NCBI GenBank assembly: GCA_030603165.1
Contig: JAUVYH010000011.1
Location: 1-35,129, forward strand
Reading direction: 5' to 3'
Length of the DNA: 35,129 nucleotides
From: Fidelibacterota bacterium
GTDB lineage: Bacteria; Fidelibacterota; UBA2242
A model generated the notes under the pieces. That model did not search any database, had not been told where the DNA came from, and saw only the letters and a program-made list of their open reading frames with translations. How positions within the stretch are numbered: position 1 is the stretch's first letter; each line of letters starts with the position of its first letter. Shown here piece by piece: positions 1 to 35,129 of this stretch. The position numbers were made by a program, and so were the translations under genes.

Positions 1-50
1 TTAAAGTCTGAAAAATTAATTAATAACCCTATATCTTTGTTAACTGCTTT

Positions 51-72
51 TCCCAAAGGGATCACTACGTGA
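51..72. repeat. 22-bp micro-insertion in the GxxExxY gene
   Basis: On the coding strand the family text YL-KAVNKDIGLLINF is split after the Leu codon by 22 bp containing the palindrome TCCCAAAGGGA (51-61) and the near-palindrome CACTACGTGA. Since 22 is not a multiple of three, it shifts the frame and causes the stop at 40-42. It resembles the CCCGAAGGG-type micro-elements elsewhere in the window. Confidence 0.65.
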
Positions 73-240
73 TAAATATGATCTAACTTGGGCATAATAT
101 TTCTTATGGATTTCTTTAACTGTCTTAAGTTCTAAAACAATTTCTTTTTCTATTAAAAAATCTAGCCTGTGTAGCCCAACAAATTTCTTATGGAAAGACA
201 CTGATATCTCTTTCTCAGATTCAAATTTAATCTCTTCTTC

Positions 241-310
241 TTTACCCCATGTAATATATCGTTTTTCTATTTTTCTGTTATCTTTTCTTTTATTTATTAC
301 ACGGGGTGAA
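241..310. mobile_element. 70-bp palindromic element (copy E2) inside the GxxExxY gene
   Basis: Inverted ends TTTACCCCATGTAATA (241-256) and TATTACACGGGGTGAA (about 295-310) enclose an AT-rich centre. Removing 66 bp restores the expected IRF-KEEEIKFE junction, so the element adds 22 residues in frame (SPRVINKR...YITWG). It has the same ends and the same 62-bp CCCC-to-GGGG core length as the element at 2656-2725. Confidence 0.8.
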
Positions 311-345
311 AATCTAATTTCTAATGCTTTATGATAAATACTTTC

Positions 346-366
346 CCGAAGGATCCCTATCGGGAC
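346..366. repeat. 21-bp micro-insertion in the GxxExxY gene, in frame
   Basis: The family text GFL-ESIYHKAL is interrupted by seven residues, VPIGILR. The DNA has short inverted ends TCCCGA (344-349) and TCGGGA (360-365) around GGATCCCTA. At exactly 21 bp it keeps the frame. Confidence 0.65.
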
Positions 367-391
367 AAGAAAACCAGGCCCAAGCTCTTTA

Positions 392-462
392 TTCACCCTG
401 TTAAATAATTCTTGATAATTATACTTCTGTTGTGAAATATCTTTACTATTTAACAGGGTAAA
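392..462. mobile_element. About 70-bp palindromic element (copy E1), frameshifting the GxxExxY gene
   Basis: Inverted ends TTCACCCTGTTAAATAAT and ACTATTTAACAGGGTAAA flank an AT-rich centre. On the coding strand it separates IIGCCIDV from KELGPGFL. The net addition is 67 bp (63-bp core plus four bases), which shifts the frame and brings in a TAG. The outer bases TTCA/TAAA match the other copies; the interior does not. Confidence 0.8.
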
Positions 463-543
463 CATCTATACAACAACCAATAATTTTATTTATCAATTTC
501 TCTATTTCTTCCTTTTCCATTTTTCCTTATTTCCCCTTTTCCC

Positions 544-1125
544 TTAGTTACACTTACATCCGTGAACACTTACGATCTTGGCTGCTGTTATTTTCTTTTG
601 GGCTTGATATTTACCCTTTTTATCGGCATAAGACACTTTACAGTCATCGTCGCTCTCGAAAAACAATACCTGGCATAATCCTTCATTGGCATAGATTTTT
701 ACGGGAACGGGAGCTGTATTTGATATCGATATCGTCACGTATCCCTCCCACTCCGGTTCAAAAGGCGTGACATTTACGATAACTCCACAGCGCGCATATG
801 TCGATTTACCTGATGTAAGAGTGACTACATTCCTGGGAATCCGGAAATATTCAACGCTTCGCGCTAATACAAAACTGTTTGCCGGAATAGTACAGACATC
901 CGCTATTACTGTCTCAAACTGTGAATCGTCAATATTTTTCGGATCGATTACGATGCCGGCTTTCGCTTTGAAAACTTTGAATTCGTTGGCGATCCGCATA
1001 TCATAACCATACGCCGATATTCCGTACGAAATGACGCCCTTGCTGATCTGACCTCTTTCAAACGGTTCGATCATTCTGTATTTCTCGCACATTTCCTCAA
1101 TCCACCAATCCGGTCTTACACTCAC
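544..1125 (-). CDS. dcd: dCTP deaminase (catalytic Glu replaced by Ser)
   Basis: Cytosolic trimeric enzyme that converts dCTP to dUTP and ammonia, feeding dTMP synthesis. At 193 aa it has family length. Recognisable blocks are [18 protein letters not shown] (about 32-49), [42 protein letters not shown] (111-128) and the C-terminal KKGKYQAQK. Ser108 and Arg112 correspond to E. coli Ser111 and Arg115. The residue aligned with the E. coli general base Glu138 is Ser133 (codon TCG, 727-729): the usual text after EWEG is VTLEFSN or VTIEISN, here VTISISN. The fold and substrate site look intact, so this may be an inactive or altered deaminase. Its spacer upstream (1144-1479) is a composite repeat. 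Confidence 0.9.
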
Positions 1126-1209
1126 GTCGTCACTCCTGATTTTAAGTAAATTGCCTCATCGGAGGTCTTTTAGATAAAAAAATGTCCCAGTCCTATAGTA
1201 TAGTTAGTA

Positions 1210-1360
1210 TCTGTCCGTAAACTATGAAACCTTGAGTTAAGTTTGCTTTAGCTGACTTGACTTAAGTTTTCTAACTCACTGAAATAAGTCAACTTAACTC
1301 AAGACTATCGCCTTAAGTCAAGTTTCCATTTATCGAAAAAACCGACATTATGGACAGACC
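1210..1360. mobile_element. About 150-bp palindromic insertion within repeat A copy 1
   Basis: Ends are TCTGTCCGTAA (1210-1220) and TTATGGACAGA (1348-1358). Inside are four copies of one 11-mer: CTTGAGTTAAG (1231), CTTGACTTAAG (1256), CTTAACTCAAG (1293) and CTTAAGTCAAG (1312), two in each orientation. The block is absent from repeat A copy 2, so it is best read as an insertion, itself possibly with one element inside another. Confidence 0.6.
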
Positions 1361-1363
1361 CTA

Positions 1364-1421
1364 TTAACCTCCCCCTCTTTCCTCCGGCAGCTGCCGGAAA
1401 GGGACGAAAGGGGGTGGTTAA
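1364..1421. repeat. TTAACCTCCCCC palindrome (58 bp)
   Basis: TTAACCTCCCCCTCTTTCC pairs with GGGACGAAAGGGGGTGGTTAA around the perfect palindrome TCCGGCAGCTGCCGGA (1383-1398). The related copy at 8146-8198 has a different centre, CCCCTCCTTgtcAAGGAGGGG. It could form a strong hairpin in RNA, but no T-run follows, so I do not call it a terminator. Confidence 0.7.
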
Positions 1422-1476
1422 AATATTTTCCAAAATCAAAGAACATCATTTTATAGGACAAAACTTATAAAAATTG

Positions 1477-2487
1477 CTATAATGATAATTTCCGGACTGC
1501 TTTACGCATTTCCGGCAGAACTTTATCAACTGCTTCTTCCAATGTATCATTTAGCGAAATGCCCGCGGCAAAAAAATGCCCGCCGCCGCCAAATTTCCGG
1601 GCTATTTCGTTTACAATCACTTTTCCTTGCGACCGGAAATTGATCCGAACTCTATTCTTGTGAACTTCGAGAAACATAATAGCGACTTCGACGCCTTTTA
1701 TCGATCGCACGGAATCCGTAAATCCACCGACTTCATCCATGGTCGCGCCGGCTTCCCGAACATCGCTGCCCGAAACTGTAAACCAGGCTAATTTGCCGTC
1801 GAATTCATATTGGATCTTCTGTAACGCAGCGCCTAATAATTTCATGCGCTGGCGTGTATAATTTTCATAAACATTTTGGAAAATAACAGCCGGCTTGGCT
1901 CCCAAACGAATGAGTTCTGCCGCGATTTCCATTGCTTTTGCAGTCGTATTTTCAAATCGAAATGAACCGGTGTCAGTCATAAGTCCGACGTACAAAGCCT
2001 CCGCAACCTTCGTATCAATTACTTCGGGATTCAGCTGTTTCATCAGTTCATAGATAAGACAAGTCGTGGCTGGCGATTTTTCATCAACAATTTTGTAACT
2101 GCAGCTGATATGATTCTCAGGGTGATGATCGATACAGATGGTCGGAATATTCAGTAATGCCAGATCCTCGCCTAATTTTCCCAATCGAGCAACACCACCG
2201 ATATCTAATGTAAAAATCAGATCGAATTTACTCAATCTGTCCCGATCTCTTTCACGATCGTACTGTCTGATAATATTTTCAGGATCGAGAAATGAGTATT
2301 CATCCGGTAAGGCTGAATCGTTAATGATTTCAACTTCAATATCCATTTTCCGGAGACAATAGTACATCGCAATTTCAGAACCAATACCATCGCCATCCGG
2401 ATTGACATGCGTTGTAAGCAGCGCCTTTCGGCTTGTTTTCAGTTTTTCTATTACCGGTTTCCAGTTGTGTTCCATCATCATTTCCAT
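1477..2487 (-). CDS. nrnA: DHH-family phosphoesterase, NrnA-like oligoribonuclease / pAp phosphatase
   Basis: Cytosolic manganese-dependent enzyme that degrades very short RNA oligomers (and in many members pAp), finishing RNA turnover. The 336 aa show the DHH domain with HVNPDGDGIGSE (27-38), an Asp in TLDIGG (about 95) and IDHHPEN (119-125), then the C-terminal DHHA1 domain with FGGGGHFFAAG. The N-terminus has a run of Met codons (MEMMMEHN), so translation may start at 2487 or 9-12 bases later; no clear ribosome site decides it. It is flanked on both sides by repeat spacers, so probably transcribed alone. Family assignment is firm; the choice between NrnA and other DHH/DHHA1 members is an inference. 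Confidence 0.85.
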   Translation of the reverse strand: MEMMMEHNWKPVIEKLKTSRKALLTTHVNPDGDGIGSEIAMYYCLRKMDIEVEIINDSALPDEYSFLDPENIIRQYDRERDRDRLSKFDLIFTLDIGGVARLGKLGEDLALLNIPTICIDHHPENHISCSYKIVDEKSPATTCLIYELMKQLNPEVIDTKVAEALYVGLMTDTGSFRFENTTAKAMEIAAELIRLGAKPAVIFQNVYENYTRQRMKLLGAALQKIQYEFDGKLAWFTVSGSDVREAGATMDEVGGFTDSVRSIKGVEVAIMFLEVHKNRVRINFRSQGKVIVNEIARKFGGGGHFFAAGISLNDTLEEAVDKVLPEMRKAVRKLSL

Positions 2488-2611
2488 TTAAAATAGTTGT
2501 AAATATACCTTTTTGCCAGATAATATCAAACCCGAAAACACCGGTAGTAATTGAAAAACCGGAGAACCAAAAAATGAAAAACTATTTTTATAAACGCAAA
2601 GGTACGCAGAG

Positions 2612-2746
2612 TTTACCCCATGTAATAAGAAAAGACAAAAATAACATGAAGTGAATTCACCCCGTGTAATAATCAATGCAAGGATAATGGCTAATAAAAA
2701 ATGGAAAAATATTACACGGGGTAAACGAACTATTACACGGGGTTTA
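2612..2746. mobile_element. Palindromic element E4, interrupted by E3
   Basis: Outer ends TTTACCCCATGTAATA and CTATTACACGGGG. Without E3 the core is 61 bp. The site without the element in copy 2 of repeat B reads (on this strand) CGCAGAG-TTTA-TCGG; here TTTA stands on both sides of the CCCC...GGGG core, as expected of a 4-bp target duplication. The same insertion at the same place occurs in copy 3 (20817-20951). Confidence 0.8.
2656..2725. mobile_element. 70-bp palindromic element E3, nested in E4
   Basis: Starts TTCACCCCGTGTAATAATC and ends AATATTACACGGGGTAAA: inverted ends of about 16 bp and an AT-rich centre. It splits E4 after ATGAAGTGAA. A near-identical copy lies at 20838-20907 within repeat B copy 3, in opposite orientation. 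Confidence 0.85.
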
Positions 2747-2907
2747 TCAAAAAACTTTTCCCAAAAAGTGTTTGTCTTAAATGTGTCAGCAGTTTCGGTT
2801 TGGATACATATTTGTTATACATTTAATAATTCTCTGCGTCCTCTGCGCCTTTGCGTTAAAATCTTCTTTACAAAAATTTAACTTTTAAGAAACTAACGGA
2901 TAAATTA

Positions 2908-3828
2908 TCAATCCAGCATAATCGTATTAGTCAAAGCATATTCTCCCCCCTTACTGTCATCTCGATAGACTTCGACCCGGCAACTGTTTTTCCCAACCAT
3001 GATCTTGAGAAAAGTACTTCGTGCGCCGGTCTCCGCAATTCCACGGCAATGCCCTGCATCGATTTGCCATATACCATTGATTTTTGCATAGGAAAAATTA
3101 TGAGTATGACCACAAATGTAAGCTACAACTCCGTATCTGCGCAGGAGTTCCTGGAAACGCTGATTATTCTCCGGGTATGCATCCAGATTATCTCCTTTAT
3201 GTCGATGCCGACCGTTATCAAAGTCAGGGATGGATACAATGGGTTCATGACCAAACACAAAAACGAATGGTTTTTTATTTGCCGCCAGGTCGTTCTCCAG
3301 CCAGTTATAGAGAGGTTCGCTAATATCTCCGTCTGTTCCTATATCGGATTTGCCGTCATAATACTCGTTAAGCGCCACAAAGTGGGCGTGCTTAAAATCA
3401 AACGAATACGTTGTCTCTTCGCCGTTTTCCGGTCCTCGACGAATAAGGTTAGGGATGTCACCGCTACCCCAATCACGCAACCATGCCATATCTTCAGGAG
3501 TTTCCGCTTCATGATTACCAACGACAGGATACCAGGCATACTCCTCGCCGAGTATCTTTTTGATCATATCAAAGACATATTGTGGCGGATCAATGTCTCC
3601 GGGACTTACCATGAAAGAACCTTTGCCGACTTCCCGGATCGCTTCACAGGTTCCTTGAAAGTACTGCGAGGAATGATACTTTGGACCGGCGTACTGGCGC
3701 ATGTCCACTGTAACAATGAAGGAAAAAACCGTATCTTCTTTAGAAAGCCTTGCTGTTAAACTGTAAGATAAGACGATCGCTAAAATTAGTACCAATGCAA
3801 CGGTTAAGTGTTTCAACCTGTTTTTCAT
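2908..3828 (-). CDS. Exported calcineurin-like metallophosphoesterase
   Basis: Binuclear metal phosphoesterase of unknown substrate. After an N-terminal hydrophobic signal segment (about 8-24) come the metal-site motifs: Asp42 in VTVDMRQ, SPGDIDP (Asp78), VVGNHEAE (Asn105, His106), FGHEPI (His194) and CGHTHNF (His241, His243). Motif I is DMR where the family has DxH, so the first metal site may be changed. 306 aa is normal for a single-domain member. The likely site of action is the periplasm or outside the cell. The next gene downstream encodes a small outer-membrane protein 24 bp away, so the two may share a transcript. Confidence 0.85.
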   Translation of the reverse strand: MKNRLKHLTVALVLILAIVLSYSLTARLSKEDTVFSFIVTVDMRQYAGPKYHSSQYFQGTCEAIREVGKGSFMVSPGDIDPPQYVFDMIKKILGEEYAWYPVVGNHEAETPEDMAWLRDWGSGDIPNLIRRGPENGEETTYSFDFKHAHFVALNEYYDGKSDIGTDGDISEPLYNWLENDLAANKKPFVFVFGHEPIVSIPDFDNGRHRHKGDNLDAYPENNQRFQELLRRYGVVAYICGHTHNFSYAKINGIWQIDAGHCRGIAETGARSTFLKIMVGKNSCRVEVYRDDSKGGEYALTNTIMLD

Positions 3829-3852
3829 TTGTTATATCCTTCCTGAAATAAT

Positions 3853-4461
3853 CTACAAGCCAAAGTTGAGGGTAATCCCCAATAAGACAATATATTCACT
3901 GAAATCAATTACTTTGACGCTATTCGATTTCTTCTGAGCGTACAGGTACTTGCCGATACCGTATAAACCTACCGGTCCGAATAGCCTGACATTTATTCCT
4001 CCTTCGAGATTATAAAGGAATCCCCTTACCATTTCATCAGGCTCATCTTCACCTTTTGGGACTTCAAGCCCGCCAATACCGCCTCCCAGAAATACATTTG
4101 CCCTCTCCCACCTGTTCAACGGCGTCATGTAAAGAATATTAACAGCAACCAAACCGGCAATTTCATAAGAGTGGGTTGGATCGGGACAATTTGTGTAATA
4201 TTCATTGGTAATCGAAAGAGCTACGGGGAGCTTGCCCGATTTAATATCCAGTGTAAGCTGACCGCCACCTAATTTGCCAATGGGGGATCGACTATCAGAA
4301 AATCCGCCCTGTCCATATCGAAGTATGAAATAAACATTTTTCTCCTTAGAAGAATCTGTTTCCTGAGCAGACAGTTGACCTGACGTAAAATAAACAGCGG
4401 CGATAAACAGCAATATTGTAAGAAGAAACTTTCGCAACATAACTCTCATCCTTTTTTTCAT
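3853..4461 (-). CDS. Small outer-membrane beta-barrel-like protein, unknown function
   Basis: I do not recognise a named family. The reading frame is open from 4557, but the ATG at 4459-4461 is preferred: it has AGGAAG eight bases upstream and begins a clean signal peptide (MKKRMRVMLRKFLLTILL, cleavage near LSAQE). The mature part of about 165 aa alternates polar and hydrophobic residues, is rich in Gly and Tyr, and ends in ITLNFGL with a terminal hydrophobic residue after an aromatic one, as outer-membrane barrels do. It lies between a Type IIG remnant and the metallophosphoesterase. Barrel assignment is inferred from composition. Confidence 0.6.
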   Translation of the reverse strand: MKKRMRVMLRKFLLTILLFIAAVYFTSGQLSAQETDSSKEKNVYFILRYGQGGFSDSRSPIGKLGGGQLTLDIKSGKLPVALSITNEYYTNCPDPTHSYEIAGLVAVNILYMTPLNRWERANVFLGGGIGGLEVPKGEDEPDEMVRGFLYNLEGGINVRLFGPVGLYGIGKYLYAQKKSNSVKVIDFSEYIVLLGITLNFGL

Positions 4462-4534
4462 AATATTCTTCCTGAGACCAGGAAATTTGAGATAGTTTTT
4501 AACATCAGGAATAATATCGTCAACCATGATGTTT

Positions 4535-4888
4535 TCAGCCCTGTTCAACAATTGCAATCTCTTCTTCAGTCAAGCCGTACAATTCATAAACCATCCGGTC
4601 GATTTCGGCTTCAAGGACGCTGCTGCCAGCATCTTTTCCGTTGTGAATAACAAGGTCGGTTCGTCCTTTGGTATTGATATAGTGGTTTGGGACGTAATAG
4701 GTATTTTTCAGGAATTCAGTGACGATGTTTTTATGGAATTCCTCAGACTCCGATTCATTTATCCGGTCGAGAAGATTCGTGAGATTCTTCTTAAAAAGTT
4801 CAATCTCCGCCCGGTTGGGCTTCACCTTCAGGAAGGCTTTATTGAGAGATTTACGGGGATTGATGACGATGAGATTCATGTTATTCAC
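4535..4888 (-). pseudogene. Remnant of a Type IIG restriction-modification enzyme (N- and C-termini joined)
   Basis: The first 80 or so residues (MNLIVINPRKSLNKAFLKV, FHKNIVTEFLKNTYYVPNHY, TKGRTDLVIHNGKDA) match the N-terminal region I remember from Eco57I-like Type IIG enzymes, which normally exceed 1000 aa. The remaining 30 (LEAEIDRMVYELYGLTEEEI...) match the extreme C-terminus of the same proteins. The methyltransferase, nuclease and target-recognition regions between them are absent, so a large in-frame internal deletion is the simplest reading. The 117-codon frame is open and could still be expressed, but cannot be a working enzyme. It overlaps the open upstream extension of the 3853-4461 frame. 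Confidence 0.75.
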
Positions 4889-5033
4889 GGATAATAATAG
4901 TCAATTTCACATATAGAAGCAAGGCACAAGTAACATGATGCAAGACCCGGACAATTTTGAATTCTGATTTTCTGTTCCGTTGTTTGTCTCAGGGAACATT
5001 AAATTCAGCCGCTACTTTTAACGCAAAATAACT

Positions 5034-6269
5034 TTATTTCGTTGTAAATACTGATACAAACTTTTCCGGCAGGTTCACACCATAGTAATCGGTCAGAAAT
5101 GTGTCTATTTCAATTGTATATAGCGTATTTGACGCTAAGGACGAATCGGGATATACCCGTAACATCGAATACTCTGAAGATTGATAAGTAACAATGTTGG
5201 GATTAATCTCGGGTGTTATTTTCAACGCGCCTTCAATTGTACTTTCATCGATTAAATTATTAAAATAGATTGAAATAACCGGCGCCAAAGGAACGAAGTA
5301 TTGTTTATCGTAGGGTGAAACACGCGTGATCTCTAAGGGATCAATTTCAACAGATAATGTCGTATCACCGGGCAGGTGATTTCCATTTATATCTGTAAAA
5401 TCCGCACTAATGGTAAAAGTCATATTGGTGCCGGACATCCACCCATGCAGGGGATATAAATATACACGATCTCCGTATGATGTTCCTTCCGTAGATACTT
5501 CTACTACCGAAGGGTTTATGGTCAGATTTTCTATGAACAAATCCGGGTCCACATCGGCATTGAAATTGAATTCCAGGGGATAGAAATCTTTACTACTGCC
5601 ACTACTACCAATACTGCGACTACGTGTACTTCCGAAATATTCCAGTCGAAAGGGCTCGGTTGTAAATGAAAACGAATAGTTGAATTCCAGAGGTTTTCCT
5701 CCTATCGTACAGGCGTTGGTATCTATGGTGACCGTATATTCGGTACCCATGATCAAATCCATAATAATCGTTAAATTGCGATCGCCACCAAAGGATAAAT
5801 CCATTCCCGAATCATCCGGCTCAACATGCACAGCGCCTTTGAGGGTTTCCCAATTCATACTTTCACTGAATCGAACAGATATATAATTCGTGGTCACACG
5901 GCTTGCGCCATCCCATATAGATACGGATTGTATCGGATAGGGGATTTGAGACAATTCAATTGTTCCGACATCATAGATTTCATCATCGCCAACATAAATC
6001 CTGGAAAGTTCTTTCCTGCCATAATCCGCAGCATCGATCAGCAGCGTATAATGTCCCGGTTCCAGATCAGTAATTGTAAAATATCCATCGGCGTCAACAT
6101 CGACATGAACAGTTTGATCCAGCTTGCGTAATTCAACAAACGCATTTATACCAATCGGCATTACCTGCCCGATAATCGTTCCCGGACCTTTCTCGATATA
6201 CACATTAATATCCTTTTCACATGAGAAAATTAATGAAAGAACCATTGCACAAAGGAATAACTTTTTCAT
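5034..6269 (-). CDS. Ig-like domain lipoprotein
   Basis: The 411-aa protein starts with a lipoprotein signal (MKKLFLCAMVLSLIFSC, lipid-bearing Cys at 17) behind a good ribosome site (AAGGAG, seven bases before ATG). A carboxypeptidase-regulatory-like beta domain follows (about 30-105, with DADGYFTITDLEPGHYTL), then three Big_5/SbsA-type Ig-like domains recognisable by VRFSESMN, FNFNADVDPDL and IYFNNLIDESTI, each ending in a TYTVTI/TLYTIEI-like strand. It is probably anchored to the outer membrane and exposed. No enzymatic motif is seen; structural or adhesive roles are inference only. Confidence 0.8.
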   Translation of the reverse strand: MKKLFLCAMVLSLIFSCEKDINVYIEKGPGTIIGQVMPIGINAFVELRKLDQTVHVDVDADGYFTITDLEPGHYTLLIDAADYGRKELSRIYVGDDEIYDVGTIELSQIPYPIQSVSIWDGASRVTTNYISVRFSESMNWETLKGAVHVEPDDSGMDLSFGGDRNLTIIMDLIMGTEYTVTIDTNACTIGGKPLEFNYSFSFTTEPFRLEYFGSTRSRSIGSSGSSKDFYPLEFNFNADVDPDLFIENLTINPSVVEVSTEGTSYGDRVYLYPLHGWMSGTNMTFTISADFTDINGNHLPGDTTLSVEIDPLEITRVSPYDKQYFVPLAPVISIYFNNLIDESTIEGALKITPEINPNIVTYQSSEYSMLRVYPDSSLASNTLYTIEIDTFLTDYYGVNLPEKFVSVFTTK

Positions 6270-6891
6270 CTTCGATCTCCTTACTGAATGTTAAAACATG
6301 CTTTTATGAAAGGCACGTTATTTTTTTTTAGTTTCTCGATAAACAAATATGCTGCCTTTAAACTAATTCATGGACTTTTAAAAAATCCTGTTCATGTCAT
6401 GCGAAAATAAATGTAATCATTTATACGTAAAGAAGCAAGCAGCCCTAATAGACGCAAGATTCAAGAATTGTAACTCAGCCATATAAAATTATTACGGTTT
6501 ATTCGGGTTCTGGAGTTTGGCTGCTGAACGGCGCTTAATCACGGTTGCAGAAAAACATTAACCATCGAATTTATTCGGTGGATAGAACGGCTTCTACCTG
6601 TCTTCCCGACTTTAGTCGGCGTAATCACCGAATAAATTCCCCAGAGGGACAGGCGGTTTGTGTTACGGGGAGATTCAAATCCACTCAATAAATTGAGCGG
6701 TTAATGTTTATAATTTCGCTTCGGGGTTATGGTATGGAAGAATTACAGAGTAGAGCCCTGTTACCAAAAGTAAGTTATAAAACTTGGCATATTTGTGGCT
6801 GAGTAGTTACCAAGAATCAAGATTAGTTCTGATTATTTATTGCTCTAATTATACCTAATTACGACGGACTTAATCAATATTTATAAGCCGA
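6270..6891. other. 622-bp spacer without a recognisable gene
   Basis: No convincing reading frame in either strand. The first 200 bases are AT-rich and must hold the promoter of the lipoprotein gene, though no clear -35/-10 pair stands out. The middle carries the palindromic element at 6554-6708. Around it, TAACTCAGCCATATAA (about 6472) and GGCTGAGTAGTTA (about 6798) form a weak outer inverted pair, so the whole block may be a larger repeat unit. Confidence 0.5.
6554..6708. mobile_element. 155-bp nested palindromic element
   Basis: Ends of 28 bp are inverted: AACATTAACC plus ATCGAATTTATTCGGTGG on the left, CCACTCAATAAATTGAGC plus GGTTAATGTT on the right (24 of 28 pair). Inside, GAATTTATTCGGTG (6567-6580) pairs perfectly with CACCGAATAAATTC (6626-6639), around the small palindrome CCCGACTTTAGTCGG (about 6605-6619). 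No coding capacity. Confidence 0.7.
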
Positions 6892-8034
6892 TTAGTCTTC
6901 TATAATCCGCCGAACGGCTCGAATACTATGACGCCGATAGTTATTATAATTGGAATCTTGGGGATTAAAACTGTCGATTCGGACTCTTCCGGAGCAATGA
7001 ATAAACCGGTAATCACCGATATAAAGTCCCACGTGAGTGATCCGATCCGGATAAGGACTGAAGAATATCAGATCCGCGGGCTTCAGATTGTCAGGGAAAT
7101 TTGTTGTATCGACCGCCACGCCTTCAAACACCTGCATACTGGCGTCCCGCTGCAGGACATAGCCGTTTTGCCGGAAAACAATTTGAGTGAAACCGCTGCA
7201 ATCCATCTCTTTCGGCGAAGCGGCGCCCCAGATATAAGGTCGTCCAACTAATGAACAGGCTGTTTTGATCACATTTTCCGGAATAAGCGGATTTTTTAAA
7301 TAGTCCTCAAAATCCTGTAACGATTTGCTGCGGATATATCCTATTCGACCATCAGCGTAAGCGACTTTCGTCCATTTACGCCTCTTCTCAATTAGTTTAA
7401 ACCGGTTTCCCATCACCACATCGCTGACCGGCATGGATTTCTTCGTTGGTTTCGAATAGACAACGCCTTCCAGATCGACAAATACCACTTTCGGGCTATT
7501 TTCCCATTCCTCTTTAAAAGTTTTATCACCCTCGGTAACCCGGTCATCGGATACCCAGCCGAGATAACCATCATCGGTACGAACAAAATAAAAGTCGCGT
7601 TCTTTCTTCAAAATATCCAGCGGCAGTCCCCTTAATGTCTGGGTAACCATTTCTTCAGTTACTGATGGTCTGCGACGCAGAATGGCGATTGAATTTTTTG
7701 GAACGGCAAAAATAATACCGTCCATAACATCATCGGGAAGCAATTTTACATCCCTTTGAAAATGGATTACCGGAAGAGCGCTTTCTATTTTTCGATATAA
7801 TTCCGTTTGCGCCGGTTTATTGTCGGTCTCACCCCGCAGAATAAATTGATCCTCTTCAAACTGAGGTTCAATCAGCCAGACAGAGGTACGTTCATCGGGA
7901 CAATATTGTTTTTTAAGAGATTCTGAAATCGAATTAACCCGATTAAAAACATCGGTTGTATCGGCAAACAGAATCTGAAGAAAAATAAATGAAAATAATA
8001 CTAAATGTTTAAGATGTGAATGTTTTTTCAAGTC
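6892..8034 (-). CDS. NlpC/P60 cell-wall hydrolase with SH3-like domains
   Basis: Secreted cysteine peptidase that cuts peptide stems of peptidoglycan. Start taken as the TTG at 8034 (MKKHSHLKHLVLF...), since AGGAG lies seven bases before it and it begins a signal peptide; the frame stays open to a TTG at 8052. Two SH3-like segments (about 110-165 and 185-240, with YFVRTDDGYLGWV and TKVAYADGRIGYI) precede the C-terminal NlpC/P60 domain. That domain has Cys in MDCSGF (279), His in THVGLYIG (334) and a third polar residue in FIHCSG (346). About 380 aa is typical for a SH3-NlpC protein. Its 5' end touches repeat A copy 2, whose micro-insertion lies just upstream of the start. Confidence 0.88.
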   Translation of the reverse strand, partial: DLKKHSHLKHLVLFSFIFLQILFADTTDVFNRVNSISESLKKQYCPDERTSVWLIEPQFEEDQFILRGETDNKPAQTELYRKIESALPVIHFQRDVKLLPDDVMDGIIFAVPKNSIAILRRRPSVTEEMVTQTLRGLPLDILKKERDFYFVRTDDGYLGWVSDDRVTEGDKTFKEEWENSPKVVFVDLEGVVYSKPTKKSMPVSDVVMGNRFKLIEKRRKWTKVAYADGRIGYIRSKSLQDFEDYLKNPLIPENVIKTACSLVGRPYIWGAASPKEMDCSGFTQIVFRQNGYVLQRDASMQVFEGVAVDTTNFPDNLKPADLIFFSPYPDRITHVGLYIGDYRFIHCSGRVRIDSFNPQDSNYNNYRRHSIRAVRRIIED

Positions 8035-8046
8035 AAACTCCTGTTT

Positions 8047-8260
8047 TAGCAATTTTCCTCAATGAGACATTTTCCCCGAAGGGATTCTTAGAACGAGGCG
8101 AAAGTTTTATCCTATATAACGGCATTCTTTGATTTTGTAAATATATTAACCACCCCTTTTTCCCCTCCTTGTCAAGGAGGGGATTGAAGGGGAGGTTATA
8201 AACTTTAATTATAGAACATTTCTTTTGTCTCAAGAGACCTCCGGTAAGGCAATTTAGTAT
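8047..8260. repeat. Composite spacer repeat A, copy 2
   Basis: Runs TAGCAATTTT, (insertion), AAAGTTTTATCC, CTTTGATTTTGTAAATAT, the CCCC palindrome (8146-8198), AGACCTCCGGTAAGGCAATTTA. It matches the reverse strand of 1144-1479. It lacks the 150-bp block of copy 1 and carries its own insertion (8057-8100). It occupies the whole spacer between the S41 protease and NlpC/P60 genes, so any promoter of the latter must lie in it. Confidence 0.75.
8057..8100. repeat. About 44-bp micro-insertion with CCCCGAAGGG core
   Basis: Extra sequence between AGCAATTTT and AAGTTTTRTCC compared with repeat A copy 1. It contains TTTTCCCCGAAGGGATTC (8069-8086) and ends in GAACGAGGCG. The core word CCCCGAAGGG recurs in the window at about 10902 and 27398. 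Confidence 0.6.
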
Positions 8261-8270
8261 AAATAATTTA

Positions 8271-9926
8271 TTAGTAGGCATATCCAAGCGTTGTTTGATA
8301 TACGATCTCATCTACTATGACATTAAGGGCTTTTTCAATGACCGGATCGCTATCGAGATCATTTTTAATCCGTTCCGTCAAGCCACCGGCAAGAGTGGAA
8401 ATTTCACTGGTGAGACCGCGTTTGATATAAGACAAATTTGAATCGAAATCCGATACTTTCATCGAATCATATACAGCATAAAATGAAGCAAAGGGATTTC
8501 GGACAGATTTGAAATGCTCTTCTTTGAGCAATTCTTTTTCGATATCCCGTAATTTTTTCTCATTCTTTTTGTAATAGGAAAATCCGTCTTCATCCAGATA
8601 AGTCTCGAAATCATCAATGATCTTTTCATCAACTACAACCGGCGTTGAAATATCGCCTTGCTCCGATTTGTATTTGATCGCATAGGAATAAAACATATTC
8701 TGGCGCCAGAGTTCGCGGACATAATCCGGCAGCGCTTCCACTTTTACTTCAATATCAGGAACAATTCCCCCGCCACCTTTCAGCATGCGACCATTTTTCG
8801 AGTAGAACAATGTATCGCCGGAAACATGTTCTTCGACCAGTTCGGGATTATTCAGATAGTCCGGTTTCTGGATCAGTCTTCCGCTGGGAATATAATATTT
8901 TGCCGTCGTGATTTTCACCGAATGAGTCTTATCAATTCGAAATACTGTCTGAACCAGTCCTTTGCCGAAACTGGGCGCGCCGATGACGATGCCGCGATCC
9001 AGGTCCTGGATTACACCGGCGACGATCTCGCTGGCTGAGGCGCTGCCCCTATTCACCAACACGGCAATTTTTATGTCAGGTGACAAGTATGGTTTCTGAC
9101 GTGAAACAAACACTTTATTTGTAGCGGGAGTGCGTCCTTTTGTGAATAAAAGAGTATCTTTAGGCTCGGTAAATAATTCCGAAACAGCTAATGCTTCGGA
9201 TAATAGTCCTCCCGGATTCCCACGTAAATCCAGAATCAGCGCCTGAATGCGTTTATCCTCTTTTTTCAGCGAAGAAATTGCCTGGCGAACTTCCATCGAA
9301 GCGCCTTTTGAAAATCCTGACAGCCGGATATAAGCGATATGATCCTGCAGCATCCCACTATAGCTCACATCGTTTACACTGATATTATCTCGCTTCAGCG
9401 TATATTCGTTTAGTCCATGAACACCCGGTCTGCGAATCGTGAGCGTTACGGTTGTGCCGATTTTGCCGCGGATCATTTTTGCGGCTTTATTAAGATCAAG
9501 TCCAATTGTTGAAACGGAATCGACTTTCAGCACCTGATCACCGGGGAAAATATTCGCCCTGCTCGCCGGACTCCCCTCCATCGGAGAAATAACCGTCAAG
9601 GTATCTTTCCGCATACTGATACGCAGTCCAACGCCTCCATAACTACCTTTTGTTAAGGTTTCGAGAGGCTCTTTCTCATCTTCGGTCATAAAGATCGTGT
9701 AGGGATCCAACTCTTTCATCATTTTGCGGATGCTGGTCTCAACAAACTCTTCAGCCTTTATCGGATCGACATAATTCGTAAACAGCCGGCGATAGACTTC
9801 GTTATACAATCGAATAGAGTTTGATATTTCCTTATAGAGATTGGTTTTATTAACTGCAAAGATCACCGTTACTGAGATCAGTAAAATGATCAGTATTTTA
9901 GTATGTTGAGATTTAACGGTTTTCAT
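8271..9926 (-). CDS. S41 family C-terminal processing protease
   Basis: Exported serine protease (CtpA/Prc type) that trims periplasmic or envelope proteins. An N-terminal signal anchor (about 10-26) is followed by a PDZ domain (about 90-170, with GGVGLRISMRKDTL and SPASRANIFPGDQVL) and the S41 catalytic domain, with catalytic Ser297 in NRGSASASEI and Lys322 in SFGKGLVQ, 25 residues apart as in Prc. The C-terminal 150 residues form a helical, charged extension found in many FCB members; 551 aa fits that subgroup. It starts five bases after the tmk stop codon, with AGAGTGAG upstream, so the two are almost certainly co-transcribed. Confidence 0.93.
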   Translation of the reverse strand: MKTVKSQHTKILIILLISVTVIFAVNKTNLYKEISNSIRLYNEVYRRLFTNYVDPIKAEEFVETSIRKMMKELDPYTIFMTEDEKEPLETLTKGSYGGVGLRISMRKDTLTVISPMEGSPASRANIFPGDQVLKVDSVSTIGLDLNKAAKMIRGKIGTTVTLTIRRPGVHGLNEYTLKRDNISVNDVSYSGMLQDHIAYIRLSGFSKGASMEVRQAISSLKKEDKRIQALILDLRGNPGGLLSEALAVSELFTEPKDTLLFTKGRTPATNKVFVSRQKPYLSPDIKIAVLVNRGSASASEIVAGVIQDLDRGIVIGAPSFGKGLVQTVFRIDKTHSVKITTAKYYIPSGRLIQKPDYLNNPELVEEHVSGDTLFYSKNGRMLKGGGGIVPDIEVKVEALPDYVRELWRQNMFYSYAIKYKSEQGDISTPVVVDEKIIDDFETYLDEDGFSYYKKNEKKLRDIEKELLKEEHFKSVRNPFASFYAVYDSMKVSDFDSNLSYIKRGLTSEISTLAGGLTERIKNDLDSDPVIEKALNVIVDEIVYQTTLGYAY

Positions 9927-9931
9927 TCTAT

Positions 9932-10555
9932 TTACTCACTCTTTATTGATTTTACATGGTTCCATATCTCTTTGGATATTTCTTCAGAGGGACGGTTGCC
10001 ATCGATTATGACCATCCGTTCGGGTTCTTCCCGTGCCATGGCAATAAATCCTTCTCTTACCCTTTTATGAAAAGCTACGGCTTCCATTTCCAGCCGATCC
10101 AGATTTTTTTCGCCTAACCTTTGCAAACGCTCTTCCAACGAAATATCGAGAATAAATGTTTTATCGGGAATCAGGGATTCGGTAGCGACTGCATTCAATC
10201 GCTTTATAAATTCCAGATCGATTCCTCTTCCATAACCCTGGTAAGCGGTCGTGGAATCGTAGAACCGGTCGCAAATAACGATTTTCCCCGCTTTCAATGC
10301 CGGGATAATCGATCGCATCGTCAATTGATACCGGCTTGCTGAATAAAGCAGCAATTCCGTTATAGGCAACATGCTGCTATGATCTTTATCCAGTAAAATG
10401 TCCCTGATTTTTTCACCAATCCGGGTTCCGCCGGGTTCACGGAATAGCCGATATTCAATCTTTTCCTGATCAAGGCGGCGAATTAACTCATTGATTTGAG
10501 TTGTTTTTCCCGAACCATCGATCCCTTCAAATGTAATTAAAATTCCTTTATTCAT
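9932..10555 (-). CDS. tmk: Thymidylate kinase
   Basis: Phosphorylates dTMP to dTDP with ATP in the cytosol, the last step specific to dTTP synthesis. It has the P-loop FEGIDGSGKTTQ (9-20), FREPGGTRIGEKIR, the DRFYDSTTAYQGYGRG block with the DR(F/Y) signature, a short LID region (SLEERLQRLGEKNLDRLE) and 207 aa, all normal. First gene of a two-gene unit with the S41 protease; a repeat-rich spacer lies upstream. Confidence 0.95.
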   Translation of the reverse strand: MNKGILITFEGIDGSGKTTQINELIRRLDQEKIEYRLFREPGGTRIGEKIRDILLDKDHSSMLPITELLLYSASRYQLTMRSIIPALKAGKIVICDRFYDSTTAYQGYGRGIDLEFIKRLNAVATESLIPDKTFILDISLEERLQRLGEKNLDRLEMEAVAFHKRVREGFIAMAREEPERMVIIDGNRPSEEISKEIWNHVKSIKSE

Positions 10556-10800
10556 AACACTGAAGTTTAAGACACTCCGACATAGAAGGCAATTTAAAAG
10601 TAATCCTAATTCTTATAAATAATCCTCATGATTTTTCATCACAACGAAACATGAAAGTTACCCCAGAGATCAGGAGATAAACAGAGAATGAAATTGGAAA
10701 CTGGAAATTTGAAATTGGGGATTCCAACTACTAATTACTATCTTCCAAACCAGAATAAAAAAAATTCAATTATTGATCTTCCGTCCTCCGTTTTCCGCTT
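10556..10800. other. Spacer upstream of tmk, no gene seen
   Basis: AT-rich. It contains a run of GGAAATTTGAAATTGG-like words (about 10690-10725) that also occur at 27058-27080 and 27376-27400 and are probably decayed repeat. No reading frame or RNA gene is recognisable. Confidence 0.4.
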
Positions 10801-10867
10801 GCCCTGTGAAATGCCTGTCCAGTAGGGAAGAATGACCGTATCAGGGCGAAGCATATTTCACCGGGGC
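10801..10867. mobile_element. 67-bp palindromic element (GCCCTGTGAAATGC ends)
   Basis: GCCCTGTGAAATGC at the left pairs with GCATATTTCACCGGGGC at the right. The centre, CCTGTCCAGTAGGGAAG...ATCAGGGCG, has a second short inverted pair. Its size matches the TTTACCC family, but the ends differ. Confidence 0.6.
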
Positions 10868-10883
10868 TTTCCATCCTCCCTAT

Positions 10884-11112
10884 ACCCTAACCTGGACAAG
10901 CCCCCGAAGGGGCAGGCAGAGCCAAAAAATGACAACAATATTTTATAAACGCAGAGGCGCAGAGGACGCAGAGAATTATTAAATGTATAACAAACATGTA
11001 TCCAAACCGAAACCGCTGATACATTTAAGACAAACACTTTTTGGAAAAAGTTTTCCGATAAACTCTGCGTATCTTTGCGATCTTTGTGTCTCTGCGTTAA
11101 AATCTTCTTTAT
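10884..11112. repeat. Composite spacer repeat B, copy 2 (without E4/E3)
   Basis: Left arm ACGCAGAGGCGCAGAGG... (10949-10973), core AATTATTAAATG...TTTTCCGATAA (about 10974-11062), right arm CTCTGCGTATCTTTGCG... (from 11063). The core has no CCCCGTG element, so the site GATAAACTCTGCG is the unfilled state for copies 1 and 3. The left flank has a 15-bp extra block (10903-10917). Downstream to 11277 there is AT-rich sequence with no gene seen. Confidence 0.85.
10903..10917. repeat. 15-bp micro-insertion with CCCCGAAGGGG
   Basis: Copy 3 of repeat B reads GGACAAGCC-AGAACCAAAAA; this copy reads GGACAAGCC-CCCGAAGGGGCAGGC-AGAGCCAAAAA. The added bases form the palindrome CCCCGAAGGGG (10902-10912) plus CAGGC. 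Confidence 0.65.
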
Positions 11113-11277
11113 CACTTCTAACATTTTTTTACTAAAGTTGAAACATGCTTTTTACCGTCGAGAACTCAAAATTTTCTTTACAAAAAAACAAGAATTTGAG
11201 AATTAAGGAACTATACCTTTCGTATAATTCGTGGATACTTTCATATAATCCGAACTACGTTGCGTAAAATGTCGATA

Positions 11278-11964
11278 TCAATCACCTTTACGCAATTCTT
11301 TCGGCAGAAAACGGTAACTGAGGTAAAGAAACGGCGTATCGATTGCCGCTACAATAATTTTTAACAAATAGGTTGAAATGACGATTTGCAGAACAATTTT
11401 GAAAGGAAATATTCCGATAAAGGCAATCAATGAAAAAATCAGGGAATCGATCAACTGACTGGTCCACGTCGAAGCATTATTGCGCAGCCACAACATCCGG
11501 CTTTTGGTTTTAGCTCGAATAAAATGATAAATCCAGATGTCATGCAGCTGGGATATTAAATAAGCCACCATAGATGCAAATACAATACGAGGCGCAAAGG
11601 AAAAAATCGTTTTCATTCCTTCATTCACGGTATCAAACTCTGACGGCTTTATCAATAAAATAAATTGGGAAGTGAGCAGATAGAAGATAGCGGCAAAGAA
11701 CCCGATGAATACTGCTTTTCGCCCCTCTTCCTCTCCATAATGTTCACATAACAGATCAGTCGTCAGGAAAATGGCGCCATAGGTAATATTGCCTCCTGTA
11801 GCGCTGATCCCAAACAGAGTAAATTGTTTCGTCACAAAAATATTCGCCAGGACAATGCAAACAGCAATAAAGGCATAAAGCCAGTGCTTTCCCATTCGAA
11901 ATGTAAACAATGTCGCGCTTAACACAACAAGGATCATTAAAAAAAATATCAGCTCATTCGGCAT
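11278..11964 (-). CDS. yhhQ: Queuosine precursor transporter (YhhQ/DUF165 family)
   Basis: Inner-membrane importer of queuine precursors (preQ0/preQ1) for tRNA modification. Six or so membrane segments over 228 aa are evident. The family blocks NIFVTKQFTLFG and GNITYGAIFLTTDLLCEHYG (58-77) lie after the second segment, and NNASTWTSQLIDSLIF with its conserved polar residues in the fifth. I looked for a preQ1 riboswitch upstream (11965-12213) and saw none; that spacer holds a palindromic element. No other queuosine gene is in the window. Confidence 0.9.
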   Translation of the reverse strand: MPNELIFFLMILVVLSATLFTFRMGKHWLYAFIAVCIVLANIFVTKQFTLFGISATGGNITYGAIFLTTDLLCEHYGEEEGRKAVFIGFFAAIFYLLTSQFILLIKPSEFDTVNEGMKTIFSFAPRIVFASMVAYLISQLHDIWIYHFIRAKTKSRMLWLRNNASTWTSQLIDSLIFSLIAFIGIFPFKIVLQIVISTYLLKIIVAAIDTPFLYLSYRFLPKELRKGD

Positions 11965-12024
11965 AAATAACTCTTATTGAATAAAATAGTGAGTCCACTA
12001 AAAAAATTTAAAAATCCAGAAAAG

Positions 12025-12131
12025 GAAACCGTTGAAACGGTTGAAAGGGTAGTGTTGTGTAAGGTTAACCCCCGACTTAAGTCGGGGGTTAATAATAACT
12101 TATCTGATGCAATAACTGTTTCAATAGTTTC
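12025..12131. mobile_element. Palindromic element with a perfect 28-bp palindrome in its centre
   Basis: Outer arms GAAACCGTTGAAACGGTT (12025-12042) and AACTGTTTCAATAGTTTC (12114-12131) pair at 14 of 18 positions. Inside sits the perfect palindrome TTAACCCCCGACTTAAGTCGGGGGTTAA (12065-12092). The two layers may be one small element inside another. It fills the spacer between accA and the transporter gene. Confidence 0.65.
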
Positions 12132-12213
12132 TGAATATTTCTTAATATAATTCTTCACCCTTTCTCAAGCAGACTCAATAGTTAAAAAAATAATTGAAAT
12201 CACGGGTCAAAGG

Positions 12214-13173
12214 TCAGTCTTCGTCCCAGCTACCCATTTTGGAATATTTTTCAATCCGGAGTCGAATTAATTCATCGATCGGAATAGCGCTCAATTCATC
12301 TATATTGCGCAAAATACTCTCTTTTAAGACCCTTGCGGTTTCGTCAGGATTGCGGTGAGCGCCGCCATCGGGTTCCTGAATGATTTCGTCTGCAATTCCA
12401 AGGTCTTGCACATCCCGTGCGGTTACTTTCATGGATTCCGCTGCAATATTGGCTTTACCCGCATCACGATAAAGAATCGATGCGCATCCCTCAGGACTGA
12501 TAACCGAAAACCAGGTATTTTCCAGTAAAACAAGGCGATCGCCAACACCAATTCCCAGTGCGCCGCCGCTGGCGCCTTCTCCGATAATGACGACGAGAAT
12601 AGGTGTTTTCAGGCGACTCATTTCGAACAGGTTTTTAGCAACCGCTTCAGCCTGTCCCCGCTCTTCAGCGCCAATTCCGGGATAAGCGCCGGGCGTATCG
12701 ATAATTGAGACAACGGGTTTATGAAATTTTTCAGCCAACTTCATCGCCCTAAGCGCCTTGCGGTATCCTTCCGGATGAGGCATACCGAAATTTCTGTATA
12801 GATTATCCTTTGTATTTTTACCCTTTTGATGACCAATTATGACCACTTTGTGTTTATCGATTGTGGCAAATCCCGCGATAATCGATTTATCATCGGCAAA
12901 ATTGCGATCACCATGAATCTCAATAAAATCAGTACAGATTTTCTCCAGATAATCATTGGTATAGGGACGTTCGGGATGCCGCGCTAACTGAACACGCTGC
13001 CAGCGATTTAAATTTGAATATGTTTTTTTTATGAGTTTGCGGAGTTTCTCTTCCAGTTTGCGAATTTCATCATCCAAATCGACCCCGTTTACCGAGGATA
13101 GTTCCCGCATCTCCTCGATCTTTTGTTCGAGCGCAAAAATTGGTTTCTCAAAATCAAACATTAATTTAGTCAT
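12214..13173 (-). CDS. accA: Acetyl-CoA carboxylase carboxyltransferase, alpha subunit
   Basis: Half of the carboxyltransferase that moves CO2 from carboxybiotin to acetyl-CoA, the first step of fatty-acid synthesis; it needs AccD, which is not in the window. The family blocks HPERPYTNDYLEKICTDF, ELHGDR-like EIHGDRNFADD, GMPHPEGYRKALR, DTPGAYPGIGAEERGQ, IGEGASGGALGIGVGD and SPEGCASILYRD are all present, and about 319 aa is normal. I chose the ATG at 13173 (MTKLMFDFEKP); an ATG at 13191 would overlap the preceding gene. Located 10 bp after the sugar-transferase gene, as last member of the purE-rfbD series. Confidence 0.95.
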   Translation of the reverse strand: MTKLMFDFEKPIFALEQKIEEMRELSSVNGVDLDDEIRKLEEKLRKLIKKTYSNLNRWQRVQLARHPERPYTNDYLEKICTDFIEIHGDRNFADDKSIIAGFATIDKHKVVIIGHQKGKNTKDNLYRNFGMPHPEGYRKALRAMKLAEKFHKPVVSIIDTPGAYPGIGAEERGQAEAVAKNLFEMSRLKTPILVVIIGEGASGGALGIGVGDRLVLLENTWFSVISPEGCASILYRDAGKANIAAESMKVTARDVQDLGIADEIIQEPDGGAHRNPDETARVLKESILRNIDELSAIPIDELIRLRIEKYSKMGSWDED

Positions 13174-13183
13174 AATATTCCGT

Positions 13184-15253
13184 CTATACATTCAAAATGG
13201 CTTTTAATATAATTTCCACATCAAGAAATAGAGAATGGTTTTGCATATAATAATATTCGTAGTTTGGCTTGTCAATCTCATTGGGTTGGTGGGTTTCCTG
13301 CAACTGGAAAAGTCCCGTAAGCCCCGGTTTACAGCGCAGACGGCGGATATGCGGATTAGCAGATAATAATTCACTGCCGACTATACTCATATCGCCTTTT
13401 ATAATTGAAAACAGGAGGGGAAATCGCTCGATGGTCGGGTGGGCGTAATTACCGTTTCGTTTTTTAAATATCAATCCCGAAAATATTGTCCCCTCCTTAC
13501 CTATAAACTTCTTGCGGTTGAAGTGATATCCGGTCGTCAAGGCATAAGGGATTATAACCGGTGACAATACGATCAATCCTAACAGGGAAAATACAAAATC
13601 AAAGACTCTTTTAGAAAAACGATTACCCATCCTGAAAAAATTATAATCCACCTCGATCAGGGGAATATCTTCTATTTTTTCAACGCTGGATTTACCTATG
13701 ATATAGTCCAGATGTTTTGGGACAATCTTAATATTTATGCGCACTTTTTTATTTCGATCAAGGATATTCAGGATATCATCATTACTGAACTGGTCGGTTG
13801 TAAAAATGATTTCAGTGGCTCTATGAATCCGGATAATTTCACCGAGATCATCTATAACCCCGAGAAAGGGAAAACCAAAAGTACGTTTCACGGCAAACTT
13901 TTTATCAACAAAGCCGAGAATTTCAAAGCCATGCTCGATATGACTCTGTAATTTCTTAGCAATTCGTTCGCCCTCATCACCGGTTCCGGCAATGATCGTA
14001 CGTCGTGACAACAACGCTCTTGACAGTGGCGACTTTGGTGAAATAATCCGTCTTCGCTGCAGATATAGTAAGAATATCCTCCACCCCGGTAAAAAGAGCA
14101 TGACAATAATAAAACTCCAGATGATCAAATGCGGTGAATAAATAAAACCCTTAAATACAAAGTAAAAGATCAATGATAATATAAAACTTAACAAAGACGC
14201 TATAGCCGCTCTTGAATACGACAATTCCCTGTGGTCATAAAGACCAATCGTATAACCGGTTCCCAGCCACAGTAAAACGTAGAATATCAGCATCGATATC
14301 AGTACTGAATAACCAGGCAGAGGTCGTAATTGCAGTTGATGGGCAACGAGTATTGCCGCTGTAACAGCAACTCCGTCAACCAGCATTATGATATGTTTCC
14401 GGAAGAAGCGTCCTATTAGGGAAATAGAACCTCTCGTAAGAATTCCAAATTGAAACAATATATCCAGAAAAATGGAAGAACTCTTGCTGAAATGTTTTTT
14501 GACAAAGATATCCATCGCTTTATAAAACGTGATAAAATTATCAAAACTGGCAGATTTGGCGCTTTCGCCCTTATAATGGATAATTTTAGTATAAGGAACG
14601 TAGTAAATCTTCCAGCCCGCTTCTTTTATGCGATAACAGTAATCCAGATCTTCGCCGTACATGAAGAAAGTTTCATCGAGACCCTTAATTTTATCCCAAA
14701 CCTCCCGCCGAAACATCAAAAAGGAGCCGCTTATCGCATCGACTTCTATTAATTTGTCAGGATCGACATAAGTAAGGTTGTATTTACCAAACATCTTCCC
14801 TTTAGGAAATAGACGGCTCAATCCAAGCAATTTGGGTAATGCAACAAACGGCGTCGGAAAACTTCTTCGACAGGCTAACTGGAGTGTTCCATCGGCATTT
14901 AAAATTTTACAACCGGCAGCGCCTGCATCCGGCACAGATTCAAAAAAGTCAATCATAGTACTAATCGTATCTTCCTGAATCATGGTATCCGGGTTCAGCA
15001 GCAGCAAATAGTCGCCTTTTGAAATCTCCAGCCCCTGGTTACATGCAGCTGCGAATCCCCGGTTCGTATCATTTTCAATTAATTTAATATCGGGGAATTT
15101 ATATTTGATAATTTCATTGGTGCCATCAACGGAATCATTATCAACTACAATGATCTCGTGCTCGATATTATTCAGAGAATTTTTCAGCGATAGAATACTC
15201 TGCTGGAGAAATTCTTTGACATTGTAGCTAACGATAATAACCGATACTTTCAT
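13184..15253 (-). CDS. Fusion: GT2 glycosyltransferase + WbaP/WcaJ-like sugar-phosphate transferase (degenerate active site)
   Basis: Residues 1-250 are a GT2 rhamnosyltransferase-like domain (VSVIIVSYN, VVDNDSVDGT, LLNPDT, FFMYGEDLDYCYRIKEAG). Four membrane segments follow (about 287-395), then a nucleotide-binding-like domain (RTIIAGTGDEGERIAKKL, 418-520), then the membrane-bound sugar transferase domain (KRVFDFVFSLLGLIVLSP, 548-565; KPGLTGLFQL, 642-651). In that last domain the catalytic Asp-Glu pair before PQLFN is Glu609-Arg610, and the GPR after GDMSLV is GSE (626-628). The stretch between them and the first helix is short. The transferase part may therefore be inactive or changed. The start codon overlaps the preceding stop (TGATG), indicating coupled translation. 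Confidence 0.85.
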   Translation of the reverse strand: MKVSVIIVSYNVKEFLQQSILSLKNSLNNIEHEIIVVDNDSVDGTNEIIKYKFPDIKLIENDTNRGFAAACNQGLEISKGDYLLLLNPDTMIQEDTISTMIDFFESVPDAGAAGCKILNADGTLQLACRRSFPTPFVALPKLLGLSRLFPKGKMFGKYNLTYVDPDKLIEVDAISGSFLMFRREVWDKIKGLDETFFMYGEDLDYCYRIKEAGWKIYYVPYTKIIHYKGESAKSASFDNFITFYKAMDIFVKKHFSKSSSIFLDILFQFGILTRGSISLIGRFFRKHIIMLVDGVAVTAAILVAHQLQLRPLPGYSVLISMLIFYVLLWLGTGYTIGLYDHRELSYSRAAIASLLSFILSLIFYFVFKGFIYSPHLIIWSFIIVMLFLPGWRIFLLYLQRRRIISPKSPLSRALLSRRTIIAGTGDEGERIAKKLQSHIEHGFEILGFVDKKFAVKRTFGFPFLGVIDDLGEIIRIHRATEIIFTTDQFSNDDILNILDRNKKVRINIKIVPKHLDYIIGKSSVEKIEDIPLIEVDYNFFRMGNRFSKRVFDFVFSLLGLIVLSPVIIPYALTTGYHFNRKKFIGKEGTIFSGLIFKKRNGNYAHPTIERFPLLFSIIKGDMSIVGSELLSANPHIRRLRCKPGLTGLFQLQETHQPNEIDKPNYEYYYMQNHSLFLDVEIILKAILNV

Positions 15254-15972
15254 CAGTTCAATCTGCCCAACATACTTAATAATTTAAGTTTCCATACCAT
15301 AAAGACCGCTTCATAGACAATGCTTTTCGACATCTTCGAATGTCCCTCGGATCGTTCTATAAAAATGATGGGCACTTCAGTAATTTTAAATCCTTTCTTC
15401 CATGCCCGAAAATTCATTTCGATCTGAAACGAGTAACCGGAAGATTTTACTTTGCTAAGATCAATCGCTTCGAGAACATCACGATGAAAGCATTTAAACC
15501 CGGCAGTAGTATCTTTGACCGGCATACGTGTCACAATTCGTGTATATTTATTGGCGCCGTAACTAAGTAATAATCGCTTAATAGGCCAGTTGACAACATT
15601 AACACCCTCGCTATAGCGGGAACCAATCGTCAGATCGGCGCCTTTTTTACAAGCTTTAATCAATCTTGGAACATCATTAGGATTATGAGACAAATCGGCG
15701 TCCATTTCCAGAATGTATTTGTAATCCCTCTCAAGCGCCCAGTGAAATCCTCTTACATAAGCGGTCCCAAGCCCAAGCTTGCCGGAACGTTCTATCATAA
15801 AAATATGTTCATTCTTTTTTTGCAAATTTTTGACAATATCGCCTGTGCCATCCGGACTATTATCATCAATGACCAGAATATGCAGATCAAGATTAAGCGC
15901 AGTAAGTTTGTTAATTACCGTCGCAATATTGTCTTTTTCATTATATGTCGGAACGATGACTACTGATTCCAC
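15253..15972 (-). CDS. Polyprenol-phosphate mannosyltransferase-like GT2 (DPM1 family)
   Basis: Cytosolic-face glycosyltransferase that loads a sugar from a nucleotide donor onto polyprenol phosphate. It shows VIVPTYNEKDNI, VIDDNSPDGTGD, KLGLGTAYVRGF, EMDADLSHNPND (DxD) and TIGSRYSEG, then DTTAGFKCFHRDVLEAI, all typical of the DPM1 group; 239 aa without membrane segments is the soluble type. The start is GTG at 15972, overlapping the rfbD stop (TAGTG). The donor could be GDP-mannose or another sugar; the sequence does not decide. Confidence 0.9.
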   Translation of the reverse strand: MESVVIVPTYNEKDNIATVINKLTALNLDLHILVIDDNSPDGTGDIVKNLQKKNEHIFMIERSGKLGLGTAYVRGFHWALERDYKYILEMDADLSHNPNDVPRLIKACKKGADLTIGSRYSEGVNVVNWPIKRLLLSYGANKYTRIVTRMPVKDTTAGFKCFHRDVLEAIDLSKVKSSGYSFQIEMNFRAWKKGFKITEVPIIFIERSEGHSKMSKSIVYEAVFMVWKLKLLSMLGRLN

Positions 15973-16853
15973 TATGCTGTTTCCTTTATCATTTTTAGCG
16001 CTTCAATTATTGAGTAGAAATCCACCTGAAGTTCTCCGGCTGTTTTTTCATAAATCAACCCAGCCTTAAACGGTCGGGGAGCCAATTGGTTCAATGCGCG
16101 GGTTGTCGTTGTCCTGATAAGCGTCGGATCCAATCCGAAGATACCGGCAATTTTCAGAGCAAATTCAAACCGGTTGACATAATCTTTGCCGGCGTAGTGA
16201 TATAATCCCTTCGCATCAATTTCAATAATCCGGTTAATTACCTGAGCCAGTCCGTAGCTCCAGGTTGGATTGCCGAACTGATCATTTACGATTGATATTG
16301 TCTCAAAACGGGACAATTTCTCAACTACCCACCGAACAAAACTCGCTTTTTGCAGTTTGGTATTTCCAAACAAGACATTGGTTCGGATAATTGCCCATGG
16401 AATTTGAGAACCTTTAATCAAATTTTCCGAATCCAGTTTTGTCTGTCCGTAATAATTGATTGGTTTGGGCTGCTCTTCCTCGGCGTACGGACCGGCGCTT
16501 CCGTCAAAAACATAATCGGTGGAAATATGGACCAGTTTACCCCCGTTTTTTGATAGAGCTGAAATTAGGTTTTGCACACCTCCGGCATTTACATCCCAGG
16601 CGGTTCTACGGTCACGTTCAGCGCCATCCACATCGGTATATGCAGCGCAGTTCACCACAATCTGAGGCTTCCTTCGTTTAATTATCTCAAGTACCCGTTG
16701 TTCATTCACGATATTCAACTTTTCATAAACTATGGAATCAGAATATTGGAGGGTGTCATGCACGTCACATGCAATAATGTCATGTGTTCCGGATAACAAC
16801 CTGACGCACTCTTCTCCGAGCATACCATTCGCACCTGTAATTAGAATAACCAT
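15972..16853 (-). CDS. rfbD: dTDP-4-dehydrorhamnose reductase
   Basis: NAD(P)H-dependent reductase making dTDP-L-rhamnose for surface glycans. It has a Rossmann start (ITGANGMLG, 5-13), NCAAYTDVDGAE, STDYVFDG, and YYGQTK with the YxxxK pair. 293 aa is normal. rfbA, B and C are not in the window. It sits four bases after purE and overlaps the next gene. A rhamnosyltransferase-like GT2 domain two genes downstream fits a use of the product in a cell-surface glycan. Confidence 0.92.
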   Translation of the reverse strand: MVILITGANGMLGEECVRLLSGTHDIIACDVHDTLQYSDSIVYEKLNIVNEQRVLEIIKRRKPQIVVNCAAYTDVDGAERDRRTAWDVNAGGVQNLISALSKNGGKLVHISTDYVFDGSAGPYAEEEQPKPINYYGQTKLDSENLIKGSQIPWAIIRTNVLFGNTKLQKASFVRWVVEKLSRFETISIVNDQFGNPTWSYGLAQVINRIIEIDAKGLYHYAGKDYVNRFEFALKIAGIFGLDPTLIRTTTTRALNQLAPRPFKAGLIYEKTAGELQVDFYSIIEALKMIKETA

Positions 16854-16857
16854 TATT

Positions 16858-17316
16858 CTATAATTTATAACCTCTTTTACGAAAATCGTCGAGTTTTACT
16901 TGTAGTTTTCGATCAGTCAACGCCAGAATTTTTGCGGCATACACAACCGCATTAATAACACCCGCTTTGCCAATAGCCATTGTGGCAACCGGAATACCTC
17001 TCGGCATCTGCACGATTGACAGTAAGGCGTCCATTCCACATAGAGACGATGCGTTTAATGGCACTCCGATAACCGGCAGGTGCGTAATTGCGGCAATCAC
17101 TCCCGGTAAATGAGCAGCCATTCCGGCACAGGCAACGATCACGCGGGTTCCGTTCTGTTCCATCATTTTTATATACGATACCAGTTCATCATGCTGACGA
17201 TGCGCCGATAGAACCCGGATGTCGTAGTCAAGTTCAAAAAATTCCAGATAGGCTTTTGCAGAGTCCAGAACCTCCAGGTCTGAAGCGCTTCCGACGATAA
17301 TTGATATTGTTGACAT
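16858..17316 (-). CDS. purE: N5-carboxyaminoimidazole ribonucleotide mutase
   Basis: Purine synthesis enzyme converting N5-CAIR to CAIR. Class I motifs are clear: IVGSASDLEV (GSxSD), VLSAHRQHDEL, ACAGMAAHLPGVIAA, PVIGVPLNASSLCGMDALL and MPRGIPVATMAIG. The 152-aa length is normal. PurK, the usual partner, is absent from the window. It heads the tight series purE-rfbD-GT2-GT2/transferase-accA, a housekeeping gene placed before surface-glycan genes. Confidence 0.95.
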   Translation of the reverse strand: MSTISIIVGSASDLEVLDSAKAYLEFFELDYDIRVLSAHRQHDELVSYIKMMEQNGTRVIVACAGMAAHLPGVIAAITHLPVIGVPLNASSLCGMDALLSIVQMPRGIPVATMAIGKAGVINAVVYAAKILALTDRKLQVKLDDFRKRGYKL

Positions 17317-17391
17317 GATCTCACTAACTCCAAATTAATTTAAATGCCCTTAGATCAATAGGCAATCACTAATTCTGCTTATGAATTTATA

Positions 17392-18417
17392 TTATGATTG
17401 ATCGTCCTGTTCGGTTGTCCGGAAAGTTTGCGTCATTATTTCCATTTGACGAATATAATTGATGCTTTTTTCCCCCGGCGCAAAAACCATCATATCAATC
17501 ACGAAGGTCCGATCACTGTGTTCATCATAAAATGCATAGGTCACGAAAGGACCTCCCTGGGCTTTCTCATCGTGATACCATAAACCGTACATACGCAAGG
17601 CGTCGCGATCTCCTAATTTTACAAATTTATGTCCCAGAAACCGTTCTTCAGTCCTGATTTGCTGGTATAGCTTTCCTATCTTTTCCCTTTTATTAAACAG
17701 CCCGTTTGCCGTCATCCATTCAGTTTTTATACCTCCCGCCCAGGAAATCGATATCCAGCGATAAGGCAGCGCCCGCCCCAACCAAATAAAGTTCCGGTTC
17801 GGATATTCACGGAGAACAACGTAATCACTGGGAATCCTCAACATCCAATTATAGTCTTCCCACAATTTTTTCTCTAAATTTTTTTGTTCGTACTGATTAA
17901 ATATATATTTGGATTGGCGCTCGATATATTTCTGGTTGAATTTACTAAATAACCATCCCCGACGTTCCATTACGAAAGATGATAATTTTTCCATATCGTA
18001 GCCAGCTACCATTACCAGCATCTGCAACTGACGCCAGGTATCCGGAAGCGCGAACATCGCAACCGTATCTTTTTTAATCGATTCCAGACGTTCCCGGCTT
18101 AACAATCCTTTGACAAAATGGCTTGCAGCATCATCCTTATTAAGATCAGCGATTATGATCGTACCTGGATAATAAATATATTCGCTCATCTCATTCAGAG
18201 GGCGCCAATCGGTAGAAAAATAACGTTGAAATTGCGGAGTTCTAATGCCGAATGAAAAAGTCGTATCAATTGCAGTCTGCAGGCTTTCCTTTACTTCCTT
18301 TGATGCAAGAACATACACAACATCCGCAGGACCTTTGGCAAACCGCTTCGTTCCGCAGCCTGACAACACGACCAAGACCATCAGTAAAATGACCAGGATT
18401 ATTTTTATTCTATTCAC
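17392..18417 (-). CDS. DUF4837 family lipoprotein
   Basis: Matches my memory of DUF4837 proteins, envelope lipoproteins of unknown role in FCB bacteria. The start is taken as the GTG at 18417: it begins the signal VNRIKIILVILLMVLVVLSGC (lipid-bearing Cys at 21) and has GGGGAG upstream; the frame is open to 18441. The mature part includes GLLSRERLESIKKDTVAMFALPD, RQSKYIFNQYEQKNLEKKLW and WISISWAGG, with the family pattern of an amphipathic helix followed by a strand. About 341 aa. It lies between RNase R and purE with 75-100 bp gaps. Confidence 0.8.
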   Translation of the reverse strand: MNRIKIILVILLMVLVVLSGCGTKRFAKGPADVVYVLASKEVKESLQTAIDTTFSFGIRTPQFQRYFSTDWRPLNEMSEYIYYPGTIIIADLNKDDAASHFVKGLLSRERLESIKKDTVAMFALPDTWRQLQMLVMVAGYDMEKLSSFVMERRGWLFSKFNQKYIERQSKYIFNQYEQKNLEKKLWEDYNWMLRIPSDYVVLREYPNRNFIWLGRALPYRWISISWAGGIKTEWMTANGLFNKREKIGKLYQQIRTEERFLGHKFVKLGDRDALRMYGLWYHDEKAQGGPFVTYAFYDEHSDRTFVIDMMVFAPGEKSINYIRQMEIMTQTFRTTEQDDQS

Positions 18418-18514
18418 TCTTTCGATCTCTCCCCAAAACACGCCGGAAATTATTGGGAAATCAATTAAAAACCAATTCCTTTCTGATTAAAGTACCGATA
18501 AATCGTTCATCCGC

Positions 18515-20623
18515 TTATTCTCCCCACTCAAAATCCACGAGCCGTTCCTTGACCGACACCCCGGCAATCTTAACCATTACTCTATCCCCAAGGCGGAAAG
18601 AACGTTCATACTTCCTGCCTCTTAACGTGTGATTTTTTTCATCGTAAACATAATAGTCATCATTCAAGGTACGGACGTGCACAAGTCCTTCGATCAGATA
18701 ATCCGATATTTCAACAAAAAAACCAAATTCCATCACTCCGGTAATAATACCGGAATACCATTCCCCGATTTTATTGGCAAGAAATCTGATCTGCTTAATT
18801 TTAATGAATTCCCTTTCGATCTCTTTTGCCCGTATTTCATTCTCAGATGACAGCTCTGCTGTTCTTGGTAATGAGCGTCGAAAAAAGGATTTATCCCCGA
18901 CGGACACTGAATCCATGTAAAGTTTTATCAGGCGGTGCACAATCAAATCCGGATACCTGCGAATTGGTGAAGTAAAATGAGTATAGCGCCTGAAAGCCAG
19001 TCCGAAATGACTTAACGGTTTGGCGGAGTAAACCGCTTTTGACATGGATCGCAGAGCAATCTGTTCTATAAAATGTTTGAATGGCATTGATTCAATTTCC
19101 ATCAATATTCGCCGAATATCATTCGGCATCACAGGATCAGGACGATGGAAATCCAAACCCAGCCGCTTTAATAGATCATACAGGTTGTCAATCGCTTCTT
19201 CCGACGGAGCCGGGTGAATCCGGTAAATAAATGGAAGTTTTTCCTGCCTCCGCTGAACGGCTATCCATTCAGCAACGGTTTTATTCGCCAGCAACATGAA
19301 TTCCTCAATAAGCCGGTGACTATCCAGACGTTCCGAGGGTTTGATCTCAACCGGTACACCGTCATCGCCAATTTTAAATATTGGTTCCGGTATATCGAAG
19401 TCAATACTCCCGGCGGCGGAACGGTTTTTCTTCAAGATTTTACTGAGCTTCAGCATGTTTTCAAGTGTTTCCCAATGAGAACCGGAATCCTTATCGAGAA
19501 TCGACTGCACTTCTTCGTAACTGAATCGTTTCACCGAGCGGATGACGCCGGGTGTAATTTCAAAGTTCCGAATGGCGCCGTTTTTATCGATATACATAAA
19601 AACGGACAGGGTCAACTTGTCCTTATTGGGTTCCAGAGAACATAATTCATTTGAGATTCTTTCCGGAAGCATTGGGACGACTGTATTTCCGAGATAAATA
19701 CTTGTTCCCCGGTTTCGGGCTTCCTTATCAAGGTTTGTCCCGGGATTCACATAATAACTGACATCGGCGATATGCACACCCAGCTTCCATATCCCACTCT
19801 GTAGCCTTTCAAGTGAAACGGCGTCATCAAAATCCTTTGCAGTCTCGGGATCTATTGTAATAATTTCATTTCCCCGCAGATCGAGCCGTCGTAGAATCTC
19901 ATCTTCAGGAATTTTCTCTGATATTTTCTTAAGTTCTTTTATTACTCGCCCGGGAAATTCCGGTGTGATATGAAACATCTTCAGGATAATAGGAATATCA
20001 TCCATCGGATTTTCCGGAACTCCCAGAATCTGTTTGATCTCAGCGCGAGGAGAATAACGAACATTATTCCATTCAAGATGGTGAAGCTCAACCATCTGAC
20101 CGGACGCTGTTCCTTCCACCTCGTTTTTTATCACAATCGAAACCGGGGGAGCCGGCATCTCAGGAATAACTACCCACTGTTGCTGACTGCGCTTCAGGGT
20201 ACCAAAGACCGGCTTTTTTGATCTTTCCAGAATTTTCATGACCTTGCCTTCCGGTCGTTTACCACCCTGTTTGCGGAATTTCTCGACAAGAACCTTATCC
20301 CCGTGAAATGCCGTAAAAGTATCATAACTCCCGACAAATATCTCCTCATCGCTTTCGGTATGCACAAAGGCAAATCCTCTGCTTGAGAAGGATATCATGC
20401 CACTAAATTGTTTTCCGGTATCGGGAATTCGATAACAATTTTTCTGACAGCGCTCGATCTTTCCGGATTCGGACAATTCCCGCAACAGCTCCTTAAAAGC
20501 CTGGTATTTTGCGGCGCTTATTCCCAATGCTTTGGCAATTCGACGTTGTTTGAAAGCGCTCCCTTTTTGCTTCATAAGAAAAGTAATAATCTGCTCGTCT
20601 AAATTTCTTTTTCGTTTTACCAT
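18515..20623 (-). CDS. rnr: Ribonuclease R
   Basis: Processive 3'-to-5' exoribonuclease that degrades structured RNA. Domain order over 702 aa: an N-terminal winged-helix (about 1-65), cold-shock domains (about 70-230), the RNB catalytic domain (about 250-575) with DLRGNEIITIDPETAKDFDD and its Asp cluster, GVHIADVSYYV, RNRGTSIYLGN and FRRYTHFTSPIRRYPDLIVH, and a C-terminal S1 domain (about 630-700, GIITGVMEFGFFVEI). The usual long basic tail after S1 is missing, as in several FCB homologues. Repeat B copy 3 occupies its upstream spacer. Confidence 0.95.
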   Translation of the reverse strand: MVKRKRNLDEQIITFLMKQKGSAFKQRRIAKALGISAAKYQAFKELLRELSESGKIERCQKNCYRIPDTGKQFSGMISFSSRGFAFVHTESDEEIFVGSYDTFTAFHGDKVLVEKFRKQGGKRPEGKVMKILERSKKPVFGTLKRSQQQWVVIPEMPAPPVSIVIKNEVEGTASGQMVELHHLEWNNVRYSPRAEIKQILGVPENPMDDIPIILKMFHITPEFPGRVIKELKKISEKIPEDEILRRLDLRGNEIITIDPETAKDFDDAVSLERLQSGIWKLGVHIADVSYYVNPGTNLDKEARNRGTSIYLGNTVVPMLPERISNELCSLEPNKDKLTLSVFMYIDKNGAIRNFEITPGVIRSVKRFSYEEVQSILDKDSGSHWETLENMLKLSKILKKNRSAAGSIDFDIPEPIFKIGDDGVPVEIKPSERLDSHRLIEEFMLLANKTVAEWIAVQRRQEKLPFIYRIHPAPSEEAIDNLYDLLKRLGLDFHRPDPVMPNDIRRILMEIESMPFKHFIEQIALRSMSKAVYSAKPLSHFGLAFRRYTHFTSPIRRYPDLIVHRLIKLYMDSVSVGDKSFFRRSLPRTAELSSENEIRAKEIEREFIKIKQIRFLANKIGEWYSGIITGVMEFGFFVEISDYLIEGLVHVRTLNDDYYVYDEKNHTLRGRKYERSFRLGDRVMVKIAGVSVKERLVDFEWGE

Positions 20624-20816
20624 ATTTACCCTACTACGTAACTTTCGAATTTAATATACCTAAACTGGACAAGCCAGAACCAAAAAATGACAACAATATT
20701 TTATAAACGCAGAGCCGCAGAGAACGCAGAGAATTATTAAATGTATAACAAACATGTATCCAAGCCGAAACTGCTGACACATTTAAGACAAATACTTTTT
20801 TGAAAAAGTTTTCTGA

Positions 20817-20951
20817 CAAACCCCGTGTAGTAGTTCGTTTATCCCATGTAATATTTTTCCATTTTTTATTAGCCATTATCCTTGCATTGATTATTACACG
20901 GGGTGAATTCACCTTCATATTATTTTTGTCTTTCTTATTACATGGTGTAAA
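20817..20951. mobile_element. Nested palindromic elements E4 and E3, second copy
   Basis: Outer element CCCCGTGTAGTAGTTCG ... CTTATTACATGGTGTAAA, interrupted at 20838-20907 by a 70-bp element (TTTATCCCATGTAATATT ... ATTACACGGGGTGAA). It is nearly identical, in reverse, to 2612-2746. Bases CAAA/TAAA surround it, compared with one TAAA at the unfilled site in repeat B copy 2. Confidence 0.8.
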
Positions 20952-20996
20952 CTCTGCGTGTCTTTGCGACCTTTGCGCCTTTGCGTTAAAATTTTC

Positions 20997-21071
20997 TCTA
21001 CCCCGTTGGATAGTTCTTATATATGTCCGGCTGCTGCCGGATTCCATCAATGACTTATCCAACGGGGTGAA
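20997..21071. mobile_element. 75-bp palindromic element E5
   Basis: CTACCCCGTTGGATAGT pairs with ACTTATCCAACGGGGTGAA; the centre has CCGGCTGCTGCCGG. Removing 71 bp restores TTTTCTCTACAAAAAAAC, which matches the TTTTCTTTACAAAAAAAC at about 11172. Its ends share only the first 8-9 bases with E1-E4. Confidence 0.75.
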
Positions 21072-21119
21072 CAAAAAAACAAGAAATTGACTTGAAAAAG
21101 ACTAAGTGACGTTATAGGG

Positions 21120-22676
21120 TTAAAACCTGTTAATTAATCGTACATGAATTTTTGCCGTCGAGAAGGTGTCTCCCCTGCCAAAACCGTAATCAAGACCTAT
21201 GATACCCATTCTGGATGAGAGGCGAATTCCAACTCCGAAGCTGTTTGGATATCGTATTGTCTCCATCGTTAACTCTTTCCGCCTGAAATAACCCTGATCG
21301 AAAAAGAGAAAGAAACTGCTCAGATTCCCAAAAAGCCTTCTAATTTCAAGAGTCGCCCAGGCAATTTGGCTGCCCCTGAAAAAATCATTGGGATAACCTC
21401 TCAGGCTTCCGGCGCCTCCGAACCAGTACTGATCGGAATATGCCGGTTCTTCGCCGGTTAACCATTTTGCCCTGGCATGAACCATAGCAGCTATTACCCA
21501 GTTGGTCTTCAATGGAAAATATGTTTCGGAATTGAATATCACTTCCGACCGTACTTTATTATCAAGCGAATCCCGCCGCTGAATACCGGCTGAATATGTC
21601 GTATTTAGCGCAAATCCCTTTGACGGATTGTAAAAATTATTTCGCCGGTCAATGCCGTATTTCAAACCAATAGCATTAGTTTTTGTTTGCACAAGACCAA
21701 GCAAGTTCCGACCTCCGGGAGTGGGCAATGTCGATTCATGACTGACCGACAGCTCGATACTGCCTCTCTTAAATGAATAAAAACCGGCGCTGACGCCTAA
21801 TTTTCGAATCACCACAAGAGTATCACGCAACACCTGTTCAAATTCAGCCGTTCCGAACATATCGGATTTCCATATCCATGGTTCCGTATAACTCATTCGA
21901 ATCTGCTGGGAATAGCGGTTTGTCTTTGACCAGTATAGAAAGAGTTGCCGCCCGGTTCCGGACAGATTATGAAATTTCAAATCCAGTTCTCCGGTGAAAT
22001 AGCCTTTCCGCTTATAGGTTTCCGGAACATATCCGACAACGCCGCCGAACTCATTCTCCTGTAGTTCTCGCATACTGATAAGTATCGCAGTCTTCCCTTC
22101 ACGGGTTTTGACAATCTCATTAGCGGAGTTGATCGTAAGAAAAGGAAATCGTCTAAAAGATCGGTCCAATCGCTCATCCAACGCCGGTGAATAGCGTTTG
22201 CCAATATAATCCTTAACCATCCGTTGCATGATATTGGGTCTGGTTTTTTCAATACCGTGAAAAAGAACGGTATCTATCGATGTTGTTTCTCCCCAATCTA
22301 ACCGGAATACAGGATTTAACCGCGCAATACCATCGGCAAAACCGGGACTGACCGATTCCAGATGGAGAACCGGAAAATAATATCCCTCCCGCACCGGCAG
22401 GCGTAATAGGTGGATCGTCAGATTGTCAATACTTTGTTGTGTTACCGTTTGATCGGTAAACTCTCCTTGAATTTGATTCGTTCTGCCGTGAATAACCCGA
22501 TCAGAATTTATGGTTATTTTTCCAAATACTACGGAATCTGCCGACACATCGGTCCGAGCGAGCAAAATGGTAGTAAGAACAAGGAGAAATCCGACAGGAA
22601 TTTTGGTATACGTCCAAAAACATTGGACATAAGATAATAACCTCAACCTCAATCTTAACCTCAACCTTAACCTCAA
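21120..22676 (-). CDS. Omp85 / surface antigen D15-like outer-membrane protein
   Basis: Outer-membrane barrel of the BamA/TamA type. A signal-like segment (VGFLLVLTTILLA, about 28-40) is followed by POTRA-like sequence (about 50-200: TTSIDTVLFHGIEKTRPNIM, KDYIGKRYSPALDERLDR) and a 16-strand-like barrel. The barrel includes QYWFGGAGSLRGYP, the RGY/RGF motif of loop 6, and ends in VRLINRF with a terminal Phe. No ATG is in frame before the signal; the frame begins with TTG codons inside a hexamer repeat (22641-22676) that encodes (Leu-Arg)6, so the true start is unclear. It follows the 22677-26129 gene directly and was probably made with it; a dedicated assembly or translocation role is possible. 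Confidence 0.82.
   Translation of the reverse strand: MRLRLRLRLRLRLLSYVQCFWTYTKIPVGFLLVLTTILLARTDVSADSVVFGKITINSDRVIHGRTNQIQGEFTDQTVTQQSIDNLTIHLLRLPVREGYYFPVLHLESVSPGFADGIARLNPVFRLDWGETTSIDTVLFHGIEKTRPNIMQRMVKDYIGKRYSPALDERLDRSFRRFPFLTINSANEIVKTREGKTAILISMRELQENEFGGVVGYVPETYKRKGYFTGELDLKFHNLSGTGRQLFLYWSKTNRYSQQIRMSYTEPWIWKSDMFGTAEFEQVLRDTLVVIRKLGVSAGFYSFKRGSIELSVSHESTLPTPGGRNLLGLVQTKTNAIGLKYGIDRRNNFYNPSKGFALNTTYSAGIQRRDSLDNKVRSEVIFNSETYFPLKTNWVIAAMVHARAKWLTGEEPAYSDQYWFGGAGSLRGYPNDFFRGSQIAWATLEIRRLFGNLSSFFLFFDQGYFRRKELTMETIRYPNSFGVGIRLSSRMGIIGLDYGFGRGDTFSTAKIHVRLINRF
22641..22676 (-). repeat. Six tandem hexamers (TTGAGG/TTAAGG) at the start of the Omp85 gene
   Basis: On the coding strand six units TTGAGG, TTAAGG, TTGAGG, TTAAGA, TTGAGG, TTGAGG follow the stop of the preceding gene. 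Each unit offers a GAGG or AAGG ribosome-site-like word and four offer a TTG start codon in the same frame. Unit number changes would not shift the frame. Confidence 0.8.
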
Positions 22677-25600
22677 TTAAAACAAAGCCCTGATTTCTCC
22701 ACTACCTAAATGATAGATTTCCCGGTTGGGTTCATCCCAGCCTTCATAATTCAAACGCAGGCTCAAATTCTTGCCAAGCCTGTATTCCGCTGAAATACCC
22801 CAGCCATATGTATTCCCCTCTTTTTTTCCGCCGCTCATTTCCCAGGGAATTGGCGATCCTTCCGGCGTGACTGCAACCCTGTCAATCTCCAAAAACATTT
22901 TCCAGCGCCCTTTTGTTTTCAGTTTTCGTTCATAACTGTTCCGAATCCCGATCAAAAAAGCTTCAAGTTCATCACCGGTTTGTTCAATATCGTAGCTTCC
23001 GGTGAGTTCAAATTCAAACAGGTGTATAGTGTTCAGCAGATAGGAAAAGTTATTTTTCAGCCGAAGTGATTGAATATCCCGATCCCTGAGCGAATTAATC
23101 TTCGATTGACGATATGTATATTTGTGGGCAACGTCCGATTCTAACCTGACATCTCGCAGGAACCGTCCTTTGTATCTCAGCGAGGTTTCTTTTACAGAAG
23201 ATGTTTCCCGCCCTTCCCCGCCACGAATGTCCAGCTGACTGATCTTACTGGTTTCCATATACCGCAAGCGCAAATCCGAACGTCGATGATCCGGTCGATA
23301 GATTACATCCTGCCGAAATATACGGTTAAAATACGCCCAGCGGTCATCAACTTTATCACCGGAAAATGCAAGGATACCAAATGGATTGTCTCCGTCACGG
23401 ATTTGCTGCTGCAACCGGATATCTGTTAGTGTTGTTAAACGCGTTGGCAGTTTCCAGGGTATTTTCCCTTTCAGACGTCTGCCGTTCAATTGAAAACGCA
23501 AGCCATTCTGAACGCTCGTCACAGGTTCTTTGATCTGCGAAGGAATAATCCGCAGAATATAATCTCCCTGGGGATGGGGCACATAATCGGCAAATGTCGA
23601 ATCGTACATATATTGTCCCTCACCTTCCCCGACATAAAAATAGCGGTATTCTTTCTTGACGGTTCTTTCCTCTTCGATCTTCATGGTCGTTTCCCATGAA
23701 AACGGCAGTCGTTTGGGGCGCTGTTTCAGCATGACGTCCATCAACTGGACTTGCTGGTCAGGTGAAGCGCTTTCGCCTAAGTATTTTTTCTTGCGGTATG
23801 TATATGAAAATCGGCTGTAAAAAGACTTCCAGTCATTAATCTGCCCACTGACGGCAACATTCTGTGAAGAATTGGCTTGAGTCCATTTATTATCGATTAA
23901 ATCATTATCGTTACGGAAATAGGTTTCAATCCGCCCGGTAAATTTATGATTTCCGTTTAAGTCAATTCCATAGCGCTGTTCAAGAAATTGGAAATTACTC
24001 AGATCATCCGCTGCTCCAGTGCGTTCCTCGCTATAAAATTCGGTGAAAGGTTTGATGTTTTTAATATTGAAACGAAGCAACAGTTTCTGCCGCAGCCAAT
24101 CGGAAGATCCAATCAAGGAAATACTGCGTTTGATGCGTTCCTGATAGAGTTCCAGCCGGTCGATCCATTTATAATGCACGATTCCGGAAATTTTATAGCG
24201 GTTGGCGTCAATGCTGCCACGGTTATATGACCCGACATCAACCGCCCATTTAACAGCCTCGTTCAGATTGACGTTAATGCCACCTTCCATCACACGCTCA
24301 CCCTGAGTGGAATCCGACGGCAAATCCCATTTCCGGCGGTATTCAACCTCCTGTAAGCGATCGATGGGTTCAAAGCGTTCACCCACCTGCCGAAAATTCA
24401 ACCGGACACCAATATCACTGCGTTGTGTAATTGGAATCCTGATATCAGATTTGATATCGAAAGCCAGATCGCGGTTGTTCTGATCATCAATGGATGAAAA
24501 TGTATTGCCGTCCAAATCAGAACCCGCCAGTTCCGATGACAGCAAAACATATTTCGACGGTTTCCACTGACCGGAAAAATGATATAGCCGTTGACTTGTG
24601 GGTAATTTGAGAGGTTTGACCGGCAGATAAACCGCCTGCTCAATTTCAGAAGCAAGAGTTAAAGGATCTGATGTATCGACATACTCAAAATAGACAATAT
24701 TAACGTCGTAAACTTTTTTGTACTTTCCTTTCACTCCAACATTATAAAAAGACGCCGAATGCGTACCGCCGGATCCTATAAATACGAGGATAGAATCTTC
24801 ATCAAATTTATAAACACCGGCGCTGTCTTCTCTAATCGTACTCTGAAAAGCTTCCCGGTCATTATCACCGATCTGCTTTAATAAATTACGATCGGTATCC
24901 GTCAGAACCAGTTCGATAGGATTATCCTTATCGTCACTTTCACTGATCAATCCGGCTGACAACTTTAGTTTTCCGTCGGCTAATGCTGTAGTATTTCGGG
25001 CAATCCAGATATTTTTCTGATAAATCAGGTTCGAGTACTGAAAATCCACCGTAATCCGCGAATCGGATGTGATCAGGCGATATGGTGTAAAAGTAATTTC
25101 ACCTGTGGAATAATCGATGACATAATCGTTATTTTCACCACGTTTCATCGGTTCACTATTCAACCAGACTTTCTCGGTTCCCGCCAGTACAATAATGGCT
25201 GTTTCACCCTTTTTACCCGTCAGCTGATAGGGACCCTGGTTTGCTTCCTCTCCCATAAAATAATTGCTGGTATATTGTCCTTTGGTGATGGCGCCACTGA
25301 GCTGGGCGTGATTGCCATTGCGATTACTTTCGATTAAGACGCCTTGCAACTTTCGCTGATAGGCGCTAAGATTTCCGGTTCGATTTGAAAATTCATAATC
25401 CCCGAAGGTGATGTGCTCTTTTGGCATACGAACCTGAATGAAAACTTTATCGATCTCATCAATAGTTTGAGTATTTCCTTCCGGCTGGATAGGTATATTT
25501 TGATCGGTTAATGAACCAACAATTGATATATCATCGCTTAGTTGTCCCTGTAATTCAATGTTCAAGCCGGACTGCAAAGACAAACCGCTGTTCGTGCTGA

Positions 25601-26129
25601 GTGATACGCCACGATAAATAGTCCCGGACTTTAAAAAATCGTAATCCGACGGCAAGGAGGTCTTCTGTCTGCTTTTCTGAGCAGGTGCTTCTTCATAGTC
25701 TGTAGTTTCCGGGAAATAGATTCGCGGCGGCGGGTTCAGGATTTTTTGCCGTGGAAGATTAATGTTTAAAAATTGATATTGCGCAACGATATTTAATGTA
25801 TCTGAAGCCAAAAAAGCGGCAGTGATTCGGCTATTGATAGCATCGATCTTCATTTCCGGAATTGTTATCAGGTTGTTATCGAGATCGCTCAGGCTCAATG
25901 TGGATGGTATAACGTATGGTCTTGAAAGAACAATCACCGAATCTTCTGGAAAAACCGTTAAGGTATCTGTTTGCCAATCGGCGGCTAAAAGTGACCTTGA
26001 AATTCCAGTGATCAGCAGCAGGACAGAAACCGCTCCCGAAGTAATTCTATTAAAATGACCTTTATTTTTCAGGAAATGACGAATTAGTATTTCTCCAATA
26101 TTTTCAATATCAACGAACCAAATTATCAA
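22677..26129 (-). CDS. Very large outer-membrane protein, SprA-like region, function unknown
   Basis: At 1150 aa it is a secreted, strand-rich protein. The signal segment is SGAVSVLLLITGISRSLLAA (31-50). Residues 175-350 contain DDISIVGSLTDQNIPIQPEG, ITFGDYEF, and GTEKVWLNSEPMKRGENNDY followed by VIDYSTGEITFTP. I remember this last motif from SprA-like giants of FCB bacteria (SprA is the Type IX translocon), but cannot check the match. The rest is a long series of amphipathic strands. The start is uncertain: the frame opens with TTG at 26129, overlapping the preceding gene by 20 bp, and no ATG precedes the signal. The gene order NHL protein, this gene, Omp85 suggests a joint envelope or secretion function; this is inference. 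Confidence 0.65.
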   Translation of the reverse strand: MIIWFVDIENIGEILIRHFLKNKGHFNRITSGAVSVLLLITGISRSLLAADWQTDTLTVFPEDSVIVLSRPYVIPSTLSLSDLDNNLITIPEMKIDAINSRITAAFLASDTLNIVAQYQFLNINLPRQKILNPPPRIYFPETTDYEEAPAQKSRQKTSLPSDYDFLKSGTIYRGVSLSTNSGLSLQSGLNIELQGQLSDDISIVGSLTDQNIPIQPEGNTQTIDEIDKVFIQVRMPKEHITFGDYEFSNRTGNLSAYQRKLQGVLIESNRNGNHAQLSGAITKGQYTSNYFMGEEANQGPYQLTGKKGETAIIVLAGTEKVWLNSEPMKRGENNDYVIDYSTGEITFTPYRLITSDSRITVDFQYSNLIYQKNIWIARNTTALADGKLKLSAGLISESDDKDNPIELVLTDTDRNLLKQIGDNDREAFQSTIREDSAGVYKFDEDSILVFIGSGGTHSASFYNVGVKGKYKKVYDVNIVYFEYVDTSDPLTLASEIEQAVYLPVKPLKLPTSQRLYHFSGQWKPSKYVLLSSELAGSDLDGNTFSSIDDQNNRDLAFDIKSDIRIPITQRSDIGVRLNFRQVGERFEPIDRLQEVEYRRKWDLPSDSTQGERVMEGGINVNLNEAVKWAVDVGSYNRGSIDANRYKISGIVHYKWIDRLELYQERIKRSISLIGSSDWLRQKLLLRFNIKNIKPFTEFYSEERTGAADDLSNFQFLEQRYGIDLNGNHKFTGRIETYFRNDNDLIDNKWTQANSSQNVAVSGQINDWKSFYSRFSYTYRKKKYLGESASPDQQVQLMDVMLKQRPKRLPFSWETTMKIEEERTVKKEYRYFYVGEGEGQYMYDSTFADYVPHPQGDYILRIIPSQIKEPVTSVQNGLRFQLNGRRLKGKIPWKLPTRLTTLTDIRLQQQIRDGDNPFGILAFSGDKVDDRWAYFNRIFRQDVIYRPDHRRSDLRLRYMETSKISQLDIRGGEGRETSSVKETSLRYKGRFLRDVRLESDVAHKYTYRQSKINSLRDRDIQSLRLKNNFSYLLNTIHLFEFELTGSYDIEQTGDELEAFLIGIRNSYERKLKTKGRWKMFLEIDRVAVTPEGSPIPWEMSGGKKEGNTYGWGISAEYRLGKNLSLRLNYEGWDEPNREIYHLGSGEIRALF

Positions 26130-27012
26130 CAGAACAAATCAATATTCGACCCGAACTATCTAACAGATAAAGTTGTTCGTTTTTATATGTCCCGGCAATA
26201 AACCGGCGTGGAACATCAAGTCCACTGATCACCGGCGAAAACCATTCTTTCAATGACTTTGAGTAATATAACAAATATTGTTCATTTGCGAGTGTGATTA
26301 AAATATCATCATCGATCAAAACCATACTTAACACTTCGGATTCGATCGGCGCAGACATTTGTATCAGAGGCGTCCCGTAGCGGTCGAACTGCAATAGTTT
26401 ACCACTCTTTTCCAACACCGTAACCAGTCCGGATTTTGTCATTCGGATCAGTTGAGGCTCCATCAGCGAATAGCGACCGTATTCAATTCCGGCAAAGACA
26501 GTAATATCGTTCTGTCGGACATTCAAACGTACGATCTCGGAATTTTCATCTTCCAGTATAAAAATCTCACCGAGCCCCGATAAGATGACCGATCTGGGAA
26601 ATGACAATTGATAATCGCTGTTCGGGTCGGGATAACATGTGATATAATTCAGTTCACGATCAAAACGCACAATCCGGTGATTATTATAATCGGCAACAAT
26701 CAGGTCCAGTCCCGACGCTATACTGATATCCGCAGGCGTGTCGAACTGCCCTTCGCCCCAACCATATCCGCCGTTGACATTCAGAATTTTGCCATCATCT
26801 TTCAGACGGTAGATTTCATGCCGCTTATTTTCCAGCAGGTAAATATCGCCAAACCGGGAAACTGCGATAGATGAAAATTCAGCGCCTTTCGGCAACGGAG
26901 CCGGAGTCAGGTCTTTTAGAATATTGATCTGTCCCCGACCGATCCCGGTCAATAATAAAAAAATCCAAAAATAGCGAAATAACATTTTCATAGTCTTCAT
27001 TATACTACACAT
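26110..27012 (-). CDS. Exported NHL-repeat beta-propeller protein
   Basis: After a signal peptide (MKTMKMLFRYFWIFLLLTGI) come about five or six propeller repeats over 300 aa: FSSIAVSRFGDIYLLENKRH, FDTPADISIASGLDLIVADY followed by NNHRIVRFD, FPRSVILSGLGEIFILEDEN and later weaker ones, ending in LYLLDSSGRILICSV. The NHL signature is clearest in the second blade. Three ATGs (27012, 27000, 26991) could start it; none has a strong ribosome site. Its stop overlaps the following giant outer-membrane gene. A periplasmic scaffold or sensor is possible; no enzymatic residue is recognised. Confidence 0.75.
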   Translation of the reverse strand: MCSIMKTMKMLFRYFWIFLLLTGIGRGQINILKDLTPAPLPKGAEFSSIAVSRFGDIYLLENKRHEIYRLKDDGKILNVNGGYGWGEGQFDTPADISIASGLDLIVADYNNHRIVRFDRELNYITCYPDPNSDYQLSFPRSVILSGLGEIFILEDENSEIVRLNVRQNDITVFAGIEYGRYSLMEPQLIRMTKSGLVTVLEKSGKLLQFDRYGTPLIQMSAPIESEVLSMVLIDDDILITLANEQYLLYYSKSLKEWFSPVISGLDVPRRFIAGTYKNEQLYLLDSSGRILICSVDNLVR

Positions 27013-27630
27013 AATTTAAATTGTTTATATGTAAGCGTTCACGGAACGTTGAAATTAGAAAATAGAAATTGGAAATTTGGCCTTCATGCTTTTGTACTGT
27101 TGATGAACGCATTCAATTTTGGTCCGAGTTTTTTCCCGAGGGGACTCCTGCGGAGCAAATATTGCAAAGTCGTGCCAGACCATATCTGATAACGACTCTG
27201 CCGGTTTGTGCCAAAGGCATGTCCAGACCAGTTTTTACATTTAACTTCTCTCATCGCAAGTTTCCTTTTGTTTGTTTTTATGTTTGCATCATCTCTTAAT
27301 TAAAGGAGACTTGCTTACTTTTAAACATAAAAACTTCGGCATAAACGTCCAACTCGTAAACTTGTTTCATCTCTCCCAAATTTCTACTTTCCAATTTCCC
27401 CGAAGGGATACCTCCGGCACAAGTTTCAAGCCGGGAACGGTTACGTTTATATCAGTAGAAATATTGGAATGATGGAAGAAAAATGAAATTAAATTGTTTC
27501 CAAAGTATGATGGTTGTGATTTTCTAACAATGAAGTCGAGATTTATCCTTATTCTGTTTAATTGAAATATTTTTCGTATTGGTCATAACCGGTTTCATAA
27601 ACACGATTACCTTATTGACAACTTTCATAG
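27013..27630. other. Spacer of about 620 bp with decayed repeats
   Basis: No gene recognised. It holds GAAATTGGAAATTTGG (27065-27080) and its approximate reverse complement (27376-27400); two CCCGAGGGG/CCCCGAAGGG micro-elements (about 27134-27154 and 27397-27408); and inverted words GCAAGTTTCCTTT and AAAGGAGACTTGC (about 27256-27315), GTTTTTATGTTT and AAACATAAAAAC. It looks like layered palindromic insertions. Confidence 0.5.
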
Positions 27631-27755
27631 TTTCGTAAAAAGACCTGAAGCTGTTATTCTGAGGTAGCGAAGCAACAAAGAATCTCGTCGATAATTGGCT
27701 GAGATTCTTCATTCGTACCTCATTCAGAATGACATGATTTGTACTTTTTACGAGA
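27631..27755. mobile_element. 125-bp palindromic repeat (TTCTGAGG...AATCTCG type)
   Basis: Outer pair TTTCGTAAAAAG (27631-27642) and CTTTTTACGAGA (27744-27755); inner pair TTATTCTGAGGTAGCGAAGC...AAGAATCTCG and GAGATTCTTCATTCG...CATTCAGAATGACA (27654-27733). The inner sequence resembles a repeat I remember from many FCB and other genomes (TCTGAG...GAAGAATCTC). It lies just after the threonine aldolase stop. Confidence 0.7.
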
Positions 27756-27770
27756 CCACCAACTTTCATT

Positions 27771-28814
27771 TCAGACGTCCTTTACTATATTCCAGAAGAT
27801 TTCCACAGTGCGTAAAATCTGATCTTTTGTTATATCAAGATGGGTCACGGCTCGAATCCGTTCTGCATCCACGGCGTTGGCAGCTACTCCCTGCTGCAAC
27901 AATGCCTGAGACAAGGTTACCGAATTGAATTTTGAATGCCTGACATAGATCATAACCATATTGGTCTGAACCTGCTTCATATCGATAAAAAGACCGGGTA
28001 GATTTTTAAGATTTTCAGCCAACAGGCGGGCGTTTTCATGATCGTCGGTAAGGCGTTTGACATTATTATCAAGAGCGTACAGACAGGCAGCCGCAAGAAA
28101 ACCGACCTGACGCATCCCTCCACCGAAGATCTTACGGTATTTTCGGGCTTTATGGATAAATTCTTTCGTTCCGGATAAAATCGATCCGATCGGCGCTCCC
28201 AGCCCCTTTGAAAAACAGAGACTAACGCTATCGCAATAACCAGCCCACTCCCTGGCAGGAATTCCAGTAGCAACAACTGCGTTCATTAAACGGGCGCCGT
28301 CAAGATGCAACGGAATCCCTTTTTGGGCTGCCAGGCTGGCGATCTCTGCAATATTTTTGAGTGGATAAATCGTTCCGCCGGCGCGATTATGTGTATTTTC
28401 GATACAGATCAATCCTGTTTCCGGAAGATGGACGTTATCGGCACGGATTGCATTTTTCACATCTTCGATATTTAAAACACCGCAATTCCCTTTCAATGTA
28501 CGCATCTGCACCCGGGAAAGAAATGCAGGAGCTCCGGCTTCATAGTTGTAAATATGACAATTTTCTTCGCAGATAACTTCCTGTCCCGGCTGTGTATGAA
28601 TCTTTATCGCAATCTGGTTTGACATTGTTCCGCTGGGTACAAAAAGGGCGTCTTCCTTTCCCAGCAATTCAGCCACCCGCTCCTGGAGAAAATTCATGGT
28701 TGGATCTTCGCCGTAAACATCATCCCCGACGTCTGCCCGCATCATTGCATCGCGCATTCCCCTGCCGGGTCTCGTAACAGTATCACTTCTTAAATCAATA
28801 TGAATATGGCTCAT
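27771..28814 (-). CDS. ltaE: Low-specificity L-threonine aldolase
   Basis: PLP enzyme (fold type I) splitting threonine or allo-threonine to glycine and acetaldehyde. It shows [11 protein letters not shown] (substrate region), [37 protein letters not shown] (His that stacks on PLP), [21 protein letters not shown] (Asp that holds the pyridine nitrogen) and [11 protein letters not shown] with the Schiff-base Lys. About 347 aa is normal. Start taken at the ATG at 28814 ([11 protein letters not shown]); an ATG four codons upstream is also possible. Glycine supply is its likely role. A 31-codon membrane-peptide ORF lies 47 bp upstream on the same strand. Confidence 0.93.
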
Positions 28815-28861
28815 TACCGTTCCCATTTAATCATGTTCTTATACACAAATCGTAATTTATT

Positions 28862-28957
28862 TCAGAAAGAGCATTTTGTGTTTATACTGAAACTCGTCGT
28901 TTTTAAACCCACGAACCAGAATGCCACCACAATTAATGCTAAGAGAATCTTCTTCAT
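28862..28957 (-). CDS. Candidate 31-aa single-span membrane peptide
   Basis: ATG at 28955-28957 gives MKKILLALIVVAFWFVGLKT and a polar tail ending KCSF before TGA. It has two Lys then about 15 hydrophobic residues, the pattern of a small membrane protein or a signal anchor. The ribosome site is weak (GGGTTGG). It stands between two divergently transcribed genes on the ltaE strand. It may be real, or a chance ORF; conservation would decide. Confidence 0.3.
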   Translation of the reverse strand: MKKILLALIVVAFWFVGLKTTSFSINTKCSF

Positions 28958-29010
28958 AACAACCAACCCAAATTACTGCATTTCTCGCTTCATGTCAATT
29001 CAAAACCCAT

Positions 29011-29041
29011 TTGACATCAGCCTATGAAAATAAGAGTATAT
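29011..29041 (+). promoter_or_regulatory. Possible sigma70-type promoter of the kinase gene
   Basis: A perfect TTGACA (29011-29016) is followed after 18-19 bases by AGTATAT, a poor -10. It lies 60 bases before the ATG of the fused kinase gene in the divergent spacer (28827-29100). Weak evidence. Confidence 0.2.
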
Positions 29042-29100
29042 CGTGATATGTAAATTTTGACCTTGATTAATTAGCAAATGAATACTAAAATCGCACTGTT

Positions 29101-30534
29101 ATGGAGAAACATACAGAGCAGGAACTTTTAAGATTATTTGAAGATTGGGCGGGAGAAAATGTCGAAACCATTCATCCGCTTCCTCCGTCCGGTTCATATC
29201 GTGAATATTATCGTATTAAAAGCACGAAGCGTTCAGCCATCGGCGCTTATAATTCCGATAAAAAAGAAAATCGTGCATTTACTGAATTCACCCGGCATTT
29301 CCACTCCATCAATTTGAATGTTCCCGAACTATTCCGGGAAAATGCGGAAGAAGACATCTATCTTTTGGAAGATCTCGGTGATACGACATTATACGCATAT
29401 ATCAATCAGCGCCGCGAAGGCAAAAATTACCCGGACAGACTGATTGATATCTATAAATCGGTGATCGAGCAACTTCCGAAATTTCAGATCACCGCCGCAA
29501 AAAACCTGAATTACAATGTCTGCTACCCGCGCTCACGTTTCGACAAACGCTCAATGATGTGGGACCTTAACTACTTTAAATATTACTTCCTCAAACTGGC
29601 TAAGATACCATTCGACGAAGAGTATCTCGAAGAAGATTTTCAGGCGTTTACCGATTATCTGCTGCGTACGGAAACCGATTATTTCCTATACCGGGATTTC
29701 CAGTCCCGGAATGTGATGCTCAAAAACGGCGTTCCTTATTTCATCGATTATCAGGGCGGACGACGGGGCGCCTTACAATACGACCTCGCTTCCCTGCTTT
29801 ATGATTCCAAAGCCGACATGCCCGACGAAGTTCGTAAAATACTGCTGGATCATTACATCACAGTTACATCAAATCTGATCGACATCAAACCCAAGGAATT
29901 TTCTCAGTATTTCTACGGCTATGTGCTGATCCGGATCATGCAGGCAATGGGATCCTACGGCTTCCGTGGATTTTATGAAAAAAAAGAGCATTTTCTTCAG
30001 AGTATTCCTTATGCCTTGAAAAATCTTTCAACCCTGTTAAATACTGTTCAGCTGCCCGTTGAAATTCCCACCTTATTGAACATTCTGGAAAAAGTCGTTC
30101 ACTCAAGACGTTTGCTGAGCATCAGCGCCGATCAGAAAACATTGACGGTTACGGTTAATAGTTTCTCTTATAAACGAGGCATTCCTATCGATGTATCGGG
30201 ACATGGCGGCGGTTTCGTTTTTGATTGTCGCGCCATCCATAATCCGGGACGATACGAAGAGTATAAAACCCTGACGGGAAAAGATAAACAGGTAATCGAT
30301 TTTCTGAATAAAGAAAACGATATAAAACAATTTATTAACCATGTCACCAATCTTGTTGATCAATCAGTAGATAAGTATCAAAAGAGAAGTTTTACCAATT
30401 TAATGATCAGCTTCGGCTGTACCGGCGGGCAACATCGTTCGGTCTATTGCGCAGAAGCGCTGGCAAAACACTTAAAATCAAAATTCGATATAAAGCTGGT
30501 TCTCCGTCATCTTGAGCTGGAAATGAAACAATAA
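29101..30534 (+). CDS. AmgK-like sugar kinase fused to a RapZ C-terminal domain
   Basis: Residues 1-330 are an aminoglycoside-phosphotransferase fold: SGSYREYYRI (30-39), YLLEDLGDTTLYAY (87-100), the catalytic loop FLYRDFQSRNVML (195-207; Asp199, Asn204, Arg in place of the common His) and FIDYQGGRRGALQYDLASLL (214-233). This resembles AmgK, which phosphorylates MurNAc/GlcNAc at C1 for salvage. Residues about 345-475 are RapZ C-terminal domain: SFSYKRGIP, FVFDCRAIHNP and FGCTGGQHRSV (438-448). In E. coli this part of RapZ binds glucosamine-6-phosphate; the N-terminal P-loop domain of RapZ is absent. The MurU-like gene follows 31 bp later. The inferred role is amino-sugar-1-phosphate synthesis with built-in sensing of an amino-sugar phosphate. 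Confidence 0.85.
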   Translation: MEKHTEQELLRLFEDWAGENVETIHPLPPSGSYREYYRIKSTKRSAIGAYNSDKKENRAFTEFTRHFHSINLNVPELFRENAEEDIYLLEDLGDTTLYAYINQRREGKNYPDRLIDIYKSVIEQLPKFQITAAKNLNYNVCYPRSRFDKRSMMWDLNYFKYYFLKLAKIPFDEEYLEEDFQAFTDYLLRTETDYFLYRDFQSRNVMLKNGVPYFIDYQGGRRGALQYDLASLLYDSKADMPDEVRKILLDHYITVTSNLIDIKPKEFSQYFYGYVLIRIMQAMGSYGFRGFYEKKEHFLQSIPYALKNLSTLLNTVQLPVEIPTLLNILEKVVHSRRLLSISADQKTLTVTVNSFSYKRGIPIDVSGHGGGFVFDCRAIHNPGRYEEYKTLTGKDKQVIDFLNKENDIKQFINHVTNLVDQSVDKYQKRSFTNLMISFGCTGGQHRSVYCAEALAKHLKSKFDIKLVLRHLELEMKQ

Positions 30535-30565
30535 TTCCGTTTTACTTATCGTGATAAAACCAATA

Positions 30566-31288
30566 ATGAAAGCGATGATCTTTGCAGCCGGTTTGGGAAC
30601 ACGGCTGAAGCCTCTCACAAATGATCTGCCCAAAGCCCTTATCGAGGTCAACGGGAAAACACTGCTGGAACATGTCATTACCCGCCTTGAGTTATTCGGT
30701 TTCACTGATATTGTTATTAATGTTCATCACTTTGCCGATAAGATTGTCGATTTCCTGAAACAGGACGAAAATTTTGGTCTGAATATCCGGATTTCCGATG
30801 AACGTGATAAACTCTTGGAAACCGGCGGCGGACTCAAAAAAGCGATTCCCCTGTTCGCCGGCAGAGAGCCTATTCTGCTGCATAATGTTGATGTACTATC
30901 CACTATCGATTTATCGGCGATGATGATGGCTCACAGAAGTTCAGGTTCGCTGGCAACTCTTGCAGTCAGTCAACGTGATACGTCCCGCTACTTGCTGTTT
31001 AACAGTAAAAACCGTATGGCAGGTTGGAAAAATACTGAAACCGGTGAAATCCGCGGTCCCGTTCGGGATTCCGAAAACTATGAAACACTTGCTTTCAGCG
31101 GTATTCATATCATTGATCCGGCTATTTTCAGACTCATGCCCGATAAGGATGTATTCTCAATTATCGATCTGTATTTACAAATCTGCACTAAATATCCAAT
31201 CCGGGCGTTTCGTCACAATCCAAGTCAATTCCTGGATATCGGAAAACCGGAACAGCTGGCAAAAGCGAAAGACTTCCTCAAACAATAA
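30566..31288 (+). CDS. Sugar-1-phosphate nucleotidyltransferase, MurU-like
   Basis: Transfers UMP (or another nucleotide) to a sugar 1-phosphate. It starts with the signature MIFAAGLGTRLKPLTNDLPK (GxGTRxxPxTxxxPK) and continues with VNGKTLLEHVITRLE, IVINVHHFADKI, ETGGGLKKAIP and HNVDVLS. 240 aa matches MurU rather than the longer RmlA or GlmU. I prefer the ATG at 30566 (MKAMIFAAG); a GTG at 30551 is in frame but adds MIKPI only. With the preceding kinase this makes the pair expected of the AmgK-MurU route to UDP-MurNAc; substrate identity is inferred from the pairing. Confidence 0.87.
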   Translation: MKAMIFAAGLGTRLKPLTNDLPKALIEVNGKTLLEHVITRLELFGFTDIVINVHHFADKIVDFLKQDENFGLNIRISDERDKLLETGGGLKKAIPLFAGREPILLHNVDVLSTIDLSAMMMAHRSSGSLATLAVSQRDTSRYLLFNSKNRMAGWKNTETGEIRGPVRDSENYETLAFSGIHIIDPAIFRLMPDKDVFSIIDLYLQICTKYPIRAFRHNPSQFLDIGKPEQLAKAKDFLKQ

Positions 31289-31373
31289 TCTTCCGACCCT
31301 ATTGTCTTTACTTCTTAGTTTTATACTTATGTCTCCGCTCCCGCGGTGACATCGTCATATTCAGTTGTGTTAG

Positions 31374-31478
31374 GTCCTCAGACCTGACACTTCTATCGCA
31401 ACTACAATTCAGTTGCATCGGGAACTCACTCCCGGCGCATTTATCACAACTCTTCATCGCACCTTCAGGTCTGAGGAC
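31374..31478. mobile_element. 105-bp palindromic element (GTCCTCAGACCTGA ends)
   Basis: GTCCTCAGACCTGA (31374-31387) pairs with TCAGGTCTGAGGAC (31465-31478). The centre contains two smaller palindromes, CAACTACAATTCAGTTG and CCGGGAACTCACTCCCGG-like sequence. It is in the convergent spacer after the nucleotidyltransferase (31289-31732), where no gene is seen. Confidence 0.65.
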
Positions 31479-31492
31479 ACGACCGAACTATA

Positions 31493-31580
31493 AATCCTGA
31501 AAGGATTGAATGTGAATAACAATAGGTATAACCTGTTGACCGAAGAAAAAACAAAATCCCCAACCCTGAAGGGGTTGAAC
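31493..31580. repeat. AATCCTGAAAGGATT...CAACCCTGAAGGGGTTG repeat
   Basis: Two small palindromes, AATCCTGAAAGGATT (31493) and CCCAACCCTGAAGGGGTTGAAC (31559), with AATAGGTATAACCTGTT between them. I remember very similar paired repeats scattered through Bacteroidota and other FCB genomes. Confidence 0.6.
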
Positions 31581-31657
31581 TATTCTACCATTCCTACGTG
31601 TCATTCAGCTATTCCTGCAAGCCGTTTTACCATTTGGTGAGTTCAATATAGACTCTC

Positions 31658-31728
31658 AACTTAACACAAGTCCTAAAGAGAACCCCGCATCTCAACCGAA
31701 ATACTTTATTATGGACTTGTGTCAAGTT
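31658..31728. mobile_element. 71-bp palindromic element (AACTTAACACAAGTCC ends)
   Basis: AACTTAACACAAGTCC (31658-31673) pairs with GGACTTGTGTCAAGTT (31713-31728), one mismatch in 16. It has the same size class as E1-E6 but other ends; its words resemble the 11-mers in the 1210-1360 block. It ends just after the stop of the large secreted protein. Confidence 0.65.
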
Positions 31729-31732
31729 CTGA

Positions 31733-34700
31733 TTATTTGATTATCACACACTTCTTCACATCTCTAAATCCATGTCCTGAGCCTGACGAAGGATCACCGG
31801 CTTTGATTTCATACAAATACACTCCTGAGCCTACCTTCGAAGCATCCCATTGGACTGAATAGTATCCCGGTTCCTTTGATCGATTTTCTAAAACTTCCAG
31901 CGCTGGACCGGCGATATTGTATATTGTCAAAGTGACATGAGATCTTTCAGGAAGTCCGTATTTGATTGTCGTGGTTGGATTAAATGGGTTGGGATAATTC
32001 TGAGAAAGGGAGAAAACTGCCGGTATGAAAGAAGTCTCCTTTATAACACCGGTTTCTGATCCTATTGAGAAATCGGCGTCCGATGCGTCCCAGTCCGAAT
32101 CACCACCGGTATCGTAGGCAACAACCTTTATTTTACAAATAGAACAAACTGTATCGGGTAAAGTCCATGGATATATACCGTCATCTATCTCGGAGTCAGA
32201 AATAAGCGTGTAAGAATTTCCACTATCCAGTGAGTAGTAAAGTTCGATATTTTCAATGCTGCCGGTTGTTGCCCAGAGAATGTTATGAACAGTATTTTTA
32301 AACCAGTTTTCACCGCCATTAGGCGATATTAATGTCACCGGCGCTGTTGGTCCGTAAGCATACAAACGCCCGTCATTTGAGCCTACATAGACACAGGAGT
32401 TTGCGGCAATTGACGGTGAACTTGTAACCTTATCACCCGTTATTCCGCTCCAGACAAGTGTTCCGTCAGAACCGTTTAAACAGTAAATTGTGCCGTCGTT
32501 AGAACCAATATAGACAAATCCACGGGCATCAATTGCCGGTGAAGACTCAATTATTCCCTCGGTTTGATAGGACCATAACAAATCGCCGGTAGAACTCAAG
32601 GCATAGACTTTGCCATCATAGGAACCGAATAAGATATTGCCATCAGCGTCTATAGCCGGTGAAGATGTAATTGTATCTCCGGTTGTATAGGTCCACCCGA
32701 TTGTTCCATTGGGATTGACTGCATAGAGTTTACCATTACAAGAACCGGCATAGATAACCCCTCTTGAAGTATCCACTGCGGGCGATGAGATAATAGCTCC
32801 CGGAGTGTTCATAGACCAGCCAAGACTTCCATCCGGATTTATCGCATACAACTTGTTGTCATTAGAACCCACATAGACAATCCCATCCGGGGAGATAGCG
32901 GGAGAAGACAGAATGTCGCCACCCGTAGCATATTTCCATTTCAAACTTCCATCGGCGTTCACAGAATACAGGGTATCATTGGTTGAGCCGAAGTATATCG
33001 CCCCATCTGCGCCAATAGCGGGTGAGGAAATGATTGAACCGCTTACACTATATTCCCATTTAATATCACCGTTAGATATAAAGGCTTTCAGAGTTCCGTC
33101 ATCTGTTCCGATATAGATGGTCGAATCAATAGCGATGGCTGGTGAGGATTTTGTGGAATTAAGAGGTTTATTCCATTTTTCAGTACCGTCGGGATAAACA
33201 GCATAAAGAACATCGTTTTCCGATGTGAAATATATAATACCGTCCGGTCCGACAATGGGGGCGGATGAAACCGGTTGATCTGTTGTAAAATACCATTTGA
33301 TGTTACTGCTTATTGCACCATAGTATGGACTCCTGCCTGTATGCTGGATGTTATTATGAAACATCGGATATTGGGAAGAAGCAAGAATGGGATAGGTAGT
33401 GGTAGAATCTAAAACCACATTAGAAAGCCCCGACCGGTTATTGACATTATCCCTTGTCTTCATTGCAAAGTAGTAAGGTGTATCGGTCAGAAGGTTCATA
33501 ATGGTAAATGTCTGATTACTACCATGCCATAATGGTGTAGGTTCATCGTCGCATTGAGTAGCAGCGCCCCAATTGGATTCTGTAATGGGTGAAAGGGCAT
33601 ATCGTATGTCATACTCGGTAGCTCGTCCCCCTGATAAACTATCATCACCTGGTGCAGTCCAAATGATATTAATAGTATTGTATGTTCTGTCTAAAACCTG
33701 AAGGTTTATAATTTCAGCAGGAGGAGTGGCATCAATTTCAAAATTTCCGTTACTCCAATCCTCGGCTAATACCTGGCTTTCTGATCCAACCACTTGAATT
33801 TTTACCCGCACATAATCAGATGTTATTTCCGGGGCTATCCAGTCATAAGTGGTGTCTGTTCCGGATATGTCGGTTGCAATGGTATCGGGATATGAACTGC
33901 CGCCATCGGTTGAGTAAAGTAGTCTGTAGCTATTAATCGCATTAAGAAAACGAAGGAGAGCGTCTGTCCCGGTAATGTCCCATTGGTTATTGGATTTTGC
34001 CCCGGCAAAGCTGGAAACTTCCTTCATTTTACCACCTACTTTATTTGCCTGCGCAGCCGAGAATCCATCGCCAACCGTATGCCATCTAATCTGATGAGAG
34101 CTTCCATCTTTCCATTCCTCGCCGCCGTTTGGAGAGATAAGGGTTGTGTAGAACTGAATCGTGAAGTTACCGTCGCTGGCATCTTCCGCTATAACATTAC
34201 TCCCAGCATCCAATATCTGGACCTTCACTCTGCAAGTAGTGCAGTTTATAGGTGGAAGCGTCCATCTCCATGATGTGCTATCTGGTGATATACCAATTGA
34301 AATAGTATCTGCATAACTACTTCCTCCATCAGTAGAGAATAACAATCTATAACTGTCAAATCCCTGACCAACTACATCCCAAGTTGTTTGATAAGTTGCG
34401 CCACCTACCCAGGTTTCGCCACCATTTGGTGTGATAAGCGCAATGAATTCACCATTCAGGACATATATTTTATTATCCAAAGATCCAACAACAACTTCAA
34501 GCATTCTATCCCCATCTATATCACCAAGCGCTGGGGAAGATGTGACATCGCCTTCTGTTGTATATGACCAGAGGAAACCCCCGGCTTCACCACTCAGGGC
34601 ATATATTTTATTATCATCGGAGCCAACAACAACTTCAAGCATTCCATCCCCATCTATATCACCAAGCGCTGGGGAAGAGCGGTATATAGTGTTGCCTGTT

Positions 34701-35129
34701 GTATATGACCATAGCAAACCACCATCTTCACCATTCAGGGCATATATTTTATAACCGGATCCAACAACCACCTCAAGTTTTCCGTCACCATCTATATCAC
34801 CTAACGCTGGTGAAGATGATATATAGCTGCCTGTTGTATTTGACCAGAGAAAATCACCATCTTCACCATTCAGGGCATATATTATACTATAATTGGAGCA
34901 AACCACTACCTCAAGTTTTCCGTCACCATCTATATCACCAAAGGCTGGTGAAGAGTAGATTGCTTTGCCTGTTGTATATGACCAGACAAATGAACCATCT
35001 TCACCATTCAGGGCATATACTTTATTATCATAAGAGCCAACAACCACCTCAAGATTTCCGTCACCATCTATATCACCAAGGGCTGGTGAAGAGTATATTG
35101 CGTAGCCTGTTGTATATGACCAGACAAAT
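31733..35129 (-). CDS. Secreted FG-GAP / PQQ-propeller protein with Type IX sorting domain (5' end off the window)
   Basis: The frame is open to the window edge; at least 1131 residues are visible. In order: at least five FG-GAP repeats of 46 aa with the calcium-type motif DIDGDGxLEVVVGS; two Ig-like domains beginning LITPNGGETW and LISPNGGEEW; an FN3 domain (TYNTINIIWTAPGDD, about 33735-33420); a PQQ-like propeller of about eight blades (SSPAIGADGAIYFGS type, about 33300-32350); a third LISPNGGENW domain; and the sorting domain (SQNYPNPFNPTTTIKYGLPE to KKCVIIK). That domain directs export by the Type IX system, so the protein is probably released or surface-bound. Two in-frame additions, 126 bp at 33935-34060 and 24 bp at 31769-31792, stand out from the domain pattern. 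Role unknown; adhesion or display is a guess. Confidence 0.9.
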   Translation of the reverse strand, partial: FVWSYTTGYAIYSSPALGDIDGDGNLEVVVGSYDNKVYALNGEDGSFVWSYTTGKAIYSSPAFGDIDGDGKLEVVVCSNYSIIYALNGEDGDFLWSNTTGSYISSSPALGDIDGDGKLEVVVGSGYKIYALNGEDGGLLWSYTTGNTIYRSSPALGDIDGDGMLEVVVGSDDNKIYALSGEAGGFLWSYTTEGDVTSSPALGDIDGDRMLEVVVGSLDNKIYVLNGEFIALITPNGGETWVGGATYQTTWDVVGQGFDSYRLLFSTDGGSSYADTISIGISPDSTSWRWTLPPINCTTCRVKVQILDAGSNVIAEDASDGNFTIQFYTTLISPNGGEEWKDGSSHQIRWHTVGDGFSAAQANKVGGKMKEVSSFAGAKSNNQWDITGTDALLRFLNAINSYRLLYSTDGGSSYPDTIATDISGTDTTYDWIAPEITSDYVRVKIQVVGSESQVLAEDWSNGNFEIDATPPAEIINLQVLDRTYNTINIIWTAPGDDSLSGGRATEYDIRYALSPITESNWGAATQCDDEPTPLWHGSNQTFTIMNLLTDTPYYFAMKTRDNVNNRSGLSNVVLDSTTTYPILASSQYPMFHNNIQHTGRSPYYGAISSNIKWYFTTDQPVSSAPIVGPDGIIYFTSENDVLYAVYPDGTEKWNKPLNSTKSSPAIAIDSTIYIGTDDGTLKAFISNGDIKWEYSVSGSIISSPAIGADGAIYFGSTNDTLYSVNADGSLKWKYATGGDILSSPAISPDGIVYVGSNDNKLYAINPDGSLGWSMNTPGAIISSPAVDTSRGVIYAGSCNGKLYAVNPNGTIGWTYTTGDTITSSPAIDADGNILFGSYDGKVYALSSTGDLLWSYQTEGIIESSPAIDARGFVYIGSNDGTIYCLNGSDGTLVWSGITGDKVTSSPSIAANSCVYVGSNDGRLYAYGPTAPVTLISPNGGENWFKNTVHNILWATTGSIENIELYYSLDSGNSYTLISDSEIDDGIYPWTLPDTVCSICKIKVVAYDTGGDSDWDASDADFSIGSETGVIKETSFIPAVFSLSQNYPNPFNPTTTIKYGLPERSHVTLTIYNIAGPALEVLENRSKEPGYYSVQWDASKVGSGVYLYEIKAGDPSSGSGHGFRDVKKCVIIK
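31769..31792. repeat. 24-bp micro-insertion in the sorting domain, in frame
   Basis: The sorting-domain ending is normally close to IKAGDFRDVKKCVIIK; here IKAGD and FRDVKK are separated by PSSGSGHG. The inserted DNA reads CCTGAGCCTGACGAAGG on the plus strand, a word very like the CCTGAGCNTGNCGAAGG repeat I know from many genomes. Confidence 0.6.
33935..34060. repeat. 126-bp in-frame insertion in an Ig-like domain
   Basis: The neighbouring paralogous domain reads VGQGF-DSYRLLFSTDGGSSY. This one reads VGDGF, then 42 extra residues (SAAQANKVGGKMKEV...RFLNAI), then NSYRLLYSTDGGSSY. The added DNA has no strong inverted ends apart from TTTTGCCCCGGCAAAG in its middle, so it is a different class from the palindromic elements. 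I remember similar DNA as an interspersed repeat in other genomes but cannot confirm. Confidence 0.65.
34515..35129 (-). repeat. Tandem 138-bp repeats encoding FG-GAP units
   Basis: The word TCTATATCACC recurs at 34515, 34653, 34791, 34929 and 35067, exactly 138 bp (46 codons) apart, with high identity between units. The array continues beyond the window edge. The exact spacing and high similarity point to recent unit duplication. Confidence 0.9.

Follow-up and report, generated by a model that had tools for sequence, protein, structure and literature searches.

Two families of small palindromic elements in a GxxExxY gene that is probably the cargo of a short mobile unit

How one small gene at the edge of a contig came to hold four separate palindromic insertions is the question raised by the window, the 35,129-nt stretch of Fidelibacterota DNA analysed here. 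This stretch makes up contig C14 of a genome of 3.31 Mb in 255 contigs (G000), a MAG whose nearest named relative, UBA9312 (DPVY01000222.1; Candidatus Neomarinimicrobiota), provides the comparison locus L040, and elements were sampled over stretches of G000 totalling 0.99 Mb. The interrupted gene matches the profiles TIGR04256 and PF13366, confirming its initial annotation as GxxExxY. With 24 GxxExxY matches, G000 ranked first among 41 genomes; a literature search for GxxExxY gave just two mentions, both incidental, and an Rfam search of the window returned zero matches. Elsewhere in the window, at 34448-35122, a 138-bp sequence is tandemly repeated five times within a 1104-aa reading frame. 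Our account of the interrupted locus, which we regard as probable, is that a non-autonomous mobile unit about 0.6 kb long carries the GxxExxY gene as cargo and that this unit has been invaded by two element families, a long element (LE) and a double hairpin (DH).

Four insertions and their empty sites

The initial annotation had rebuilt the protein by removing four blocks, and for each of them, at net sizes of 67, 66, 21 and 22 bp, a DNA-level empty site in L040 gave an exact match. The L040 unit contains none of the blocks and its gene is 89-90% identical to that of the window; a second intact copy, the more distant L041 (77%), likewise lacks blocks A-D. All four lie on the minus strand and are given here in gene orientation, a slash marking each junction. 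Block A (392-462) is a 71-bp LE that replaces TTCA, such that GATG-TTCA-TAAAG in L040 reads GATG, TTTACCC..GGGTGAA, TAAAG in the window, a net gain of 67 bp that shifts the frame. Block B (241-310), a 70-bp LE, replaces the TGCA between GATT and GAAG with TTCACCC..GGGTAAA and adds 66 bp net, or 22 aa in frame; its empty sites are in L040 and C102. Folded as single strands, A and B gave z = -4.5 and z = -4.2, respectively. Blocks C (345-365, equivalently placed at 346-366) and D (51-72) are clean insertions of double hairpins. In C, 21 bp, TCCCGATAGGGATCCTTCGGG(A), are added to TTTCTTG/AAAG of L040, giving seven further aa within the GxxExxY signature motif (GFL/ES), and the site is also empty in G003:C96. 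In D, 22 bp, TCACGTAGTGATCCCTTTGGGA, forming two hairpins each with a 4-bp stem and a 3-nt loop, are added to CATATTTA/AAAGCAG at codons YL/K and shift the frame; this site is empty in L040, L041 and G003:C96. Two of the blocks had been placed in a palindromic family with other copies in the window, as holds for A and B, members of the 29-copy LE family, and the short palindromic cores noted in the other two are real, C and D moreover belonging to one double-hairpin family. The initial annotation missed this second family, and also that the gene itself is an interspersed repeat.

The blocks vary among copies of the gene. C102, also in G000, holds A, C and D with the B site in its ancestral state, and block B is found in C253 (up to the contig end) and in G003:C96. 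With respect to B and C, the window is B+C+, G003:C96 is B+C-, C102 is B-C+ and L040 is B-C-, four states that conflict with a simple tree, and hence the copies recombine or lose inserts precisely. Both families are polymorphic among unit copies and are therefore recent. The proposal that two insertion systems are active here stands as far as two families of different size and their polymorphism are concerned, from which present activity may be surmised.

Recurrent insertion sites in GxxExxY genes

Sites were placed by joining the flanks of each element and comparing the result with intact GxxExxY proteins. The V/HKELG site is occupied by block A, by a DH in C168 and by a 30-bp palindromic insert in G003:C95, while the GF/LES site, in the signature motif, is occupied by block C and in C70/C196, C90 and G005:C22. 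LE occupies the LES/VY site in C18, C90 and G005:C22, and YL/K is the site of block D and of insertions in C60, C58 and G009:C324. On a conservative count of 15 events, with independence of events assumed, nine pairs fell within one codon vs 2.7 by chance (p = 0.004). From one GxxExxY family to another, insertions recur at shared codons, a pattern for which target preference and gene conversion are both possible.

Since the copies recombine or lose inserts, the recurrence could reflect gene conversion between GxxExxY copies and not target preference, a reading to which we give a real but minor chance. The four-gamete conflict among unit copies is consistent with it, as are C58, apparently a recombinant between two LE insertions, and an identical TCACGTAGTGAT..GGGA hairpin at YL/K in two unit families. 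However, inserts at one site often differ, with several DH sequences at GF/LES and two LE types at LES/VY, and divergence among the host genes is too great for conversion to be easy. On our account, site preference, not chance, would lie behind the recurrent positions.

Two families of palindromic elements

LE is an inverted-repeat family of 62-75 bp with ends TTYACCC..GGGTRAA and covarying arms, of which a pattern search found 29 strict copies in G000 and, with the reversed pattern as control, 0. Arms remain complementary at 12-13 of 13 positions though their middle bases vary (GTGTAATA, GTTAAATA, GTTGGATA, GTTAGATA, GTGGAATA), and 29/32 arm positions left unconstrained by the search pattern are complementary; interiors vary between subfamilies. 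The element replaces a 4-bp TNNA target, namely TTCA (A), TGCA (B), TAAA (a nested copy), TGAA (G009:C324) or TTTA (the unit-2 type in G005:C22), and presumably TTTA again in C90. The nested copy (2656-2725, plus strand) lies inside another LE at about 2612-2746, the uninterrupted type of which is present in C15, C106 and C151. Also on the plus strand of the window are a 75-bp LE (20997-21071), whose arms are of the GTTGGATA type and whose interior holds a TCCGGCTGCTGCCGGA palindrome, and a diverged relative at 74% to block B (20838-20907). A 160-260 bp intergenic repeat with ends CGCAAAGG..CTCTGCG, at 2595-2857, 10914-11071 and 20672-20968, is itself interrupted by LE. LE was also seen in two stretches of viral contigs, and at L014 (G000:C58) an N-terminal LE has apparently recombined with a LES/VY LE, the intervening gene segment being deleted. 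An attC-like reading of the ends (GTTRRRY/RYYYAAC) was rejected, the order being reversed and the feature not common to all members.

In canonical form, DH has 22 nt and consists of two adjacent 11-nt hairpins head to tail, each with a 4-bp stem and a 3-nt loop, the first loop being RAR and the second TTC-like; block C, at 21 bp net, departs slightly from this form. An example in non-coding DNA is TCCCGAGGGGACTCCTGCGGAG (27134-27155, plus strand). In tests with no pairing presupposed, 26/63 GC-rich 11-nt hairpins had a second hairpin at exactly +11, and 0 had one at -11. A scan across the phylum with stem bases left free returned 31 copies in G000, 18 in G015, 12 in G005 and few elsewhere (0-4 in most of 245 genomes), and the reversed control gave two matches in 245 genomes, with 0 in G000. 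Among 41 distinct sequences, the four free stem pairs were complementary in 33-39, a level that none of 10,000 shuffles attained for any of the pairs. The folding energy of DH is by itself weak, with z between about -0.5 and -1.9. DH insertion leaves no target duplication, and the flanks are TTN/NAA in ~82% of cases, a figure that is partly a both-strands count. A dyad-centre preference was rejected, flank complementarity exceeding base composition at position 1 only (0.51 vs 0.31). The related single palindromes TCCCGATTAATTCGGGA (C253, G003) and TCCCGATATATCGGGA (L040, G003) replace 6-10 bp and fit neither insertion rule.

Mobility is difficult to demonstrate for repeats as small and palindromic as these, since their empty sites seldom come to light. 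The short palindromes might instead form locally, when replication forks switch template or correct quasi-palindromes, without being mobile at all. The differing sequences at every site with pairing kept, the replacement of 6-10 bp by some single palindromes and the compensated divergence between stems of one insertion (TGGC with GCCA vs TGAC with GTCA) would suit an in-place origin. We nevertheless consider it unlikely, given the fixed 22-nt plan with its polar order and preferred loops, the concentration of ~31 copies here vs 0-4 in most genomes, and the exact gain of 22 bp with no flanking homology consumed; nothing comparable accounts for the LE families. As mobile elements, both kinds may insert in trans in a folded, single-stranded form, as conserved pairing over variable sequence and the lack of a duplication suggest. 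Single-strand movement would suit an enzyme of the Y1 type (IS200/605-like), and Y1 genes are common in G000. A more sweeping proposal seems to us quite unlikely, namely that DH is recognised by shape and not by sequence, is inserted as ssDNA at TT/AA without duplication, and makes up with LE a single mobilome, driven by hairpins and built around GxxExxY units, in which the PD-(D/E)XK-like GxxExxY protein, encoded by the sole gene of the unit, is part of the moving machinery.

Several known systems resemble DH in part. Cyanobacterial small dispersed repeats (SDR), said to have been described by Elhai et al. in 2008, are reportedly mobile hairpin-forming repeats of 21-27 bp found inside other repeats; they occur in another phylum, and in DH the plan of two hairpins is fixed and the stem sequence free. 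Mitochondrial DHE are two adjacent GC-rich hairpins, mobile in genes and spacers and usually longer. DH shares with them the two adjacent hairpins with covarying stems, but DHE are organellar, and DH, built on 22 nt, belongs to a bacterial chromosome. Non-autonomous palindrome pairs are a feature of REPIN/RAYT systems (PMC3116915). RAYT-like Y1 transposases do occur in G000, but their loci are flanked by other palindromes and not by DH, and a RAYT/Y1 transposase was accordingly rejected as the DH mover. At L284 (G005:C123), each REP flank of a RAYT-like gene contains a DH of the 22-nt family. When window positions 1380-1410 were compared with L131, hairpin CCCCTCCTTACTAAGGAGGGG of G001 corresponded to CCTCCGGCAGCTGCCGGAAAGGG of G000, one palindrome being swapped for another at one site.

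Rickettsia palindromic elements (RPE; Ogata et al. 2000), as outlined in PMC2229807 and PMC10969869, are palindromic elements of 105-146 bp that insert in frame in ORFs. Blocks A and B share with them a stem-loop palindrome with inverted-repeat ends, and the present elements, too, can sit in frame inside open reading frames. They differ in belonging to another phylum, in their sizes (62-75 and 22 bp), in being confined here to non-coding DNA and GxxExxY units, and in either replacing their target or merely splitting it. Across the 0.99 Mb sampled, as judged by spanning open frames, elements lay outside recognisable conserved genes except GxxExxY. In 74 kb of orthologous DNA between G000 and G001/G002, whose core genes are 93-95% identical to those of G000, differences were mostly intergenic and no palindromic insertion was found inside an intact ordinary gene. 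A rain of insertions into ordinary genes can thus be dismissed for these 74 kb.

It is very unlikely that LE and DH are RPE-like selfish coding palindromes, inserting in protein genes generally and tolerated when in frame. Block B is in frame, C70 carries an LE in frame at the N-terminus, and G003:C95, the sole otherwise intact GxxExxY frame with an LE in frame (178 aa, 119 bits), remains open with the further 30-bp palindromic insert, also in frame. Against this stand the absence of insertions in ordinary genes over the 74 kb, the mostly non-coding appearance of other spanning open frames, the broken frames at A and D, and sizes of 70 and 22 bp vs 105-146 bp (PMC2229807). RPE-like tolerance, invoked by the initial annotation, therefore extends to GxxExxY genes, as the open frame in G003:C95 indicates, but not to ordinary genes in the 74 kb compared.

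The GxxExxY unit and its movement

The interrupted gene lies in a unit of ~0.6 kb with inverted-repeat ends GTAAnnGTTCAC, a GxxExxY (PD-(D/E)XK-like) gene inside and no transposase. In the window, the unit covers positions 1-573 (minus strand), running from its 5' terminal inverted repeat GTAAGTGTTCACGGATGTAAGTGTA (573-549) through the start codon (520-518) to the contig edge. The 3' end lies beyond, on C142; in C102, C165 and C142, GTAAGTGTTCACGGATGTAAGTGTA pairs with TTACACCTGTGAAnGGTTAC at the opposite end of the unit. C14 stops inside the unit because the unit is a repeat; C142 and C165 begin with an identical 141 bp. A complete copy in C102 is ~607 bp long (GTAAGAGTTCAC..GTGAAAGGTTAC), near-identical copies are present in C102, C253, C32 and C165, and G000 has four or more unit loci. 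By eye, a unit copy in C253 and C165 appears to lie between bacterial microcompartment shell genes, EutM/PduA-like and EutN-like.

In G002:C105, dcd adjoins ispH (..GCTAAAATCAAATGAATTC), providing an empty orthologous site for the G000 order dcd, unit, ispH, where the unit has an 8-bp target duplication, two bases of which have since diverged. The 8-bp duplication is exact around L040 (ACATAAAG) and the copy in C32 (ATTAATTG) and near-exact in other copies; in unit 2, a second family whose ends are GTAATAGTTCACCACTGA, it is again 8 bp long and exact in C154 (ATAAAAAC), C58 (CAATTTTG) and C255 (AATTTATG). The GxxExxY unit therefore combines the features of a MITE-type element, namely terminal inverted repeats, a target duplication of fixed length and an empty orthologous site. 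At 544-573, the unit supplies the last dcd codons, 12 C-terminal residues replacing AKIK of G002, and its insertion has made the dCTP deaminase (dcd) 8 residues longer. IS66 ends begin with GTAA and IS66 leaves an 8-bp duplication. The unit resembles a MITE of this group in its inverted repeats, 8-bp duplication and lack of a transposase, but differs in containing a GxxExxY gene and in that G000 has no IS66 transposase. An IS66 transposase as unit mover was rejected, PF03050 being absent in G000, an incomplete MAG, with 2 fragments only in 61 relatives.

That a resident host gene is decaying in place under two active insertion systems, as first proposed, would account for the frames broken by A and D and for two distinct families in one gene, and both families are indeed recorded there, but the A, C and D shared by near-identical copies at other loci, the absence of the unit at the G002 junction of dcd and ispH, and the inverted repeats with their 8-bp duplication make it the least likely reading, the gene being cargo of a mobile unit. 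On the mobile-cargo reading, A, C and D would have been acquired first, LE entering by replacement of a 4-bp TNNA target and DH without target duplication, mostly at TTN/NAA, and would have broken the frame. Broken copies stand at four loci, and because A, C and D are common to copies at different loci, the unit spread after its frame was broken; we infer that the broken unit is moved in trans. GxxExxY units may accumulate micro-elements because they are numerous and dispensable.

Across the phylum, many other GxxExxY genes lie between inverted repeats, beyond shuffled controls, and no target duplication was seen around these genes. The GxxExxY flanks of L186-L213 hold inverted arrays with a period of ~8-10 bp (CCACGGATTACACAGAT, CCGCGGAGTGCGCTGAG), varying from family to family, and such arrays could possibly be binding sites evolving with the protein. 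The widespread GxxExxY genes are in this phylum carried about by inverted-repeat units, of which one group has proven target duplications. A dispensable, multi-copy unit of this kind is a natural trap, in which the sequence with and without each insert can be read to the base within one genome and its relatives. The insertion rules obtained for the two families, a 4-bp replacement and a clean 22-bp insertion, make the search for the enzymes concrete.
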